Assembly (NCBI RefSeq): GCF_022921095.1
Contig: NZ_CP095053.1
Span: forward strand, 1,034,501-1,098,500
DNA: 64,000 nucleotides
Reading direction: 5' to 3'
DNA from: Hymenobacter aerilatus
GTDB taxonomy: Bacteria > Bacteroidota > Bacteroidia > Cytophagales > Hymenobacteraceae
Of this stretch, positions 1-64,000 are shown in pieces; position 1 is the first letter of the stretch; each line of letters begins with the position of its first letter. The position numbers and the translations under genes are program-made. The notes below the pieces were generated by a model. The model ran no database searches, had not been told where the DNA came from, and was given only the letters and a program-made list of their open reading frames with translations.

Positions 1-2
1 GG

Positions 3-3000
3 GCCTACACCACCACTGTCAACAACATTGAGCACATGGAGTCCCAGTCCCTGAAGGGGGTAGGGATTATCAAGGTATTCTTCCAGCCCGGCTCCGACCC
101 CGCGGCTGGCGTGGCCCAGCTCACGGCCATCTGCCAAACCTTGCTGCGCATTATGCCGCCCGGCATCACGCCGCCCAACATCATCCGCTACTCGGCCTCC
201 AACGTGCCGATTGCACAGGCCAGCTTGTCGTCGGAAACGCTGGGCGAGTCGGACCTCTACGACGCCAACAACTCGTTTATCCGGCCGGGTTTGGCCATTG
301 TGAAAGGCGCCTCGCTGCTCCTACCCAACGGCGGCAAGCCCAAGCAGGTGATGGTAGACCTCGACCCCGTGGCCCTGGCCGGGAAAGGACTGTCGGCCAA
401 TGATGTCGTGACGGCCATTACCTCCCAGAACATCATCCTACCCGCTGGCACTGCCAAAATGGGCACCCGCGAGTACGACGTGCGCCTGAACAGCAGCCCC
501 GAGGCCGTGGCCGCCCTCAACGACCTACCCATCCGGCAGGTAAACGGCGCCACGGTGTACGTGCGCGACGTGGCCTTTGTGCACGAGGGCGCGGCCGTGC
601 AGCAGAACATTGTGCGCCAAAACGGACGCCGCACGGCCTTTGTGCCCATCATGAAAAGCGGTGGCGCCAGCACCCTCGACGTGATTGAGGGCATCAAGGA
701 AGCCCTACCCAACGTGTTGGCCAACGCTCCCGAAGGCCTCGACTTAAAACTGCTATTCGACCAGTCGTTTTTTGTGCGCGCCAGCATCAAGGGCGTGGTG
801 GTGGAAGCGTGTATTGCCGCTTGCCTTACCGGCCTCATGATTTTGCTGTTCTTGGGCTCGTGGCGCTCTACCCTCATCATTGCGCTTAGCATTCCACTGT
901 CGATTCTGGTGAGCATCATCGTGATGAAGCTGCTGGGGCAGACGCTAAATATTATGACGCTGAGCGGCCTATCGTTGGCCGTGGGGATGCTGGTGGACGA
1001 TGCCACGGTGGAAATCGAGAACATTCACCGCAACATGGGCTTGCGCAAGGGCCTGAAACGCTCCATTCTCGACGGGGCCCAGCAGATTGCTACCCCCGCG
1101 CTGGTGGCTACCCTGTCCATCTGCATTGTGTTTGTGCCGGTGTTTTTCCTGGCGGGTGTGGCGTCCTACATCTTCACGCCGCTGGCCCTGGCCGTGATAT
1201 TTGCCATGCTGGCCTCCTACCTGCTCTCGCGCACGCTGGTGCCTACCATGGTGCAGTTTCTGCTGCGCAAAGAACTCCCGATTTATCATGCCGAAGGCGG
1301 CACCCACCTGCCCACCGAATCGGTGCGCAACCACCAGCCCGTGAGCGAGGCCGAAGCCCGCCTCGACCAGCTCCGCCGCGAGCAAGCCGAGTGGGAGCAC
1401 CCCAGCGGCACGGCCGAGGAAGAAGCCGAAGAGCCCATCACCGAAGCCGAACGCAAGGCTGCGAAAAGTATTGAGGAAAGCTGGGTGTGGCGCCTGCACA
1501 AAGGCTTCGACCACCGTTTCGAGAAGTTTCGGGGGCACTACCGCGACGCCCTAGATTGGGCCCTAGACAACCGCCGGGCGGTGGTTCTGTGCTTTGTGGT
1601 GCTGTTTGTGGGGTCGGGCTGTCTGTACCCGCTTATTGGCGAAAACTTTTTCCCGAAAGTAGACGCGGGCGAGCTGCGCCTGCACGTACGCGCCCCCACC
1701 GGCACGCGCCTGGAGGAAACGGAGCGCCGTTTTGCGCAAGTGGAGCAGATTATCCGCTCGGTGATTCCGAAAGACGAGCTGGAGCTGATTCTCGATAACA
1801 TTGGCCTACCCGTGGTGCCCCTAAACTTATTGATGAGCGACAACCCCGTGATTGGGGCCGGCGACGGCGAGATCCTGGTGTCGATGAAGGAGGAGCACGG
1901 CCCCACGGCCGAGTACATCCGCGAAATCCGGCGCCGCATCAACAAAGAGCAGCCCGACCTAACGGTGTTTTTCCAACCGGCCGACATCGTGAACCAGACC
2001 CTGAACTTTGGCCTACCCGCGCCCATCGATATTCAGGTGACGGGCAAAAACGTAGAGGAAAATCAGAAGATTGCCGCCAAAATTAAGGCCGAAATGAGCC
2101 GGGTGCCGGGCGTGGTGGATGCCTTCGTGTACCAGGCTTTCGACTTGCCCCAACTGCGCCTCGATGTAGACCGCGTGCGTGCCCAGCAGGCCGGCCTGGC
2201 CCAGCGCGACATTGCCAACAACGTGCTAGTGAACCTGTCGTCGAGCACCCAAACCACGCCCAACCAGTGGCTGAACCCCCAAAACGGCGTGAACTACACG
2301 GTGGCCGTGCAAACGCCGCCGCGGGATTTATCATCGCTGGACGCCCTGAATACCATCGGTGTGACGGGTGCCAGCCAGCCTAACCCGCAGCTGCTGAGCA
2401 GCTTTGCGACCAACCGCCGCACCGCCACCTCGGCCCTGGCCTCTGACTACAACATCCAGCGGGTGGTAGATGTGTACGCCAGCGTGGAGGGCCGCGACCT
2501 GGGCAGCGTGAATGCTGACATGACCAAAATCCTGGACAAATACCGCCAAAACCTACCCAAGGGCACCACCATCACAGTGCGCGGACAGGTAGACAGCATG
2601 CGCACTTCATTTATTGGGCTCGGCATTGGGCTGATTGGGGCTATTTTGCTGGTGTACTTGCTGATGGTGGTAAACTTCCAGTCGTGGCTCGATCCATTCA
2701 TCATCATTATGGCCTTGCCGGGGGCGTTGTCGGGCATTCTGTGGATGCTGTTTGTGACGCAAACCACCTTCTCCGTACCTTCCCTAATGGGCGCCATTAT
2801 GTGCATCGGGGTAGCCACGGCCAATAGTATTCTGTTGGTGACCTTCGCCAACGAGCGGCGCGAGGAAGACCCCGACCTCTCGCCCCGCGACGCGGCCCTG
2901 GATGCCGGCTTCACCCGCCTGCGCCCCGTGCTGATGACGGCTTTGGCCATGATTATCGGCTTGCTACCCATGTCGTTGGGCATGGGCGAGGGCGGCGAGC

Positions 3001-3155
3001 AGAACGCCCCGCTAGGCCGCGCCGTGATTGGCGGTCTGTTGCTGGCCACGGTCACTACCCTGTTTTTCGTCCCGATTATGTTCAGCTACCTCAAGAAAAA
3101 ACAACTGAACGCGGAGGCTGAAGTAGAGGCCGAGCAGCAACAGGTAGCCGCTTAA
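3..3155 (+). CDS. RND efflux transporter permease (AcrB/CusA family), 5' truncated
   Basis: Inner-membrane proton-driven pump subunit of a tripartite efflux system. The frame is open from base 3, so the N-terminus with the first membrane helix lies outside the window. The 1,050 residues present contain the porter domain, the helix-4 proton relay GMLVDDATVEIEN, and a second half with the GAILLVYLLMV and MGAIMCIGVATANSILL membrane segments, ending in a charged tail. Between the two halves (about bases 1290-1490) sits an acidic cytoplasmic insertion rich in Glu and Ala that is longer than in AcrB. It is followed by the adaptor and outer-membrane channel genes, making a pump operon. Substrate cannot be read from the sequence. 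Family assignment is firm; the HAE versus HME subtype is not. Confidence 0.93.
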   Translation, partial: AYTTTVNNIEHMESQSLKGVGIIKVFFQPGSDPAAGVAQLTAICQTLLRIMPPGITPPNIIRYSASNVPIAQASLSSETLGESDLYDANNSFIRPGLAIVKGASLLLPNGGKPKQVMVDLDPVALAGKGLSANDVVTAITSQNIILPAGTAKMGTREYDVRLNSSPEAVAALNDLPIRQVNGATVYVRDVAFVHEGAAVQQNIVRQNGRRTAFVPIMKSGGASTLDVIEGIKEALPNVLANAPEGLDLKLLFDQSFFVRASIKGVVVEACIAACLTGLMILLFLGSWRSTLIIALSIPLSILVSIIVMKLLGQTLNIMTLSGLSLAVGMLVDDATVEIENIHRNMGLRKGLKRSILDGAQQIATPALVATLSICIVFVPVFFLAGVASYIFTPLALAVIFAMLASYLLSRTLVPTMVQFLLRKELPIYHAEGGTHLPTESVRNHQPVSEAEARLDQLRREQAEWEHPSGTAEEEAEEPITEAERKAAKSIEESWVWRLHKGFDHRFEKFRGHYRDALDWALDNRRAVVLCFVVLFVGSGCLYPLIGENFFPKVDAGELRLHVRAPTGTRLEETERRFAQVEQIIRSVIPKDELELILDNIGLPVVPLNLLMSDNPVIGAGDGEILVSMKEEHGPTAEYIREIRRRINKEQPDLTVFFQPADIVNQTLNFGLPAPIDIQVTGKNVEENQKIAAKIKAEMSRVPGVVDAFVYQAFDLPQLRLDVDRVRAQQAGLAQRDIANNVLVNLSSSTQTTPNQWLNPQNGVNYTVAVQTPPRDLSSLDALNTIGVTGASQPNPQLLSSFATNRRTATSALASDYNIQRVVDVYASVEGRDLGSVNADMTKILDKYRQNLPKGTTITVRGQVDSMRTSFIGLGIGLIGAILLVYLLMVVNFQSWLDPFIIIMALPGALSGILWMLFVTQTTFSVPSLMGAIMCIGVATANSILLVTFANERREEDPDLSPRDAALDAGFTRLRPVLMTALAMIIGLLPMSLGMGEGGEQNAPLGRAVIGGLLLATVTTLFFVPIMFSYLKKKQLNAEAEVEAEQQQVAA

Positions 3156-3186
3156 TAGAATGCTCACGTTCATCTATACTACTCCG

Positions 3187-3236
3187 TCTGGCACCCCCTC
3201 TCCCTTTTCGGAGAGGGGGCTGGGGGGTGAGGCGAA
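3187..3236. repeat. short GC-rich palindromic repeat (family S)
   Basis: A CCCCTCTCC / GGAGAGGGG hairpin followed by a GGCTGGGGGGTGAGGCG tail. The same unit recurs at 24421-24467, 24513-24559 and in variant form at 28026-28062. Here it lies between the permease stop and the adaptor start, so the longer open frame of the adaptor that begins inside it is unlikely to be translated. Confidence 0.8.
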
Positions 3237-3328
3237 CCGCCAGAACGAAGCGTAGTAAACGACCTAAGAGTCTCATCCCCGCAATCTTTCCAACCACGCG
3301 CCCTACCTTTCGCGCTTCAGCCTACCGT

Positions 3329-4675
3329 ATGGCTACTCCCCCTGAAGAACAACCTGATTTCATCACCGACGATGCCAATGCTCATCTCTCCAGTGAGGAG
3401 CGGGCACGGCGCAAGCACGCCCACTTTGGCGAAAATCAGGTAGACCACCGCCCCGCCGCTGTGCCCCCGGCCGAAGCGCCACCTGCCCGGCCGCGCAGTC
3501 GGCGCACATTCTGGATTGTGGTACTGGTAGCTGTAGCGCTGTTTGCGGTGCTGCTGCTGATTGGGTTACTACCCCGCCTCAAGCAGAATAATGAGCGCAA
3601 AGAAGAAGCTCAAAGCGAGGACAACGCCACGCCTGCCGTGAGCGTGCTGCCCGCCGAAGAAGCCCCCGACACCATCCGGCTGGACCTACCCGCCGACACG
3701 CGCTCCAACCGCGAAACCTACCTGTTTGCCCGCACCAACGGCTTCGTGCAGGTCTGGTACACCGATATTGGTACCAAGGTGAAGCGCGGCCAGCTGTTGG
3801 CCCTCATTGCCACGCCCGAGCTGGATCAGCAGATTGCCCAAGCCCGCGCCAACCTCACGCTGGCCCAGAGCAACTACCGTCGCCTCACGGGCATTAGCAT
3901 GCCCGGGGCCATCTCCAAGCAGGAGCTGGACCAAGCCAAGGCCCAGTTTGCCGCCGAGCAAGCCGTAGTGAACGGGTTGCTGGCCCAGCAGGGCTTTCGG
4001 CGGGTGGTAGCGCCGTTCAACGGTCTTGTCACGCAACGCAACGTGGAGGTAGGGTCGTTGGTGTCGGCGAGCAATGCGGCGGGTAGTCAATTGTTTAAGG
4101 TAGAGCAAACTGATACGCTCCGCGCCTTCGTGAACGTGCCGCAGAACTACGCCACCGCCATTCGGCCGGGCCTTGTCACCCAGCTTATCGTGCCGGAGTT
4201 TCCGAACCGCACCTTCGCCGGCCGCGTGGCCCGCGACGCCGGTGCTCTGAGCGAGGGCACGCGCACGTTGGAAACCATTGTGAAAATCCCGAACCGCCAG
4301 CAGCAGTTGCGGCCGGGCATCTTTGCACAAGTGCGCTTCGAACTGCCGCGCACTGCGCCTAGCGTACTCATCTCGGCCAATACGCTGGTGCCAGGCGGCA
4401 CCCAGCCCCGTGTGGTCGTTATTCAAGACAAGAAAGTGCACTACCAGGACATCACCCCCGGCCGCGACTTTGGCGCGCAGGTAGAAGTGATTGGCGGTCT
4501 GAAAGGCGGAGAACTGCTGGTAGTAAACCCCGCCGAAACGCTAACGGAAGGCGAAACCGTGGCGGCCCGCCTTGCTAAAGTGGAAAAGAAAGCGTCGGCG
4601 CCTACCCAGCCCGCCGCCCCCGAGCGTCTCTACGACCCCAACCGACCCATCGTGTCGTCGCCGGCTGGGAAGTAG
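3329..4675 (+). CDS. RND efflux periplasmic adaptor subunit (HlyD/MFP family)
   Basis: Membrane fusion protein joining the upstream permease to the downstream outer-membrane channel. From the ATG at 3329 it is 448 residues: an acidic cytoplasmic N-terminus of about 55 residues, one membrane helix (around residues 58-80, FWIVVLVAVALFAVLLLIGLL), a lipoyl-like half motif (VQVWYTDIGTKVKRGQLLALI), a helical hairpin (QQIAQARANLTLAQ), the second lipoyl half (RVVAPFNGLVTQRNVEVG), then beta-barrel and membrane-proximal domains. The frame stays open upstream to 3227, but that stretch is inside a palindromic repeat, so I prefer 3329. A long cytoplasmic N-terminus before a membrane anchor is less usual than a lipoprotein or signal-peptide start. 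Confidence 0.9.
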   Translation: MATPPEEQPDFITDDANAHLSSEERARRKHAHFGENQVDHRPAAVPPAEAPPARPRSRRTFWIVVLVAVALFAVLLLIGLLPRLKQNNERKEEAQSEDNATPAVSVLPAEEAPDTIRLDLPADTRSNRETYLFARTNGFVQVWYTDIGTKVKRGQLLALIATPELDQQIAQARANLTLAQSNYRRLTGISMPGAISKQELDQAKAQFAAEQAVVNGLLAQQGFRRVVAPFNGLVTQRNVEVGSLVSASNAAGSQLFKVEQTDTLRAFVNVPQNYATAIRPGLVTQLIVPEFPNRTFAGRVARDAGALSEGTRTLETIVKIPNRQQQLRPGIFAQVRFELPRTAPSVLISANTLVPGGTQPRVVVIQDKKVHYQDITPGRDFGAQVEVIGGLKGGELLVVNPAETLTEGETVAARLAKVEKKASAPTQPAAPERLYDPNRPIVSSPAGK

Positions 4676-4707
4676 GGTAGGGGGCAGTTAGCAGCTATAT
4701 AAAAAGT

Positions 4708-4811
4708 CTGTCATCCTGAGCGAAGCGAAGGACCTTATGCCCGCAGAACGAGTCGTTGTTATGATAGTCGTTCACGCGTGAGAAGGTCCTTCGCTGCGCT
4801 CAGGATGACAG
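4708..4811. repeat. interspersed long-loop hairpin (family R), copy 1
   Basis: Inverted repeat beginning CTGTCATCCTGAGC and ending GCTCAGGATGACAG, with inner arms GAAGGACCTT / AAGGTCCTTC around a loop of about 45 bases. Six copies occur in this window (also near 10.7, 17.4, 33.4, 61.9 and 63.3 kb), always between genes. Here it separates the adaptor from the channel gene within the efflux operon, where it could act as an RNA processing or attenuation site; that role is inference. Confidence 0.85.
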
Positions 4812-4883
4812 ATGAAAAAAAGACGCTCAGAGCAGCTTCTGAAACAGCTCAGAGCTGATAGTCAACCAGTAGCATTCACCTGC

Positions 4884-6356
4884 ATGAGTTTTTCGTTGCG
4901 ATATTATTCTCTCTCAATACTGATGCTGAGCGCGTTGCTGGTTGGTTGCGTGCGCGCCCCGCAGTACCAGCCCCCTAGCGTGACGGCTCCCACAACCTGG
5001 AAAAACAGCACCGATACCACCTTTGCCGCGCCCCAAAACAACCCGCCACCCGCCACCGCAGCCGCAGCGGCCGAGCTACCCCAGCAGCCGGCCGTGCCAG
5101 CGTGGTGGAGTATTTTTCAGGACGATGAGCTGGCGCGTCTGGAGCAGCAGGTGCTGGCCGCCAACTACAGCCTAAAGGCCGCCGTGGTGCGCGTGGAGCA
5201 GGCCCGCGCCAACGTAACGCTGGTTAACTCGTACCGCTCGCCGGTGGTGGCCCTCAATCCGCAGGCTTTCCGGCAGCGGCTGTCGGCCTACCGGCCACTG
5301 CCCATTGTGAGCCCCAATGGTCCCCAGGCCATCACGCAAACGCAGTTCTACTTGCCACTTAATGTGAGCTACGAGGTAGATGTATGGGGCCGTCTGCGCC
5401 GCAACGTGCAGGCTGCTGAGGCCGACCGGCAAGCCGCCGAGGAAGACCTGCGCACCGTGCAACTCTCGCTCACGGCCGATGCTGCCAGCTACTACTTCGA
5501 TCTGCGCGGCCTCGATGCCGAGTTGCTAGTACTGGACAGTGCCCGCCAAGCCCGCGTGGAAAGCCTGCAACTCACCCAGGCCCGCAACCAGGCTGGCGTC
5601 GACAACGAAATTGCCGTGCGCCGCGCCGAAACCGAGCTGGCTAACGTGGACGCGGGCATTGTGGAAGTGCGCCGCCAGCGGGCAGGTCTGGAAGCGGCGC
5701 TGGCGACGCTGGCTGGGCAGCCCGCCAGTCAATTTGCGCTGCTGGCCCGCCCCGGCCAGCTGTCGATTCCGCGGGTGCCGGCCGCTGTGCCTGCCTCCCT
5801 GCTGGCCCGTCGCCCCGATTTGCGTCGCACCGAGCGCCAACTGGCTGCCCTCAACGCCCGCGCCGACGCTGCCCGCCTGGCCCGCCTACCCACCGTGCAG
5901 CTCTCCGGATTGGTAGGCCCTCTCGCCTCAGGCCTGGGCGACCTGCCCAAGGTAACGGACAGCTATACCTACTACGCCGGCGGTGGCGTTTCCATCCCGA
6001 TTTTCAACGGCGGGCGCCTGCGGGCCACCCAGCAGATTGCCGAGCGCCAGTACGACGAGCAGGCCGCGCAGTACCGCCAAACGGCGCTGGTGGCGTTTCA
6101 GGAGGTGGAAACCTCGCTGGCCAACGTACAGCAGAGCGCGGCCCAACTGGTAGTACAGCAGCGCGCCCTGCGCTCGGCCCGGCTAGCGGGCCTGCTCACC
6201 AAGGAGCGCTACCGTGCCGGCCTCACCAGCTACTTTGAGGTAGTAGACGCCGACCGCCAAACCTTAGACGCCGCCCGACTGGTGGTGCAAAACCAAGCCA
6301 ACGAACTAAGCTTCACCGTGCAGTTAATCCGGGCGCTGGGCGGTGGCTGGGAGTAG
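4884..6356 (+). CDS. TolC-like outer-membrane efflux lipoprotein (NodT family)
   Basis: Outer-membrane channel of the efflux system. From ATG 4884 the protein is 490 residues with a lipoprotein signal ending in LLVGC (Cys22). The frame is open back to 4812, but that extension begins at the end of a hairpin repeat and would bury the signal peptide, so 4884 is preferred. Two outer-membrane-efflux repeats follow: the first near the WWSIFQDDELARLEQQVL motif, the second starting at LLARRPDLRRTERQL, with the usual NYSLKAAVVRVEQARA and ISIPIFNGGRL-like segments. It is last in the three-gene operon. Family identity is certain; substrate unknown. Confidence 0.92.
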   Translation: MSFSLRYYSLSILMLSALLVGCVRAPQYQPPSVTAPTTWKNSTDTTFAAPQNNPPPATAAAAAELPQQPAVPAWWSIFQDDELARLEQQVLAANYSLKAAVVRVEQARANVTLVNSYRSPVVALNPQAFRQRLSAYRPLPIVSPNGPQAITQTQFYLPLNVSYEVDVWGRLRRNVQAAEADRQAAEEDLRTVQLSLTADAASYYFDLRGLDAELLVLDSARQARVESLQLTQARNQAGVDNEIAVRRAETELANVDAGIVEVRRQRAGLEAALATLAGQPASQFALLARPGQLSIPRVPAAVPASLLARRPDLRRTERQLAALNARADAARLARLPTVQLSGLVGPLASGLGDLPKVTDSYTYYAGGGVSIPIFNGGRLRATQQIAERQYDEQAAQYRQTALVAFQEVETSLANVQQSAAQLVVQQRALRSARLAGLLTKERYRAGLTSYFEVVDADRQTLDAARLVVQNQANELSFTVQLIRALGGGWE

Positions 6357-6369
6357 GGGAGAGTAGAAC

Positions 6370-6544
6370 GGATGGCGCGGGGCTGTGCCCCGTGCCGATT
6401 AGTGGCAGGCCTCTGGCCTGCGCTGCCAGAACAAGCTTTGGTATGCTTCCCTAAATGGACTTACCCAAACTTTCCGAATGGCGCGGACGATTGCAGGCCA
6501 GAGGCCTGCCACTAGTCGGCACGGGGCACAGCCCCGCGCCATCC
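6370..6544. repeat. 52-bp-arm inverted repeat
   Basis: Arms at 6370-6421 and 6493-6544 match over 52 bases with a single mismatch, around a 71-base spacer. Each arm also contains smaller palindromes (GGGGCTGTGCCCC and GGCAGGCCTCTGGCCTGC). It fills the gap between the efflux operon and the UvrA-like gene. It may serve as terminator of the operon but lacks a T-run, and looks like a further class of interspersed repeat. No second copy was seen in this window. Confidence 0.85.
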
Positions 6545-6616
6545 CTATTCCTATCTACTACATAACCCCAGGCCCGCGGAAACAGTAAGGGTAGGGCATC
6601 ACCTACCCCTCCGCCC

Positions 6617-9169
6617 ATGCCTACCCCCACTTCGCCTATTCTTCCCAATTTCTCAGGTTTCGTGCAGGTGCGCGGGGCGCGGGAGCACAACCTGCGCCAC
6701 GTAGATGTGGATATTCCGCGCGATGCGTTGGTGGTGTTTACGGGCGTGTCGGGGTCAGGGAAGTCGTCGCTGGCGTTTGGAACGTTGTACGCTGAGGCGC
6801 AGCGGCGCTACTTGGAATCGGTGTCGCCGTATGCGCGGCGGCTGTTTCATCAGATGGCCGTGCCCGCCGTCGATTCTATTGATGGACTGCCGCCAGCGGT
6901 GGCCTTGCAGCAGCAGCGCGGCACGCCCACTACGCGTTCCTCGGTAGGGTCCGTCACGACGCTTTCCAACCTGGTACGGATGCTCTACTCGCGGGCCGGC
7001 AACTATCCGACGGGGCAGGGCATTGTGTACGCCGAGGGCTTTTCGGCCAACACACCCGAGGGCGCGTGCCCTACCTGCCACGGCCTGGGCCGCATCTACG
7101 AGGCCACCGAAGATACCATGGTGCCCGACCCCTCGCTCACCATTCGGGAGCGGGCTATTGCGGCCTGGCCTACAGCCTGGGGCGGGCAGAATCAGCGGGA
7201 TATCCTGGTGTCGATGGGCTACGACGTGGACCGGCCCTGGCGCGAGCTGCCCCAGAAAGACCGCGACTGGATTCTGTTTACCGACGAGCAACCGGTGGTG
7301 CCCGTGTACCCCGGCTACACGCCTGAGCAAACCCAGCGGGCCATCCGGCGCAAAGAAGAACCCAACTACATGGGCACCTTCACCAGCGCCCGACGGCACG
7401 TATTTCATTCCTTCGCCAACACCCAAAGCGCTCAAATGAAGAAGCGGGCCTTGCAGTTTATGCGTGGCACCGAATGCCCTACCTGCCACGGCAAGCGCCT
7501 GCGGCGGGAGGCTCTGGCCGTCACATTTGCCGGGCTGGACATTGCCGATTTCTCGGCCCTACCCCTGCAACGGGTAGCTGCCCTGCTGCAACCCTACGCC
7601 GAAGGTACCGCCCCCGGCCGCGCCGCCCAGGATGCCGCTCATCCTGAGCAGGCCGTAGTGGCCCAGCGCATCACGCAGGACCTAGTAGCGCGCCTGCGTG
7701 TGCTGCTCGATCTGGGGCTGGGCTACCTATCGCTGGAGCGCAGCACGCCTACCCTGTCGCCGGGGGAGCTGCAACGGCTGCGGCTAGCTACGCAGCTGTA
7801 TTCTAATCTGTTTGGGGTGGTGTATGTGCTCGATGAGCCTTCTGCCGGCCTGCATCCCGCCGATACAGAAGCGCTATTGGCGGCGCTGGCTAGCTTGAAA
7901 AGCGCCGGTAACTCGCTGTTCGTCGTCGAGCATAACTTGGACGTAATCCGACAGGCTGACTGGTTGGTGGACGTGGGACCGGCTGCCGGCGAGAAGGGCG
8001 GGCAGGTGCTGTACAGTGGCCCGCCCGCTGGTCTGGCTGATGTAGCGGCTTCTCAAACCCGTCAGTTTCTGTTTGCCGATGAGGCCGCCGCGCCCCCCCC
8101 TACGCCGCGCTCGGCACAAGGCTGGCTGCGGCTGGCAGGCGTCACACGCAATAACTTGCGTGGGCTGGACGTGGCGTTTCCGCTGGGCGTGTTCACCACC
8201 GTCACGGGCGTGTCGGGGTCGGGCAAGTCGAGTTTGGTGAGCCAGGCACTGGTAGAGTTGGTAGGGGCGGCGCTGGGTCAGGCCCTACCCACGGCCGAGG
8301 AAGAAGGCGACCTGCTGGAAACCGACGAGCCAACGAGTAGCGGCGGGCACATCACGGAGGGCATGGAACACATCAACCGCTTGGTGCGCGTCGATCAGAA
8401 GCCCATCGGGCGCACGCCGCGCTCCAACATGGCTACCTACACCGGTTTGTTCGACCATGTGCGGAAGCTATTTGCTGCTACCCCCGCTGCCCGCAAGCGC
8501 CGCTACGACGCCGGCCGTTTCTCCTTCAACGTGCCCAAAGGCCGCTGCGAGAACTGCCACGGCGAGGGCTTCGTGATGGTAGAGCTACTATTTTTACCCA
8601 GCGTGTACTCGCCCTGCCCCGTGTGCCATGGCACCCGCTACAACGCCCAAACGCTTGAAATCCAGTACAAAGACAAGAATATTGCCGAGGTGCTGAACCT
8701 GACCGTAGACGACGCCTGGACTTTCTTTGACGAGGAACCCACCGTGCAGCGCGCCCTCACGGTGCTGCGCGAGGTAGGGCTAGGCTACCTACGCCTCGGT
8801 CAGCCTGCCACCGAGCTATCGGGCGGCGAGGCCCAACGCATTAAGCTCGCCACGGAATTACAACGCCCGCCCCGCGGCCATTCGCTTTACGTGCTGGATG
8901 AACCCACTACCGGCCTGCACCCCGCTGACGTGGAGCGCCTGCTGACGCAACTGCACGCCCTGGTGGCGGCCGGTAATACGGTGGTGGTAGTGGAACACAC
9001 CATGCGCGTGGCCGCTGCCTCCGACTGGGTGCTGGACATTGGCCCTGACGCCGGCGACGAGGGCGGCCAGCTGGTGGCTGCCGGCACGCCCGCCGAGGTA
9101 GCGAAGGCACGGGAAAGCAAGACGGCTCCCTACCTGCAGCGGGCGTTAAAGCGGCCTTCGGAGAAATAG
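6617..9169 (+). CDS. UvrA-like ABC ATPase lacking the UvrB-binding region (UvrA2-type)
   Basis: Two-cassette ABC protein of the excinuclease UvrA family, 850 residues against about 940 for standard UvrA. Walker A motifs are GVSGSGKSS (residues 43-51) and a second GVSGSGKSS near residue 533; signatures [11 protein letters not shown] and [12 protein letters not shown] and both [18 protein letters not shown] Walker B motifs are present. After MLYSRAG the sequence jumps almost directly to [11 protein letters not shown], so the UvrB-binding domain and first zinc module of standard UvrA are missing. Paired CxxC sites remain at residues 151, 287, 644 and 667. Such class II/III paralogues have been linked to drug or lesion tolerance; its role here is unknown. 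It is not the housekeeping uvrA. Confidence 0.88.
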
Positions 9170-9185
9170 AAAATGAAAAAAGAAC

Positions 9186-9238
9186 GTCATGCTGAGCTTG
9201 TCGAAGCGGCAGAGAAGCTTCGACAAGCTCAGCATGAC
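9186..9238. repeat. 22-bp-arm palindromic repeat
   Basis: Perfect inverted repeat, GTCATGCTGAGCTTGTCGAAGC with its complement, 9 bases apart. It lies directly behind the UvrA-like gene and could form a strong RNA hairpin; the bases after it are only weakly T-rich. It resembles family R in its outer TCATxCTGAGC bases but the inside differs. Confidence 0.8.
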
Positions 9239-9345
9239 AGGAGAATTTTAACGTCCATAGCTTAGACCTCACGCTTGTATCGGTTCAGCGTAACAGCCGC
9301 AAGCGGCTTAAGTCAACTTTGCGACTGATGGCGTGTTTAGAAGTT

Positions 9346-9885
9346 ATGGAAACTACTCCGCTTGACCTGCAATACCCCATCGGCCGCGCGCCCGCCCGCC
9401 CCGAAGCACCCCTCACGCCTGCTGAGCGTGCCACCTATATCGAGCAGATTGCCGCCCTGCCGGCCCAACTCACAGCCGCAGCCCGACAGGCGGGTGGCGT
9501 GCGCCTGGAGCAACCCTACCGTCCCGGTGGCTGGACGGGCCGGCAGGTGATTCATCACGTGGCTGACGTGCACCTGAACTTCTACCTGCGCTACCGCCTA
9601 GCACTCACCGAAGACAACCCCACCATCAAACCTTTCGACCTGAACGCCTGGGCTGAGCTGCCCGACGTGGCGGCCACACCCATTACGGTGTCGTTGGCGC
9701 TACTGGAGGCGTTGCACACGCGTTGGGTTACGCTGTTGTGGCACCTCACGGAGGAGCAGTGGCAGCGCACGTTTTACCATCCTGCCTACGATATTACCTA
9801 CACGCTCGACCAAGCTCTGGTGCAGTATAGCTGGCATGGGCGGCACCATTTGGCCCATGTAGAACTGCTGAGCCGGGAGGGGTAG
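9346..9885 (+). CDS. DinB/YfiT-like putative metal-dependent hydrolase
   Basis: Protein of 179 residues from ATG 9346 (METTPLDL...); the frame is open a little further upstream. It belongs to the DinB four-helix superfamily, YfiT branch: the PYRPGGWTGRQVIHHVADVH segment holds the first metal histidines and YSWHGRHHLAH the C-terminal histidines. Bacillus YfiT-type proteins are bacillithiol S-transferases or metal-dependent hydrolases acting in thiol-based detoxification; whether this organism makes bacillithiol cannot be seen here. It stands alone between a palindrome and a small zinc-ribbon gene. Family call good, reaction uncertain. Confidence 0.85.
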   Translation: METTPLDLQYPIGRAPARPEAPLTPAERATYIEQIAALPAQLTAAARQAGGVRLEQPYRPGGWTGRQVIHHVADVHLNFYLRYRLALTEDNPTIKPFDLNAWAELPDVAATPITVSLALLEALHTRWVTLLWHLTEEQWQRTFYHPAYDITYTLDQALVQYSWHGRHHLAHVELLSREG

Positions 9886-9974
9886 GGCACCCGTGAGTAA
9901 GCGGGTTCTAGAGGTGTAGCATCTTGGCAACGTGGGCAATTGCTATAACACAAGCGCCTGCGGCACGCGTATGT

Positions 9975-10289
9975 ATGGAGTATATGACTGATACTTCCTC
10001 TTCTTCCTTCACTAAGAAATGCCCACACTGCCAAGAATGGTCGGCGTGGAACCAACGCCCCAACGACCGGTGCGAACATTGCGGTGAATTTCTGGATCCG
10101 CGGGCGCAAAAACGGCTGGAGGAGCAGCAGCAAAAAGCCAAGCAGCCCGACCAACCAACCTTCTTCGAAATACAACCCGACGACAACGTGGTGGTGCGGT
10201 TTTTCAAGCGTATGGGCCGGGTAGGGCAAGTGGTGTTCGGGGCTATTCTGGCATTTTTTATTGCGGTTGTCACCTTCGCGGCGGGCTAG
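9975..10289 (+). CDS. small zinc-ribbon membrane protein
   Basis: About 104 residues from ATG 9975 (or 101 from ATG 9984). It has an N-terminal zinc ribbon with two CxxC pairs (CPHCQEW and CEHCGEF), a basic and Gln-rich linker (residues KRLEEQQQKAKQ), then one C-terminal membrane helix (VVFGAILAFFIAVVTFAAG). A ribbon facing the cytoplasm and tethered by a C-terminal helix is the likely topology. The next gene starts one base after its stop, so the two are probably translated together. No specific function recognised. Confidence 0.7.
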   Translation: MEYMTDTSSSSFTKKCPHCQEWSAWNQRPNDRCEHCGEFLDPRAQKRLEEQQQKAKQPDQPTFFEIQPDDNVVVRFFKRMGRVGQVVFGAILAFFIAVVTFAAG

Positions 10290-10290
10290 G

Positions 10291-10662
10291 GTGGGGCTGC
10301 GGTCCGGCCCGCGCCGTCTTCTGCTGATGGGCGGGGTGTTGCTCTATGCGGTGCTATACCTCAATCGCCACATATGGCATTACCCACTGCCGTCCTGGCT
10401 ATCTTCCCACGGCGCCGACCTGCTGGCTATGCCCATTCTGCTGAGCCTCACGCTAGCCGTACAGCGTCGCCTGTTTCCGCAGTTCCGTAAGCTAGTACTC
10501 CCCGATTCGTGGCTGTTGGGCGCTTGGCTGGCTGTATCGGTGTGGTTTGAGGGTGTGCTGCCCTATTTTTCCGCCGTAGCTGTAGGTGACCCATTGGATG
10601 TGGCCGCCTATGGGGTAGGTACCTTGGCCTTCCGGCGCTGGTTCAACTGGGCTGAGCAGTAA
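10291..10662 (+). CDS. small multi-pass membrane protein of unknown function
   Basis: Start taken as GTG 10291, one base after the preceding stop; ATG 10327 is an alternative. About 123 residues with three to four hydrophobic segments and a motif HGADLLAMPILL that I associate with a Bacteroidota family sometimes labelled, on little evidence, as a magnesium-citrate transporter. It is far too short for a classical transporter. Tight coupling to the zinc-ribbon gene suggests the two proteins work at the membrane together. Function not assigned. Confidence 0.65.
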   Translation: MGLRSGPRRLLLMGGVLLYAVLYLNRHIWHYPLPSWLSSHGADLLAMPILLSLTLAVQRRLFPQFRKLVLPDSWLLGAWLAVSVWFEGVLPYFSAVAVGDPLDVAAYGVGTLAFRRWFNWAEQ

Positions 10663-10663
10663 A

Positions 10664-10843
10664 ATGGTGAAGTGGTGAGTTTGTGAAGCGTACAATAAAC
10701 GCGTGTCATCCTGAGCTTGCGAAGGACCTTATGCCCGTAGAACGAGTCGTTGTTACGATAATCGTTCACACGTGAGAAGGTCCTTCGCAAGCTCAGGATG
10801 ACACGCGTTTATTGTACGCTTCACAAACTCACCACTTCACCAT
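10664..10843. repeat. interspersed hairpin (family R), copy 2, with 67-bp perfect arms
   Basis: Left arm 10664-10730 and right arm 10777-10843 are perfect complements over 67 bases with a 46-base loop. The inner part is the family R core (TGTCATCCTGAGC ... GAAGGACCTT); the outer part adds about 38 bases (GGTGAAGTGGTGAG...). The perfect outer match suggests either recent duplication of the element or gene conversion between arms. It lies between the convergent ends of a membrane-protein gene and the AbiEi-like gene. Confidence 0.9.
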
Positions 10844-10844
10844 C

Positions 10845-11837
10845 TCACAACTCAACGCACGACTTGACATCCTGGGCTAGTGCGGCGGCGCGGGGGGTAG
10901 CAGCGGCCAGTAGGTCGGCGTAGACGACCAGCGGCGGGGCGCATTGTTCAAGGTCGGGGGAGAGCGGTAGAAAATACGGATTGAGCAGCTCTACTGGGCC
11001 CCGCTGGCAAGGCACTAGCTGGAGCTGATGTGCCAGCTGCGCGCGGGGTAGGGTGCTGTAGAGCATGAGCAGGGGCGGCGGAGCAGCTGCAAGGCCTAGT
11101 AACCGCTGCGCAGCCGCTTCGCCGCTCCAAACGCAGCCCGCGGGTAGGGGATAGGGCCAAGTGGGCGGGGCAGCTGTCAGCCACCGGTAGCGCTGCGGAT
11201 TCAGGCGGTTACGCAGGGTAGTGGCGTAGTGCTCTACCCAGTGCTCTATCACTGCCGGGCGTAGGGCTGCCCACTCGGCTGGCTCAGCCGACCACAGCGC
11301 GTGCCCGGCCAGGTAGGCCAGCGTGCGCACCACTACCGAGGGCGAAAAGCGGGTAGCCTTGGCAATTTCCCGGACCGGACAAGCCACCAGTGCCGGCGTG
11401 CGCAGCAGCAGAAACACCAGGCGCATCCCAGCCACGTTCAGCCGGGTAGGAGCGGGGGGCGTGGGACCCGGCCCAGCTGGTTGATTGCCGCGCAAGGCTA
11501 CCAATAGCCCCGCCGCGTGCCGCAGCCAGGCATTGCCGGCGGCATCGGCGTAGCAGATGCCCCGTGTCCGCAGATGGGTGCGGGCCTGTTGGGAGATGCG
11601 CTCGGCCACCACCAGCAGTGGTGGCCCCGAATGCGTGAGACGGTCTAGGGCAGTATTCCAAGCAGTTTCGGCTACCAGGGGGAGGGCCACCACGTTGAAC
11701 TGGGCGCTGGCCCCCAACTGCCAAATCTGCTGGGCTGCCCCAGTTGCCGGCCCCGCACTGATGCGGACGGCCAGTGCCTGCTGTAGCCCCAGCCGGACCT
11801 GCTCCAGCAAGACAGATGCGGAAAATAAAGCTGACAA
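10845..11837 (-). CDS. AbiEi-like winged-helix protein
   Basis: About 330 residues from a TTG at 11837; no ATG lies near the N-terminus and the frame is open to 11915. The N-terminal half (VVALPLVAETAWNTAL ... ICYADAAGNAWLRH) resembles the small nuclease-like or sensor fold seen in Bacteroidota AbiEi-type proteins. A winged helix follows (LVFLLLRTPALVACPVREIAKATRFSPSVVVRTLAYLAG), then a C-terminal domain with PAGCVWSGEAAAQRLLG and LNPYFLPL...PPLVVYADLLA. AbiEi proteins are DNA-binding antitoxins of type IV toxin-antitoxin pairs, but no AbiEii nucleotidyltransferase toxin is adjacent. It may be a stand-alone regulator. Recognition rests on memory of the family. Confidence 0.55.
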   Translation of the reverse strand: MSALFSASVLLEQVRLGLQQALAVRISAGPATGAAQQIWQLGASAQFNVVALPLVAETAWNTALDRLTHSGPPLLVVAERISQQARTHLRTRGICYADAAGNAWLRHAAGLLVALRGNQPAGPGPTPPAPTRLNVAGMRLVFLLLRTPALVACPVREIAKATRFSPSVVVRTLAYLAGHALWSAEPAEWAALRPAVIEHWVEHYATTLRNRLNPQRYRWLTAAPPTWPYPLPAGCVWSGEAAAQRLLGLAAAPPPLLMLYSTLPRAQLAHQLQLVPCQRGPVELLNPYFLPLSPDLEQCAPPLVVYADLLAAATPRAAALAQDVKSCVEL

Positions 11838-11919
11838 AATACGCGTGCAACCGGCGCTACGCAGCCGGCATAAGAATAAGTAGAACGAAGGAAAGGAAGG
11901 TCGAGAAAGCCCCAAACAA

Positions 11920-11952
11920 CAAGACCGGAGCTGGTAGCCAGCCCCGGTCTTG
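11920..11952 (-). terminator. terminator of the lipoprotein gene
   Basis: CAAGACCGG and CCGGTCTTG arms with an inner GCTGG/CCAGC stem. Read on the minus strand it lies 40 bases after the stop of the lipoprotein at 11993 and is followed by a T-rich stretch. Confidence 0.75.
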
Positions 11953-11992
11953 CGTATGCGTCGGCGCGGCAGAAGCCGTGCGATGAGCAGGG

Positions 11993-13444
11993 TTAGTACG
12001 TCGTGTTCTGCGGATCGAAGTTGGTCCAGCCTTGCAGCCAGTTATCGGAACCGTTGAAGGCGCCGCGGTAGGTTACCTTTTCGAAGAAGCTGTCGGCAGC
12101 TTTGCCCGTAAACACGGCCCCTGTCAGCAGCGAAGAAGAGCTAGATAGCAGGAAGTTAGGTGCCGTCAGGTTGAAGTTGTTAGTGTTCAAACCCAGCGTG
12201 CCCAGGTTGGCCTGCGTTACTACCGCGTTGTTCTTGCCCGTGCCATTAAACCAGGTTTGTACGTCGGCGTCGGTGAAGGCACCCGTGCCGGTGTTGGCGG
12301 CGGCGCGTATTGGCGTGTTCATGTTAGCCAGCGTTACGCCAGCTATTTGCATACCATTGTTTTGTACGTTGGCCCATGTAGTAGTACCATCTAAGCGTAA
12401 ACCTTCGGGGTAACCTACAAATACTGAGTTGAATACACTGAGAGACGTATTACGACGCAGGTGCATAGCCGACTGATACGGGCCACTACCTGACAAGGTG
12501 CCGACAGGTGGTGCACCTCCCGTTACGAAGATGCTGACGTTGCTGAATACAGGGGCCGTGAGGGGTAGGCCATTATTCTCGGTTGGGGCGCCCGTAGCAG
12601 GCGTGCCAGGATTGTAGTTGTCCGATTCAAAACCGTTGGAACTCGATTGGTCAGCATACTGTGGGTCACGCAGCGATACGGCGTATTGAATCTTACCGGT
12701 AAAGCCTAGGTCGGTATCGAAGTCATCATCCCAGCCGCGATGCGCAACCAAGTGCTTAGCATTTACGGTGCCGCCAAACCATTCGAAGGAGTCATCCCCG
12801 CAGTAGGATACCTGTACGTAGTCGATAGTAGTACCCGAGCCTACTCCATATAATGTCAGCCCGTTGATTTCGCTATTCGGCTCTGATGTGAGTGGTACCC
12901 CAGCAAACTCAATGCGCACGTATCGTATAATACCCGAGTTATCCGTAGGATTCGTACCGCCAAAGGCCCCGCCCTGTGGTCCTGACGTTATTCCACCCTC
13001 CATCTTCGTAGCCTCAAGCGGTCGGTTGATGGGAGCTTCTCCTGCTATTATGAGCCCTCCCCAGTCGCCGTAGTTGCGGGTGCCTGGCGCTTGTGACGAC
13101 GTAAATACAATAGGCCGTTCTTTGGTGCCCTCAGCCCGAATGATTGCGCCTCTTTCAATAATCAGAGCCCCCTTGTTAGTACGGTCGCCCATAATAACTG
13201 TACCGGGTTCAATTTCTAACGTCACACCACGCGTTACATAAACAGGGCCTTGTAGAATGTATTTTTCGCTGGCTACCAGCTTGCGATTGGCCGTGATATT
13301 ACCTTGTAGTATTACTCGTCCTTGGGCATCGGTAGGACCGGAAGGATTTACCGCAGCGGTGTCATTGTCGTCGTTGCAACTTGTTGTGGCAGTGGCAGCA
13401 CCAGCCAGCATCAGCATCAACAGAAGGCGAGGAATGCGTTTCAT
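11993..13444 (-). CDS. surface lipoprotein paired with a TonB-dependent receptor
   Basis: From ATG 13444 the protein is 483 residues, with a lipoprotein signal (MKRIPRLLLMLMLAGAATAT, then TSC, Cys23). Its body looks like a parallel beta-helix: repeated short turns such as LEIEPGTVIMGDRTNKGALII, GDWGGLIIAGEAPIN and IDYVQVSYCGDDSFEWFGGTV. The acidic stretch HRGWDDDFDTDLGF could bind a cation. It lies 75 bases after the TonB receptor gene on the same strand, and a terminator follows, so the two probably form an operon in which the lipoprotein captures a ligand at the surface. The ligand is unknown. The family is common in Bacteroidota with vague or misleading labels. Confidence 0.8.
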   Translation of the reverse strand: MKRIPRLLLMLMLAGAATATTSCNDDNDTAAVNPSGPTDAQGRVILQGNITANRKLVASEKYILQGPVYVTRGVTLEIEPGTVIMGDRTNKGALIIERGAIIRAEGTKERPIVFTSSQAPGTRNYGDWGGLIIAGEAPINRPLEATKMEGGITSGPQGGAFGGTNPTDNSGIIRYVRIEFAGVPLTSEPNSEINGLTLYGVGSGTTIDYVQVSYCGDDSFEWFGGTVNAKHLVAHRGWDDDFDTDLGFTGKIQYAVSLRDPQYADQSSSNGFESDNYNPGTPATGAPTENNGLPLTAPVFSNVSIFVTGGAPPVGTLSGSGPYQSAMHLRRNTSLSVFNSVFVGYPEGLRLDGTTTWANVQNNGMQIAGVTLANMNTPIRAAANTGTGAFTDADVQTWFNGTGKNNAVVTQANLGTLGLNTNNFNLTAPNFLLSSSSSLLTGAVFTGKAADSFFEKVTYRGAFNGSDNWLQGWTNFDPQNTTY

Positions 13445-13519
13445 AAAAAGAAAAAGGTGAAAGATGGTATGCAAAAAGTAGAGGATGGCTTTATACCGTG
13501 TATGCTGGCCTAAGGAGTT

Positions 13520-16384
13520 TTAGAAGCTGTAGGTCAGCCCCAGGGTACCGTAGGAACCACGACGGAACACGCGCACGTCCAAGTCGTTGCTGTCGATACG
13601 GGCATTACGATTTACGTCCTGCACCAGGCGCACACGCTGGTTAAATATGTCTTGGTAGGCGGCGCGCAACTCCCAGTTTTTGCGAATTCGCTGAGTTACT
13701 ACCAGATCGAGTACGTTGCGCGGTGCCTCATACACATTGGGCACTAGATCGTTACCCACAGCAAAGATTCGGGGACCCGCCACATTATAGAGCAAGCTAA
13801 TTTGCGTACCCCGTTCTTCGTCGGTATAGTAGGCGTTCAGGTTAATTAGGTAGGGAGATTGGTTTTGTAGTGCCCGGTCTCGTTGCGACTCATCCGGCGT
13901 CGCCTCCGTTACGCTACCGCTCTGCGTTGGCAGTAGAATACGCTCACCCAAATTGATGCGGCTGTAGAGATAGGAGGCGTTGCCGACAAACGATAAGCGT
14001 TGCAGGAACAGCGACTCCGTGAGGCCTACCAGCGACTTGCGCACTTCGGCTTCCACGCCATAGGTGATTGCTTCCTTCGAGTTAGTGAAGGCGTAGTTCA
14101 AAGAAGTAGGGCCCCCAGCGGTTTGCAACAGGTACGATTCAATGGCGTTGTTGAAATGCTTGTAGAAGGCACCTACCGTAATTTGTTCATTGGTCGAAGG
14201 GTATAGCTCCCATCGCAGGTCAACGTTCTGAATAGTAGCCGTTTTCAGAGCAGTGTTGCCTAGGTTTACCGAATTTAGATTGAAGTCGTAGAAGATAAAT
14301 GGTGCCAATTCCCGGAACTCGGGTCGGTTGATGGTAGAAGCATAAGCGGCTCGTACCAAGGACTTATCATTCAGGTTGTAAGTCAGGTTTAGCGAAGGCA
14401 GCGGGCTGAACAGCTTCTGACCGCCGGTAACCGAAGGGCCGGTGTAGAGAAAGCCATTCAAGCGCTGGTCGTTGTACTCGCCCCGGAAGCCGGCCGTACC
14501 TATGAACTTGCCCAGCGGCAGCGTAAGGCTAGCGTAGGCAGCCGCCAACGTGTTGCTAGCCGTGTAGCGGTTGTCGGGGGTAGTACCCTCTTCCAACGAA
14601 AGGCCACCGGTATTGCCAGTCACGTTTGCGGGGGCAAACACCTCGCCCACAGGTAATGTGCGGCTGTTATTCGTGGCAGGGCCTATACCTTGGTAGCCAA
14701 AGAAGCGGGCCGTAAAATCCCGGTCTTTACGCTCAGCATAGAAGCCGGCTTTCAGCTTAAACTTGCTCTCGTTCTTTACTGAGTCCAGCAGACCCAAGGC
14801 GTGCGTCAGGTCGCCGGTAAGGGTTACTACCCGCTCATTGAGGTTTGAGAAGTAACGGCCTGCATCTGTCAGAACTGGGTTAACAGGGATAGCAACTGAG
14901 TAAGGCACCGATTGTTCGCTGGAGCCAGCATTAGCCAGCGGACGGGTGTAGCGCACCCGACGCCAGTCGGGCTCTTTGCGCAAGGTATAGGAGAAGCCGC
15001 TCGCCCAGCCAATTTTGGTACGGTAGTTAGCTAGCTCGTGTTGGCCTACTAACTGCCCCGAATAGATGCTGCGACTCTCAAAACGCTGAGAGTAAGAGCG
15101 CTCATCTGTAGAAGAAGGATTATTTGCTCCTTCGCGGACTACCGTTTCAGAAGTACCTAATTGGTTAAATAGGTTTTTGAATTCAAGGGTATTACGGGCA
15201 TTTAGGCGCAGCCAGAAGTTTTGTACTACCCCTACACGCACCTCACTATCGTACAAATTGTCGCGGTAGTCGGTGGCTAGAACGTTATTATTTCCTACCT
15301 CATAAGTTCTCAGCGAAACATCGGCTTGCTGATGGTAGTTGGCGTAGTTGATGCTGGTGAGGGTACCGGCTTGTTTCTCGCCCAGCTCAAAGCGCCGGCC
15401 CATGTTAAACGACATGCGCAGGTCGGGAGCAACGGTTTTCGACTGTAGACCCCAGGTGTTGGGGAGTTGGTTTGCCAGTTCAGCCCGCTGCTGGTTGCTG
15501 TAGTTTTCTCTTACCAACCCCCGGAAGCCCGGCCAGCTATTCGGAATAGCCCGGTCTCCGTCGCCGAAGCCAATAAAGTCCAGTTTGCCCCGTTGGGTCT
15601 GCTGCACCGATTTGCCCGTAGTACCAGCGCGGTAGCCGCCCAGCACGCTTAGGTTGGTGAAGTTTTCCTCCGGTGCCCGTTTGGTGTATACTTTGATGAC
15701 CCCACCGGCAAAGTCGCCGGGCAGCTCCGCCGAGCCCGATTTGTAGATCAGCATGCGGTCAATCACGCTGCTGGGAATCATATCAAAGGAGAAAGCGCGC
15801 GTGTCAACTTCCGAGCTGGGCGTGAGCACATCGTTTAGCATCACCGCATTGTAGCGCTGCGTAAGGCCGCGCACCAAGATGAAGCGGTTGTCGGCAATAG
15901 ACACGCCCGGCACACGCCGCGCTACCTGGGCAGCGTCGCGGTCCTGCGACTTCACAATCTGCTCGGCCGATACACCCACTGCTACCAGCTGGGCATTGCG
16001 CACCTCCGAAATAACGGCTACTTCGGTGTTGGTGCGGCGTTGAGCCGTCACGACCACCTCGCCCAGCGACTGCGAAGAGCTGCTGAGGGCCGTATTCACC
16101 ACCACCACTTTGCCAGGCGCCACGGTTAGACCCGGAATAGTTTTCTTCTCGTACGAAACCGAGCTAACGGCCAGCGAGTAAGTGCCTTCCGGTACGTTGC
16201 TTACCGTGAAGCCCCCATCCAAGTCCGTAGAGGCACCCAAGGAAGTGCCCACAACACCCACGCTGGCCCCAATCAGAGGCTCTTGTGTGGTAGCATCTTT
16301 CACGGTACCCCGAATAGTACCGGTTTGAGCAAAGGCCGTGAGGCTGCTCAGCAGAAAAAATAGTAGAGTAAGAGGGTGCCGCAT
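13520..16384 (-). CDS. TonB-dependent outer-membrane receptor
   Basis: 954 residues with a Sec signal (MRHPLTLLFFLLSSLTAFAQ), a carboxypeptidase-regulatory-like domain (about residues 22-110, GTIRGTVKDATTQEPLIGASV), a plug domain (about 125-250, with SIADNRFILVRGLTQRYN and ELPGDFAGGVIKVYTKR) and a 22-strand beta-barrel ending in the C-terminal aromatic TLGLTYSF. It imports a ligand across the outer membrane using TonB energy. No canonical SusD partner follows; instead the beta-helix lipoprotein is next. The substrate cannot be named. Family identification is secure. Confidence 0.92.
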   Translation of the reverse strand: MRHPLTLLFFLLSSLTAFAQTGTIRGTVKDATTQEPLIGASVGVVGTSLGASTDLDGGFTVSNVPEGTYSLAVSSVSYEKKTIPGLTVAPGKVVVVNTALSSSSQSLGEVVVTAQRRTNTEVAVISEVRNAQLVAVGVSAEQIVKSQDRDAAQVARRVPGVSIADNRFILVRGLTQRYNAVMLNDVLTPSSEVDTRAFSFDMIPSSVIDRMLIYKSGSAELPGDFAGGVIKVYTKRAPEENFTNLSVLGGYRAGTTGKSVQQTQRGKLDFIGFGDGDRAIPNSWPGFRGLVRENYSNQQRAELANQLPNTWGLQSKTVAPDLRMSFNMGRRFELGEKQAGTLTSINYANYHQQADVSLRTYEVGNNNVLATDYRDNLYDSEVRVGVVQNFWLRLNARNTLEFKNLFNQLGTSETVVREGANNPSSTDERSYSQRFESRSIYSGQLVGQHELANYRTKIGWASGFSYTLRKEPDWRRVRYTRPLANAGSSEQSVPYSVAIPVNPVLTDAGRYFSNLNERVVTLTGDLTHALGLLDSVKNESKFKLKAGFYAERKDRDFTARFFGYQGIGPATNNSRTLPVGEVFAPANVTGNTGGLSLEEGTTPDNRYTASNTLAAAYASLTLPLGKFIGTAGFRGEYNDQRLNGFLYTGPSVTGGQKLFSPLPSLNLTYNLNDKSLVRAAYASTINRPEFRELAPFIFYDFNLNSVNLGNTALKTATIQNVDLRWELYPSTNEQITVGAFYKHFNNAIESYLLQTAGGPTSLNYAFTNSKEAITYGVEAEVRKSLVGLTESLFLQRLSFVGNASYLYSRINLGERILLPTQSGSVTEATPDESQRDRALQNQSPYLINLNAYYTDEERGTQISLLYNVAGPRIFAVGNDLVPNVYEAPRNVLDLVVTQRIRKNWELRAAYQDIFNQRVRLVQDVNRNARIDSNDLDVRVFRRGSYGTLGLTYSF

Positions 16385-16505
16385 AGGTTTGATTTATGCT
16401 GCAAAGCTCCTCCGGCTACATTGCCCTAGTTTGTCCCGATTGTTAAGTGATTGTTATAGAATATTGGGCTATGTGAAGCCTGTATTATCTGCCGGGTAGG
16501 GCAGC

Positions 16506-17339
16506 TTAATCGAAGATGATGGTTTTGTTGCGGTGCACGAATACGTGCTCGTTGAAGACCAGGTGCAGGGAGCGGGCCAGCACAATTTTCTCCACGTCGC
16601 GGCCGGCCTGGGCCATGTCCTGGGCGCTGCGGGTGTGGTCGACGGGGATGACGCTCTGGGCAATGATAGGCCCCTGGTCGAGCTGCTCGTTGACGAAATG
16701 CGCCGTGGCTCCAATGATTTTCACGCCCCGCTCGTAGGCCTGCGCGTAGGGGCTGGCCCCCACGAAAGCGGGCAGAAACGAGTGGTGAATATTGATCAGG
16801 CGGTTGGGGTAGGCCGCCACAAAATCCGACGATAGAATCCGCATGTATTTAGCCAACACCACAAAATCAGGCTGGTAGGTGGCCAGGGTGGCCAGCACTT
16901 CCGCTTCGTGGGCCTCGCGGGTGCGGTCGGTGTGGGGTAGGTAGTGAAAAGGAATGCCAAACTGCCGCGTGAAAGGACCCAGCACCTCGTGGTTGCTAAC
17001 CACGGCCAGAATCTCAGCGTTCAGCTCCCCAAAGGCGTGGCGCACCAGCAACTCGCCCAGGCAATGGTACTCACGGGTAGCCAGCAGCACAATGCGCTTC
17101 GGCCGATTATCGGACAAGCGCAATACCGCCGCGGGTGGCAGCACGGCGCGCAACTCCCGTTGCAACGTCTCGGCCTCGAAAGTGCCAGCCACCTCCGTCC
17201 GCATAAAAAAGTGGTTGTCGTGGCGCTCCACAAACTCGCCGTTGCGCACGATGTTGAGGCCATGCTGAAACAGCACACCGGTAATCTTATGCACCAGGCC
17301 CGGCGCATCCGGGCAATGAATCAGTAGGGTAGTGGCCAT
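16506..17339 (-). CDS. purU: formyltetrahydrofolate deformylase
   Basis: Hydrolyses 10-formyltetrahydrofolate to tetrahydrofolate and formate, balancing one-carbon pools and supplying formate for purine synthesis. From ATG 17339 it has 277 residues: an N-terminal ACT domain (LLIHCPDAPGLVHKITGVLF) and a C-terminal formyltransferase fold. The catalytic triad is visible as Asn and His in INIHHSFLPAF and Asp in QLDQGPIIAQ. The frame continues a few codons upstream (MRRYPTP), but the ATG at 17339 gives the standard start. It stands alone between the TonB receptor and a hairpin repeat. Confidence 0.93.
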   Translation of the reverse strand: MATTLLIHCPDAPGLVHKITGVLFQHGLNIVRNGEFVERHDNHFFMRTEVAGTFEAETLQRELRAVLPPAAVLRLSDNRPKRIVLLATREYHCLGELLVRHAFGELNAEILAVVSNHEVLGPFTRQFGIPFHYLPHTDRTREAHEAEVLATLATYQPDFVVLAKYMRILSSDFVAAYPNRLINIHHSFLPAFVGASPYAQAYERGVKIIGATAHFVNEQLDQGPIIAQSVIPVDHTRSAQDMAQAGRDVEKIVLARSLHLVFNEHVFVHRNKTIIFD

Positions 17340-17420
17340 GGCAGGGGTAGGGTAGCGCCGCAAGAATACATAAACCGGCTAAGAAATATGAGATAGTGAG
17401 TGGTATGTAAAGGATACAGA

Positions 17421-17522
17421 TGTCATCCTGAGTGCAGCGAAGGACCTTCTCACGCATGAACGACAAGCGTATCAACGACTCGTTCATGCGTGAGAAGGTC
17501 CTTCGCTCCGCTCAGGATGACA
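17421..17522. repeat. interspersed hairpin (family R), copy 3
   Basis: TGTCATCCTGAG...GAAGGACCTTCTCACGC left arm and GCGTGAGAAGGTCCTTCG...CTCAGGATGACA right arm. Here the inner arms extend through CTCACGCATGAACGA, making a shorter loop than copies 1 and 2. It separates purU from the SDR gene, which are divergent. Confidence 0.85.
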
Positions 17523-17606
17523 GACGCTTTTGCTATTCACCACTTCACAAACTCACAACTTCACCACTCACCTAACCCAAACCTGCTGCCTGCCGTTTGA
17601 AGAGCT

Positions 17607-18617
17607 ATGAACGAAGAAAACAAACTCAGCCGTCGGCAGATAATCAGCGGATTAGGCGCCAGTCTGGCCGTGGCCGCCGTGGCACCGGTGCTATCGGCCG
17701 AAGGAGCCACCGCTTCTGCCAGTGCTGCTTCCATACCGCTTAAAGATCCTACCTCTGCCTACCCCAAGCCTCCTTTTAAGGTGCAGGAGCAACCCTGGCC
17801 GGCACTGGCCAGCAAGATGGAGCCGCGCCCCGACCACGGCGAAACCAGCTACAAAGGCTCGGGCCGCCTGAAGGGCCGCAAAGCCCTTATCACGGGTGGC
17901 GACTCCGGTATGGGCCGCGCCGCCGCTATTGCCTACGCCCGCGAAGGTGCCGATGTGGCCATCAACTACCTACCCGCCGAGGAGCCCGACGCCAAGGAGG
18001 TAGTAGCCCTCATCAAAGCGGCCGGGCAGAAAGCCGTGGCCATTCCTGGCGACCTGCGCGACGAGGCCTTTTGCAAGAAGCTGGTAGACGACGCCGTGCG
18101 TCAGCTTGGCGGGCTGGATATCCTGGTCAGCAACGCGGCCCGGCAGCAAAGCAACGAGTCGATTGCGGACATCACCACCGAGCAGTTCGACTGGACCATC
18201 AAAACCAACATCTACGCGCCGTTTTGGCTGATGAAGGCGGCCCTACCTCACCTCAAGCCGGGGTCGGCCATCATTGCCACTACCTCGGTACAGGCTACCG
18301 ACCCCTCGGCCAACCTCTTCGACTATGCGCTGACCAAAGCCGCCGACACCAGCATGGTTCGCTCGCTGGCCAAGCAGCTCGGCCCGAAGGGTATTCGGGT
18401 GAATGGGGTAGCCCCCGGCCCCGTCTGGACGCCATTACAGGCGGCTAAAGGCGGCAGCACCCCGGAAAAGCAGCGGAACTTCGGTGGCGATACACCGCTG
18501 GGCCGGCCCGGCCAGCCCGCCGAGCTGGCCGGCATCTACGTGCTGCTCGCCGACCCGCTGGCCACCTACGCCAACGGTCAGATTTATGGCTCGGCCGGCG
18601 GCGGTGGCCTGCCGTAG
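17607..18617 (+). CDS. short-chain dehydrogenase/reductase with a Tat-type signal
   Basis: 336 residues. The N-terminus MNEENKLSRRQIISGLGASLA has the twin-arginine pattern followed by a hydrophobic stretch, so the folded enzyme is probably exported. The SDR core begins near residue 88: cofactor loop GGDSGMGRA, NAA motif (SNAARQQS), catalytic Ser in ATTSVQ and the YALTK active-site Tyr/Lys pair, then NGVAPGPVWTPL. It resembles the YghA/YhxD-type branch that carries a long N-terminal segment with PKPPF and WPALASKMEPRPDHGE. Substrate unknown. A rho-independent terminator follows. Confidence 0.9.
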   Translation: MNEENKLSRRQIISGLGASLAVAAVAPVLSAEGATASASAASIPLKDPTSAYPKPPFKVQEQPWPALASKMEPRPDHGETSYKGSGRLKGRKALITGGDSGMGRAAAIAYAREGADVAINYLPAEEPDAKEVVALIKAAGQKAVAIPGDLRDEAFCKKLVDDAVRQLGGLDILVSNAARQQSNESIADITTEQFDWTIKTNIYAPFWLMKAALPHLKPGSAIIATTSVQATDPSANLFDYALTKAADTSMVRSLAKQLGPKGIRVNGVAPGPVWTPLQAAKGGSTPEKQRNFGGDTPLGRPGQPAELAGIYVLLADPLATYANGQIYGSAGGGGLP

Positions 18618-18644
18618 CGGTACCTGCGCCCATTGTCACTACAG

Positions 18645-18672
18645 AACGCCCCGGCACTTGCCGGGGCGTTTT
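18645..18672 (+). terminator. terminator after the SDR gene
   Basis: AACGCCCCGGC and GCCGGGGCGTT arms around a short loop, followed by TTTCG, 28 bases after the stop. Confidence 0.85.
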
Positions 18673-18936
18673 CGTGTGTGCCGCGTCGCCGCAAACCTAC
18701 GGTACCTTACAAACAAGGCGAATAGCCAAATGCCGGCTGCTGCCGCGCCGGCTACAAGGTTTGCTGCGGTATGCTCAGTGAAATACGCAGGGTTGATGAA
18801 AGCCGCGGAACCGTACATCAGCGGGAAACAGATGATTTGTCAGTCGTCGTTTCCGGCTCCGGACGTGGCCGTGCACGTAGCTTCTTTTTGGTGAGCTACG
18901 TTAACATTATTTTATCTATCTGTCTCATTCGGTTAT

Positions 18937-20523
18937 ATGCACTATACAATGGCGCTGGCTCAGCATCTGCAAGCATTAGAAACAGTACCTGATTCCTACT
19001 TGATTGTGTCGCCGGAGCTGATGATTCTTACGGTCAGCAACGCCTACCTGGCTAATACCCGCACGCAACGGGAGCAGTTGGTAGGCCAGTACATCTTCGA
19101 TGCCTTTCCCGATAATCCGGCCACGCCCGAAGCTAATGCCGTGCGCAACCTGCGTGCTTCCCTGGAGCAGGTACTGGCCACGGGGCGGCCGCACCAGATA
19201 GCATTGCAGCACTACGATGTGCCCGATCGGGGAAAGCCGGGCTACTTTCTGGAGCGCCACTGGGAAGTGGTGAATACACCTGTTTTCGATTCCGAAGACC
19301 ACCTGTGCTACATTATTCACAGTATTGTGAACGTGACTGAAACAGTGCGCGCGCGGGAGGCGGTGCAACAAAGTAAGCAACGAGAACAGGCTGCCTTGGC
19401 CGAGGCCGAGCAGGAGCGGCAACGCCTGAGCCACCTTGTAATGCAAGCCCCGGCGGCCATCTGCCTGCATTATGGGCCTGAGCTGGTGTATGAGTTTGTG
19501 AATACCAGCTACCAGCAGTTGTTCTCGGGCCGCGAGCTGATAGGCAAGCCCCTCATAGAAGCCGTACCCGAGTTGCGCGATACGTTTATCTGGGAGCAGC
19601 TGCAGGAGGTGTATCGGACCGGGCAAAGCTGCCAAGCGCACGATGTGCTGGTGCCTTTGGTGCGCGCGCCGCACACCGAACCCGAGGACTCGTACTTTAC
19701 CTACACGTTTCAGGCCCGCTACAATAAGAACCAGCAGATAGATGCCGTGTATGTGTTTGCCATTGAGGTAACCGAGTTGGTGCACGACCGGCGGCAAATA
19801 CAAGCCCTCAACCACGAGCTCGACCAAGCCAACCAGCAGCTCACCCGCGTAAATGCCGACCTCGACAGCTTTGTGTATATGGCCGCCCACGACCTGAAGG
19901 GGCCCATCAACAACCTGGAAGGGTTGGTGCAGCTTCTGCGCGACACGCTGCCTGGCCAGAAGCCCACGGAAGTCGGTATGGTGCTGAACATGATGCAGGA
20001 GTCGGTGGCGCGCTTCCAACGGACGCTGGTGCAGCTGGGCGACGTGCTGCAACTGCACCAGGCCCACGACCCTGCCGCCCCGCCCACCCAGCTGGCGGCC
20101 GTAGTCGAGGACCTGCGCCAGGATCTGCTACCCGCACTTCAGCAAACCGGCGGCACGCTGGAAGTGGATGCCGACGCCTGCCCTCTGGTAGCTATGCCCG
20201 CCAAAAGCCTGCGCTCTTTGCTCTACAACCTGCTCAGCAACGCCATCAAGTACCGCCACCCCGACCGGCCGCCCCAGGTGCAGCTAAATTGCCGCACCCA
20301 CGGCGGATTCTGGCACCTCACCGTGCAAGACAATGGCTTGGGCCTCGATACTACCCAGCAGGCTTCCCTGTTTGTCTTATTTCGCCGTTTCCATAGCCAC
20401 GTAGAGGGCTCCGGGCTGGGGCTCTACACCGTCAAAAAGATAGTGGAAAACCTGGGTGGCCGGGTGGAGGTGCAAAGTGAGCTGGGGGTAGGCTCTACGT
20501 TTTCGGTGTATATCCCCAGCTAG
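18937..20523 (+). CDS. PAS-domain sensor histidine kinase, cytoplasmic
   Basis: 528 residues without a membrane segment. Two PAS domains (about residues 10-135 and 160-285, the second with LVYEFVNTSYQQLFSG) are joined by a coiled coil (AVQQSKQREQAALAEAEQERQRL). The HisKA box is AAHDLKGPINN with His318 as phospho-acceptor, then LLYNLLSNAIKY (N box), QDNGLGLD (G1) and GSGLGLYTVKKIVENLGG (G2). It phosphorylates an unlinked response regulator, since none is adjacent. The region upstream (18676-18936) holds no gene. ATG 18949 is an alternative start. Confidence 0.9.
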   Translation: MHYTMALAQHLQALETVPDSYLIVSPELMILTVSNAYLANTRTQREQLVGQYIFDAFPDNPATPEANAVRNLRASLEQVLATGRPHQIALQHYDVPDRGKPGYFLERHWEVVNTPVFDSEDHLCYIIHSIVNVTETVRAREAVQQSKQREQAALAEAEQERQRLSHLVMQAPAAICLHYGPELVYEFVNTSYQQLFSGRELIGKPLIEAVPELRDTFIWEQLQEVYRTGQSCQAHDVLVPLVRAPHTEPEDSYFTYTFQARYNKNQQIDAVYVFAIEVTELVHDRRQIQALNHELDQANQQLTRVNADLDSFVYMAAHDLKGPINNLEGLVQLLRDTLPGQKPTEVGMVLNMMQESVARFQRTLVQLGDVLQLHQAHDPAAPPTQLAAVVEDLRQDLLPALQQTGGTLEVDADACPLVAMPAKSLRSLLYNLLSNAIKYRHPDRPPQVQLNCRTHGGFWHLTVQDNGLGLDTTQQASLFVLFRRFHSHVEGSGLGLYTVKKIVENLGGRVEVQSELGVGSTFSVYIPS

Positions 20524-20601
20524 GTGACTACCCGGCCCCGCCGGCGCGACGTATGCTCGCCGAACCCGCCGCACCAAGGCCGGGCATTTGGCTGCCCCAC
20601 T

Positions 20602-21138
20602 TTAGATACCCGTGGGCTTGCCGTCGATGCTGTGGGTGTTGCGGTTGTGCCAGTACTGCGCTACCTGCTCGGGGCCGCGCTGTTCCATGTAGTCGTTCAG
20701 CTCATCGCGCTCCGCCCGATAATCGAAGAAGGGCACGGCCATGCCGCAGGAGGTTTGCACCAGATCCACGCCAACCACCACTATCTGCCGGGAGCCGGGC
20801 AGGGGCGGGAACAGCGGCAGCAGCTCGGCCCACTCCGCGTCGCGGGGGTGGTACACGGTGGCGGTGCCGTAGAGGCGCAGGATGTTGGGCTTGCCCTCGA
20901 AGGCGCACCACATCAGGGTAATGCGGTTTACCTCCAGCAGGTGGGCAGCGGTTTCGTTGCTGCTGCCGGTCAGGTTCAGCCAGGCCACGCGGTTGGCATC
21001 GAGCACGCGCAGAGTGTCCTGGCCCTTGGGCGAGATATTGACTCGCCCATCCGCGGCAGCCGTGCCCACGAAGAAGATGTGCTGCTGCTCGATAAACGCC
21101 TGGGTATCGGCACTGATGGAAGTATACTGCTTGCCCAT
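20602..21138 (-). CDS. pyridoxamine-5'-phosphate oxidase-fold protein
   Basis: 178 residues from ATG 21138 (MGKQYTSISADTQAFIEQQ); the frame is open upstream to 21300 but without similarity there. It shows the split-barrel flavin-binding pattern of the PPOX superfamily: FFVGTAAADGRVNISPKGQD, ANRVAWLNLTGSSNETAAHL and ITLMWCAFEGKPNILRLYG. Members bind FMN, F420 or haem and act as oxidoreductases; the reaction cannot be told here. It lies downstream of the S-4TM gene on the same strand but differs in base composition, so it is probably an independent chromosomal gene. Confidence 0.87.
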   Translation of the reverse strand: MGKQYTSISADTQAFIEQQHIFFVGTAAADGRVNISPKGQDTLRVLDANRVAWLNLTGSSNETAAHLLEVNRITLMWCAFEGKPNILRLYGTATVYHPRDAEWAELLPLFPPLPGSRQIVVVGVDLVQTSCGMAVPFFDYRAERDELNDYMEQRGPEQVAQYWHNRNTHSIDGKPTGI

Positions 21139-21263
21139 GCGGAATAGGGGTTGGCTGGGTAGCAAGGTAGGACTTCCTCTGTACCAACGACAACGCCGCC
21201 CAGATTTTTCCAGGCGGCGCGGGTGTGGCTTGCTGCTCGCGCAGTAGGGGGTTACAACTAATA

Positions 21264-22049
21264 TCAACTTATTCCCAAACGTTTCTTCTGCTCCTTCCAC
21301 AGATCATCCAGTCGCTCCCTGTTTTTACCAAAGAATTCCATATCGAGCGGAATGCTAGCCCAAGCTACAATTGTTTCATAGCGAAGTACATGCATTACCA
21401 TCTGGGCTACCTTTTTCTCATTCAGTGAATCTGGAATTGTATCCTGAAAAAGTGTGCGCCAACTCAGATTGATATTGCGGACTTCCGCTGTGAAATACCA
21501 AAGCTTGATTAATTCAAGTGCAAAGCTGGCTGCGATAATAGATTCAGCAATGACGCGGACAGTATGCTTGTCACCAATTGCGGCAGATAGACAATATGCG
21601 GCTACAATAAAGCCGTTCTTAATGCCAACCTTGGGGAGCATCTGGTCTAAATTGTGCTGAGAAGTAAAGCTGTTTTCAAAATTATTTAATGCCATGCGAT
21701 ACAAACCTGCTTGAGCCTCAGTATTTGTATAATATCCTTCGGAATTTGCTTCGGAAAACGTAGTGCCGAACGAGTTATCAACAAAATCAAATCGTCGCTT
21801 CGTTTCTGCTTGAACATACAATAAGTGGCCGCGATATTCAGCAACCAGATAAGCTATAACTAGCAATGCATTGCAGGCGCCTAAGGTTCGTGCAGTATCA
21901 TCGGTAACTAACTTGTTGCGCTCAATAATACTTAGAGTCAGTGCTACTGCTGTAATGAAGTATGCAAGGTATTTCGATACTGTAAAATGCTTGTTAGCCT
22001 GGGCGTAACTCCCGTCAAAAGGAACGATTCTTCGTACTGCGTTATTCAT
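21264..22049 (-). CDS. S-4TM family putative pore-forming effector
   Basis: 261 residues with four predicted membrane helices in two pairs: about 27-44 (YLAYFITAVALTLSII), 55-71 (LGACNALLVIAYLVAEY), 145-160 (GFIVAAYCLSAAIG) and 165-186 (VIAESIIAASFALELIKLWYF), with a long soluble loop between pairs. This layout matches the S-4TM/SLATT effectors predicted to open membranes in nucleotide-signalling defence systems. The gene starts 6 bases after the nucleotidyltransferase stop, so translation is coupled. Both genes are clearly more AT-rich than their neighbours, a sign of horizontal transfer. Pore activity is inference from the family. Confidence 0.75.
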   Translation of the reverse strand: MNNAVRRIVPFDGSYAQANKHFTVSKYLAYFITAVALTLSIIERNKLVTDDTARTLGACNALLVIAYLVAEYRGHLLYVQAETKRRFDFVDNSFGTTFSEANSEGYYTNTEAQAGLYRMALNNFENSFTSQHNLDQMLPKVGIKNGFIVAAYCLSAAIGDKHTVRVIAESIIAASFALELIKLWYFTAEVRNINLSWRTLFQDTIPDSLNEKKVAQMVMHVLRYETIVAWASIPLDMEFFGKNRERLDDLWKEQKKRLGIS

Positions 22050-22055
22050 GTTGAT

Positions 22056-22856
22056 TTATTTTCTGGGTGGTAAGATGTAGTATAACCACAGTAAAGCCTT
22101 CGGCATATCATTATTATATAGATACGCCTCTACATATCCCTTATATTTTTTTAGAGTTGCTATTTTTTCCTTCGCCCACTGCGGTTTGCCGTAATCTGAT
22201 AATTGATTGATAGCATAGAAAAAACCTGTTTGATAGTTGTCGCCTGAAAAGTTTATATTAATGATTGCTTTTTCTAGTTCGTATGAGGAATAAGGCTTAC
22301 CAGCTCGTGTGTTCCATGCCTTTAATAATCTTATAATTGGCTTCACAATTGAGCCATAATGTGTATTGACCCGCGTTAAATCGGCTGTTAAGGCTGACGG
22401 GTCTGTACTTTGCCATTCGTTGCGACTGTCCGGAATATATAAAGTAGACGTGGACCAATAACTTACTTCGTAAGCTGGTACCAAGTCAAATTTGATGTGG
22501 CCTAGCTCAACCACCACCGTCGGGAAGTCCCTGTACACCGATGAACGCGAAAAGTGCTTATCAGCAAAAGCAAGTAGCCATGTGCGGTACGTATCCGGCG
22601 TTTTAGCAAGCGTTGCATGGTTAAACTTTACCATAATATCCACGTCTGAGCCGCTGTCGTAGGCACGTGGCAAGATGGTGTCACGCTTATAAGAACCAAA
22701 GTCTGAGACGGAAATAAGCTTTGTCCCAAACTCGTTGCGCAACTTACCGCTAATATTAGTCAGCGAAGTTTTAATGCTGTTGTCCTCTTGGCTGTCGTAG
22801 CTGATGTAATACTCGTAAGCCAGCTCACGTAATAAACCGTTGATAGAAAGGGCCAT
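22056..22856 (-). CDS. CD-NTase-like nucleotidyltransferase (SMODS type)
   Basis: 266 residues. The polymerase-beta-like core is visible: FGSYKRDTILPRA followed by GSDVDIMVKF, where the two Asp residues would bind metal, and a third acidic strand IKFDLVPAYE. The C-terminal part (IVKPIIRLLKAWN...YSSYELEKAI) fits the OAS/DncV-type helical domain. Such enzymes make cyclic or linear oligonucleotide second messengers after phage infection in CBASS and activate a linked effector, here the S-4TM protein directly downstream. No Cap2/Cap3, HORMA or TRIP13 gene is adjacent, so it would be a type I (short) system. Which nucleotide it makes cannot be read from the sequence. Confidence 0.8.
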   Translation of the reverse strand: MALSINGLLRELAYEYYISYDSQEDNSIKTSLTNISGKLRNEFGTKLISVSDFGSYKRDTILPRAYDSGSDVDIMVKFNHATLAKTPDTYRTWLLAFADKHFSRSSVYRDFPTVVVELGHIKFDLVPAYEVSYWSTSTLYIPDSRNEWQSTDPSALTADLTRVNTHYGSIVKPIIRLLKAWNTRAGKPYSSYELEKAIININFSGDNYQTGFFYAINQLSDYGKPQWAKEKIATLKKYKGYVEAYLYNNDMPKALLWLYYILPPRK

Positions 22857-22952
22857 GTTTAGTGTAAAAAAAGTTGTGAAATGACGAACTGAACCGCTAC
22901 CAGTTAGTCAACTATCTATATTTCCTCCTAATCTGAGGGGGAGTAGCCTTAG

Positions 22953-25900
22953 CTACTCTCGCTTCAACACCTCTCGAATCCCGCTCAACCCACCGGCAAT
23001 GCTTTCGAGCTTGTCGAGCATCTGTAGGAGTTGGCCGGCGCCGGAGTTGCGGAGGTTGTCGCGGAAGGTGGCTTTGATTTCCTGCCAGCGGGCTTCTTCG
23101 GCGGGGGTGAGCCAGCCGAGCAGCTCGCGCAGCTTGAGCAGGTTGGCTTCGGTGGCGCTGGTCAGGGTTTGGGCTTCGCTTTCGTAATGGGCGGCCAGCA
23201 GGTCCGTTATTTCCTGGTCGTTCATCACGGGGCGCACTTTCTCGGCCAACTTGTTCATGTTGCGGTAGGAGCCCTGCAGCTTGAACGGCGGCTCGGTACG
23301 GTAGGCGTCGGCCTGGGCGGCGCTGGCAATGTAGGCCGCATTCACGCGGGCCACTACGTCGCGCAGGCGCAACAGCTTCTGGAGCACCGCCACGTACTCG
23401 TTTAGCTCCTCGGGCGAGTGGTTGCCCTCCAGGCTCAGGCCGTCCTGCTGCCCGGTTTCGGCCAGGCGAATGAGGGCGGGCACGTCCTGGGGGCTTTGGG
23501 TGGCGAGGCGGCCCAGGGCGGCGTTGCTGGTGAGGGCGTTTTCGAGGTAGGAGAGGCGGAAGGCTTCCTCGGAGCCGGTGCTCAGGATGTCGCCGAGGTT
23601 GTAGATGTCGGCGCGGTTGGCCAGCATGTCGGGCAATTGAAACACGTCGCCGCTTTCGGTGTAGGGGTTGCCGGCCATCACCACCGCCACCTTGCGGCCG
23701 CGGAAGTCGTAGGTGCGGGCGCGGCCCTCGTACACGCCCTCAATCTTGCGCTGGGCGTCGCAGAGCGAGATAAACTTTTGCAGAAACTCGGGGTTGCAGT
23801 GCTGGATGTCGTCCACGTAAATCATCACGTTGTCGCCCATCTCGAAGGCTAGGTTCAGCTTCTCCAGCTCCTGCCGCGCCCCGGCGTTGGGGGCCTGGGC
23901 GGGGTCTACGCTGGTTACGGCGTGCCCGATGGCCGGCCCGTTGATTTTCATGAAGATGAGGCCTAGCCGGTTGGCCACGTACTCCATGAGCGTGGTTTTG
24001 CCGTAGCCGGGCGGCGAGATGAGCAGGAGCAGGCCCATGAGGTCGGTGCGCTTGCCCTCGCCCGCCGTCCCGATCTGCTTGGCCAGGTTGGCCCCAATTA
24101 GCGGCAGATATACTTTATCAATCAGCTGATTGCGCACAAACGAGGTGAGCACCCTCGGGCGGAAATCTTCCAGGCGCATGTCCTGGGCGGCCCGCACCAG
24201 CAGCTGCTTTTTCAGCTCCTGAAACTGCTCGAACTGCGGCACCAGCACCCGCTCATAGTGCAGCAGCCGGCGGCGGAAGTCGGGGAAGTTGAGGGGGTAG
24301 GTACGGTCGTCGGAGAGGCGCGGGTGAGTGCCCTGGAAGCCGGCGAGGACTTCGCGGGTAGGCGTGTGGACAACGCGGGCGGGGTCATAGGTGTTGGTGA
24401 GCAGGAGGACGGCGCACTCGAGCGCCTCACCCCCCAGCCCCCTCTCCGAAAAAGGAGAGGAGGAGCCGGCCGATTCTGTCTCTAACTCTGCGTTGATTTC
24501 AGGGTCGGCTACGGCTCCCCCTCTCCTTTTTCGGAGAGGGGGCTGGGGGGTGAGGCGCTTCGGCTGCACCGCCTGCACCCACTGCCGCACCAACTGAACC
24601 TGCGCCACCGGCTGATCCTGGAGCTGGTCGATGGACCGCTGGAACAGCTCCGTGGCCTGGCGCTCCTGTAGCTGCTTCTGAAACTGCTGGTACAGCTCGG
24701 CGGCTTCCTGGGAGATGATGAAGTGGTTGTTGGTTTTCGGTTCTTGGTTTTTGGTTAGTTCTGACGTTGGAGAAGTACCACTTACCTGAGTCAGCGAAGC
24801 GAACAGGTAGTCACCGGCTTCGACTACTTGGTCAGGCGTAAATAGGCCGGTTTGCTGGGCGAAGGTTCCCACGGCGGCTTGCAGCTCAGCCTTCAGCGCG
24901 TCGAATTCCTGCGAATCGGGGAAGACTTGCAGCAGCACCCCGATGCCCTGAAGCTGCCGTTCCCAGTGGGCGCGCTGGTCGGGGTCAGCGAAGCGCAGCC
25001 AGTAGAGGGCCGCGGCGGCGCGGGTGTCGGCGGGGTAGCGGAGCAGGTCGGCGGTGCGGGTGAGGCGCACCAGGGCCGTGAGCAGCAGAGCGGCGTCGTG
25101 GTCGTGCACACCTTTGAGGTAGCCTTCCTGGTAGCGCGCGGCCATAAATTGCTGCACGTAGGCCAATAGCTCGGCGGCGCTGAGGTGGCCTAGCTCGGGT
25201 ACGGACAGCACGGCGGGGCGGCCCGCTTCCGCATCGGCGGGCGTGGGGTGCTGGGCAGCCTGCAGGATGCGCCAGGCCAGAAACTCGGCCCGGTACACGT
25301 CCTGGTTTTCCGACACCACGGTTTGCTCCCACACTGGCCTAGCCGCCAGCAGGGTAGGGTCGTTGATTTTCTGGAAGAAGTTGGTGCCCGTGAGGTGGTA
25401 GTGCAGGTCGCCGTCGCGCAGCACCACGGTCAGCTCCAGGGGCTGGGTGTTCACGGTGAAGGCATGAGGACCGAACTTGAGGGTCTGGCCGCCGTCGGCA
25501 AACAGGTCGGCCCGGTCTCGGAGCTGACGCACAGCGTCTTCGCGCAGGGTTTTGAGGCGGCTCAGCACATCGTCGGCCTTCACCGAGTCGCCGAGGTTGA
25601 GTAGCTCCTGAGCGGTCTGGCGCACCTTTTCCACCATCACGTCGGCGGCAAAGCACCCGTTGATATCCGCCACCGATTCCAGGCGGGTGAGGCGGCTCTG
25701 CACCGCTTTCAGCAGCCGCTCGGCGCTTTGCAGTAGGGCTGTGGCGCGCTGGTTGCGGGCCGCCACCAGGGCCGTTTTCTTGGATTCGAAAGCTTCCACC
25801 ACCTGCTCGCGGCGGCTAGTGAGTTGCTCGATAAACTGGTCGAAGTCGGGGAAGCGGCCTTCCAGCTCCTCCAGCTGCACCATGAGCTTGGTCAGGTACT

Positions 25901-28001
25901 CGTCGCACTTGGCGGGCGTGTCGGCCAGGTCGAGGTAGTTGGTCAGGGCCTGCTCCAGCAGCTTGAGCTGGGCGGTAAACTCGGCCTGGGCCTCGGTGCC
26001 AGCCAGGGCCTGCCGCCGCCGTTTAAGGGCCGCCCGAATCTGGTTGAAGCGGGCGTACACCGTCGAGATATTGTCGATGATGGCCGTGGTCTGAGTCGGG
26101 TCGGGGATGGGCAGGTTGCTCACTACCTCAATCAGCAGCTCCAACTCCTGGGCTACGGCGGTGGCTTCCTGCTCGCGCTGGTCGGCCTCCACGGTTTTCT
26201 GCACCTGCTCCACGCCGTCGGCAATGGCCTGCACGCGCTGGGCGTAGGGCGTGAGGGCATCGGGTTTCAGCAGGAAATCCACGGTTTGGGTGGCTACTTC
26301 CTTGCTCAACTCCTCTAGGCCAGTGGCATGTTGCTCCACGGCCGGCAGCTCTACGTAGCGCAGCTCCTTCAGGGAAATCACCTCGCCCCGCACCCCGCGC
26401 AGCTCGCCCAGCAACTGCACGAACTCCGTCACGGTATCGGGCGCCGAGCGGCGGATGCGGCTGATTAGCTCGTCGGCCTTCTGGAAAACGGTTTGGGTTT
26501 GCTGGGCAGTGTTCTTGCGGATGCTCTGTACCTTCTCAAACTCCTCCACGGCGGCCGTGGCCGTCTGCCGGATTTCACCCAGCGGCTCGGCCAGGGCTTG
26601 GGCGGCGGGTTCGCGCAGCCAGTGGTAAGCGTCGGTGAGGCTGGTAGTCTGGCGGATCAGATCGAGGTAGAGGCCGGCGTAGGAATCGTCCTTGCCCGTC
26701 AGAGTCAGCACTTCCTGTACCTCGCTCATGGCCCGCACAATCTCCTTGTTGCCCAGCTTGTAGAGGTAGGAATCGGAGGTGACGGGTAGCTCGAAGTCGG
26801 GAGCGGTGTAGGGCGTCTGCCAGATCTGCACGGCGTGGTGCTTCTTGGGCTCGTCGTCGGCCCGGAAGAAGCATAGCTCCCCGTTCTCAAACAGGGCGTA
26901 GCCGTGGCACACAATGGGGTTGTCGACGCGCTGAGCAATGCGGTTGTAGCTCAGCAGCAGGTAAGTGCCCTGGTCCTTGTTGTAGAACACGTACAGGAAA
27001 TCCTCCCCGTTCGGCGACACCACCCGCTTCTCAAACAGCATCTCCCGCAGCCCGTTGTCGAGCAGCTTGTTGTCGCCGGTTTGCAGGTAGAAACCGTGCG
27101 GGAAAATCAGGCCCTGCCCGTCGGGCAGCAGCACGCAGGCATCGGCCAGGGCATCGAGGCGCTGGGCGGTTTTTAGCTTGAAGTTGAAGATGAAGTAGCG
27201 GTACTGCTGCTCCTGGTAGGGCCGGATCTTGAGCAGAATCAGGTTGCCCACCACGGCAAAGTAGATTTCCGAGTCGTCGAGGGTCTGGTCCTTATCATCT
27301 ACCGGCTCACTCAAAATGCCCTGACCGGTGCTGGTATTGTCCTCTACTTTAATGGTCAGGTCGCCGCCAATCGTCTCCACGAACACCTTGTCTTCGATGC
27401 TGATGTGGGGGTGCTTGCCGCCGCGCTGCATGTCGCGGGTGGCGCGCTTCCACTGGAACTCGTGCTGGGGCGGGAAGGTGTACTCGTGGTCGGAGCGGTT
27501 GTCGAGGTAGGTGAGCGTGTCGCCTTGCATCAGCCACTTGAACGTCTTCACATCCGAGGTGCTGCGGCCCACCCGAAACACCATGAACAGGTGCGCCCCA
27601 ATCACCGCAAACTTCACGAACTGGGTGTTCTTGTAGTAGCGGTACAGGTTGCGGAACTCCTCCAGAAACTGCGGATTCTGTAGCAGCTCCAGCCCCAGCG
27701 GCCGGAAGTCGTGCTCGGTGTAGTCGTACACCCCAAATACGTCGGCCAAATCCGGCTCCGCCTTCAGCCCCAGCGTCACATTGTACCCGAAGATGAAGCG
27801 CTGCCCCACCGGCACCATGTCCCAGGGCACGCAGTTGTTTTCGGTGGTAATGCGACCGGTGCCTAGCAGGCGAGTATCCACGGCCCCAAACACCTGCTTG
27901 CGTTCCGCATTGAGTGTATCCAGCCGCTGGCGCAGGTCGGTGCTGCTTTTGAGCAGGCGGTTGCGTAGAATTTCGTAGGTGCCGGTTTCGAGTTGTTCCA
28001 T
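22953..28001 (-). CDS. large coiled-coil AAA ATPase of the flotillin/PspA operon
   Basis: 1,682 residues. The N-terminal third (about 1-430) is beta-rich with repeating blades and may be a propeller. A long coiled coil follows (about 430-900). The C-terminal AAA+ module has Walker A SPPGYGKTTL near residue 1328, Walker B NVMIYVDDIQHC near 1390 and sensor-like VAVVMAGNPYTESG near 1435. Homologues in Bacteroidota are often named DNA repair ATPase without proof. A 139-bp inverted repeat (24421-24559) is carried in frame and encodes about 46 residues (1148-1194) between the middle and AAA parts. It is the last gene of the membrane-stress operon. I infer a remodelling role at flotillin/PspA assemblies. 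Confidence 0.75.
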   Translation of the reverse strand: MEQLETGTYEILRNRLLKSSTDLRQRLDTLNAERKQVFGAVDTRLLGTGRITTENNCVPWDMVPVGQRFIFGYNVTLGLKAEPDLADVFGVYDYTEHDFRPLGLELLQNPQFLEEFRNLYRYYKNTQFVKFAVIGAHLFMVFRVGRSTSDVKTFKWLMQGDTLTYLDNRSDHEYTFPPQHEFQWKRATRDMQRGGKHPHISIEDKVFVETIGGDLTIKVEDNTSTGQGILSEPVDDKDQTLDDSEIYFAVVGNLILLKIRPYQEQQYRYFIFNFKLKTAQRLDALADACVLLPDGQGLIFPHGFYLQTGDNKLLDNGLREMLFEKRVVSPNGEDFLYVFYNKDQGTYLLLSYNRIAQRVDNPIVCHGYALFENGELCFFRADDEPKKHHAVQIWQTPYTAPDFELPVTSDSYLYKLGNKEIVRAMSEVQEVLTLTGKDDSYAGLYLDLIRQTTSLTDAYHWLREPAAQALAEPLGEIRQTATAAVEEFEKVQSIRKNTAQQTQTVFQKADELISRIRRSAPDTVTEFVQLLGELRGVRGEVISLKELRYVELPAVEQHATGLEELSKEVATQTVDFLLKPDALTPYAQRVQAIADGVEQVQKTVEADQREQEATAVAQELELLIEVVSNLPIPDPTQTTAIIDNISTVYARFNQIRAALKRRRQALAGTEAQAEFTAQLKLLEQALTNYLDLADTPAKCDEYLTKLMVQLEELEGRFPDFDQFIEQLTSRREQVVEAFESKKTALVAARNQRATALLQSAERLLKAVQSRLTRLESVADINGCFAADVMVEKVRQTAQELLNLGDSVKADDVLSRLKTLREDAVRQLRDRADLFADGGQTLKFGPHAFTVNTQPLELTVVLRDGDLHYHLTGTNFFQKINDPTLLAARPVWEQTVVSENQDVYRAEFLAWRILQAAQHPTPADAEAGRPAVLSVPELGHLSAAELLAYVQQFMAARYQEGYLKGVHDHDAALLLTALVRLTRTADLLRYPADTRAAAALYWLRFADPDQRAHWERQLQGIGVLLQVFPDSQEFDALKAELQAAVGTFAQQTGLFTPDQVVEAGDYLFASLTQVSGTSPTSELTKNQEPKTNNHFIISQEAAELYQQFQKQLQERQATELFQRSIDQLQDQPVAQVQLVRQWVQAVQPKRLTPQPPLRKRRGGAVADPEINAELETESAGSSSPFSERGLGGEALECAVLLLTNTYDPARVVHTPTREVLAGFQGTHPRLSDDRTYPLNFPDFRRRLLHYERVLVPQFEQFQELKKQLLVRAAQDMRLEDFRPRVLTSFVRNQLIDKVYLPLIGANLAKQIGTAGEGKRTDLMGLLLLISPPGYGKTTLMEYVANRLGLIFMKINGPAIGHAVTSVDPAQAPNAGARQELEKLNLAFEMGDNVMIYVDDIQHCNPEFLQKFISLCDAQRKIEGVYEGRARTYDFRGRKVAVVMAGNPYTESGDVFQLPDMLANRADIYNLGDILSTGSEEAFRLSYLENALTSNAALGRLATQSPQDVPALIRLAETGQQDGLSLEGNHSPEELNEYVAVLQKLLRLRDVVARVNAAYIASAAQADAYRTEPPFKLQGSYRNMNKLAEKVRPVMNDQEITDLLAAHYESEAQTLTSATEANLLKLRELLGWLTPAEEARWQEIKATFRDNLRNSGAGQLLQMLDKLESIAGGLSGIREVLKRE
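24421..24559. repeat. paired family S palindromes inside the AAA ATPase gene
   Basis: Arms 24421-24467 and 24513-24559 match over 47 bases with one mismatch, around a 45-base spacer. Each arm is the same repeat seen at 3187-3236. On the coding strand it reads through without stop and encodes LTPQPPLRKRRGG at one end and SSPFSERGLGGEA at the other, a Pro/Arg/Gly-rich linker unlike the rest of the protein. Confidence 0.85.
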
Positions 28002-28025
28002 AGGGGGTAGTAGCCTAGCTCTAAT

Positions 28026-28144
28026 CGCCTCACCCCAACCCCTCTCCGAAAAAGGAGAGGGGCTCTAGTTATGGCTTGTAGAGGTAGAATTAAGACTAGA
28101 AACTAGTTCCCCTCCTCAGATGAGGAGGGGTTAGGGGTGGTTGA
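28026..28144. repeat. two short palindromes upstream of the AAA ATPase gene
   Basis: A family S variant (CCCCTCTCCGAAAAAGGAGAGGGG, split here as CCCCTCTCC and GGAGAGGGG arms, 28026-28062) and a different palindrome, CCCCTCCTCAGATGAGGAGG with a GGTTAGGGGTGGTTGA tail (28107-28144). The second recurs on the far side of the DUF559 gene at 28549-28585 in the same orientation and at 28632-28672 inverted. Confidence 0.8.
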
Positions 28145-28162
28145 TGATGGTAGAACGGTAAT

Positions 28163-28525
28163 CTAAAAAGCAGCCTCAATAGCTGCCAATACACTTTCGA
28201 TATGTTGCACGACTAGCTTATTCTCAAACCGCAGCACTTTCAGGCCTAAGCTGCCTAAATAAGAATCTCGCTCCTGGTCCTGTGCCTCACCGCTTGCGGT
28301 AAAATGCCCTGCGCCATCTAGCTCTACCACCAGCTTTTCAGCCGGGCAGTAGAAGTCCACGATGTACGGCCCGATGTCGTGCTGGCGGCGGAATTTGCGG
28401 CCATCTAGCTGGCTGCGCTGAAGAGCTTTCCAAAGTAGGGCTTCGGCAGGCGTGAGGTTGCTGCGTAGGATGCGACGGGTAGCTTTCTGATAGCCTAGGT
28501 TATGGATATGGTTAGTATCGGGCAT
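28163..28525 (-). CDS. DUF559 (Vsr-like) endonuclease-fold protein
   Basis: 120 residues with the DUF559 pattern: LTPAEALLWKALQRSQLDGRKFRRQ, then IGPYIVDFYCPAEKLVVELDGAGH, where Asp and Glu of the PD-(D/E)xK-like core are expected, and LGLKVLRFENKLV at the end. These small proteins share the very-short-patch-repair endonuclease fold; activity is unproven. It sits inside the flotillin/PspA operon, and palindromic repeats flank it on both sides, which breaks the usual gene order. That suggests it arrived as a separate cassette together with the repeats. Confidence 0.82.
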   Translation of the reverse strand: MPDTNHIHNLGYQKATRRILRSNLTPAEALLWKALQRSQLDGRKFRRQHDIGPYIVDFYCPAEKLVVELDGAGHFTASGEAQDQERDSYLGSLGLKVLRFENKLVVQHIESVLAAIEAAF

Positions 28526-28548
28526 AGCTATAGAATTCTAGAGGCTAG

Positions 28549-28672
28549 TTCCCCTCCTTAGATAAGGAGGGGCTAGGGGTGGTTGACCAATCGTTGAACG
28601 ACAAACTAATTCTAATTCCTAGCTCTAGTTTTTCAACCGCCCCCAACCCCTCCTCATCTGAGGAGGGGAGCT
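28549..28672. repeat. two copies of the CCCCTCCT palindrome, inverted to each other
   Basis: Copy at 28549-28585 (TTCCCCTCCTTAGATAAGGA with GGGTGGTTGA tail) and copy at 28632-28672 in the opposite orientation (TCAACCGCCCCCAACCCCTC and GAGGAGGGGA). They fill the gap between the flotillin stop and the DUF559 start. Confidence 0.8.
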
Positions 28673-28697
28673 AGTTTCTAGCAGGGGTAGTCACTCT

Positions 28698-30872
28698 TTA
28701 CCTCAGCTCCAGCATCTTCGCCGGCTTATCCCCAATACCCAGCGCGGTAGCGGTGCCGGCCAGTTGGGTGATGGTGGCGCGGGTGGCGTCGTCGCCGGCT
28801 TGGTTCATCATCTTGAGCAGCAAGGCCGAGACGCTGAGGTTCTTCATATCCTCACTGCTCAGGCCGAACTTATCGACGAAGCGGCGGAGGTTGGTTTTGA
28901 AGTCACCGCCGCCGTTGCCGTCGAGGGAGAAGAAGGCGTCTTTCACGGTGCCCAGTACCTCGCTGTTGTGCACGGCGCGGTCTACCATCTTGCCCTTCGT
29001 GATAGAGCCGATAATCTGGTCGAAGAACATCGTTTCACCACCCACAATGTCGATTTTGGCGGCTTTGAGGGCCTCGCCAATCACATCGGCTTGCGAAGCG
29101 GCAATGTCTTTCTGAATGCTGATTTGGGCCAGCTCCACCGACTTTTCTTTGTCGAGGCGCAGCTTGAACTCCTCGTGGTCTTTGCCTACCCCGTCGAGCT
29201 TCTTCATGGCGTCGGCCTTGGCTTCGATGCCCTTGGCTTCCACCGCAAATTTCTGCTCCGATACGGCGGCTTCGGCTAGGCCGCGCTTCTGCTCGGCATC
29301 TGCTTTGGCCTGGATGATGTCGGCGTCAGCGAGGCCTTTCTCGCGGTTCACCTTAGCGGCTACTACCCCCAGTTTCTCGTCGGCATCGGCCTGGGCTGCG
29401 GCTTTGGCCTGAATGGCCTGCGCTTCGGCTGTGGCCGTAAGCTGGAGCACAGTGGCTTCGGTTTCGCCTTCTTTCTGGCGGGCGGTGGCTTTGGCTTGCA
29501 TCACCTGGGCTTCGGCCAGGCCTACGGCGGCGGCTTTGCTGGCTTCGGCTTCGGCCAGCGTGCGGATGGCCTGGGCCTTGAACTCAGCGGCGGCTTTTTC
29601 GGCCTCAGCGTCAATCAGAGCCTGCTTAGCGCGGAACTCGGCAGCCTGGCGCTCCATATCGGCAGTGCCTACGAGGGTTACCGTAGCGGCTTCGGCTTGC
29701 TGCTGGGCAGCCGTCACGGCTACCAACTTCTCCCGGTCGGCCTGCGCTTGAGCGCGGGTGTCCTTGATGCGCTCCTCTTCCTGCACGGTGGCTTTTTCCA
29801 CTACCACCCGCTCCCGGATAATGGTCTGGATGTTTTTCTTTTCTTCTTCCAGCGCCTTTTCTTTTTCAATCTGCGCCAGGGCTACAATCCGCTCGCGCTC
29901 GTTGGCTTCCAGGGCTTTGGCTTGGGCTACGCGCTCGGTTTCCACGGCGTCGGTGCGCTGCTTGTTGCGCTCGGCCACCAGCACCTGCCGGTCGCGGTTT
30001 TGCTCGGCAATGCGCACTTCTTCTTCGGTGGCAATGCGGGCGCGCTCCGACTTCAGGCGCTCTTCCTGCTGCACTTTCTCGGTTTCGGCTAGCTCACGGG
30101 CCTTGATGTTGGCAATTTCGCGCTTCTGCTTCTCGGTGTTTTCAGCCAGTTGCTTTTCCAGTTGCAGAATGGTTTCCTGCGCCTCCACGTCCTGCTTCTT
30201 GATGGTTTTCTGCTGCTCGCGCTGAATCTGGTTGGCCTGAATCTTCTGCTCCGAAGTCAGAGCAATGATTTTCTTGATGCCCTCGGCGTCCAGAATATTA
30301 TCTTGGTTCAAGGAGTGCAAAGGCGTCTGCTCCAGGTAGTCAATGGCGCAGTCGTCGAGTACGTAGCCGTTCAGGTCGGTGCCGATGATGCGCAGGATTT
30401 CCTGCTTGAACTGCTCGCGGGAGTTATACAATTCGATGAAATCGAAGTGCTTGCCTACGGTCTTGAGGGCTTCCGAAAACTTCGCGTCGAAGAGGTTTTC
30501 TAATGCGGCCGGGTCGGAGGCGCGGCGGGCGCCTATGCTCTGGGCTACCTGCACTACGTCTTCGTGCGTTTTGTTGACGCGCACGTAGAAGTTTACCTTT
30601 AAATCAGCCCGTAGATTGTCCTTACATACCAACCCCTCGGGGCCGGCGCGTTGGATAATAATGGTTTTCAGCGTGATGTCCATCACCTCCAGCTTGTGCA
30701 ACACAGGCACGATGAAGATGCCGGAGAAAGATACTTTCGTATCGCCGAGGCCAGTGCGCACAAGGGCTTCGCCCTGCACGGCCTTTTGGTACATTTTGAC
30801 GAGTAGGGCGAGCAAACCCAGCAGCAGAAAGCCGAGGATGAGCAGTACCGCCCAGGATAATTGAGCAACCAT
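28698..30872 (-). CDS. flotillin-like SPFH-domain protein (YqiK type)
   Basis: 724 residues. An N-terminal hydrophobic segment (about residues 5-27, SWAVLLILGFLLLGLLALLV) anchors it in the membrane. The SPFH/Band 7 domain covers about 35-200 (VRTGLGDTKVSFSGIFIVPVLHKLEVMDITLKTI). A very long Ala/Glu/Lys-rich helix follows (about 205-600) with repeated EAQVMQAKATARQ-type heptads, typical of flotillins, then a C-terminal tail. Flotillins form large membrane cages and order lipid domains. The genes for PspA, an OB-fold membrane protein and the AAA ATPase on the same strand point to a shared membrane-stress machine, as in the yqiJ-yqiK type operons. Confidence 0.9.
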   Translation of the reverse strand: MVAQLSWAVLLILGFLLLGLLALLVKMYQKAVQGEALVRTGLGDTKVSFSGIFIVPVLHKLEVMDITLKTIIIQRAGPEGLVCKDNLRADLKVNFYVRVNKTHEDVVQVAQSIGARRASDPAALENLFDAKFSEALKTVGKHFDFIELYNSREQFKQEILRIIGTDLNGYVLDDCAIDYLEQTPLHSLNQDNILDAEGIKKIIALTSEQKIQANQIQREQQKTIKKQDVEAQETILQLEKQLAENTEKQKREIANIKARELAETEKVQQEERLKSERARIATEEEVRIAEQNRDRQVLVAERNKQRTDAVETERVAQAKALEANERERIVALAQIEKEKALEEEKKNIQTIIRERVVVEKATVQEEERIKDTRAQAQADREKLVAVTAAQQQAEAATVTLVGTADMERQAAEFRAKQALIDAEAEKAAAEFKAQAIRTLAEAEASKAAAVGLAEAQVMQAKATARQKEGETEATVLQLTATAEAQAIQAKAAAQADADEKLGVVAAKVNREKGLADADIIQAKADAEQKRGLAEAAVSEQKFAVEAKGIEAKADAMKKLDGVGKDHEEFKLRLDKEKSVELAQISIQKDIAASQADVIGEALKAAKIDIVGGETMFFDQIIGSITKGKMVDRAVHNSEVLGTVKDAFFSLDGNGGGDFKTNLRRFVDKFGLSSEDMKNLSVSALLLKMMNQAGDDATRATITQLAGTATALGIGDKPAKMLELR

Positions 30873-31001
30873 CGTTGTAAGGAGTAAGGGTAGAGAAATA
30901 GGAGTAGAGAGAAAAATGATGCAACAGAATTGTCGGGAAGCGGCCAGGCAAAACGTGTGCTATGCTGGTGCTGCAAGCGGTTTTGTTTTCAGCGGACGTG
31001 C

Positions 31002-31409
31002 TTACCCTACCTGTATCTGCGGGTTCAACTGACGTAGTGCCTCTACAAACCCCGCCTTATCGCGGGGGGAGAGTAAGATTTCGTCGTAGCGGTTGTAGTG
31101 AATAGCCAGTCGGTCGAGCGAAAGCGCTGCTGAACTAATGGGGTTGTGGGTAGGCTCCACACGGGTAATGCTGGCTACTGGCATCTGCACCCGCCATGGT
31201 CCACATCGCACCAGCAAGTGGGTAGGGGTTAGCGTGTAATACGTAGTGCGCATCAGGTAGAGAAAAAACGCGACAACCGACAGATTCACGAGGGTAGCTA
31301 CGAAGTGGCCTGTAGTTTTCTGCCAGTACCCAAAAGGTAGTACTAGCAACAACAATAGTATCGGCCCAAACAACCACCAGCTGATTTTGGAAGGAAAGAC
31401 TTGATTCAT
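31002..31409 (-). CDS. PH-domain membrane protein (bPH type)
   Basis: 135 residues from ATG 31409 (MNQVFPSKISWW); the frame is open further up but overlaps the next small gene. Two membrane helices (WWLFGPILLLLLVLPFGYW and FVATLVNLSVVAFFLYLM) precede a bacterial pleckstrin-homology-like domain with YYTLTPTHLLVRCGPWRVQMPVASITRVEPTHNPISSAALSLDRL and an ending ILLSPRDKAGFVEALRQLNP, a pattern I recognise from Bacteroidota PH-domain proteins. It lies within the membrane-stress operon between the flotillin and OB-fold genes. Confidence 0.75.
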   Translation of the reverse strand: MNQVFPSKISWWLFGPILLLLLVLPFGYWQKTTGHFVATLVNLSVVAFFLYLMRTTYYTLTPTHLLVRCGPWRVQMPVASITRVEPTHNPISSAALSLDRLAIHYNRYDEILLSPRDKAGFVEALRQLNPQIQVG

Positions 31410-31414
31410 GGCAG

Positions 31415-31555
31415 TTAGAAGAAATCGGTTAAAAACTCGAAAAGCAGAACCAACGCGTGCCCTACGAGGCGCAAGCCTTTCCATAGCAGCGTTCCTACAT
31501 CTAGGAGTAACTCCAGGGTGGCAGCCCAGTCCTGCGCCCGTCTGTTGCGCGACAT
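31415..31555 (-). CDS. 46-residue basic amphipathic small protein
   Basis: A short open frame from ATG 31555 to TAA 31415, ending 5 bases before the start of the PH-domain gene and beginning 16 bases after the stop of the OB-fold gene. The product starts MSRNRRAQDW and continues as one leucine-rich amphipathic or hydrophobic helix ending in LLFEFLTDFF. The tight fit between two operon genes is the main argument that it is real. It could be a membrane-surface peptide of the PspA/flotillin system. No family recognised. Confidence 0.5.
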   Translation of the reverse strand: MSRNRRAQDWAATLELLLDVGTLLWKGLRLVGHALVLLFEFLTDFF

Positions 31556-31571
31556 TGCGGTAGATTGCTTA

Positions 31572-32237
31572 CTACCTTTCGTACGGCTCAATTAAGTAGC
31601 AGCGCTGCTGGGCATCGAAGTCGATAACCAGGGCTGAGTCGCCTTTGCGCAGCTCGGTGGCCGAGGCGGCGCGCACATTCAGCATGAGCGGAGCGCCGCT
31701 GGCTATGCGCACCGCAGCCTGGCCCATTTGCTCACGGGTGGCGGGTAGCACCACCGTGCATATCTTGCCTACTGGCGAGGCGCCGGCGTCGTGGTCTTTC
31801 TCTAGTGCCGCGAAGAGTTTCACAAACGGAGTAGTCAGTACCTTCGCCAGCAAAAGGCTGCCTACGAGCAATGGAGCCAGAAAAACTATACCTACTAACC
31901 AAGAACTATTGTGAGTATAGTAATTAAGCAGCACGCTGCCGGCCCACAGAGGTAGGGCCACAAAGCTCAGAAACACCATCAGGGGCACGCGGCCCAGGTT
32001 GAAAAAAGCCAGGGCATTGTTTAGCCAGTCGGTGCCTACCTCGCCGTGGTGCAGGTGTGGCCCCGCGTGCGTATCGAGGTCAACACCCGCGTCAGCATCG
32101 GCGGCTACATCCACGTCCAGCGCATCGAGGTGCACCAGCCCTACCATGACCGTGAGCCAGTAAAGCAGCACGAACACCAGCAGCCCGGTAGGGACCAAGT
32201 TGGGCGGCGAAACGGCGGCTTGTAGGAGCTCAGTCAT
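31572..32237 (-). CDS. OB-fold membrane protein (YqiJ/DUF1449-like)
   Basis: 221 residues. N-terminal helix (LVPTGLLVFVLLYWLTVMVGLVHL), then an unusual Asp- and His-rich loop (DALDVDVAADADAGVDLD, THAGPHLHHGE), two to three more helices (LGRVPLMVFLSFVALPLWAGSVLL; WLVGIVFLAPLLVGSLLLAKVL), and a C-terminal OB-fold-like domain starting GKICTVVLPATREQMGQAAVRI. This order matches the NfeD-like proteins that accompany flotillins (YqiJ). The acidic/His loop might bind metal but is not a known site. Neighbour flotillin supports the call. Confidence 0.78.
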   Translation of the reverse strand: MTELLQAAVSPPNLVPTGLLVFVLLYWLTVMVGLVHLDALDVDVAADADAGVDLDTHAGPHLHHGEVGTDWLNNALAFFNLGRVPLMVFLSFVALPLWAGSVLLNYYTHNSSWLVGIVFLAPLLVGSLLLAKVLTTPFVKLFAALEKDHDAGASPVGKICTVVLPATREQMGQAAVRIASGAPLMLNVRAASATELRKGDSALVIDFDAQQRCYLIEPYER

Positions 32238-32318
32238 GATATAAGAAGGATAAAAATGGATATATGTATCTCAGGTTGCTGCCAACGTAGCTGGGCAAAG
32301 GCAGCACAACTGCCGCAA

Positions 32319-32540
32319 TTATTGTGGCTTTCGCAACTCCGCCAGCTGCTCCTCCAACTCTGTATTGCGCTGGGCCAGGCGGCCGGCATAATGAGCGTAT
32401 ACTCTGGTCGTCAGAATGCTACAGAATAGTATCACAATCATGCCCCAGCCGGGGTCGAGCAGGTGGAACAGGCGCAACCCAACTACCGCAAGAACGATCA
32501 GCGAGGCAGCGTAGTAGAGAAGCTTTTCGGCGGTAGTCAT
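32319..32540 (-). CDS. small membrane protein with C-terminal coiled coil
   Basis: 73 residues: two hydrophobic segments (LLYYAASLIVLAVVGLRLF and GWGMIVILFCSILTTRVYA) followed by a charged helix (RLAQRNTELEEQLAELRKPQ). This resembles PspB in general plan, although no sequence similarity is claimed. It lies between the pspA-like gene and the OB-fold gene, both on the same strand. Probably a membrane partner in the same system. Confidence 0.65.
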   Translation of the reverse strand: MTTAEKLLYYAASLIVLAVVGLRLFHLLDPGWGMIVILFCSILTTRVYAHYAGRLAQRNTELEEQLAELRKPQ

Positions 32541-32598
32541 GAAAAGGGGATGGTTGAGTTGCTAGCTGTTGGGGTAGACTATGTTGAGCCTTTTTTTG

Positions 32599-33306
32599 CT
32601 ACTCCGCAAGGCCCAACTTCGCTTTCAGTGCCTGCACGTCGGTGGCGGCCTGGCTGGCGCTGCTGCCGGCCAGAGCTTTGTCAATCTCGCCGTCGATGCT
32701 TTTGCTTTCGTTGGCGATTTGCCCGTACGATTCTGCCAGGGCTTCTTCTGCGGCCACCTTCTCCTTCATGCGTTCGAGTAGCGCCACCGTGCCCGACGAG
32801 TCAAGCTGAGCGAGTTGCTTGTTGATGGTCTTGGTAGCGGTGCTTACCGTCTGGCGAGCCTTCAGCGTCTTCAGCTCGTTTTCCCACTGCGAAATGGTCT
32901 GCTTGAGCTGCTGCACGTTCTCACTCAGCTGGGCCGCCGATTTTTCGAACTGCTCCTGATCTTGTCCGGAGCGGGTGCTGTGGGCTTCGTTTTCTGCTTT
33001 TTTGAGCAGGGCTTCACCTGCCAGTCGGTCGGCTTCTGCTTGGTCTAGGTCGCCTTTGTGGGCGCGTTGCAACAGCAGCACGGCCTTGTTTTCGTAGTCG
33101 AGGGCTTTCGAGCGGAAGTTTTCGCCCTCGTTGCGCGCCCGGATGGCCATAGCTTTCACCTCGGCCAGCGCTTGCAGGCTTTTGTCGAGGTCCTGACGTA
33201 GGTCGCGCAGGCCCTGCTCAGTCATGTTAATAGGGTTTTCGAGCTGGTCGACGGCGGCATGGGCTTCAGATTGCCCAATTTTGAAGAGGCGGGATAGAAT
33301 GTTCAT
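32599..33306 (-). CDS. pspA: PspA/IM30 family envelope-stress protein
   Basis: 235 residues, almost fully helical. It begins MNILSRLFKIGQSEAHAAVDQLENPINMTEQ, the membrane-binding first helix and start of the PspA core, and continues with heptads through QLKQTISQWENELKTLKARQ to a C-terminal helix ending ALKAKLGLAE. PspA/IM30/Vipp1 proteins are bacterial ESCRT-III relatives that bind and repair stressed inner membranes. It is second in an operon after a Tir/YbjN-like gene, with a family R hairpin between them, and precedes small membrane proteins and a flotillin. No PspF-like activator is nearby; the divergent XRE gene is the likely regulator. Confidence 0.9.
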   Translation of the reverse strand: MNILSRLFKIGQSEAHAAVDQLENPINMTEQGLRDLRQDLDKSLQALAEVKAMAIRARNEGENFRSKALDYENKAVLLLQRAHKGDLDQAEADRLAGEALLKKAENEAHSTRSGQDQEQFEKSAAQLSENVQQLKQTISQWENELKTLKARQTVSTATKTINKQLAQLDSSGTVALLERMKEKVAAEEALAESYGQIANESKSIDGEIDKALAGSSASQAATDVQALKAKLGLAE

Positions 33307-33353
33307 GTTGTTAATTTTTAATAGGTTGACTATTTAATGACTGATTTTATTCT

Positions 33354-33457
33354 CTGTCATCCTGAGCAACGCGAAGGACCTTCTCACGTGGGAACGAGGC
33401 GTTGGTACGTCTGTCGTGCAGACGTGAGAAGGTCCTTCGCGCTGCTCAGGATGGCAG
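33354..33457. repeat. interspersed hairpin (family R), copy 4
   Basis: CTGTCATCCTGAGC to GCTCAGGATGGCAG with inner GAAGGACCTTCTCACGT / ACGTGAGAAGGTCCTTC arms. It sits between the first and second genes of the membrane-stress operon and could uncouple their expression. Confidence 0.85.
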
Positions 33458-33463
33458 AGGTTC

Positions 33464-33862
33464 TTAGCCCTTTGCGAAGCTGATCAGCTCCTCCGAATAC
33501 TCGCTCAGCAGCAGGCCTAGTGAGTTGAGCACTGCCTCTAACTCCTGCCGGTCGAGGGTTTCGATTTGCAGGGTATCGCGAAAAATCACCTTGCGGCCCG
33601 ATTCATCCAGGGCAAAGGCACCGTGAATGATGTCGCGGTTTTTCTGGAGCAACTGCTGGTACACCTCGCACGAGGGCGCGGGCAGTTCCAGCAGGTATTG
33701 TTCCAGCAACAGCAGCGGATCGGCGCAGCCAATCACCAAATTGCGGATACCCATCTCCGGCTTATCAACCACCAGAATGCCGTCGGTTTCCTCGGCCCGA
33801 CGGATGTCGAAACCTAGCTCCAGCAGGTAGCTTTTAATGATAGGGAAGTAGCAGTTTTTCAT
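33464..33862 (-). CDS. YbjN/Tir-chaperone-like protein of the PspA operon
   Basis: 132 residues from ATG 33862 (MKNCYFPIIKSYL). The pattern LLQKNRDIIHGAFALDESGRKVIFRDTLQIETLDRQELEAVLNSL is one I recognise from Bacteroidota proteins labelled molecular chaperone Tir, with the CesT/YbjN-type alpha/beta fold. In Enterobacteria the YjfI (DUF2170) protein next to the PspA paralogue YjfJ takes a similar place. It is probably a chaperone or regulator of PspA. It is first in the operon and faces the XRE gene. Confidence 0.72.
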   Translation of the reverse strand: MKNCYFPIIKSYLLELGFDIRRAEETDGILVVDKPEMGIRNLVIGCADPLLLLEQYLLELPAPSCEVYQQLLQKNRDIIHGAFALDESGRKVIFRDTLQIETLDRQELEAVLNSLGLLLSEYSEELISFAKG

Positions 33863-34038
33863 AGATAAAGAAGGGAAAGCAACCGGTTCGGATGGCAACT
33901 TAACCAGATAGCGCTACCACCGGAAACCGGAACATGTTGCAGATGGTAGCCCAAGCTCAAAAAAATAGCAGTCGTAAGAATCCTTCTGGTTGGATTGTAG
34001 TAGCTTTACGATACAATACTACTAAAAGTTGGAGATAA

Positions 34039-34053
34039 GCTCAAAGTTTGAGC
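34039..34053. promoter_or_regulatory. perfect palindrome, candidate operator of the XRE regulator
   Basis: GCTCAAA-G-TTTGAGC, a 7-1-7 perfect inverted repeat 18 bases before the ATG of the XRE gene. A half site GCTCAAA lies upstream at 33955-33961, between this gene and the divergent PspA operon. Size and position fit a dimeric HTH repressor site. This is inference from the sequence. Confidence 0.5.
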
Positions 34054-34071
34054 ATAAATATTTTTTCGCGC

Positions 34072-34848
34072 ATGACGTACATCGGAAAGAACATACGCAA
34101 GATTAGAACCGTTAAAAAGCTGAGTCAGGCGGCTTTTGCTGATTTGTTCGGATTGGCGCGGCCTAGCGTAGGGGCATATGAGGAGGGACGCTCAGAGCCG
34201 AAAATGGAAACTCTAATTCAGATTGCTCAGTATTTTGGCTTATCGGTAGACTTGCTACTAACGAAAGAACTGACCGTAAATGAGCTCTATAATTTCGATA
34301 TATTTCAGGAGGCACAGAAGGATGCCGCACCCAAAGAAGGGGCTTCTGAGGCCGACCGTCAGGCATTGCTGACGCCGCTAGTGCCTGCTCGGCGCGTGCT
34401 GGAATATATCGTGAACTACCACAATAAAAGCTTTATTGATGGGTTGCAGATGCTGACATTTCCGCACACGCTGGGGTCCGTGACGCGGGCGTTTGAAATC
34501 AGCGGGGCTGATATGCAGCCTACCCTACACCACCAGGATGTGGTGCTGTGCTGCCGTGTAGATAAGGCCGCGCCGGTGCTGTACGCGGGGCGGCTTTATG
34601 CCTTGGTGACGCAGGGCCGCTTGCTGGTGCGCCGCCTAGCTGAGCGCCTCCCCGACGACGTGCTCAAACTACGAGCCGACAACCGCGACTACCCCACCCA
34701 GGATTTTGCCCTCAGCCAGGCCCTGGAAATCTGGGAAATAAAAGCGCAGTTCACCACGCATTTGCACGCGCCTACCCTGCTAGAAGACCGGGTGCAGGTC
34801 TTGGAACGCCAGGTAGAAGAATTGCTAGCCCGCATCGGAGCCGCATAA
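34072..34848 (+). CDS. XRE-family regulator with LexA/S24-like C-terminal domain
   Basis: 258 residues from ATG 34072 (MTYIGKNIRKIRTVKKLSQ); a TTG at 34048 in frame falls inside the palindrome and is less likely. The N-terminal HTH_3 domain (about residues 3-60, with LSQAAFADLFGLARPSVGAYEEG) is followed by a linker and a beta-rich domain (about 130-225: FEISGADMQPTLHHQDVVLC...GRLYALVTQGRLLVRRL) like the S24 fold of LexA and phage repressors. The serine nucleophile expected in GxSMxP is replaced (SGADMQP), so it is probably not self-cleaving. A C-terminal coiled coil ends it. Divergent from the PspA operon, which it probably controls. Confidence 0.85.
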   Translation: MTYIGKNIRKIRTVKKLSQAAFADLFGLARPSVGAYEEGRSEPKMETLIQIAQYFGLSVDLLLTKELTVNELYNFDIFQEAQKDAAPKEGASEADRQALLTPLVPARRVLEYIVNYHNKSFIDGLQMLTFPHTLGSVTRAFEISGADMQPTLHHQDVVLCCRVDKAAPVLYAGRLYALVTQGRLLVRRLAERLPDDVLKLRADNRDYPTQDFALSQALEIWEIKAQFTTHLHAPTLLEDRVQVLERQVEELLARIGAA

Positions 34849-34870
34849 CGTTTTTCGCACAGAGTCAGGA

Positions 34871-34941
34871 GATTGAAAAAGGGAGTAGAAAGAGTGTCGT
34901 CGGACCGCTCTTTCTACTCCCTTTTTCAATCCCTGATTCTA
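34871..34941. terminator. bidirectional terminator
   Basis: Perfect 24-base arms (GATTGAAAAAGGGAGTAGAA... and its complement) with a 23-base loop. It lies between the convergent XRE and TerC genes and is A-rich on one side and T-rich on the other, suiting both directions. Confidence 0.85.
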
Positions 34942-34948
34942 TACTAAG

Positions 34949-35737
34949 CTACTCCGCGTTGTGCGCTCGTCCCTGGTGGTGGGGGAAGCCAAACAGCCAG
35001 GATGTGAGAATGGGCACCAGAAAAATAGCCACAGTCAGGACGGTGAGGCCTACCTCGGCGGCGGTGCTGGCCAGAAACTCGCTCACGGGGTGTTGGGGTA
35101 GGAAATGCTCAAACAATGAGAGCAGCAGCTTCAGGCCCAGAATGACGATGACAAGAAAAGCAGCCGTTTCGAGGAACGGATATTTGCCCATAAGCACCAC
35201 AAACGACTGCGCCACCAGCCGCATGGCCAGAATGCCAATGAACACGCCCGCACAGATCAGAACCAAGTTATTGGTGAAGGCTACAACGGCGAATACGTTG
35301 TCGATGGAAAAAGCCAGGTCCATCAACTCAATGAGGGCTACCGTGGCCCAGAAACCGCCCAATAGGCGCTTGGTATTGCGGTAAAACCAGCTTTTTTCCT
35401 TTTCTATAGTTTCTGCCTCATCTGCTTCTCCAGTGGATTTCGGGCGGAAATGGTCGTAGGCGAGGTACAGCAGGTAGAGGCCACCGATGGGCTTCAGAAA
35501 CCAGAACTGAATCAGGAGAGAGGCAAAAACAATGCACAGCGCCCGGAATACGTAGGCGCCGAAAATGCCGTAACGCAGGGCCTTCGCGCGCTGCGGGCGG
35601 GGCAGGTCGTTGACCATGGTAGCCAGCACGGCGGCGTTATCGATGGAGAGTAAGCTCTCGATAATCACCAAGTTGCCTACAATGGCCAGGGAGGGTAGGG
35701 GGTGCGCGAGGATGTCTTGCAGGTGCGGGAGAAACAT
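34949..35737 (-). CDS. TerC-family integral membrane protein
   Basis: 262 residues, about seven helices. TerC signatures are present: NLVIIESLLSIDNAAVLATMV and LIELMDLAFSIDNVFAVVAF, each with the conserved Asp-Asn pair, and a cytoplasmic loop STGEADEAETIEKEKSWFYRN. TerC proteins have been tied to tellurite resistance, manganese efflux and loading of metal onto secreted enzymes. No ter gene cluster surrounds it, although a TerB-like gene lies at 61.4 kb. It ends near a bidirectional terminator. Confidence 0.92.
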   Translation of the reverse strand: MFLPHLQDILAHPLPSLAIVGNLVIIESLLSIDNAAVLATMVNDLPRPQRAKALRYGIFGAYVFRALCIVFASLLIQFWFLKPIGGLYLLYLAYDHFRPKSTGEADEAETIEKEKSWFYRNTKRLLGGFWATVALIELMDLAFSIDNVFAVVAFTNNLVLICAGVFIGILAMRLVAQSFVVLMGKYPFLETAAFLVIVILGLKLLLSLFEHFLPQHPVSEFLASTAAEVGLTVLTVAIFLVPILTSWLFGFPHHQGRAHNAE

Positions 35738-35785
35738 AAGGCAGAAGCAGTGCGAAACGCCAAGGTAAGGAAGCTGGCGGAATGG

Positions 35786-36721
35786 TTAGAGGGTAGCGTG
35801 CGCGGCGGCCAGCTCGCGTAACAACGCCCGCAGGTCGGTGGGTGTGTGTAGTTGCCGGGCCACCTGGGCCAGAGACTCAGCCTCGGTGCGTAGCTGGCGC
35901 TTGAGCTGGCGCAGGCCAGCTTCCTGCTTTTTGGGGGTGCTCCCCAAGAAACTCCACGGACCAAACTTCACCTCGTTGAGCTGCTGACGCAGGTCGTGAA
36001 GCTGGCGGCGCAGGGCCTCGGTGTAGCGAATGAGCAGGGAATCGTCGGTGGGTTCGGCTTCGTCTTCGGCCAGCAGTTGCAGCAGCGTATAGAGGTCGTT
36101 GGCCTCGTAAGCCTGTGTGATGCGCTGCATACGGGTGGTTTTTTCGGCGGCGCGGGCGGGGTCGCGCTCCAGGTCGGGGTGGTTGGCGCGGGCCAAGCGG
36201 CGGTACACGGTTTTGGTATTTACCAGCAGGCTTTGCTGGTCCTGCTCGGCTTGCAGGGCCTCGGCGGCGGCAGCGCGTTCGGCTTTGGTCTGCCGGCGGC
36301 GGGGGCGCTCGGGCTCGTGCTCGGCCGCTAGGTCGGGGGCGGCTACGGGCTCGGCTTGCCGCGGAGGCGCATATTTCAACAGAATATCCAGAGTCTCTAC
36401 CCCAAAGCGCTCCTGCAAATCCTGGGCATTGGCCACCAACAGCTCCATAATCTGGCGCTCTTCGTCCCGGCTGAATGCATTCCACAGCAGGGCGTCCTCC
36501 AGGGGGGCAAACAACGCTTGGCGGGCCGTCACCACGGCGTCGGCCAGGGGGCCTACCTGCTGCCAGTAACGTCGCCGGGCCTCGGTCTGCGTCGTTTCGG
36601 CTTGGCGAAGCTGCTCGCGCAGATTTTCTACCTCCACCAGCGCCCGCTGGAAGGCCTGCTGGGTGAACATATTGGCCGTGAACGGGCCACTGGAAGGCGT
36701 AAAAGAAAGCGGAGCCGACAT
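35786..36721 (-). CDS. J-domain-containing protein of unknown role
   Basis: 311 residues. N-terminal helical region (QRALVEVENLREQLRQAETT), then a charged low-complexity segment (PERPRRRQTKAERAAAAEALQ), then a J-like domain with TVYRRLARANHPDLERDPARAAEKTTRMQRITQAYEANDLYTLLQLL around residue 190, containing the HPD tripeptide needed to stimulate DnaK/Hsp70. A coiled coil follows to the C-terminus. Zinc and Gly/Phe regions of DnaJ are absent, so it is a class III J protein. Its client is unknown. Confidence 0.75.
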   Translation of the reverse strand: MSAPLSFTPSSGPFTANMFTQQAFQRALVEVENLREQLRQAETTQTEARRRYWQQVGPLADAVVTARQALFAPLEDALLWNAFSRDEERQIMELLVANAQDLQERFGVETLDILLKYAPPRQAEPVAAPDLAAEHEPERPRRRQTKAERAAAAEALQAEQDQQSLLVNTKTVYRRLARANHPDLERDPARAAEKTTRMQRITQAYEANDLYTLLQLLAEDEAEPTDDSLLIRYTEALRRQLHDLRQQLNEVKFGPWSFLGSTPKKQEAGLRQLKRQLRTEAESLAQVARQLHTPTDLRALLRELAAAHATL

Positions 36722-36842
36722 GCGCGGGTACTAAAACAACGAATTCTATGAGACTACCCTATAAAGCCGCAACCGGGCCAGATGGTTCGGGGAAATACGG
36801 AGTAGGCGGGTCTTTGAATGAGGTAAACAAGTTTTGCATCGA

Positions 36843-37745
36843 CTACCCCCACAGCGTGTATGCTACCCGAAAGGTGTTGCAATGCGCATCTACGATGTCG
36901 GCGAGGCGCTCGGAGTAGCCGCCGCCCATGCTCACGGCCACAGGCAGGCCGCGCTGTTGGCACAAGCCCAGCACCAGTTCGTCGCGGCGCTGGCAGCCGG
37001 TTTTGGTGAGGGCCAGCTTGCCCAGCTTGTCGGTCGCTAGTATATCCACGCCGGCCTGGTAGAACACGAAGTCTGGCTGCACTTCGTCGAGCAAGCGGGG
37101 TAGGGTCTGGCCCAGCAGGTCGAGGTAGGCGGCATCGGTGGTGCCCAGGGGTAGCGGCAGGTCCAGATCCGACTGCTCCTTGCGCAGGGGGTAGTTGGCC
37201 CCGGCGTGCATGGAAAAGGTGAACACGCGCGGCTCGTGTCGGAAAATGCTGGCTGTGCCGTCGCCCTGATGCACGTCCAGATCCACGATGAGCACCTGCC
37301 GGGCCAGTTGGTGGTGCAGCAGGTAGGCGGCGGCAATGGCCTGGTCGTTGAGCACGCAGAAACCCTCGCCCCGGTCGGCAAACGCGTGGTGGGTGCCGCC
37401 GGCTAGGTTCAGGGCTACTCCCTCGCGCAGCGCATGCCGCGCCGATTGCAGCGTGCCCGCCGAGCTGCTGAGGGAGCGAAGCACCAACTGCGGCGTTTGG
37501 GGCAGGCCCAGCTGCCGCACCTCTGCAGGGGAAAGCTGCTGGTCGCGCACCTTGCCCCAGTATTCTGGCGTGTGCACTCGCAGCACGTCTTCCTCGGCGC
37601 ACAGGCCTGGGTCGTAAAAATCTTCGGGCGGCGCAATGCCCTGCCACAGCAGCTGCTCCCGAATGAGGGCGTACTTGGCAATGGGAAAGCGGTGGGTAGG
37701 GGGTAGAGAAAGCGTGTAGCGGTCGGAAGTAGCAAGGCAGGGCAT
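36843..37745 (-). CDS. histone-deacetylase-superfamily zinc hydrolase
   Basis: 300 residues. The arginase/deacetylase fold motifs are clear: AGGTHHAFADRGEGFCVLND with the catalytic His pair, VLIVDLDVHQGDGTA with the zinc Asp and His, and YQAGVDILATDKLG with the second zinc Asp. Bacterial members remove acetyl groups from small amines or proteins (acetoin utilisation protein, acetylpolyamine amidohydrolase). Substrate cannot be told. The gene is single, and its 5' side faces a long AT-rich gap before the RNA-repair island. Confidence 0.88.
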   Translation of the reverse strand: MPCLATSDRYTLSLPPTHRFPIAKYALIREQLLWQGIAPPEDFYDPGLCAEEDVLRVHTPEYWGKVRDQQLSPAEVRQLGLPQTPQLVLRSLSSSAGTLQSARHALREGVALNLAGGTHHAFADRGEGFCVLNDQAIAAAYLLHHQLARQVLIVDLDVHQGDGTASIFRHEPRVFTFSMHAGANYPLRKEQSDLDLPLPLGTTDAAYLDLLGQTLPRLLDEVQPDFVFYQAGVDILATDKLGKLALTKTGCQRRDELVLGLCQQRGLPVAVSMGGGYSERLADIVDAHCNTFRVAYTLWG

Positions 37746-37805
37746 GGCTCACTACAGACGTAGCGCCGTGCCTCGGTGTTTCGTTGGAGTGACTATTGCT
37801 TCCTC

Positions 37806-37845
37806 GCAGACGACAAGACATACTATAGTGCGTCCCGTCGTCTGC
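37806..37845. other. hairpin in the gap upstream of the deacetylase-like gene
   Basis: GCAGACGAC and GTCGTCTGC arms, 22 bases apart. It is not followed by a T-run in either direction. The rest of 37746-38049 is AT-rich and shows no gene. Confidence 0.4.
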
Positions 37846-38049
37846 GTTATTCAGGGTTTGTCGTTTAATGACGAGACGCGAGGATGCGGCTTTACTTTAT
37901 ACATAAATGCGCGATAAATAGAAATAGGTGCGACTTAATAAGTCTTTCTTTTAGCGAAATACATAATTGCGTAAAAGCGTAATTTTATTGAAAATTAATA
38001 GCCGTGGACTACTGAGTAAAAAATATTTTATGAATTTTATATTCAACTA

Positions 38050-38079
38050 TTGACTTATAAAATAACCTTCTTACCTTTG
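38050..38079 (+). promoter_or_regulatory. Bacteroidota-type promoter of a short transcript
   Basis: TTG at 38050-38052, 19 bases, then TACCTTTG at 38072-38079: an exact match to the TTG-N19-TAnnTTTG pattern of the primary sigma factor in Bacteroidota. Transcription would start near 38085. Confidence 0.7.
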
Positions 38080-38127
38080 AGACGTTCAAAGCACAAATTA
38101 CTAACGATTCCAACGACTTCACTCGTC

Positions 38128-38217
38128 ATGCAGCGCCATTTTAATCAATACCCCATGCCATTAAGCTCGCTGGATAGCAAGATCCAGCCGGGGTTCGGCG
38201 CGCATTCCACAACGTGA
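38128..38217 (+). CDS. possible 29-residue peptide
   Basis: ATG to TGA frame within the short transcript, 43 bases after the expected start site. The product begins MQRHFNQYPMPLSSL and ends GFGAHSTT; it has no signal or membrane segment. Being the only sizeable ATG frame in a defined transcript is the argument for it. It may be chance. Confidence 0.3.
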   Translation: MQRHFNQYPMPLSSLDSKIQPGFGAHSTT

Positions 38218-38245
38218 GGTTTCTCTAATAGAAGCTCACCGTGCG

Positions 38246-38277
38246 AAACGCCCGAATCCCACCAGATTCGGGCGTTT
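38246..38277 (+). terminator. terminator of the short transcript
   Basis: AAACGCCCGAATC and GATTCGGGCGTTT arms with a 6-base loop, then TTGTTTTAT. Confidence 0.85.
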
Positions 38278-38280
38278 TGT

Positions 38281-38732
38281 TTTATCTCTACCTTCTAGTT
38301 TACTCTTAAATACTTCATTAGTATGCTACTGCTTCAACTCATTCAGCCCAGTTTGGCGTCCCGTTTTCCGGTAGCTGTTGGCGCGTCGGTAGCAACTCGT
38401 TGAAACCGATTGATAGGTGCCCGCGAAAACGCGGGTAATTACACAGGTTAATACTCCGGGTAGTTTATTCCTACGGGTAATACTTAATAGAAATTTCCTT
38501 GCTAACGAACAGCTAAAAAATAGCTGATAGGAAAATTATTGCCTGAATTTTATTCATAAAACTGTAACGGTAATTATTTAAATAAAAATTGCCGAATGAT
38601 TTTGTACACCCTTTTTACGCAAATTATTATGTACGACGCTTTCCGACTTCTGCTTTATCCGGTGGCCTCTAAGCCTACCCCATCAACTGATTCTTTATTC
38701 GGTAATCGTCCCCGCGAGGACACCCCCGACCG
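38281..38732. other. AT-rich leader region before the RNA-repair operon
   Basis: No convincing gene. It holds a compact CCCGCG-AAAA-CGCGGG hairpin (38420-38435) preceded by GATAGGTG. A 64-codon frame from 38596 overlaps the PcfJ start in another frame and lacks any recognisable feature. No exact TAnnTTTG element was found, so the operon promoter is not placed. Confidence 0.5.
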
Positions 38733-40049
38733 ATGGCTAACCGCTACAAACCCTTATCCCACGAAGCCTGGCAAGCTGAACAAGCAGTAATTATTCTAGC
38801 GGCCTCACGACGCCTTGACTGGCGCCGCTGGCCAGCCGCCCGGCAGGTAGGGTACCTATGCTCCTTCACTGGGTCGTTGCCCGTGGTGGAGGCTCATCTA
38901 GGTACTGGCTCAGTACTGGCAGAGTTCTACCGCAACTGTCTGCACAACCGCTCCTACTCGGAGCAGCAGCGGTGCCGGAAAGTGCTCTTGGCCCTAGCCT
39001 ATAAGCGCAGTGAACTGCTGTGGCGCCCCGAGCTAAGTGCCGCGCTGGCCGCGCTGGTTCAAGTTTATCCCCAGCGATGCCGCGAACTGGCCGACTGGCA
39101 ACCCCGCAGCCGCAACCCGTTTCGGCAGCTGGAAAGCTTGGTGCGGCATTTATTCGATCAATACGGCGACCTACCCACCTGGGTGCTGAACGCCTGGACA
39201 GCCAATCGGCTGCACGACGGTATCAACATCGCCGACCTCACAACGCATTTGGGGCGGGGTGGTGCCCTCCGGACGTTTCACAAGCTGCCGGTGCCTCTCA
39301 CCCGGAAGCTCGAACACCACCTGCGGCAAGCTCCCGCTGGCTACACCTTTCTGGAGGCGTTGCTTTACGCTCAGCTAGCTGCCCGCAACCAACTGGCGTG
39401 GCTAGGACCGGTGCTCGACTCACGCCTCGGGCGCAGGTTGAGCCGCGACGATGAGTTCTACCTACGGGTAGTCGACTTTTTTGCGGCGGCGCCGATGGTT
39501 GACCCCAACCAGTTTGGGCCAGTGTGCGACTGGATTCACCAGAAGCGCCGGGTAGGCATCGGCGACGAGCCCGCCCAACCTGGCTTCTCGCTGAAAGGTA
39601 GGTCGATGGCGGGAGTGCTGGCCCACACAGCCAAGTGGCATCGCCAACTGGTTCGGGCACGCAACAACCCCGATTCCCGTCACCCTCAGGAGACGTTTGC
39701 ATCCACCTGGGAACTGCTGCCCGTGCCCAACTTCACGGGTGGCGACAAAGGGCAGGTGCGCATCACGCAGTTGGGCAGCTACTGGGAGTTGGTGGAAGAA
39801 GGAGGGGCCCTGCACCACTGCGTGTCGTCCTACCTGAACTCCTGCCAGCGCGGACGGTGCGGTATCTTCTCGCTCACCCTCAATGGCGTGCGTACGCTTA
39901 CCCTGGAGGTGCTGGCCAACCGCACCATCATACAAGCCCGCGGCAAATATAACCGCCGCCTCACCGACACTGAGTATGTGTGGGTAACCCGCTGGGCCGC
40001 CGAAGCCCGCCTGCTGGTACCAAAGCATCTGTTTGCTGCCGCTGGGTAA
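38733..40049 (+). CDS. PcfJ-like protein, first gene of the Ro/RtcB operon
   Basis: 438 residues. The C-terminal part carries the PcfJ-like signature: YWELVEEGGALHHCVSSYLNSCQRGRCGIFSL, then RTLTLEVLANRTIIQARGKYNR and TEYVWVTRWAAEARL. PcfJ family proteins were first named on conjugative plasmids and have no established activity; conserved His and Cys in HHCV suggest a catalytic or metal site. The N-terminal 330 residues are helical and unassigned. The gene lies 78 bases before the TROVE gene on the same strand. I take it as part of the same RNA-handling operon by position only. Confidence 0.7.
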   Translation: MANRYKPLSHEAWQAEQAVIILAASRRLDWRRWPAARQVGYLCSFTGSLPVVEAHLGTGSVLAEFYRNCLHNRSYSEQQRCRKVLLALAYKRSELLWRPELSAALAALVQVYPQRCRELADWQPRSRNPFRQLESLVRHLFDQYGDLPTWVLNAWTANRLHDGINIADLTTHLGRGGALRTFHKLPVPLTRKLEHHLRQAPAGYTFLEALLYAQLAARNQLAWLGPVLDSRLGRRLSRDDEFYLRVVDFFAAAPMVDPNQFGPVCDWIHQKRRVGIGDEPAQPGFSLKGRSMAGVLAHTAKWHRQLVRARNNPDSRHPQETFASTWELLPVPNFTGGDKGQVRITQLGSYWELVEEGGALHHCVSSYLNSCQRGRCGIFSLTLNGVRTLTLEVLANRTIIQARGKYNRRLTDTEYVWVTRWAAEARLLVPKHLFAAAG

Positions 40050-40127
40050 TACCGTGTATCACAGCGAGCCTAGCAAGGCATCTCGCGTGCCGAATACGGA
40101 CTTCTCACCCTGATTTGCTATCCTATT

Positions 40128-41705
40128 ATGCGCTTCAATACGCACACTCAACATCACTCGGCGCCTACTGCCGTGAACCACGAAGGCGCTCCTGCTTACC
40201 AACTCACACCACAGCTGGAGCTGTACGCTGCCGTGGCTACGGCAGCCCTCAGCAACCAGTTCTACGAATCGGCCGGCACACGTTTGCAGCGGTTGCGCCA
40301 GCTGATTGCGCAGAACGACCCACAGTTTGTGGCGCAGTTGGCGGTGTATGCCCGCGAGCAGTTGCACCTGCGCTCGGTGCCGCTGGTGCTGGCCGTAGAG
40401 CTGGCCCAGGTGCACCGCGGCGACGGTCTTGTGAGCCGCTTGGTAGCCCGCGTGGTGCAACGCGCCGATGAAATCACGGAGGTGCTGGCGTACTACGCCG
40501 CTGCCAACCAGCGCCAGGGCGCCAAAACGCTGAACCGCCTTTCCAAGCAGCTACAAAAAGGCCTGGCGTTGAGCTTCAATCGTTTCGATAGCTACCAGCT
40601 GGCCAAGTACGACCGCGCCGGTCAGGTACGCCTCCGCGATGCCCTGTTCCTGGTGCACCCCACCGCTAAGAGCCCCGAGCAGCAAGCTCTGTTCGACCAA
40701 CTGGTACGCGGTGAGCTGCCTACTCCCTACACCTGGGAAACCGAGCTATCGGCGCTGGGGCAGCAAGCGTTTGCTATGGATGCGGAACGGCAAGCGGCCT
40801 TCCGGCAGAAGTGGGAGGAGCTGATTGGCAGCGGCAAGCTGGGCTACATGGCCTTATTGCGCAACCTGCGCAACATCCTGGAGACCAACGTGTCGGGCGA
40901 GGCGGTAGAGCAAGTGTGCGCTACACTGGCCGACCGCACAGCGGTGGCACGCAGCAAGCAATTACCCTTCCGGTTCTTGGCCGCCTACCGAGAGGTGGTG
41001 GGCCTGGATGCGGGTTTGCTCCGGCGCGCGGCAGCAGCCATCGGCATTGGTAGCAGCAACGGCCACGTGCCCGCGGTGCTGGCAGCGCTGAAAACGGCCA
41101 TCAGCCACTCGGCTCAAAACCTGCGCGGTTTCGATGCCAATACACGAGTAGTCGTGGCCTGCGACGTGTCGGGCTCCATGCAGCAGCCTGTGTCGGCGCG
41201 CAGCAAAGTACTGCTCTACGACGTGGGGCTGGTGCTTGGCATGTTGCTACAAAGCCGCTGTCAGCACGTGGTAGCGGGGATGTTCGGCGACCAGTGGAAG
41301 CGCGTGACCCTACCTAAAGGGCAGGTGCTGCGCAACGTGCAGGAGCTCTATCGTCGCGAAGGTGAGGTAGGCTACAGCACCAACGGTCACTTGGTGGTGC
41401 AAGACCTGCGCCAGCGCCGGGAGGTAGTCGAGAAGGTGATGATCTTCACCGACTGCCAGCTCTGGGACAGCCGGGGCACCGGCAACACGCTGGCCCAGGC
41501 GTGGCGCGAATACCGCCGCACGGTGGCCCCCCACGCCCGCCTCTACCTCTTCGACCTGGCCGGCCACGGCACAACGCCGGTAGAGGTGCACGAGCAGGAC
41601 GGCGCAGCGCTCATCGCCGGCTGGTCCGACAAGGTGTTTGACGTGCTGGCGGCGCTGGAAAACGGCGGCTCCGCACTGACTGAAATTGAGAAAATTGATT
41701 TGTAA
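40128..41705 (+). CDS. rsr: TROVE-domain Ro60 orthologue (Rsr)
   Basis: 525 residues, the usual length of Ro60/Rsr. The N-terminal TROVE HEAT-repeat ring spans about residues 20-340 (with KLGYMALLRNLRNILETNVS, a Ro60 hallmark), and a von Willebrand A domain follows with the MIDAS motif VACDVSGSMQQP and FTDCQLWDS. Ro60 rings hold misfolded RNA ends in the central hole and Y RNAs on the outside; in bacteria Rsr works with Y RNAs and nucleases in RNA decay and stress survival. The seven Y-RNA-like units 1 kb downstream and rtcB beyond them match the rsr-yrlA-rtcB arrangement known from Salmonella. Confidence 0.93.
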   Translation: MRFNTHTQHHSAPTAVNHEGAPAYQLTPQLELYAAVATAALSNQFYESAGTRLQRLRQLIAQNDPQFVAQLAVYAREQLHLRSVPLVLAVELAQVHRGDGLVSRLVARVVQRADEITEVLAYYAAANQRQGAKTLNRLSKQLQKGLALSFNRFDSYQLAKYDRAGQVRLRDALFLVHPTAKSPEQQALFDQLVRGELPTPYTWETELSALGQQAFAMDAERQAAFRQKWEELIGSGKLGYMALLRNLRNILETNVSGEAVEQVCATLADRTAVARSKQLPFRFLAAYREVVGLDAGLLRRAAAAIGIGSSNGHVPAVLAALKTAISHSAQNLRGFDANTRVVVACDVSGSMQQPVSARSKVLLYDVGLVLGMLLQSRCQHVVAGMFGDQWKRVTLPKGQVLRNVQELYRREGEVGYSTNGHLVVQDLRQRREVVEKVMIFTDCQLWDSRGTGNTLAQAWREYRRTVAPHARLYLFDLAGHGTTPVEVHEQDGAALIAGWSDKVFDVLAALENGGSALTEIEKIDL

Positions 41706-41724
41706 TCCTAAAAAACGCGGCCCA

Positions 41725-41759
41725 GGGAGCGGCAGATAGATAAAGCGGCTGCCGCTCCC
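41725..41759 (+). other. intercistronic hairpin between rsr and the PARG-like gene
   Basis: Perfect 11-base arms GGGAGCGGCAG and CTGCCGCTCCC around a 13-base loop, 20 bases after the rsr stop. No T-run follows, so it is more likely an mRNA stability or processing element than a full terminator. Confidence 0.6.
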
Positions 41760-41776
41760 ATTGAGGGCTATTAGAT

Positions 41777-42619
41777 ATGAATCGTGAACAACGACAACAA
41801 TTAGCTACTGAAACCCTGACAGCGCTTCAGCGCGGCGCCTACCTAACGGAAGCCGAGCAAGAGGTGACGATTGCCGCGTGGCAACAAGCCGCCGAGCAAA
41901 ACAGCCAACTCTACCGCCCAGAAGATGCTACCGAGCTACTCTTGGAGCTAACGAAACCGGCCAGCGCGTCTGCCGAGGTGCGCGTGTACAACGCCACTAC
42001 ACTGCACGCTGCCGCCGATTTGGCGCAACAGTACGTGCGTGTAGCCTGTCTGAACTTTGCCTCAGCGCGTAACCCCGGTGGCGGATTTTTGGGTGGCAGC
42101 CAGGCCCAGGAAGAAAGCCTAGCCCGCTCAACGGGGCTGTACCCGTGCATTGCGCAGTTTGCCGAGATGTATAAATACAATGCCCGGCCCACTAGTACAG
42201 GCCTCTACAGCGACTACGCCATCTACTCGCCCGGCGTGCCGGTACTGCGAAACGATGCCGGACAGTGGCTTACAGCGCCCTACCGCGTCGACATCATCAC
42301 AGCACCCGCCGTGAATGCCGGCGCGCTCCGTCAGAATGCTCCGCACCTGCTGCCGCACCTAGCACCCACCATGCGGCAACGCATTCGACAGGTGCTGGCA
42401 CTTGCTGCCCGTTACAACGTGGAGGCGTTGGTGCTGGGGGCCTGGGGTTGTGGCGTGTTCGGCAATGATCCGACACAGCTGGCGCAGCTCTTCGCCGAGG
42501 CGTTAGCCGAGCCTTCTATTCGCGGCCGTTTTCAGCGTATCGATTTTGCGGTGCATGATACCCGACTGCCCTACCCAACACTCACCGCTTTCGAGCACAC
42601 GCTTGATGCCTTTACCTGA
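41777..42619 (+). CDS. TIGR02452-type macrodomain protein (bacterial PARG-like)
   Basis: 280 residues. The core begins with an N-terminal helical part and reaches the phrase LNFASARNPGGGFLGGSQAQEESLARST, which contains the GGG...QEE catalytic signature of microbial poly(ADP-ribose) glycohydrolases. The C-terminal loop VLGAWGCGVFGNDPTQLAQLF matches the macrodomain phosphate loop. It should remove ADP-ribose from a target; the family also occurs near RNA repair genes, where ADP-ribosylated or phosphorylated RNA ends are possible substrates. It lies between rsr and the Y-RNA array. Confidence 0.85.
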   Translation: MNREQRQQLATETLTALQRGAYLTEAEQEVTIAAWQQAAEQNSQLYRPEDATELLLELTKPASASAEVRVYNATTLHAAADLAQQYVRVACLNFASARNPGGGFLGGSQAQEESLARSTGLYPCIAQFAEMYKYNARPTSTGLYSDYAIYSPGVPVLRNDAGQWLTAPYRVDIITAPAVNAGALRQNAPHLLPHLAPTMRQRIRQVLALAARYNVEALVLGAWGCGVFGNDPTQLAQLFAEALAEPSIRGRFQRIDFAVHDTRLPYPTLTAFEHTLDAFT

Positions 42620-42710
42620 ACTTGCCATGTATGACATACCCTGTTGTTTCTATGTATCGGTCGGACAATAGAAAGCTGACTATGTAATTGCTTTAAAATC
42701 AACTCCTGCA

Positions 42711-42819
42711 AAGGTGCCGTAGGTGGGCATTACTTCGTGGTGAAGCCGTATGGTTTGGGTTCGAATCCCACTGCGCAATCCAGGTTGTGCAGATTAGTCG
42801 CCTGCCGCTTGTTGCCCTT
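42711..42819 (+). ncRNA. Y-RNA-like unit 1 with T-arm and acceptor mimic
   Basis: Closing stem AAGG...CCTT with a bulged C on the 3' strand, then the shared GGTGCCGTAG and CGCTTGTTGCCC elements. The inner helix is GGTGGGC/GCCTGCC (7 pairs including two wobbles). The insert has a T arm (TGGGTTCGAATCCCA) and an acceptor-like stem CTGCGCAA/TTGTGCAG (8 pairs with one wobble), but the D arm is eroded. It starts 91 bases after the PARG-like gene. Confidence 0.75.
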
Positions 42820-42850
42820 GTTGAGTTGAGAATACGTACTGATTTTCAAA

Positions 42851-42981
42851 CGGGTGCCGTAGCCAAGCCTTACTTCGCACTCTTAATGCCCGGGTCGTGG
42901 GTTCGAGTCCCACCAGCTGCCGTGCGGCGGCTGTAGCTCAGGTGGTAGAGCAGGATACAGTGGCTGGCGTTTGTTGCCCCG
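42851..42981 (+). ncRNA. Y-RNA-like unit 2 with permuted tRNA mimic
   Basis: Closing stem CGGG/CCCG with the bulged C, shared GGTGCCGTAG and CGTTTGTTGCC elements, inner helix GCCA(A)GCC/GGCTGGC. The insert reads as a circularly permuted tRNA: T arm GTGGG-TTCGAGT-CCCAC (42897-42913), acceptor 3' strand AGCTGCC (42915-42921), tetraloop GTGC, acceptor 5' strand GGCGGCT (42926-42932), then a canonical D arm TAGCTCAGGTGGTAGAGCA. The Y stem replaces the anticodon arm, as described for YrlA RNAs. Confidence 0.82.
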
Positions 42982-43001
42982 CGCGGAAATCAGGATAGTT
43001 T

Positions 43002-43143
43002 GTTGGGTGTCGTAGGGAGCCGATACTTCGGTGTACGTTCCGTAAGGAAGTGCAGGTTCGAGTCCTGCCTTGTGGTCTCGTGGCCGCAAGTGGCGAAACT
43101 GGTAGACGCGCTACAGGCAACGGCCGCCGTTTGTTACCCCAAC
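43002..43143 (+). ncRNA. Y-RNA-like unit 3 mimicking class II tRNA-Leu
   Basis: Closing stem GTTGGG/CCCAAC with bulged C; GGTGTCGTAG and CGTTTGTTACC elements; inner helix GG..GCC/GGC..CC with a 2x2 loop. The insert has a variable-arm hairpin TTCC-GTAA-GGAA, T arm GCAGG-TTCGAGT-CCTGC, acceptor-like CTTGTGG/CCGCAAG, and a leucine-type D arm TGGCGAAACTGGTAGACGC. The true tRNA-Leu at 49386 has almost the same D arm (TGGTGAAACTGGTAGACAC). Confidence 0.82.
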
Positions 43144-43158
43144 TCATTTTTTACCCTA

Positions 43159-43295
43159 GTACGGGTGCCGTAGTCGGGTCATACTTCGCCGTTAACATCC
43201 AGATGCGGGTTCAACTCCCGCCGGTTGTGTTGTAAACCAACCGTAGCTGAGTCAGAAAGCAGGATGAGAAAGCCCCGGCGCTTGTTGCTCCGTAC
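43159..43295 (+). ncRNA. Y-RNA-like unit 4 with permuted tRNA mimic
   Basis: Closing stem GTACGGG/CTCCGTAC (one wobble) with bulged C; GGTGCCGTAG and CGCTTGTTGCT elements; inner helix GTCGGG/CCCGGC. Insert: T arm GCGGG-TTCAACT-CCCGC, acceptor-like CGGTTG/CAACCG, and a D-arm-like TAGCTGAGTCAGAAAGCA. Confidence 0.78.
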
Positions 43296-43308
43296 AAGAA
43301 TTATTTAC

Positions 43309-43446
43309 CTGATAGGTGCCGTAGCATAGCCTTCCTTCGCTTGGGGCGCTGGGGTCGTGGGTTCGAGTCTCACCTGCCTTTTAGGGCAGTAGCTCAGTTG
43401 GTTAGAGCACAGTTTAACGGTGGCTATGCGTTTGTTGCCCTGTCAG
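43309..43446 (+). ncRNA. Y-RNA-like unit 5 with permuted tRNA mimic
   Basis: Closing stem CTGATAGG/CCTGTCAG (8 pairs, one wobble) with bulged C; GGTGCCGTAG and CGTTTGTTGCC elements; inner helix GCATAGCC/GGCTATGC, 8 perfect pairs. Insert: T arm GTGGG-TTCGAGT-CTCAC, acceptor-like CTGCC/GGCAG with a short loop, canonical D arm TAGCTCAGTTGGTTAGAGCA. This is the clearest copy. Confidence 0.84.
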
Positions 43447-43460
43447 TTTTAATAGGAGAA

Positions 43461-43531
43461 AGGAAGGTGTCGTAGAGTAGTCATACTTCGTACTGAAAAT
43501 ACCAAACGGCTATTCGTTTTTCACCCTTCCT
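43461..43531 (+). ncRNA. Y-RNA-like unit 6, minimal, no tRNA part
   Basis: Closing stem AGGAAGG/CCTTCCT with bulged C; GGTGTCGTAG 5' element; inner helix GAGTAGTC/GGCTATTC (8 pairs with wobbles). The loop is only about 25 bases and starts with the conserved ATACTTCG seen in most units. The 3' element is degenerate (CGTTTTTCACC). It resembles a simple Y RNA without the effector module. Confidence 0.68.
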
Positions 43532-43542
43532 ACCTCTTATTG

Positions 43543-43635
43543 CCTACTACCAGATGCCGTAGGTCCGCGTTACTTCGACCTGTCACGTCGGCTATCAGCC
43601 TTGCGCGAACCGCCTGTTGCTCTGGTACCAGTAGG
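43543..43635 (+). ncRNA. Y-RNA-like unit 7, minimal, no tRNA part
   Basis: Closing stem in two parts, CCTACT/AGTAGG and ACCAGA/TCTGGT, with the bulged C; ATGCCGTAG 5' element; inner helix GGTCCGCG/CGCGAACC with one mismatch; GTTACTTCG in the loop. The loop has no T or D arm. It ends 38 bases before the rtcB start. Confidence 0.7.
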
Positions 43636-43673
43636 AAGCCATTCAATCATTCAATAAGCAACCATTTAGCATA

Positions 43674-45077
43674 ATGGCTCAACAACTACGCGGCAACGAC
43701 CTTCGCCAACTGGGTTTCCCGGAAGGTCGGGCCATTGGGCTGGCGCTGGCACAATTGCAGCGCAAGCACCTCAAAAAACTTTCGCATACCGAGCAGCTGA
43801 TGTTGCTCCAAAATTTACTCGCTAACCCCAACGACTACCTCACCCACCTCGATTGGAGCCACACGGCCGCCGCCTTGCTACCACCGCCTTCGCGCCATAT
43901 TGCCCTAGCCGAGCGCAAGCCTTACGCCTTGTTTGGGGCTGAGTACATCGACCAGAGTGCCATTCACCAGATGGAAACGGCCATGAAACTGCCCGTGACG
44001 GTGGCCGGCGCCCTCATGCCCGACGCTCACCACGGCTACGGCCTACCCATCGGGGGCGTGCTGGCTACCGATAACGCCGTGATTCCCTACGCTGTGGGCG
44101 TCGACATTGGCTGCCGTATGGCCTTGTCAGTATTCGCGCTGCCGCCCAAGCACCTGGAGCAGCGTGTGCAGGAGCTACGCAAAATGCTGGTAGACAACAC
44201 CCGCTTCGGTAACCGCGACGTATTCCGTCACGGGCAGAAGCTGGACCACGCCGTGCTCGACCGCGCCGAATTCCAGGAAATCGGGTTTCTGCGCAATAAG
44301 CTGGACACGGCGGCCACCCAAATTGGCTCATCGGGTGGCGGCAACCACTTTGTGGAGTGGGGTGTGGTAGACATTCTCGACCCGACCAATGAGTTGGGCG
44401 TGCCGGTAGGGCAGTATCTGGGGCTGTTGTCGCACTCCGGCTCGCGGGGGCTGGGTGCTAGCATCGCCAACCACTACACCAAGCTCGCCAAAGACGTGTG
44501 CCAACTGCCCAGCGAGGCGCAGCACCTAGCTTGGCTTTCGCTGGAAAGCGAAGCCGGCCAAGAGTACTGGGCCGCCATGAATCTGGCTGGCGACTACGCC
44601 TCGGCGTGCCACCACCAGATTCATCAGCGACTGGCCAAGGCCTTGGGCGAACGGCCCCTGGCAAAAGTGGAAAACCACCACAACTTTGCTTGGAAAGAAC
44701 GCCTTGCGACTGGGCAGGAGGTAGTGGTGCACCGCAAGGGCGCCACGCCGGCCGGCGCGGGCGTGCTGGGCATCATCCCCGGCTCCATGACGGCCCCTGG
44801 CTTTATTGTGCGGGGTAGGGGCGAGGCAACATCGCTGGCATCGGCCTCACACGGGGCCGGCCGGGCCATGTCGCGCACCCGCGCCAAGCAGGAGTTGGGC
44901 GAAGCCGACGTACGACGCTACCTCCAGCAGCACCACATCGAGCTGATTGGGGGCGGGGTAGACGAGGCTCCTCAGGCGTACAAAGACATCCACGCCGTGA
45001 TGGCCAGCCAGCACGATCTGGTGGATGTGCTGGGCACGTTCACGCCGCGCATTGTACGCATGGAAGGCGGGGTATAG
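43674..45077 (+). CDS. rtcB: RNA-splicing ligase RtcB
   Basis: 467 residues. RtcB joins RNA ends with 2',3'-cyclic phosphate or 3'-phosphate to 5'-OH ends, using GTP and Mn2+. Motifs: PDAHHGYGLPIGGV and VGVDIGCRMA with the metal-binding Asp and Cys, SSGGGNHFVEWG, LLSHSGSRGLGASIAN, ENHHNFAW, VVHRKGATPA, GIIPGSMTAPGFIVRG and SASHGAGRAMSR containing the guanylylated His. All are intact, so it should be active. It is the last gene of the island, 38 bases after the Y-RNA array, with a terminator behind. Neither archease, RtcA nor an RtcR activator is present here. Confidence 0.96.
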   Translation: MAQQLRGNDLRQLGFPEGRAIGLALAQLQRKHLKKLSHTEQLMLLQNLLANPNDYLTHLDWSHTAAALLPPPSRHIALAERKPYALFGAEYIDQSAIHQMETAMKLPVTVAGALMPDAHHGYGLPIGGVLATDNAVIPYAVGVDIGCRMALSVFALPPKHLEQRVQELRKMLVDNTRFGNRDVFRHGQKLDHAVLDRAEFQEIGFLRNKLDTAATQIGSSGGGNHFVEWGVVDILDPTNELGVPVGQYLGLLSHSGSRGLGASIANHYTKLAKDVCQLPSEAQHLAWLSLESEAGQEYWAAMNLAGDYASACHHQIHQRLAKALGERPLAKVENHHNFAWKERLATGQEVVVHRKGATPAGAGVLGIIPGSMTAPGFIVRGRGEATSLASASHGAGRAMSRTRAKQELGEADVRRYLQQHHIELIGGGVDEAPQAYKDIHAVMASQHDLVDVLGTFTPRIVRMEGGV

Positions 45078-45091
45078 TCCCGGCATAAAAT

Positions 45092-45133
45092 GCCAATAGG
45101 GGCGCTTACCTACAGGTAGGCGTCCGTATTGGC
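45092..45133 (+). terminator. terminator of the Ro/RtcB operon
   Basis: GCCAATA and TATTGGC outer arms with an inner GGGGCGC/GCGTCC and TACCT/AGGTA stem, followed by TTTGTTG, 15 bases after the rtcB stop. Confidence 0.75.
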
Positions 45134-45189
45134 TTTGTTGGCGTGAGCGAAGGTGTTAATGCAGAAACGTAGCTAGCTCCTGGTCTGTA

Positions 45190-45474
45190 TCACATTACGC
45201 GCTGATGGCGACGGCGCAAACGTACCAGTCGGTTTGCGCAAGGGTAGGAGCGGGCCGAGGCGCGGGCAGTAGTAGTCCGGCATACGGAAGAAGTAAGAAT
45301 AACTCCGCTGGAAAGTAGTAGCAGCGCTAGCGCTGTGAGGGCAAGCGGCGAGGAGGCAGTTGAATTCATAGGGCGGGAGGGTAAAGAGCGGTAGGATACG
45401 TAATAGCCGGTAACAAGGCAGAAAATCAGCGCGCAGTAGAAAAGCGGTTGCTGCATTGCTGCCGGGAGTAGCAA
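45190..45474 (-). CDS. possible small membrane protein
   Basis: 94 residues with two hydrophobic stretches (PLFYCALIFCLVTGYYV and LALTALALLLLSSGVIL) and a basic C-terminus. No family recognised, and nothing else explains the 560-base gap between rtcB and the nucleoside hydrolase. ATG 45456 is an alternative start. It may be spurious. Confidence 0.3.
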   Translation of the reverse strand: MLLPAAMQQPLFYCALIFCLVTGYYVSYRSLPSRPMNSTASSPLALTALALLLLSSGVILTSSVCRTTTARASARSYPCANRLVRLRRRHQRVM

Positions 45475-45637
45475 GAGATATAAGAAAACTAAGTAGTCTA
45501 ATAATACGAACTTTTGGGTTTTCTAGTTGAGTTGCTGCCTAAAACCGGCCATTATCAGGCGCGCAAGCTATATTCACGCCACTCCGGTTGCAGGATTAGA
45601 AAAATACTACATTACCCTGCTTTCAGACCGTAGATGC

Positions 45638-46606
45638 CTATGCTGAAGTGCTTTGCAGCGGCTGCCGCAGTTGCCGAAACAGGTAGGCGTAGAAATCCTC
45701 TTTGCGCACGTGCACGGCCATTTTCACCCATTGCCCCGAGCCAGGAGCACGATGCGTGCGGCCGGCGCTGGCACCCGTAGGCGTTACCTCTAGCTCTACT
45801 CTTTCAAAATCGAGGGCCTCAGGAATAGCGAGGTAGCTGGTCGTGAGTACGTCCCACATAAAATAGGTGTACTCGTAGGCCGGAATAGTGTCGATGGTAG
45901 TGGCCCAGAACTGCCCGGCCAGGTTGGAGAAGAAGTACTCCGACTGCCGGGCCAGCTGCTGCAGAAAATCAAAGCTGACGGGCACGTGGTTGGTGGCATC
46001 CAGCGGTACGATGGTAACGGGCAGCCCCATACGAAACAGCTTGTGCGCCGAAATCGGGTCCCAAAACACATTCCACTCGGCGGTGCCGTTGTGGTTGTAG
46101 GTTTTCACGTTGCCGATAACGTCCACGGCGCCGCCCATCCAGACCACCTCGCCTACCTTGGCCGCTAGGGTAGGGTCTTGTTCTAGGGCATGCACCAAGT
46201 TGGAGCACGGCCCCGTGAGCAGCACCGTAACTGGGCCGGGGGCAGCCGTCAGCTTGCGCCAGATAAAGGCCACGCTGTCGTCGTAATGAGCTGCGCCGGG
46301 TGTGTCTACGTTGATCATGCTGGGCAGCGCATTCAAAATCTTGGGCTTGGCCCGCCAATCGGAGGGAAAGGCGTTTACACCGTGGTAGTCGCCGCCGCTC
46401 ACCTCAATATCGGTGCGCTGAGCAAGCGCCAGCAGCTTGTGCGTGGTAAGCAGGGCGGTTTCGAGGTAGCAATCGGCAGGCGTGACGGAAATGCCCAGCA
46501 ACTCAACCTGCGGCATGTGCAGCAGCAGAAGCAGCGACAGAAAATCGTCTACCCCACCATCGTGGTCGAACAAAACATATTGCTTGGGCTGGCGTGCATC
46601 GGGCAT
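45638..46606 (-). CDS. inosine-uridine-type nucleoside hydrolase
   Basis: 322 residues. The N-terminal calcium-binding Asp cluster reads FDHDGGVDDFLSLLLLL (DxDxGxDD), followed by LLTGPCSNLVHALEQDP and VVWMGGAVDVIGN...NGTAEWNVFWDPISAHKLF, all typical of the family that cleaves the N-glycosidic bond of nucleosides in salvage. The central Gly replaces the more common Pro (DPG). Base specificity cannot be set from sequence. It is convergent with rtcB and divergent from the DUF2490 gene. Confidence 0.92.
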   Translation of the reverse strand: MPDARQPKQYVLFDHDGGVDDFLSLLLLLHMPQVELLGISVTPADCYLETALLTTHKLLALAQRTDIEVSGGDYHGVNAFPSDWRAKPKILNALPSMINVDTPGAAHYDDSVAFIWRKLTAAPGPVTVLLTGPCSNLVHALEQDPTLAAKVGEVVWMGGAVDVIGNVKTYNHNGTAEWNVFWDPISAHKLFRMGLPVTIVPLDATNHVPVSFDFLQQLARQSEYFFSNLAGQFWATTIDTIPAYEYTYFMWDVLTTSYLAIPEALDFERVELEVTPTGASAGRTHRAPGSGQWVKMAVHVRKEDFYAYLFRQLRQPLQSTSA

Positions 46607-46723
46607 ATAGCAGTGGGCTAAGGAGGTGAGAAAAACGGGCGGTAAAATTGGGTCGCTTTTACCAGAATGACGCTACCAGGAAGTGAGATAGAACTGGAAT
46701 ATTCGCAGCAACCTGACAGCGAA

Positions 46724-46731
46724 TATCTTTG
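46724..46731 (+). promoter_or_regulatory. TATCTTTG -7 element of the DUF2490 gene
   Basis: Exact TAnnTTTG match followed by C, 76 bases before the GTG start. No clear TTG is found at the right distance upstream, so the call is moderate. Confidence 0.4.
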
Positions 46732-46806
46732 CAGTACCCTAGGCACTAGCTACTCACTTGCTCGCTAGATTTCTCCTCCTCCGAACAGTTCTTTCTGCCC
46801 TCCTCC

Positions 46807-47601
46807 GTGAAAAAACATCTACTTCTTGGTTTGCACATCCTGTGCTTCATGGGTTTGTATCACCCGTTGCAGGCCCAAACAGCTGTAAATCCGGTACAGC
46901 CGTGGGGAAGCTGGGGAATACTGACGCTAGTGCTGCCCGGCACCGCTGAAAAAAAATGGGGAGGCTTTGCGGAAGTACAGGCCCGCACCAATGCCGTGTT
47001 TCGGCAGTACTTCTACCACGAGCTGAAAACCGGGCTGAGCTACGATCTGGACCGCAACTTCACCTTCACGCTGGCCGGCGGCCGCTACGCTACTGCCGAC
47101 TACAAAGACCTTGGGGCTGGCCCGCTCAACGTAGAAAAGCGCTTCTGGCAACAAGTAATTATGAGCCAGTTTACGCACCGCGTGAAGCTGGAACACCGCT
47201 ACCGGGTAGAGGAACGGTGGTTTCGGTTTCGCGACGACAGCACCAGCTTCCGTATGCGCCTGCGCTACCGCCTGAACGCGTTCCTACCCCTGAACAAACC
47301 TACCATCACCGATAAAACCGTGTTTTTGTCGGCCTACGACGAAATCTTCTTGAACCCCGACGGGCCTACCTTCGAGCGCAACCGCATATATGCTGGCGTG
47401 GGCTACCAGATCAATGCTCATCTGACTGTGCAGGCGGGATGGGTGAACCAGGCCAACTATAATCTGCCTGCGTTTCGGCAGGGGCAGTTTATTCCGCAGA
47501 ACACGGCCGCCAAAAACAACGTGGTGCTGGCCATGGCCTACCGGCTGGCGCACCGCAGCGGTGGGCCGGTAGGAGAGCGTCTACCCTCACAGCATGATTA
47601 G
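46807..47601 (+). CDS. DUF2490 outer-membrane protein
   Basis: 264 residues starting at GTG 46807. A Sec signal (KKHLLLGLHILCFMGLYHPLQAQ) is followed by alternating beta strands, for example WGSWGILTLVLPG, WGGFAEVQARTNAVF, VKLEHRYRVEERWF and FRMRLRYRLNAFLPL, with the DUF2490 landmarks HELKTGLSYDL and SAYDEIFLN. Members are predicted 12-strand barrels or their relatives of unknown role. It is convergent with the MOSC gene. Confidence 0.87.
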   Translation: MKKHLLLGLHILCFMGLYHPLQAQTAVNPVQPWGSWGILTLVLPGTAEKKWGGFAEVQARTNAVFRQYFYHELKTGLSYDLDRNFTFTLAGGRYATADYKDLGAGPLNVEKRFWQQVIMSQFTHRVKLEHRYRVEERWFRFRDDSTSFRMRLRYRLNAFLPLNKPTITDKTVFLSAYDEIFLNPDGPTFERNRIYAGVGYQINAHLTVQAGWVNQANYNLPAFRQGQFIPQNTAAKNNVVLAMAYRLAHRSGGPVGERLPSQHD

Positions 47602-47620
47602 GCCTGCCAGGGTATTGGCG

Positions 47621-48142
47621 CTAGCTGGCAGCTATTACCTGCACCGCATCGCCTACCCGAATGGTGCCGCCGTGCAGAATGCGGGCTGTAAGGCCACCGT
47701 GGCCGCGCATGGCGTTGTAGCCACCCGGCCCCAGCTCCTCCTCCATCCGCGAGCAAGGGTGGCACTCCCCCGTAATTTCCAGTACTACCTCGTCGCCAAT
47801 GCGTACCTGGTGGTTTTTCAGCGCCAGCAGGTTCAATCCGCTCACTACCAGGTTGCGGCGCAGCCGGGCCGGGTCCACGGCTTCCGTCAGCCCCAGGTAG
47901 CCAGCTACGGCGGGTAGGTGTTCGGCCTGGATGAGGGTAATCTGCCGCTTGCCGCCGGGCTTAGGGCGGGCGTGGTCGCCGGAGAGGTGGCGGTCGGTTT
48001 CTACGGTGGCCTCCTGCATGGGCACCATGGGGGCGCGGCGCACCGGCCGGATGCCAATCCATTCTAACTGGCCTACCTGGGGTAGGGTGTTCAGCAAGCG
48101 GGCAATGGTGGATTTGTCGTCGCCGACGAAGGGGAAAGGCAT
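47621..48142 (-). CDS. MOSC-domain protein
   Basis: 173 residues from ATG 48142 (MPFPFVGDDKSTIARLL); a longer frame exists without similarity. MOSC features: WIGIRPVRRAPM, VETDRHLSGDHARPKPGGKRQITLIQAEHL, RRNLVVSGLNL and the conserved Cys in ITGECHPCSRMEEELGPG. MOSC domains carry molybdenum cofactor sulfur chemistry in MOCO sulfurases and the mARC/YiiM enzymes that reduce N-hydroxylated compounds. This short form is close to the YiiM type; no molybdopterin gene is near. Confidence 0.88.
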   Translation of the reverse strand: MPFPFVGDDKSTIARLLNTLPQVGQLEWIGIRPVRRAPMVPMQEATVETDRHLSGDHARPKPGGKRQITLIQAEHLPAVAGYLGLTEAVDPARLRRNLVVSGLNLLALKNHQVRIGDEVVLEITGECHPCSRMEEELGPGGYNAMRGHGGLTARILHGGTIRVGDAVQVIAAS

Positions 48143-48374
48143 GAGCGAAGAAACAGTAGAAGTGAGAAAGCAGCGCTGGCAGCAAGATACGTGACCCGCC
48201 GCCAGCACACACCGCCCTACATGTACAAAATAGAGGCAAGGGAAGCAGCCTAATGAATTTAAGCTAACCCCGGCCATAATTGTGCGTACACAGTGGCAAG
48301 CAAGCCGCACAGCGCAATAGGTACTCTAGCCTGTACCGGCTTGCCTCTCCAACCTGTTTACTTTCTTTCTGATT

Positions 48375-49046
48375 ATGGCCCTTCCCAGCACCAATAAAAA
48401 GGCTCCCGTAGCCGCCAAAGCAGCTCCTGCTAAAGCAAAAGAATCTAAGAACGCCGTTGCTGCACCCAACCCTGCTGTCAACGTGCAACCTATCCTAAAT
48501 CAGCAGCAAAACGCGCCAGCTCCCATCCAGAAATACGGCACTGTATCGCAGCGTCTACCCATTGGCCTGAGCGAAGACACCCGGCGCGAAAGCGTAGAGC
48601 TGCTAAATCAGCTGCTGGCTGATACGTGCAGCCTGCGCGATATGTACAAGAAGCACCACTGGCAAGTAGTAGGCCCTACCTTCTACCAGTTGCACTTGCT
48701 GTTCGATAAGCACTATGAGGAGCAAAGCGAACTAGTAGACACCATTGCCGAGCGCATCCAGATTCTGGGTGGTGTAGCCGTGGCCATGGCCGCCGACGTA
48801 GCCGAGCTAACCAGCATTCCGCGCCCTCCCCGCGACCGGGAAGAAGTACCGGTACAGATTTCGCGTCTGCTGGAAGCGCACCAGATCATCCTGGAACAGT
48901 GCCACGACATCGCCAAGAAAGCTGACGACTCCGGCGATGACGGCACCAACGACATGGTAATAAGCGACGTACTGCGCGCCAACGAAATGCAGGTATGGTT
49001 TGTGTCGGAGCACGTAGTAGAAGCTCCGCTTACGCAAGCAGAGTAA
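48375..49046 (+). CDS. dps: Dps/ferritin-like DNA-protecting protein
   Basis: 223 residues, longer than the usual 160-180. A Lys/Ala-rich N-terminal tail of about 60 residues (KKAPVAAKAAPAKAKESKN) is of the kind that binds DNA. The four-helix ferritin-like core follows, with the inter-subunit ferroxidase site in YKKHHWQVVGPTFYQLHLLFDKHYEEQ (His, Asp and Glu ligands). Dps oligomers oxidise and store iron and shield DNA during stress. A terminator follows. The gene is alone. Confidence 0.92.
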   Translation: MALPSTNKKAPVAAKAAPAKAKESKNAVAAPNPAVNVQPILNQQQNAPAPIQKYGTVSQRLPIGLSEDTRRESVELLNQLLADTCSLRDMYKKHHWQVVGPTFYQLHLLFDKHYEEQSELVDTIAERIQILGGVAVAMAADVAELTSIPRPPRDREEVPVQISRLLEAHQIILEQCHDIAKKADDSGDDGTNDMVISDVLRANEMQVWFVSEHVVEAPLTQAE

Positions 49047-49066
49047 GTATTTTCTAACAGAAGATT

Positions 49067-49100
49067 AAAACGCTCGGCCATCCTCTTGGCCGGGCGTTTT
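49067..49100 (+). terminator. terminator after dps
   Basis: AAAACGCTCGGCCA and TGGCCGGGCGTTTT arms around a 6-base loop, ending in a T-run. Confidence 0.88.
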
Positions 49101-49282
49101 GTCTGTAGAGGCAACTACAGGCCGCTCCACCAAACTGATAGGGTAGGGATTCCGCATCTGAGGCCTGCCGCCAAGCTGCAAAAGCGAGTGTCATAGGAAA
49201 AAATATCTGGCTGTTGCAAGCTGATACTGAGCCCGAAACCATCTTGCCAAGAATACCCGGCAAGAAAAATACGGTCGTAGGC

Positions 49283-49313
49283 TTGCACGAGCGGTAGCAG
49301 CCCCCTACTTTTG
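49283..49313 (+). promoter_or_regulatory. promoter of tRNA-Leu
   Basis: TTG at 49283-49285, 20 bases, then TACTTTTG at 49306-49313, matching the Bacteroidota promoter pattern, 72 bases before the tRNA. Confidence 0.55.
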
Positions 49314-49385
49314 TGCCCACTTCGCCGCCTCAGCGAAGCCCGAAGCTTGCTTTCGGAACCAGAAGTTGTGTTTTTCTAGCCTACT

Positions 49386-49467
49386 GCGCACGTGGTGAAA
49401 CTGGTAGACACGCCATCTTGAGGGGGTGGTGCCTTCGGGTGTGGGAGTTCGAATCTCCCCGCGCGCA
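49386..49467 (+). tRNA. tRNA-Leu (GAG)
   Basis: 82 bases, class II. Acceptor GCGCACG/CGCGCGC, D arm GTGGTGAAACTGGTAGACAC, anticodon stem CCATC/GGTGG with loop TTGAGGG (anticodon GAG, reading CUC/CUU), variable arm GTGCCTTCGGGTG, T arm with GTTCGAATC. CCA is not encoded. Pair 5-68 is A-C, an odd mismatch in the acceptor stem. A promoter lies upstream and a terminator follows. Confidence 0.93.
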
Positions 49468-49473
49468 CTTACA

Positions 49474-49509
49474 CAAAAAAGTCCGGTCTATACAGGCCGG
49501 ACTTTTTTG
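49474..49509 (+). terminator. terminator after tRNA-Leu
   Basis: AAAAAAGTCCGG and CCGGACTTTTTT arms around a short loop, ending in a T-run, 7 bases after the tRNA. Confidence 0.9.
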
Positions 49510-49580
49510 TTTGGCAGCAATGAAGTAGCCAGTAGTATGTGCCGCTGATGACGCTAGGTAGCGCCGCGCGGAGTCGTTGG

Positions 49581-51161
49581 CTACACGCCTACCCGTTCAA
49601 ACGGATTTCCGGGCACTACCAGCACCACCCGCTCGCGCTCTACCACCACGGCGCCCGGCGCGGCGCCTTTGGGCTTGCGCACAAACTTTTTGGGCGTCAC
49701 CGTCACGGGGCACAGCGAGTCGTGCTGGCGGCGCGAGTACCAAGCGGCTAGCTGGGCGGCGCGCTCTACTACAGGTTCAGGCACCGGGTATCCTGCTCGG
49801 TGTCGCACTACCACGTGCGAACCGCTGACGTCTTTGGCGTGCAACCATAGGTCGTCTTTGTGCGCGTATTTCTGCGTGAGTAGGTCGTTATTCTGGGCAT
49901 TGCGGCCTACCAGAATGGTAAAGCCGCTATCCGTAAATACTTTGAAGGGTAGCTCGTTGCCTGCTGCTTTGGCCTGGGCTGCAGCATCGAGACCATGCTG
50001 CTTGCGCCAGGTTCGTAGCGTGCGCAGGTCAGCTAGACCAGTTAATTCTTCTAACCTCTCCAGGCACCAGAAAGCTTCGGTTTCGCGCTGTTCAATGCGC
50101 TGGCTGAGTTGTTGTAATTCAATCTGCTGGTTTTTGGCCTTGCGGTAAAGGTTTTGGGCCGTGCGCTGGGGCGTTTCGGTGGGTTTGAGCTTGATAACAC
50201 GCGGTTGATTATCCTGATAGAAGTCAACTACTTCCACCTGCGCTGCTCCGGCCGAAATCTGGCTGAGGTGCGCCATGATCAGGTCGGCGGTTTGGCGGTA
50301 GCCGGCGGTGTGCTCTAGGGCGTGGCGGCGCGTGCGGGCCATTTGGGCGCTGGTGCTGGCTTCCTCGGCTCGCTTTTCCAAGGTCTGGCGCACTTGGCGA
50401 ATCTCCGTCTCATACGCCCGCCGACTCAGAAAATGCGGTACAAACTCGCGCAAGGCCGCAATAGGGTCGGTAGGGGGTAGGGTCTTCTGTACCTCCCCGA
50501 GCGGCAGCAGACTCAGGCGCGTTCGGTTTTCCAGCTGTATGATGTAGAGCTGCGCTGGTTGCTCCAATTGCCGGATAATATCTGCTACCAGTTGCTCCCG
50601 TTGGGGTAAGGGTGCGGCGTCGTAGCCGTGGACGCGCAGGTAGCGGGCGGGTAGGTCGCTGAGGGCAGGGTAGCGGCGCAGCGGATCGGCCTCGTGCGGG
50701 CGGGTACCAGCATCCGGGGCGGTGGTAGGGGGTAGGGGCAGAATGTCCGCATCGGCAGTGTAGCGCTGGTGAAACAGCTCGGCGGGCGCATCCGGGGTAG
50801 GGCGGAAAATGGCGTTGGGCCGTGGGCCAAACAGCTTCAGCAGCAGGGTAGCACCATCGATGAAGGTGAATTGCAAAATTCTGTCCTGCGGTAGCGCATC
50901 CACGTGGCTTACCTCGCGCCCTAGCAAACCAGGCAACAGATCCACTGAGTTTTGTCGGGCGCGGTGGAAGGTTTCGGGCAGGGCTAGCGCCGGAAAGGCC
51001 GCCGACAGCTGCGCTTTCAGCCAAAACTCGGCCGCACCGTTGGTCAAACCAATCACCAATTCATCCTTTTCCTGCGAAAAGCACGTGACTACCCGGTAGC
51101 CGGCCAGGGCGCGAGTGAGAGCAGGCGCCAACAGACGCAGGAAATAGTAATTGGTATGCAT
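49581..51161 (-). CDS. rqcH: RqcH-type NFACT ribosome quality control protein
   Basis: 526 residues. The N-terminal NFACT-N domain contains the Asp93-Arg94 pair (LPQDRILQF), the residue pair needed in Bacillus RqcH to recruit alanyl-tRNA for C-terminal tailing. A helix-hairpin-helix and coiled-coil region follows (about 240-385, RRAYETEIRQVRQTLEKRAEE), then NFACT-R (HKDDLWLHAKDVSGSHVVVRH). RqcH binds obstructed 50S subunits and adds degron tails to stalled chains. The older name is fibronectin-binding protein. It is alone and divergent from a lipoprotein pseudogene. Confidence 0.93.
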   Translation of the reverse strand: MHTNYYFLRLLAPALTRALAGYRVVTCFSQEKDELVIGLTNGAAEFWLKAQLSAAFPALALPETFHRARQNSVDLLPGLLGREVSHVDALPQDRILQFTFIDGATLLLKLFGPRPNAIFRPTPDAPAELFHQRYTADADILPLPPTTAPDAGTRPHEADPLRRYPALSDLPARYLRVHGYDAAPLPQREQLVADIIRQLEQPAQLYIIQLENRTRLSLLPLGEVQKTLPPTDPIAALREFVPHFLSRRAYETEIRQVRQTLEKRAEEASTSAQMARTRRHALEHTAGYRQTADLIMAHLSQISAGAAQVEVVDFYQDNQPRVIKLKPTETPQRTAQNLYRKAKNQQIELQQLSQRIEQRETEAFWCLERLEELTGLADLRTLRTWRKQHGLDAAAQAKAAGNELPFKVFTDSGFTILVGRNAQNNDLLTQKYAHKDDLWLHAKDVSGSHVVVRHRAGYPVPEPVVERAAQLAAWYSRRQHDSLCPVTVTPKKFVRKPKGAAPGAVVVERERVVLVVPGNPFERVGV

Positions 51162-51278
51162 GAATTATTCAACTAGTGCGAGTAGAGGAAGTGTTGCAAA
51201 GGGCGTGTAAATGCAACCTCCGCCACTATTTTAAGCTCTTGCAAATGGGATAAACTACTCCTTGTATTTTCTTTAATT

Positions 51279-51737
51279 ATGAAAAAATATCCACTACTGA
51301 TTGGTGTAGCATTAAGCCTGACAGCGTGTTATACAGCCGATGAAGGTGAGGCTATACCATTGTCTATTGTCGCCGATTTCGACCGGGAGTTTGCCCTAAA
51401 CTATCGGCAACAGGCGTAGTTAGATGCCGCCTCACAGCCAGAATTGACGGTAGAGGTGACGGATATTCAATCTACGTTCTGCCCTAAGAACGTGACTTGC
51501 GTTACAGGTAACTTTGTAATGCCTACGCTGTGCGTAACAGATGCAACTGGGAGAGCACAAGAGTTGAAATTACCCGTTAGCGAAAACAGAATTTATACCT
51601 CAGCTTGGGTCGATACTACCAGCGTGCATGCTAATGGTAAGCGTTATATTTTATACTACACTAAATGGACTTTTGATACTGAGCGCGAACAGCCGAGTAA
51701 AAAGGACATTACCGTCTCCTTCCGCATTACAAAATAG
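51279..51737 (+). pseudogene. small lipoprotein gene broken by an in-frame amber codon
   Basis: The ATG at 51279 opens a lipoprotein signal (MKKYPLLIGVALSLTAC, Cys17) and 46 codons, ending FALNYRQQA then TAG at 51417-51419. The same frame continues without further stop to 51737 (LDAASQPELTVEVTDIQSTFCPKN...FRITK), and the join reads as one protein of 152 residues. A single C-to-T change (CAG to TAG) would explain it. It may be a true pseudogene, a sequencing error or a readthrough case. The product is a small secreted beta-rich protein of unknown role with paired Cys (FCPKNVTC). Confidence 0.75.
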
Positions 51738-51745
51738 CACATCCG

Positions 51746-52513
51746 TCACACCTCTATCTGCAACCCATCGTATGCCAGCCGCACGAAGTCCGGCAGTGTG
51801 GCTTCTACTTCGTGGTGTTTTCCCAATTGATGGCTGATATGGGTAAGGTAGGCCTGCTCGGGAGCCAAATCCTCTAGTAGTTCCAGCGCTTCGGGCAGCG
51901 AGAAGTGCGAAATATGCTTTTCGTGGCGCAGGGCGTTGAGTACTATCACCCGCGAGCCGCGCACCTGGGCTAGTGCCTCTTCGGTCAGATAATTGGCGTC
52001 GGTGATATAGGTGAAGTCGCCGATGCGGTAGCCTAGCACCGGCAGCCGGTAGTGCAGGGCTCGGATGGGCTGAAACGGTACGCCTTCCACCAAAAACACC
52101 TCTGTGTCGCTGGTGATGGGAATGGTTTTCACGCGGGGCACGCCGGGGTATTTCTCCTCCGCGAAGATGTAGGCAAATTCCTGTTGGAGCTGCCGAAGCA
52201 CGCGCGGCTCGGCGTAAAGGGGCATGTCGCGCTGCTGCAGAAAGTTGTAGGAGCGAATATCGTCGAGGCCGGCGGTGTGGTCTTTGTGCTCGTGCGTGAA
52301 CACAAGGGCGTCCAACTGCTCAATCCGCTCGCGCAGCATCTGCTGCCGAAAGTCCGGCCCCGAGTCAATCACAATGCTCTTGCCGGCCACTTGCACATGC
52401 ACCGACACCCGCAAACGCTTGTCGCGGTAGTCCACCGAACGGCACACGGGGCAGTGGCACCCTATTACGGGTACCCCCTGCGACGTGCCCGTGCCGAGAA
52501 AAGTAATTTGCAT
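51746..52513 (-). CDS. MBL-fold metallo-hydrolase (PhnP-like)
   Basis: 255 residues from ATG 52513. It begins MQITFLGTGTSQGVPVIGC with the Cys-containing CHCPVC segment of the PhnP/YycJ-like group, then the metal motif VFTHEHKDHTAGLDDI, and later ITDANYL and LTHISHQLGKH, giving the remaining ligands. PhnP cleaves cyclic phosphodiesters such as phosphoribosyl-1,2-cyclic phosphate; other members act on RNA. No phn genes are close. The reaction is left open. Confidence 0.87.
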   Translation of the reverse strand: MQITFLGTGTSQGVPVIGCHCPVCRSVDYRDKRLRVSVHVQVAGKSIVIDSGPDFRQQMLRERIEQLDALVFTHEHKDHTAGLDDIRSYNFLQQRDMPLYAEPRVLRQLQQEFAYIFAEEKYPGVPRVKTIPITSDTEVFLVEGVPFQPIRALHYRLPVLGYRIGDFTYITDANYLTEEALAQVRGSRVIVLNALRHEKHISHFSLPEALELLEDLAPEQAYLTHISHQLGKHHEVEATLPDFVRLAYDGLQIEV

Positions 52514-52596
52514 CGTCAAATGGCTGAATTGCTAATTGGTTGTTGAAATAAGCTGTATGAAAAGCCAACCATTTAACAATTCAGCCATTAAACTAC

Positions 52597-52974
52597 TTAC
52601 CCCACATGCTGCTTCACTACGCGCACCAGGGCATCGAAGTCGAGAGGTTTGGGGAGGTAGTCGGTTACGCCAGCCTCGCGGAACTGCTCCATCGAGTAGT
52701 TGTTGGCGTTGCCGGTGATGGCGATAACCGGAATCTGAGCGATGCGCGGATCAGGGTTGCGGCGGATTTCGCGGGTGCACTCCATACCGTCCTTCACCGG
52801 AATATTGATATCCATCAGAATGCAGTCAATTGGCTGGCTTTCAACCTGCTTGATGACTTCACCCCCATTTTTTGCCGATATGATGCGGTACTTTTGCAGC
52901 TCGAGTATTTTCTTGGTGAGGTTCAGAATAACGGAGCTATCTTCCGCAATCAAAATAGTTTTAGAATCAGCCAT
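52597..52974 (-). CDS. single-domain CheY-like response regulator
   Basis: 125 residues, only a receiver domain. Acidic pocket AEDSS near residue 11, phosphorylation site CILMDINIPVKDG (Asp54), switch Thr in VIAITGNAN and Lys in YLPKPLDFD. It has no output domain, so it passes phosphate or binds a partner. Its gene lies 62 bases after the hybrid kinase on the same strand; the two are very likely one pathway, with the kinase HPt domain as phosphate donor. Confidence 0.92.
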   Translation of the reverse strand: MADSKTILIAEDSSVILNLTKKILELQKYRIISAKNGGEVIKQVESQPIDCILMDINIPVKDGMECTREIRRNPDPRIAQIPVIAITGNANNYSMEQFREAGVTDYLPKPLDFDALVRVVKQHVG

Positions 52975-53036
52975 GCGGGTAGTTGTGTTGAAGATGTAGG
53001 TTGGGAAAACGTGATGGATAAAAACAGATTTGCCGG

Positions 53037-56000
53037 TTACGGCACCTGCGTGACCTGCTGATATACGGCCTTAAACTGCGCAAAGTAACGCAGTAGGCGC
53101 TGAAAATCCTGAACAACGTTGGTCGTTTCTCCTTTCTTGAGGTCGTGCTCCAACTCCTTGGCGCCCTCGGCCAGCCGGTTTATTCCCAACGTGAAACCTG
53201 TGCCCTTTAGCTGGTGCAAGTGAGGTAGAATGGCCTCGAAGCGCCCAGTACTCACCAAATTGCCAGCTTCGGTGAGCAACTGCTCCGCTTCAGTCTCAAA
53301 ATCGGAATAGAGGCTGGCCGCAAAATCGTCGCCGCCCAGCTGCCGTAGCTGGTTGATTACTTCGGCATCAATGCAGCCTTCCAGCTCTTCGGGCGCCAGC
53401 TCTTCGGCGGCCACAGGCGTGGGGGCGGGGGTATCGGTTGGGGCAGTTGGGACGGGCTCGGCGGGGGGTAGGGCCGTGCCCATGTCGCGGGTGGGTAGCA
53501 CGGCCCGCTCGGTGGTGCTGGTCCAGCGGCGCAGCACCGTGTAGAGGTCCTGCGTTTTCACAGGCTTCGACACGTAGTCGTCCATGCCTTCTTGCACAAA
53601 CCGCTCGGCATCCTCCTTCATAGAGTAGGCCGTCATGGCCACCACCGGCGGGCACTGCTTGCCCAAACGACGTCGGATTTCGTGCATGGCCGTCACGCCA
53701 TCCATCTCCGGCATCTGAATGTCCATGAAGATGATGTCGTAGCGGTTTTTGGGTGAGTCGGCCTTGCTGATGGCCTCAAAGCCATCGGATGCCATTTCCA
53801 CGTGGCAGCCCAGCTTATCGAGCAGGCGCGAGGCCACCTTCTGGTTGATAGGGTTGTCATCAACCAGCAGCACCCGCGGCACCGACTCGAAGCGCACCAC
53901 CTCCTGGGTCCGCTCGCGAGCCACCGTGCGCTGGTGCAGAATCTCTTCCTCGTTGTGGGCAATGTTGCACTGAATGGTAAACCAGAACGTGCTACCCTCC
54001 CGCACGTGCGAGTCTACCCCAATCTCGCCGCCCAGCAGCTCGGCCAGTTGCTTGCTGATGGCCAAGCCCAGGCCCGTGCCGCCAAATGCTTTGGTAGGGG
54101 TTGTATCGAGTTGGGTGAAGTTGGTGAACAGCAGCTTGGCGTCTTGCTCTGAAATGCCAATGCCCGAGTCCTGCACCGCAAAGCGCAGCGTGTGCTGCTC
54201 CCCATCGGTGGCAATAGACGACACCTCGATGCTCACCGTGCCCTGGTTGGTGAACTTGATGGCGTTGGACGTAAGGTTAGACAGGATTTGCAGCAACCGT
54301 GTTTCGTCGGTGAGGATGAAGCGCGGCGTGTGCGGCGTGACATGGTAGGTGAACTGCAAGTCCTTCTGGCTGGCACGGTTGGCAAACAGCGAGTGAATCT
54401 TGTCCAGCGTGTAATACAGATCCAGGCCGTGGGAGTGCAGCTGTAGCTTGCCCGCCTGAATCTTCGATAAGTCCAGAATGTCGTTCAGAATAGCCAGCAG
54501 CGCTTCCGACGATTTCCGCAGGGTATCCACATAGTCTTCCTGCTCCTCCGACGTTACCGTCTGGTGCAGCAGGTCAATCATGCCAATAATGCCATTCATG
54601 GGCGTGCGCAACTCGTGGCTCATATTAGCCAGGAACTGCGTTTTGGCTTCCAGCGCGGTTTCGGCTTCGTCCTTGGCGCGGCGCAAATCGTCCTGAATCT
54701 GTTTCAGCTCCGTGATGTCACGGCCGATGCCCTCGGTACCGCCCGTTTGCCCCGGTGCAGGGCGGGCATTGATGAGCATGCTCACGTAGTGCCCATCTTT
54801 ATGACGGATGGCCGTTTCGAAGTTGCGCAGCACGCCCTTCTCTTTGATTTCCTGCTGCAGGCGGTCGTAGTCGGCTGGGTCGGCGTAGTGCGAGGGTAGG
54901 TGCTTGCCAAGCGCTTCTTCAGGCTGGTAGCCCAAGGCCTCGTATACCGACGGGCTCACCAGCGTGACGTGGCCGTTTTCGTCGGTGCGGTAGTATATAT
55001 CCTGGAACGACTCGAAGATGGCGCGGAATTTCTCTTCCTGTGCTGCAAGCTCCAGTTGCGAAGCCTTGGTTTCGGTGATGTCGTGGGCCATGCCCGATAT
55101 TTCCTCAAACGAGCCGTCGTCGAGGTAGATCGGGTTGAGGTAGATTTCGCGCCAGGTGTCGTGGCCGCGGGGGTCGCGCAGGCGCACCTCAAAGCGCTGC
55201 GGGTGCCCCTCGAAGGCCTGCTTATAGTGCTCCACAAACAAGTCGCGGGCTTCTTCGGCTACCATCGCCAGGTCGGCCTGCCACAGGTTCACGTTGAGGG
55301 TAGGGTAGACCCCGTTGTTGCGCAGGAAGTAGGCAGCGTAGTTGCGGTTGAAGGATGTTAGGCGCGAGTGCGTATCCACGGACCACATCAAGTGAGAGCC
55401 GCTCTCGAAAATGGCGTTCAAACGCGCGTTCTGCTTGTTGATCTGCACCTCATTGCGCTTGCGCTCAATGGCCAGGGCCACCTGATTGGAGATGAAGTGC
55501 AAAATCTCAATGTCGCCCACCGCGTAGGCATCGGCCTTGTGGTAGTCCTGCACGGCAATGACGCCGATGATTCGTTCCCCGATGCTTAGGGGCGAGCACA
55601 GCATCACCTCCGGCATCACACCATAGGCCGTAATAGCGCCGTTGCCAATCAGCTCCTCTAGCTCGCTTCGCAGCAGAAACTGCGGCCGCCCCGTGCGGAT
55701 AATATACTCCGACACCCCCGACGAAAACGGCCGCGCCTTGCTGGGCTGCTCGTTGGGCGAGCTTTGATCTACATAATACACAAACTGCAACTGCGTGCGG
55801 GCGTCGTCGCAGAGGGCAATGTAGAAGTTATTGGTTTCAATAATCTTGCTCAGCTCCCGGTGAATGGCGCCGTACAGCGCGTGCAAGTCTTTGGAGCTAA
55901 TGGCCAGGTTAGCAATGCTATAATATACCTTTTGCAAACGTTCCGCCTTGATGCGGTCAGTGATGTCGTGCAGAATAGCGCGGGTGCTCACGGGCTCGTC

Positions 56001-57149
56001 TTCCTGCCAGGCGCAAGAGATAGAGCCAATCAGGTGCACCGGCTTGCCGCTTTTCGTCAGGAAAACGGTTTCCAGCTTATTGACTTTTTCCCCCTTGTAC
56101 AAATTGCGCAGCTGGTAGAGCAGCTTGGCTTTATAGTAGGGGTGCACCACGTCGTTGAGCGTGAGCTGAGGTAGGTCTTCTTCCGAGTAGCCCAGCTTTT
56201 CGCGCCAGGCCTTATTCACGGACAAAAACCGGTTGTCGATGCTCAGGTTTTGGATCAGGTCGTGGGCATTGTCGAAGAAATCCTGGAGGCGGTTGCGGTT
56301 GTCGTTGAGGACGCGGGCCGTCATGTGGCGGTCTGTCCGGTCGCGCCCGATAAAGAACATCCCCGTCACGTTGCCGCTTAGGTCGCGGGCCAGCTCGGCG
56401 TGCCAGAACACTTGCCGGGGCTTGCCAGCGCGTGTCAGAATCACCCGTTCTATATCGTCAACCTCCTGCTCGCCCCGTATCACCACCTCAAAATGCCGCC
56501 GCCGGGCGTCGCGCTCGGCTGCGGGCACAAAGAGTGCGTGGTAGTTTTTGCCCAGCACCTCTTCGCGGGTATACTCCGTGAAGTTGAGGAAAAACTCGTT
56601 GACGTCCTGAATGGTGCCTTCCTGATCAATGAGGATGTACGCCTGGTCGGTGCGGCTGAGTACGTCGCGCAGCTCGCGGCGGGTACGGTCGAGCAACCCC
56701 GCCTGGTCGGGCGGGCGCTGGGCGGGCCGAGGGGCCCGCGTAATGTCGCGTAGCGTGAGTTGCACGCGGGTTCCCTGTGGGGTAGGCACGCGGTGCAGGG
56801 TCACCCATCCATCGAGGCGGGAGTGGTTGATGCCCAGGCCATGCCAGCTTTTGGCATAGGTCTGGCCAGTGCGGGCCGTGTCGAGCACCGCCTCGCGCAG
56901 CATAATATCCGACTGCCAAAAATCCTCGCCGCTAGCGCCGCCGTGGGGGCGGGCAAAGCTCATGAGGCCAGCCATCAGCAGGTGGTTGCGAGTGGTGCCC
57001 AGCAGGTGCACTGCAGTTCGGTTGCAGTCGAGCAGCTTGCCCCGTTCGTCGTAGAGCAGCAAGGCATCGTACGCATCGTCAAATAAAGCCCGATACATAG
57101 CATCAGAGGCAGTAGCGCCTGGGGTAGCGGGCAGGGAGCGAGTAGACAT
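53037..57149 (-). CDS. multi-PAS/GAF hybrid histidine kinase with REC and HPt domains
   Basis: 1,370 residues, cytoplasmic. Order seen: PAS (about 15-130), PAS (160-285, ILIDQEGTIQDVNEFFLNFT), PAS (290-410), GAF (415-575), PAS (590-700), PAS (715-830), HisKA with FLANMSHELRTPMNG (His near residue 846), HATPase with LSNLTSNAIKF, QDSGIGIS and GTGLGLAISKQLAELLGG, receiver (about 1090-1205) with IIFMDIQMPEMDG (Asp near 1143), and a C-terminal HPt domain with LHQLKGTGFTLG (His near 1312). This gives a full His-Asp-His relay in one chain, ready to pass phosphate to the CheY-like protein downstream. Signals are unknown. Confidence 0.93.
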   Translation of the reverse strand: MSTRSLPATPGATASDAMYRALFDDAYDALLLYDERGKLLDCNRTAVHLLGTTRNHLLMAGLMSFARPHGGASGEDFWQSDIMLREAVLDTARTGQTYAKSWHGLGINHSRLDGWVTLHRVPTPQGTRVQLTLRDITRAPRPAQRPPDQAGLLDRTRRELRDVLSRTDQAYILIDQEGTIQDVNEFFLNFTEYTREEVLGKNYHALFVPAAERDARRRHFEVVIRGEQEVDDIERVILTRAGKPRQVFWHAELARDLSGNVTGMFFIGRDRTDRHMTARVLNDNRNRLQDFFDNAHDLIQNLSIDNRFLSVNKAWREKLGYSEEDLPQLTLNDVVHPYYKAKLLYQLRNLYKGEKVNKLETVFLTKSGKPVHLIGSISCAWQEDEPVSTRAILHDITDRIKAERLQKVYYSIANLAISSKDLHALYGAIHRELSKIIETNNFYIALCDDARTQLQFVYYVDQSSPNEQPSKARPFSSGVSEYIIRTGRPQFLLRSELEELIGNGAITAYGVMPEVMLCSPLSIGERIIGVIAVQDYHKADAYAVGDIEILHFISNQVALAIERKRNEVQINKQNARLNAIFESGSHLMWSVDTHSRLTSFNRNYAAYFLRNNGVYPTLNVNLWQADLAMVAEEARDLFVEHYKQAFEGHPQRFEVRLRDPRGHDTWREIYLNPIYLDDGSFEEISGMAHDITETKASQLELAAQEEKFRAIFESFQDIYYRTDENGHVTLVSPSVYEALGYQPEEALGKHLPSHYADPADYDRLQQEIKEKGVLRNFETAIRHKDGHYVSMLINARPAPGQTGGTEGIGRDITELKQIQDDLRRAKDEAETALEAKTQFLANMSHELRTPMNGIIGMIDLLHQTVTSEEQEDYVDTLRKSSEALLAILNDILDLSKIQAGKLQLHSHGLDLYYTLDKIHSLFANRASQKDLQFTYHVTPHTPRFILTDETRLLQILSNLTSNAIKFTNQGTVSIEVSSIATDGEQHTLRFAVQDSGIGISEQDAKLLFTNFTQLDTTPTKAFGGTGLGLAISKQLAELLGGEIGVDSHVREGSTFWFTIQCNIAHNEEEILHQRTVARERTQEVVRFESVPRVLLVDDNPINQKVASRLLDKLGCHVEMASDGFEAISKADSPKNRYDIIFMDIQMPEMDGVTAMHEIRRRLGKQCPPVVAMTAYSMKEDAERFVQEGMDDYVSKPVKTQDLYTVLRRWTSTTERAVLPTRDMGTALPPAEPVPTAPTDTPAPTPVAAEELAPEELEGCIDAEVINQLRQLGGDDFAASLYSDFETEAEQLLTEAGNLVSTGRFEAILPHLHQLKGTGFTLGINRLAEGAKELEHDLKKGETTNVVQDFQRLLRYFAQFKAVYQQVTQVP

Positions 57150-57302
57150 TAGAAAAATGAAATCCGGGCGACAGGCGATATGGCCTTAGACGGGTATTCG
57201 TAATAAAACAGGCTAATTTCCTAAATTTGTCAAAAATAACGCAATTTTCAGGCTTCTGCCTCAGGAATTTATCCTACAAGCGCAACTAGCGTCTTTTCGA
57301 GT

Positions 57303-58433
57303 ATGCGCTCTTTGCTCTTCGCTGTTACTACTGATCTGAACTACGACCAGCGGATGCAGCGCATTTGCGGCAGCTTGGCTCGGCAGGGTTACCACGTGAC
57401 GCTAGTAGGGCGCGCGTGGCCGCAGTCAGAACCGCTGCAACCTCAACCGTACAAACAGCACCGGCTGCAGTGCTGGTTCACGAAGGGGAAGTTGTTCTAC
57501 GCGGAGTTTACGGTGCGGCTGCTGCTCTACCTGCTACGGCAGCGGGCCAGCGCCTGGTGCGCCATCGACCTAGATACGGCCCTACCCGTATGGTTGCGCG
57601 CCCGGCTGGGGGGGCAGCCCTTCGTATACGATGCGCACGAGCTTTTCACGGAAGTGCCCGAGGTAGTAAGTCGCCCCGCGGTGCAGCGTGTGTGGCGATG
57701 GGTAGAAGGCTTTATTGTGCCGCGTGCGGCCCTAGCCTATACGGTAGGGCCCGCGCTGGCGGGCGTGTTCGAGGCCCGCTACGGTAGGCCCTTTGCCGTA
57801 GTTCGCAATATAAGTCGGTTAACGGCTGCGGAAACCGAAACGCATTTGCCAGCGCCCGGAGGCTATATCCTCTATCAGGGTACGCTGAACGTAGGGCGCG
57901 GCCTGGAGGCGCTGCTAGACGCCATGCCCCACGTGCAGGGGCGGCTGGTGCTTTGCGGCGAGGGCGACTTGTCGGCGGAACTGCGGGCGCGGGCCGGGCG
58001 GCTGGGGCTGTTAACCTCGGGTAAGGTAGAGTTTAGGGGGTATGTACTGCCCCACGAGCTGCGTGCCGTGACGCATGGGGCGGTGGTGGGTATTATGCTG
58101 CTTGAAAAGCAGGGACTGAGCTACTACTACTCACTGGCTAACAAGTTTTTCGATTACCTGCACGCGGGTGTGCCGCAGCTGATTGTGGATTTTCCGGAGT
58201 ATCGGGCCCTGAACGATGTATATGATGTGGCCGAGGTGGTGGCCCTCACGCCCACAGCCATTGCGCAGGCGCTCAATCAGCTATTGCATCACGCGCCCGG
58301 CCGTTACCAGGAGTTGGTGCGCAACTGCCGGCGGGCGCGGCAGGTGCTCAACTGGCAGCACGAGGAGCAGCATCTGCTACAGCTCTACGCGGGCTTGTGG
58401 CCTACCCCCGAAGCACAACGTGCCTGCGGGTAG
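57303..58433 (+). CDS. glycosyltransferase family 4-like protein
   Basis: 376 residues with a GT-B fold. N-terminal part: LLFAVTTDLNYDQRMQRICGSLARQGYHVTLVGR and PFVYDAHELFTEVPEV. C-terminal nucleotide-sugar domain: YILYQGTLNVGRGLEALLDAM, GRLVLCGEGDLSAELRA and the acidic-region ANKFFDYLHAGVPQLIVDFPEY. It transfers a sugar to a surface glycan or lipid, identity unknown. It stands alone beside the hybrid kinase, divergent; a TAAATTTG element at 57222-57229 may serve as its -7 box. Confidence 0.9.
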   Translation: MRSLLFAVTTDLNYDQRMQRICGSLARQGYHVTLVGRAWPQSEPLQPQPYKQHRLQCWFTKGKLFYAEFTVRLLLYLLRQRASAWCAIDLDTALPVWLRARLGGQPFVYDAHELFTEVPEVVSRPAVQRVWRWVEGFIVPRAALAYTVGPALAGVFEARYGRPFAVVRNISRLTAAETETHLPAPGGYILYQGTLNVGRGLEALLDAMPHVQGRLVLCGEGDLSAELRARAGRLGLLTSGKVEFRGYVLPHELRAVTHGAVVGIMLLEKQGLSYYYSLANKFFDYLHAGVPQLIVDFPEYRALNDVYDVAEVVALTPTAIAQALNQLLHHAPGRYQELVRNCRRARQVLNWQHEEQHLLQLYAGLWPTPEAQRACG

Positions 58434-58446
58434 GCCAAAACCATTG

Positions 58447-58454
58447 TAGTTTTG
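58447..58454 (+). promoter_or_regulatory. TAGTTTTG -7 element of miaA
   Basis: Exact TAnnTTTG followed by C, 34 bases before the miaA start and behind the glycosyltransferase stop. No clear -33 TTG, so moderate. Confidence 0.4.
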
Positions 58455-58488
58455 CGGCTTCCTGTATTCATCTTCGCGCAGCAGCAAG

Positions 58489-59415
58489 ATGCAGGACCTT
58501 TGTTTTATGCTGGATCTTACCTCGCTGGCAGCGGCCGCTCGTCCTACCTTATTAGTTATTGCCGGTCCCACGGCCGTGGGCAAAACGGCGCTGTGTGTAA
58601 CGCTGGCTCAGCAGCTGGGCACCGAAATCGTATCGGCCGACTCGCGGCAGTTTTTTCGGGAGATGAGCATTGGCACGGCCAAGCCTACCCCGGCTGAGAT
58701 GCAGGGGGTGCCGCACCACTTCATCAACTCGCACAGCATCACGGAAAGCTACAATGCGGGGCGCTACGAGGTGGAGTGCCTGGCGCTGCTCGATCAGCTG
58801 TTTCAGCGGCACCAGGTAGTGATTCTGACAGGCGGCTCGGGCTTGTACTTGCAAGCCGTGACGGATGGCTTTGATGCCCTACCCACCATCGACCCGGCTG
58901 TGCGGGCCGGCATTCAGCAGGAGCTGGTGGCGCACGGCCTACCCGCGCTGGTGGCCGAACTGGCCCGCCTCGACCCGGTGGCGCACGCTCGCATCGACGC
59001 GCAAAACCCCCAGCGTGTGGTGCGGGCCCTGGAAGTAACGCGGGGTACGGGGCAGCCCTTTTCCAGCTTCCACGGCCAGCACACTAAGGCGGCGCGCCCT
59101 TTTGATGTGGTGAAGATTGCCCTGCACCGCGAGCGGGAAGAGCTGTACCAGCGCATCGACCAGCGCGTAGACGAGATGTTGGCGGCGGGCCTGCTGGCTG
59201 AGGTGGAAAGCGTGCTGCCCTACCGCCACCACAACGCCTTGCAAACAGTAGGCTACCAGGAAATCTTCGGCTACCTCGATGGGGCCTACGACTGGGCCGA
59301 GGCCGTGCGCCTGCTCAAGCGCAACACCCGCCACTACGCCAAGCGCCAGCTCACCTGGCTCCGCCGCGATGCGCAGTATGAGTGGCTGCACCCGGCTGAG
59401 GTAGGGCCGCGCTAA
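58489..59415 (+). CDS. miaA: tRNA dimethylallyltransferase
   Basis: 308 residues (302 if ATG 58507 is used). It adds a dimethylallyl group to N6 of A37 in tRNAs reading UNN codons. P-loop IAGPTAVGKTAL (residues 25-36), then SADSRQFFREMSIGTAKPT, GGSGLYLQAVTDG and the C-terminal LQTVGYQEIFGYLDG with RNTRHYAKRQLTWLRRD, all diagnostic. Its last 4 bases overlap the convergent end of the next gene. In this organism it would act on the tRNA-Leu and relatives; no link to the RtcB island is implied. Confidence 0.95.
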   Translation: MQDLCFMLDLTSLAAAARPTLLVIAGPTAVGKTALCVTLAQQLGTEIVSADSRQFFREMSIGTAKPTPAEMQGVPHHFINSHSITESYNAGRYEVECLALLDQLFQRHQVVILTGGSGLYLQAVTDGFDALPTIDPAVRAGIQQELVAHGLPALVAELARLDPVAHARIDAQNPQRVVRALEVTRGTGQPFSSFHGQHTKAARPFDVVKIALHREREELYQRIDQRVDEMLAAGLLAEVESVLPYRHHNALQTVGYQEIFGYLDGAYDWAEAVRLLKRNTRHYAKRQLTWLRRDAQYEWLHPAEVGPR

Positions 59416-60035
59416 AAGCGCCGCCCTACTTTCAATTGCAACGTAGCCATCGTGTTGCCGAACGTATCATTCTGAAAAGAAGCTTTGCCGCCCGCCAGCC
59501 ATTGGCGGTCGATGCCCAAGGCCACATCCAGATTCAGCGAGAGCATGTATCCGGCGTGCAGGCCCTTCTCTTGGTCAAGTGAGTTAGTCTTTATACCGGT
59601 AGAAAAGTCGATAGTTGTCTGGGGGGCACCATAGCGCTGCGAGTAGCCGGCGTAGCCACCGCCGCCCACGGCAAACAGCACCTGCTGGTCGTTGCCGAAC
59701 GGGTAGAGGTAAAACTCGTGTTCCACGTTCATGGCCTGATAGGTCATAGCGAAGGGCACGTTCACGCCGGTTGTGCCGGTCCGCGGATCAGGGTTGTATA
59801 CTGTCTGATAAGATTCCTGGCTGCCACCAATAAAGGCTAAGCGTGTGCCCGTACCCAGGTGACGGCCGAAAAATGGGGCGTATTCTACGTGGGCCTTCAG
59901 TGCCTTATAGTCGCCGGTGCCTACCAGCGCAGAGCCTACCCCTAGCTGAATGCTGGCAGGCCGTTGGGCAAGGGCGGTAAATGACGAGAAACTTAGCACG
60001 GCCGCAATAGCAGCTACTTTGTGGTAATTCAACAT
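59412..60035 (-). CDS. predicted outer-membrane beta-barrel protein
   Basis: 207 residues from ATG 60035 with a Sec signal (MLNYHKVAAIAAVLSFSSFT, then ALAQ). The mature part is built of alternating strands with aromatic ends (ASIQLGVGSALVGTGDYK, FGRHLGTGTRLAFIGGSQ, MNVEHEFYLYPF, VLFAVGGGGYAGYSQRY) and ends in the C-terminal Phe of TLQLKVGRRF, fitting a small 8-strand barrel. No family named. It overlaps miaA by 4 bases in convergent orientation. Confidence 0.75.
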   Translation of the reverse strand: MLNYHKVAAIAAVLSFSSFTALAQRPASIQLGVGSALVGTGDYKALKAHVEYAPFFGRHLGTGTRLAFIGGSQESYQTVYNPDPRTGTTGVNVPFAMTYQAMNVEHEFYLYPFGNDQQVLFAVGGGGYAGYSQRYGAPQTTIDFSTGIKTNSLDQEKGLHAGYMLSLNLDVALGIDRQWLAGGKASFQNDTFGNTMATLQLKVGRRF

Positions 60036-60111
60036 AAATGCAGACAAAAAAGAATAAATAGTTAAAGCGTCAGCCAAGATAGGAACTGCCTAATATAATC
60101 CAACAGGTACC

Positions 60112-60144
60112 AAAAAAAGCAGTGCCTCCGGGTGGAAGCACTGC
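60112..60144 (-). terminator. terminator of pfkA
   Basis: GCAGTGC and GCACTGC arms (60119-60144) followed, on the minus strand, by seven T. It is 30 bases after the pfkA stop. Confidence 0.92.
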
Positions 60145-60173
60145 CTGTAAGAGTTGCATAGGTAGCTTGCTAG

Positions 60174-61145
60174 CTACGAGTTCAAAATCTCTACCATCCG
60201 CATAAAGCTTTGGTTGATGAGCTTTTTCTTACTAATAGTGTCGGCGAAGGGTGTGTATACCAACTTCTTGTCTACAATGCCGGCCATTACGTTGCGCATA
60301 CCATTAACTAAGCCCTCTACGGCGGCAATACCAATCTGAGAGCTAAGCAGGCGGTCGGCGGCGGTGGGGGAGCCCCCGCGCTGGATGTGGCCCACAATCG
60401 TTACGCGGGTGTCGAGCTGCGGAATGGCTGCCTTCACGCGCCTGGCTACTTCGTGTACATTGCCCTCTACCTCGCCCTCGGCCACAATCACGATGAACGA
60501 GGTTTTGGAACGCTTCCAGCCCTCGCGCAGCGTATCAATTACCGCCTCCGTCGACATTTGCGTTTCCGGCACCATCACAATCTCGGCGCCGCCGCCAATG
60601 GCGCATGGAATGGCAATGTAGCCCGAGTCGCGGCCCATTACTTCAATAAAGAAGCACCGGTCGTGCGAGTCAGCTGTATCGCGGATTTTGTCGATGGCCT
60701 CCAGGGCCGTGTTCACGGCCGTGTCGTAGCCAATGGTGTAGTCCGTGCCAAACAGGTCGTTGTCAATCGTGCCGGGCGCGCCTACCGTAGGTATGCCAAA
60801 TTCCTGCTCGAAGAGGGTAGCCCCCGTGAAGGTACCGTTGCCGCCAATGGCAATCAGACCTTCGATGCCGTTGTTCATGAGCTGATCGTAGGCCTGCTGG
60901 CGGCCTTCTTTTGTCATGAACTTCTGGCTGCGCGCCGATTTGAGGATGGTGCCACCTCGCTGCACCATGTTGGAGACGGAAGCCGAATCCAGCTTCACGA
61001 ACTCGCCCTTGATCATGCCCGAGTAGCCGCGCATAATACCGTATACTTCGATGCCGTGGTAAACGGCCGTGCGTACCACGGCCCGAATGCAGGCGTTCAT
61101 ACCAGGCGCGTCGCCGCCGCTGGTGAAAACTGCAATACGTTTCAT
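60174..61145 (-). CDS. pfkA: ATP-type 6-phosphofructokinase with Asn at position 103
   Basis: 323 residues from ATG 61145 (MKRIAVFTSGGDAPGMN); a second ATG directly upstream is possible. It phosphorylates fructose 6-phosphate, the committed step of glycolysis. Motifs: SGGDAPGMN, APGTIDNDLFGTDYTIGYDTA with the catalytic Asp127 region, EVMGRDSGYIA and IVGHIQRGGSPTAADR. The nucleotide loop reads IAIGGNGTFTGA, so residue 103, Asp in standard GGDGS and involved with Mg-ATP, is Asn. Gly104 and Gly124, which favour ATP over pyrophosphate, are kept. A strong terminator follows. Confidence 0.94.
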   Translation of the reverse strand: MKRIAVFTSGGDAPGMNACIRAVVRTAVYHGIEVYGIMRGYSGMIKGEFVKLDSASVSNMVQRGGTILKSARSQKFMTKEGRQQAYDQLMNNGIEGLIAIGGNGTFTGATLFEQEFGIPTVGAPGTIDNDLFGTDYTIGYDTAVNTALEAIDKIRDTADSHDRCFFIEVMGRDSGYIAIPCAIGGGAEIVMVPETQMSTEAVIDTLREGWKRSKTSFIVIVAEGEVEGNVHEVARRVKAAIPQLDTRVTIVGHIQRGGSPTAADRLLSSQIGIAAVEGLVNGMRNVMAGIVDKKLVYTPFADTISKKKLINQSFMRMVEILNS

Positions 61146-61412
61146 CATGATGGTCCTTCTGTGCCACCCGCAAGGGTGGCAGTGAGCCGGCAAAGTTGGT
61201 GAATCTGTGCGGAAAGTACAGCGTCCGGCGAAGGAAAGACAAAATCAAGCGGTAGAAGCCAGCTTTTTTTTCTGAACTGCGTAAGCGGAGCTATTGGAAG
61301 AATCTGAGTATTCTTTTAACTTTCACAACTTACCACGCTGTAAGCCGGCCTCGGAGCGTCATACACGCCTGTTGCTGCGTCCGCCCTTGTGTCATCTCTA
61401 AATCCCCCCAGT

Positions 61413-61857
61413 ATGTTTGGTTTTTTTTGAAAACGAGCAGACCAAAAAAGTGAAAAGCCACCTGCTAAACCTGGCCGCACTAGCCAAAGCAGACGGGCAC
61501 ATCGACGAACGGGAGATGAACTTTATCGTGTCGGTGGGTCGCAAAAACGGGATGCGGGCCGGAGATGTGCGTGATATTGTGGCCAATTCCAGCAGCGGCA
61601 CGCTCATCATTCCTGATAACGACTCTGAGCGCTTCGACCAGATCTTTGACCTTGTGGACATGATGCTGGCCGACGGGGTGGTAGACGAAAACGAAATGGA
61701 TTTTTGTATTGGCATGGCCGGCAAGCTGGGTTTCCGCCAGGCCATTGTGAGCGTGCTGGTGCGCAAAATATCTATAGGCGTGCGCGACGGCCTACCTCGC
61801 GAGCAAATCAAAGAAGAAACCCAAAGCTTTTTGAGCCAGAACAATCAGGCAAACTGA
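61413..61857 (+). CDS. TerB-like protein with a T8 tract shifting the start codon frame
   Basis: About 147 residues, helical, with the TerB (tellurite-resistance B) pattern: LLNLAALAKADGHIDEREMNFIVSVGRKNGM and LVDMMLADGVVDENEMDFCIGMAGKLGF, each an EF-like acidic helix pair that may bind metal. The only suitable ATG is 61413 (MFGFF...), but a run of eight T at 61421-61428 puts it out of frame with the rest; with seven T the protein would read MFGFFENEQTKK. In the sequence as given, translation could start only at TTG 61417. It could reflect phase variation, slippage or a base-count error. Confidence 0.75.
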
Positions 61858-61881
61858 GAGTTTTGAGAAGATAAGTAGTTT

Positions 61882-61981
61882 TCATCCTGAACGCAGTGAA
61901 GGACCTTTTCGCCCGAAAGCAGCCGTCGTACAAACGACTCGTTCTCGGGTGAAAAGGTCCTTCACTGCGTTCAGGATGACA
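61882..61981. repeat. interspersed hairpin (family R), copy 5
   Basis: Perfect 28-base arms, TCATCCTGAACGCAGTGAAG...and complement, between the convergent TerB-like and aminotransferase genes. The arms carry compensating changes against the other copies (GAACGCAGTG for GAGCGAAGCG), showing that pairing is maintained. Confidence 0.88.
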
Positions 61982-61998
61982 GCTGATGTATAGCGTGT

Positions 61999-63192
61999 CT
62001 ACCCCACCACAAACTCGATTGCCCGCAGTAGCGCGGCGCAGGCCTCGTCTATCTGATCATTGGTAATGATGAGGGGCGGGGCGATGCGGAGGGAGTTGTC
62101 GCAGAATAGGAACCAGTCGGTGAGGATGCCCTCGTGAAACAGGGCGCGGTCGATGATGGGCTTGAGCACGTCGAACGACTCAAACTCCACTGCCATCAGC
62201 AGGCCGCAGCCGCGCACTTCCCGGATGGCTGGGTGCTGAAGCTGCGCACGGAAGCGTGCCGCTTTGTCGGCCACGCCCGCCAGCAGATTTTCCTCTTGAA
62301 TGGCGTGCAGCGTAGCTAGCGAGGCCGCGCACGATACCGGGTGGCCGCCAAAGGTGGTGCAGTGACCCAGAATCGGGTTGGTCTTGAAACCGGCCATAAT
62401 CTCTTGCGTGGAGATAAAGGCACCAATGGGCATGCCGCCACCCATGCCCTTGGCACACAGCAGGATATCAGGCTCGATGCCAAATTGATCGAAGGCCCAG
62501 AACGTGCCGGTGCGCCCAAAGCCGCATTGGATTTCGTCCAAGATGAGCAGGGCGCCTACCTCCGTGCAGCGCTGGCGCAGCGCGGGCAGGTAGCCGGGAG
62601 GCGGCACGCGCACGCCCGCCTCGCCCGCCACCGTTTCGATGATAACCGCCGCCGTGCGCTCCGTAATCAAGGCCAGATCAGGTAAGTAGTGGGGCTCGAT
62701 GTGGCGCACGTCGGGTAGGAGGGGGCGGTAGCTGCGCTTGAACCCCTCAGACCCCGTGACTGATAAGGCACCCTGCGTAGAGCCATGATAGGCGCGGTGG
62801 CAGCTTACTAGCTCGGTGCGGCCGGTGTGGCGCTTGGCTAGTTTCAGGGCACCTTCCACAGCCTCGGCGCCGGAATTGGTGAAGTAAACGGTATCGAGCT
62901 GCTGGGGTAGGGTCTGGTGTAGGGCCTCGGCCAGCAGCGCCGGCGGCGCCGACACCAGCTCGCCGTATACCATCAGGTGCAGAAACTTATCGGTCTGGTC
63001 CTTGATAGCCTGCACGACTCGCCGGTGCCGGTGCCCCACGTTGCTGACGCCAATACCGGCAATTAGATCAAGGTAGCGGCGGCCGTCAGGGGCGTACATG
63101 TACACGCCTTCGGCCCGTTCAATCTCTAGTAGCAGCGGAAAATCGGAGGTTTGCGCCTGGTGGCGCAAGAAAAGCTGGCGGGGGGTAAGCAT
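61999..63192 (-). CDS. class III PLP aminotransferase
   Basis: 397 residues from ATG 63192 (MLTPRQLFLRHQAQTSDFP); an open extension upstream runs into a repeat. Fold-type I, class III: FTNSGAEAVEGALKLAKRHTGR, AYHGSTQGALSVTG, the LLILDEIQCGFGRTGTFWAF stretch with Asp for the PLP ring, the Schiff-base Lys in LLCAKGMGGGMPIGA, and HCTTFGGHPVSCAASLA. Relatives act on ornithine, acetylornithine, 4-aminobutyrate or similar omega-amines. No arginine or GABA genes are close, so the substrate is open. Confidence 0.92.
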   Translation of the reverse strand: MLTPRQLFLRHQAQTSDFPLLLEIERAEGVYMYAPDGRRYLDLIAGIGVSNVGHRHRRVVQAIKDQTDKFLHLMVYGELVSAPPALLAEALHQTLPQQLDTVYFTNSGAEAVEGALKLAKRHTGRTELVSCHRAYHGSTQGALSVTGSEGFKRSYRPLLPDVRHIEPHYLPDLALITERTAAVIIETVAGEAGVRVPPPGYLPALRQRCTEVGALLILDEIQCGFGRTGTFWAFDQFGIEPDILLCAKGMGGGMPIGAFISTQEIMAGFKTNPILGHCTTFGGHPVSCAASLATLHAIQEENLLAGVADKAARFRAQLQHPAIREVRGCGLLMAVEFESFDVLKPIIDRALFHEGILTDWFLFCDNSLRIAPPLIITNDQIDEACAALLRAIEFVVG

Positions 63193-63217
63193 CCCGCAAA
63201 GATACAGGATGGTGAAG

Positions 63218-63374
63218 TGGTGAGATAGTGAGTAGAGAATACGACTGTCATCCTGAGCGCAGCGAAGGACCTTCTCATGGTAGAACGATGTTCGCAACAA
63301 CGACTCGTTTCAGCGTGAGAAGGTCCTTCGCAAGCTCAGGATGACAGTCGTATTCTCTACTCACTATCTCACCA
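63218..63374. repeat. interspersed hairpin (family R), copy 6, with extended arms
   Basis: Core as in the other copies, extended outward by TGGTGAGATAGTGAGTAGAG and more on the left, matched on the right. The outer bases resemble those of copy 2 (GTGAAGTGGTGAG nearby). It fills the gap between the aminotransferase and the Spy-like gene. Confidence 0.87.
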
Positions 63375-63375
63375 T

Positions 63376-63837
63376 TTACCTCCTCCGGCTGCGAGTAACG
63401 CGTTGGAGGACTTCGCGGGTAAACTGGCGTTCGGCAGCGTAGAGTTGGCTCACTTGCCGGATACTCAGGACTTTCTGAAACTGACGGAGGTAATCTTTGT
63501 CGAGGTCTACCTCCTGCTGGCGCAGGGCCAGTACTTGGTTGAGATTGTCTTTTAGCTGCTGGTCGCTGAGGGTTTCGGGTCGGGTGGTGCGGAGCTGGCG
63601 CGAGCGTTGATTCAGGTCGCGGCGCTTGGCGGCGTATTCGTTGTAGACGGGCCAGAACTGCTGCGCCTGCTCCTGCGTGAGCGAAACTTTCTCGGTGAGG
63701 TAGGCAATGCGGGCATTCTCAAGCTGGCTGAGGCGGCCGCCAGGGGGCGTTTGCGCTGCGCCGTGCAGGCTCAGGGTCAGCACGAAAAGCACCAGCAAGG
63801 GGCGAAGAGGACGAAAAAAAGCAGATAACGGGTGCAT
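63376..63837 (-). CDS. Spy/CpxP-like periplasmic protein
   Basis: 153 residues from ATG 63837 with a Sec signal (PLLVLFVLTLSLHGAAQ). The mature part is helical and charged, with ARIAYLTEKVSLTQEQAQQFWPVYNEYAAKRRDLNQRSRQLR, the LTxEQxxxFWPxYNE pattern common in small Bacteroidota periplasmic proteins related to Spy/CpxP or DUF4890 types. It may be a chaperone or a sensor of envelope stress. It follows a partial gene on the same strand, 16 bases behind its stop, so the two are one operon. Confidence 0.78.
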   Translation of the reverse strand: MHPLSAFFRPLRPLLVLFVLTLSLHGAAQTPPGGRLSQLENARIAYLTEKVSLTQEQAQQFWPVYNEYAAKRRDLNQRSRQLRTTRPETLSDQQLKDNLNQVLALRQQEVDLDKDYLRQFQKVLSIRQVSQLYAAERQFTREVLQRVTRSRRR

Positions 63838-63853
63838 GGTGTAGAAAGCGGGC

Positions 63854-64000
63854 TTATAAATACGAGTCATCGGTGGGCTGGGCGTCGAGGGCACGCTCCA
63901 GCTCCTCGGGGGAGGCGTGCAGGTAGCTAGCGGCGGTAGCAGGCGCAGTGACCGATACATCGGCCAAGTCGGCCAGGGTTACGCGGGAGTCGTTGGCCAA
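63854..64000 (-). CDS. C-terminus of an unidentified protein, cut by the window edge
   Basis: The last 48 codons of a minus-strand gene are seen, from the window end to TAA at 63854. The visible part (LANDSRVTLADLADVSVTAP ... DAQPTDDSYL) is acidic and looks like a disordered tail. Such a gene directly before a Spy-like gene is often an anti-sigma or sigma partner in this group, but nothing visible confirms that. Confidence 0.65.
   Translation of the reverse strand: MANDSRVTLADLADVSVTAPATAASYLHASPEELERALDAQPTDDSYL

What the first reader, a model, noticed from the sequence alone, without database searches (positions are those of the whole stretch)
42711..43635. Array of seven Y-RNA-like elements between a PARG-like gene and rtcB
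The 1-kb gap holds seven tandem units in one orientation. Each has a 5' GGTGYCGTAG (ATGCCGTAG in unit 7), a 3' element near CGYTTGTTRCY, and most have TACTTCG just inside. The outer stems (AAGG/CCTT, CGGG/CCCG, GTTGGG/CCCAAC, GTACGGG/CTCCGTAC, CTGATAGG/CCTGTCAG, AGGAAGG/CCTTCCT, ACCAGA/TCTGGT) and the inner stems (for example GCATAGCC/GGCTATGC, GGTGGGC/GCCTGCC, GAGTAGTC/GGCTATTC) differ in sequence but still pair, and a bulged C on the 3' strand is kept in all. This is covariation visible by eye. The conserved 5' element resembles GGU-CCGAAG of known Y RNAs. Known bacterial loci carry one or two Y RNAs; a run of seven is unusual.
Basis: partly seen in the sequence, partly recalled or inferred. 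Interest (0 to 1): 0.95.

Follow-up and report, generated by a model that had tools for sequence, protein, structure and literature searches.

The report
Y RNA array displaying tRNA anticodon arms
Between a Ro60-like gene and an RNA-ligase gene, a bacterium close to Hymenobacter profundi carries seven tandem Y-RNA-like units that contain tRNA-like parts, four of them with different closed anticodon loops, which would make the array a set of tRNA look-alikes that likely serve as decoys for enzymes that read or cut tRNAs.

Summary
Confirmed: seven same-strand units (42711-43626) with conserved end motifs and covarying stems lie between a PARG-like gene and rtcB, downstream of a Ro60-like gene (rsr). 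Such arrays are usual in the genus: 251 units in 43 loci, two to nine each. Units 2-5 hold permuted tRNAs (T arm, closed acceptor, D arm; unit 4 degenerate); unit 1 has only T arm and acceptor; unit 3 imitates a class II, Leu-like tRNA. Units 2 and 5 also hold a complete anticodon arm (CUU, UGG); short units 6 and 7 show loops identical to the genome's Phe and Asp anticodon loops. Over 323 distinct modules from this genus, other Bacteroidota, phages and plasmids, tertiary pair 15-48 holds in 304 and 162 have a closed 5-bp anticodon arm. In one slot the triplet changes quickly between relatives. tRNA-like bacterial Y RNAs are known; I found no account of an anticodon repertoire in what I could search, but the primary papers were not held. 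Decoy function is inferred; expression and Rsr binding are untested.

The parts
40128..41705 (+). rsr, Ro60-like protein (TROVE + Ro60 vWA)
   Evidence: Pfam PF05731 E 3.1e-32, PF25045 E 7.4e-9; match in 43 of 61 same-genus genomes, own genome included
41777..42619 (+). PARG-like gene (PF10021 microbial-type PARG); found at 16 of 42 same-genus loci
   Evidence: E 1.1e-45
42711..42819 (+). Unit 1: Y stem with T arm (42755-42771) and closed acceptor hairpin (42772-42791); no D arm recognised
   Evidence: four units in relatives that look like this class (slot judged by eye) hold a 17-nt stretch identical to the tRNA-Asn anticodon arm
42851..42981 (+). Unit 2: Y stem plus complete permuted tRNA; anticodon arm 42877-42891 with loop CTCTTAA (triplet CUU) closed by 42953-42954, T arm 42897-42913, acceptor hairpin 42914-42933, D arm 42936-42951
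   Evidence: re-ordered pieces read as tRNA-Lys(ctt) by ARAGORN
43002..43143 (+). Unit 3: Y stem plus permuted class II, Leu-like module; variable arm 43037-43051, T arm 43052-43068, acceptor hairpin 43069-43090, D arm 43091-43109; no closed anticodon loop
   Evidence: D arm one mismatch from the genome's tRNA-Leu(cag) D arm listed
43159..43295 (+). Unit 4: Y stem plus degenerate permuted module; GTT triplet inside 43189-43195, T arm 43205-43221, D-like arm 43246-43260
   Evidence: module score 16.6; 15-48 pair not kept; the stem GGATG/CATCC, with the loop open at its 5' edge, was read by eye
43309..43446 (+). Unit 5: Y stem plus permuted tRNA; anticodon arm CAG|CG-CTTGGGG-CGCTG (triplet UGG, G37; 3' part 43338-43351), T arm 43357-43373, acceptor 43374-43389, D arm 43392-43408
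   Evidence: Rfam YrlA 43.5 bits over 43349-43413
43461..43531 (+). Unit 6: short Y unit; hairpin GTA-CTGAAAA-TAC at 43490-43502, loop identical to the genome's tRNA-Phe(GAA)
43549..43626 (+). Unit 7: short Y unit; hairpin CGAC-CTGTCAC-GTCG at 43576-43590, loop identical to the genome's tRNA-Asp(GUC)
43674..45077 (+). rtcB, RNA ligase
   Evidence: Pfam PF01139 E 1.9e-84

Best explanation
The seven tandem units have conserved end motifs and paired stems like those of Y RNAs, likely bind the Ro60-like protein encoded upstream, and contain tRNA-like parts with different anticodon loops that are predicted to act as decoys for enzymes that recognise or cut tRNA anticodon arms. Shown by sequence: each unit has a Y stem; units 2-5 hold a permuted tRNA (T arm, acceptor stem closed by a loop, D arm; unit 4 degenerate) and unit 1 its T arm and acceptor; in unit 2 the anticodon arm is whole and the Y stem enters through a break in its 5' strand; units 6 and 7 show anticodon hairpins without the tRNA body. 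Because the acceptor stem is closed, a unit would have no CCA end and could not carry an amino acid. Inferred: the units are transcribed and cut into separate RNAs; their stems bind Rsr; the displayed arms occupy tRNA-cutting toxins, phage or host anticodon nucleases, or similar enzymes during RNA damage, while RtcB rejoins cut tRNAs; fast swapping of the triplet follows changing attackers. Likelihood: Y RNAs bound by Rsr about 0.9; decoy role about 0.4.
For: Permuted modules: 125 of 251 same-genus units score at least 16 while shuffled cores reach at most 11.5. Levitt pair 15-48: 115 of 120 same-genus modules (shuffle mean 69.5, maximum 90) and 304 of 323 distinct modules. Closed 5-bp anticodon arm with 7-nt loop: 111 of 214 modules in the expected register, at most 26 in any other register; counted with open loops too, 119 observed against a partner-shuffled mean of 29.2 and maximum of 41. 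Over 323 distinct modules 162 are closed, with U33 in 130 and a purine at 37 in 145 (T is 32% of the flank); among the 130 U33 loops G37 goes with G36 in 34 of 37 (shuffle mean 15.1, maximum 27) and U36 with A37 in 55 of 56; over the 59 distinct loop sequences these are 20 of 23 and 14 of 15. Class II (Leu/Ser-like) D arms: 23 of 27 have a variable-arm hairpin and none the class I ending; of 92 class I D arms 84 have that ending and 11 also score as a hairpin. Short units: 17 of 51 hold an exact tRNA anticodon loop closed by 2 bp or more (shuffled mean 0.44, maximum 3; reverse complement 1). Triplet turnover in one orthologous slot: 18 changes on a 36-row Rsr tree, least possible 10, shuffled mean 20.3. 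Neighbouring RtcB and the published suggestion, in passages of PMC7790460, that the YrlA tRNA-like domain may competitively inhibit an anticodon nuclease.
Against: No expression, binding or cleavage data. Single-sequence minimum-energy folds show the 3-bp anticodon hairpin in 19 of 39 unit-2 orthologues and not in the window's own unit 2; the drawn model, which leaves out the Ro-site pairs, scores 12.6-35.3 kcal/mol above the minimum; RNAalifold does not call the hairpin. Anticodon and D arm do not point to the same isotype as a rule: of 5 closed-arm modules with the Arg-type D loop only 1 has an Arg triplet, and 23 Arg triplets lack that loop. The window's own CUU triplet has no matching tRNA among the 44 found in its genome, and GCG, ATT and AAG, seen in relatives, are absent from that set too (the relatives' own tRNAs were not examined). 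Triplet turnover also fits neutral drift; 4 of 200 shuffles were as low as observed, and some acceptor positions vary more than the triplet. PrrC-like ATPases pass the cut-off in only 7 of 61 same-genus genomes, not in the window's. Salmonella YrlA was reported not to be cut by the induced nuclease (PMC7790460, passage).
Confidence: 0.42

Rival explanations
1. The tRNA-like domains are handles: each Y RNA tethers Rsr to an effector such as PNPase, or gates Rsr, and several copies give dosage or different handles; the anticodon loops come along because a whole tRNA fold is the handle.
For: The published role of Deinococcus Y RNA and of YrlA as tether (passages of PMC7790460, and PMC8394870). 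Elbow features are among the most constant parts: 15-48 pair 304 of 323, D stem and most of the T arm invariant in 39 unit-2 orthologues.
Against: It does not predict U33, purine 37 and the G36-G37 link in 7-nt loops, nor short units that keep only the anticodon hairpin, nor a fast-changing triplet between near-constant positions 33 and 37.
Confidence: 0.32
2. The units are docking sites or sponges for tRNA-modifying enzymes that read the anticodon loop (t6A37, m1G37) or the elbow (TruB, DusA).
For: YrlA is reported as a TruB and DusA substrate (PMC8394870 passage). The loops obey 36/37 combinations found in tRNAs.
Against: No benefit to the cell is evident; the enzyme assignments at position 37 are recalled, not tested here.
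Confidence: 0.15
3. The array is a graveyard of captured and duplicated tRNA pieces with little function beyond Rsr binding.
For: Some units are degenerate (unit 1 has no recognised D arm; unit 4 lacks the 15-48 pair).
Against: Compensatory changes in stems, paired 15-48 changes, presence across the order and in some phage and plasmid loci.
Confidence: 0.07

Closest known systems
[quoted passage not shown]
   Same: Beside rsr and rtcB; Y stem; permuted T arm, acceptor hairpin, D arm (Rfam consensus shown)
   Different: Two to nine units per locus; class II modules; closed anticodon arms with varied triplets; short units with only an anticodon hairpin; below the Rfam gathering score (43.5 against 69 bits)
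Deinococcus Y RNA and the Rsr-PNPase machine (RYPER)
   Same: Ro60-like protein with Y RNAs
   Different: The partner nuclease and tethering are untested here; no multiplicity or anticodon loops are mentioned in the passages read
tmRNA and other tRNA mimics
   Same: A tRNA elbow built into a longer RNA
   Different: Here the acceptor is closed by a loop, so no CCA end; no reading frame is implied
Phage tRNA arrays that counter tRNA cleavage (recalled)
   Same: A set of tRNA-like genes near RNA repair genes
   Different: Not decoding tRNAs; attached to Y stems

Membership tests
Bacterial Y RNA (Ro60/Rsr partner) | Encoded next to an Ro60-like gene | tested here: met
   rsr ends 41705, array starts 42711; an rsr hit followed by an rtcB hit at all 42 same-genus loci fetched, one with only an rsr remnant
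Bacterial Y RNA (Ro60/Rsr partner) | 5' and 3' ends form a stem with a conserved internal site | tested here: met
Bacterial Y RNA (Ro60/Rsr partner) | Bound by the Ro60-like protein | not testable with these tools
   needs pull-down or binding assay
Bacterial Y RNA (Ro60/Rsr partner) | Transcribed as small RNA | not testable with these tools
   no RNA-seq; the sigma-70 consensus scan found 0 promoter-like sites (shuffle mean 0.9) and 4 terminator-like sites (mean 2.6), two of them T arms of units: uninformative
YrlA, Rfam RF02553 | Reaches the curated gathering score (69 bits) | tested here: not met
   best 43.5 bits; not filed as an RF02553 member
YrlA-type tRNA-like domain | Order T arm, acceptor hairpin, D arm | tested here: met
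   units 2, 3, 4, 5 score at least 16; unit 1 partly; units 6 and 7 not
tRNA gene | Standard order with open acceptor and CCA | tested here: not met
   ARAGORN finds none in the array; 13 of 39 native-order unit-2 orthologues are called, and in the six printed the Y 5' strand takes the place of the tRNA 5' half
RNA repair operon | rsr with rtcB | tested here: met
RNA repair operon | rtcA and the regulator RtcR adjacent | tested here: inconclusive
   not among the 7 neighbouring proteins scanned; the rest of the window and genome were not searched for them

The most novel reading that the evidence does not exclude
The arrays are swappable libraries of tRNA anticodon decoys: each Y RNA shows an attacker a different anticodon arm on a body that cannot be aminoacylated, the triplet is replaced as attackers change, and RtcB repairs the real tRNAs that are cut. 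This would be an RNA-based defence repertoire built on Ro60 particles in bacteria and phages.
Probability: 0.3. Interest if true: 0.95.

Novelty: new variant of a known kind. Interest (0 to 1): 0.86.

Why it matters
What bacterial Y RNAs and their tRNA-like domains do beyond tethering PNPase is open; PMC7790460 says that its own study did not address it (passage). Arrays in which the anticodon arm is kept whole, while its triplet varies, point to enzymes that read anticodon arms as the partners. The slot-by-slot variation gives ready-made natural mutants, so the idea can be tested directly in a laboratory strain.

Tried and rejected
Rfam at gathering score gave nothing. The RF02553 search over 296 genomes of the phylum was noisy: E. 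coli and B. subtilis, which have no TROVE hit, also ring. Four of its places were fetched: L282 and L283 hold ordinary tRNAs and no rsr or rtcB hit; L280 and L281 are Y arrays between a distant rsr (27% and 26% identity) and rtcB. My first unit finder was too strict (3 of 7 window units) and was replaced. The first module parser mis-set some registers and was replaced; 5 of its 125 high scorers were dropped as misparses. The module scan includes a few false hits (for example L175:6313) and can be fooled by adjacent real tRNAs (L190:7765); these stayed in the 323 distinct modules. In one search the register one base off also has 23 closed fits with U33- and purine-37-like bases in 17 and 22, perhaps arms with a 4-nt variable loop. 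The fit for window unit 3 ignores its long variable arm and is an artefact. The idea that each mimic copies one isoacceptor throughout was rejected: D arm and triplet usually disagree; exceptions are L177:10991 (initiator-like D arm with a CAT loop, not closed under the fixed split), and L161:9272 and L280:3994, Arg-type D loop with ACG. A link to PrrC-like nucleases was not found. Native-order ARAGORN calls (13 of 39) were looked into and set aside. The promoter and terminator scan was uninformative.

Full report
Observation. The gap between the PARG-like gene and rtcB holds seven units in one orientation, each opening with TG[CT]CGTAG and closing near TTGTTRCY inside complementary ends. In 43 rsr-rtcB gaps (the window and 42 same-genus loci) the same design recurs as 251 units, two to nine per locus, on the strand of rsr; the reverse strands and one shuffle of each gap gave none. 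Since that scan scores stems, stems were tested again in 66 units picked by exact end motifs alone: 84.6% (inner) and 91.6% (outer) of cells pair, against at most 53.0% and 55.0% in slid registers and at most 68.8% and 66.5% in partner shuffles. On 39 orthologues of unit 2, 90.4% of cells pair against at most 47.8% slid, and the covariation score is 0.381 against 0.147 in shuffles. rsr was found in 43 of 61 genomes of the genus, the window's included. The closest named relative returned is Hymenobacter profundi at 93% Rsr identity.

Neighbourhood. Upstream lies rsr (PF05731, PF25045), then a PARG-like gene (PF10021), the array, and rtcB (PF01139). PARG was found at 16 of 42 relatives; an rtcB hit follows rsr at all 42. 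A PcfJ-like gene was found at 22 of 42: before rsr (only about 1 kb upstream was fetched), or in five loci inside the gap with Y units on both sides of it.

What the units carry. A parser for T arm, acceptor hairpin and D arm, in that order, gives 125 of 251 units a score of 16 or more; shuffled cores stay at or below 11.5. The order is that of a tRNA cut open near the anticodon and closed at the acceptor end, as in the Rfam YrlA consensus. After dropping 5 misparses, 120 modules remain. U8 is kept in 119 and A14 in 119 of 120, the T loop is TTCGA in 104, and the tertiary Levitt pair is G15-C48 in 83 and A15-U48 in 32: 115 of 120, shuffle mean 69.5 and maximum 90 (shuffles ignore relatedness). 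D arms nearest to tRNA-Leu or tRNA-Ser number 27; 23 of them have a variable-arm hairpin and none the class I variable ending, while 84 of 92 class I D arms have that ending. Window unit 3 is of the Leu-like kind.

The anticodon arm. In 39 units orthologous to window unit 2, selected for a paired 29-31/39-41 stem, pairs 27-43 and 28-42 are also kept in all 39, the Y body entering between 28 and 29; the loop has seven bases with U33 in 37 and A37 in 37. Put into tRNA order, all 39 are called as tRNAs by ARAGORN, the window's as tRNA-Lys(ctt). Allowing the entry point to vary, 111 of 214 modules (67 of 77 loci, genus and outside) have five pairs and a closed loop in the expected register; other registers reach at most 26, and with open loops counted too 119 stand against a shuffled mean of 29.2 and maximum of 41. 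Adding 80 named loci and 12 phage or plasmid loci, 419 modules reduce to 323 distinct ones: 162 closed arms, U33 in 130, purine 37 in 145, pair 15-48 in 304. Among U33 loops G37 occurs with G36 in 34 of 37, and U36 is followed by A37 in 55 of 56 (20 of 23 and 14 of 15 over 59 distinct loops). Nine of 251 units hold a 17-nt stretch within two mismatches of a real anticodon arm of the window's genome, four identical to tRNA-Asn; none in the reverse complement or in shuffles. The short units, which lack the tRNA body, show exact tRNA anticodon loops in 17 of 51 (shuffled mean 0.44, maximum 3; reverse complement 1): window unit 6 has the Phe loop and unit 7 the Asp loop.

Turnover. In the unit-2 slot, positions 34-36 have entropies of 1.21 to 1.28 bits against 0.34 at 33 and 37; some acceptor positions reach 1.88. 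On a tree of 36 Rsr proteins (first unit used where a locus has two) the triplet needs 18 changes where 10 is the minimum and shuffles average 20.3; 4 of 200 shuffles were as low. Close pairs differ, for example L035 and L062. This is fast turnover; the data do not separate selection from drift.

Breadth. TROVE proteins ring in 55 of 241 genomes drawn from the order. Of 40 loci fetched outside the window's genus, 35 have at least one module, up to six in L161; the reverse strands gave three hits. In 80 named loci the forward strand has 190 modules and the reverse 2; 3 loci have none. In another family of the phylum a distant rsr (27% identity) has four modules between it and rtcB, one with an Arg-type D loop and an ACG arm. 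Of the 12 phage or plasmid loci, 9 gave module hits at the looser score of 15 (a few look false), and 4 a closed arm: Xanthomonas phage Olaya, a Rhodococcus plasmid, a Methylosinus plasmid and Streptomyces phage Quantum; L191, L193 and L199 gave none.

Against. Single-sequence folding finds the T arm in 31, acceptor in 28, D arm in 24 and anticodon hairpin in 19 of 39 unit-2 orthologues, and not in the window's unit 2. RNAalifold recovers the two Y stems and three tRNA arms but not the anticodon hairpin, whose pairs are split by a one-base shift in some rows. D arm and triplet mostly do not agree in isotype. The CUU of unit 2 has no counterpart among the genome's tRNAs found. Nothing here shows transcription, Rsr binding or any activity.

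Literature. Passages read: PMC7790460, PMC8394870, PMC7824862, PMC11277228, PMC12282133. They describe YrlA as imitating the D, T and acceptor arms, Rsr-PNPase tethering, and the suggestion that the tRNA-like domain could inhibit an anticodon nuclease. In the listings of searches of the open-licence library (most capped at 5 to 25 rows) I saw no title or abstract start about Y RNA arrays or anticodon repertoires in bacteria; the primary papers of 2014 and 2018 and the reviews of 2018 and 2020 are not held, so novelty is provisional.

Conclusion. The array is a set of Y-RNA-like units whose interiors imitate tRNAs of more than one structural class and show a repertoire of anticodon arms. I commit to a decoy role towards enzymes that read or cut anticodon arms, at about 0.4, with a tethering handle as the main rival.

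Noticed in passing
window 38733-40049: PcfJ-like gene (PF14284) beside rsr; in five relatives (L058, L061, L063, L064, L067) it sits inside the array, with Y units on both sides. A possible partner of the locus.
   Followed up: partly
window 41777-42619: PARG-like gene found at only 16 of 42 same-genus loci, hinting at a link with ADP-ribose chemistry on RNA ends.
   Followed up: partly
L032, L035, L038, L044, L051, L052, L057, L062: A second, divergent rtcB (63-66% identical to the window's) follows the first within the fetched stretch.
   Followed up: no
L104 (G000:C1:2026172-2026747): Cluster of divergent extra tRNAs (Gln, His, Pro and a Leu nearby in the list) in the window's genome, perhaps mobile.
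   Followed up: no
L190 (Arthrobacter phage Atuin): Ro-like gene inside a phage tRNA array, with permuted tRNA modules among the true tRNAs.
   Followed up: partly
G024:C20:43325-45541: Near full-length PrrC-like gene with one inner TAA on the same contig as the rsr array of L056, about 20 kb away.
   Followed up: no
L058, L062, L071, L072: rsr is interrupted or a remnant in four same-genus loci while Y units remain.
   Followed up: no
unit-2 orthologues such as L041, L048, L050: ARAGORN reports tRNAs here by taking the Y 5' strand for the tRNA 5' half; public annotations may carry such calls.
   Followed up: partly
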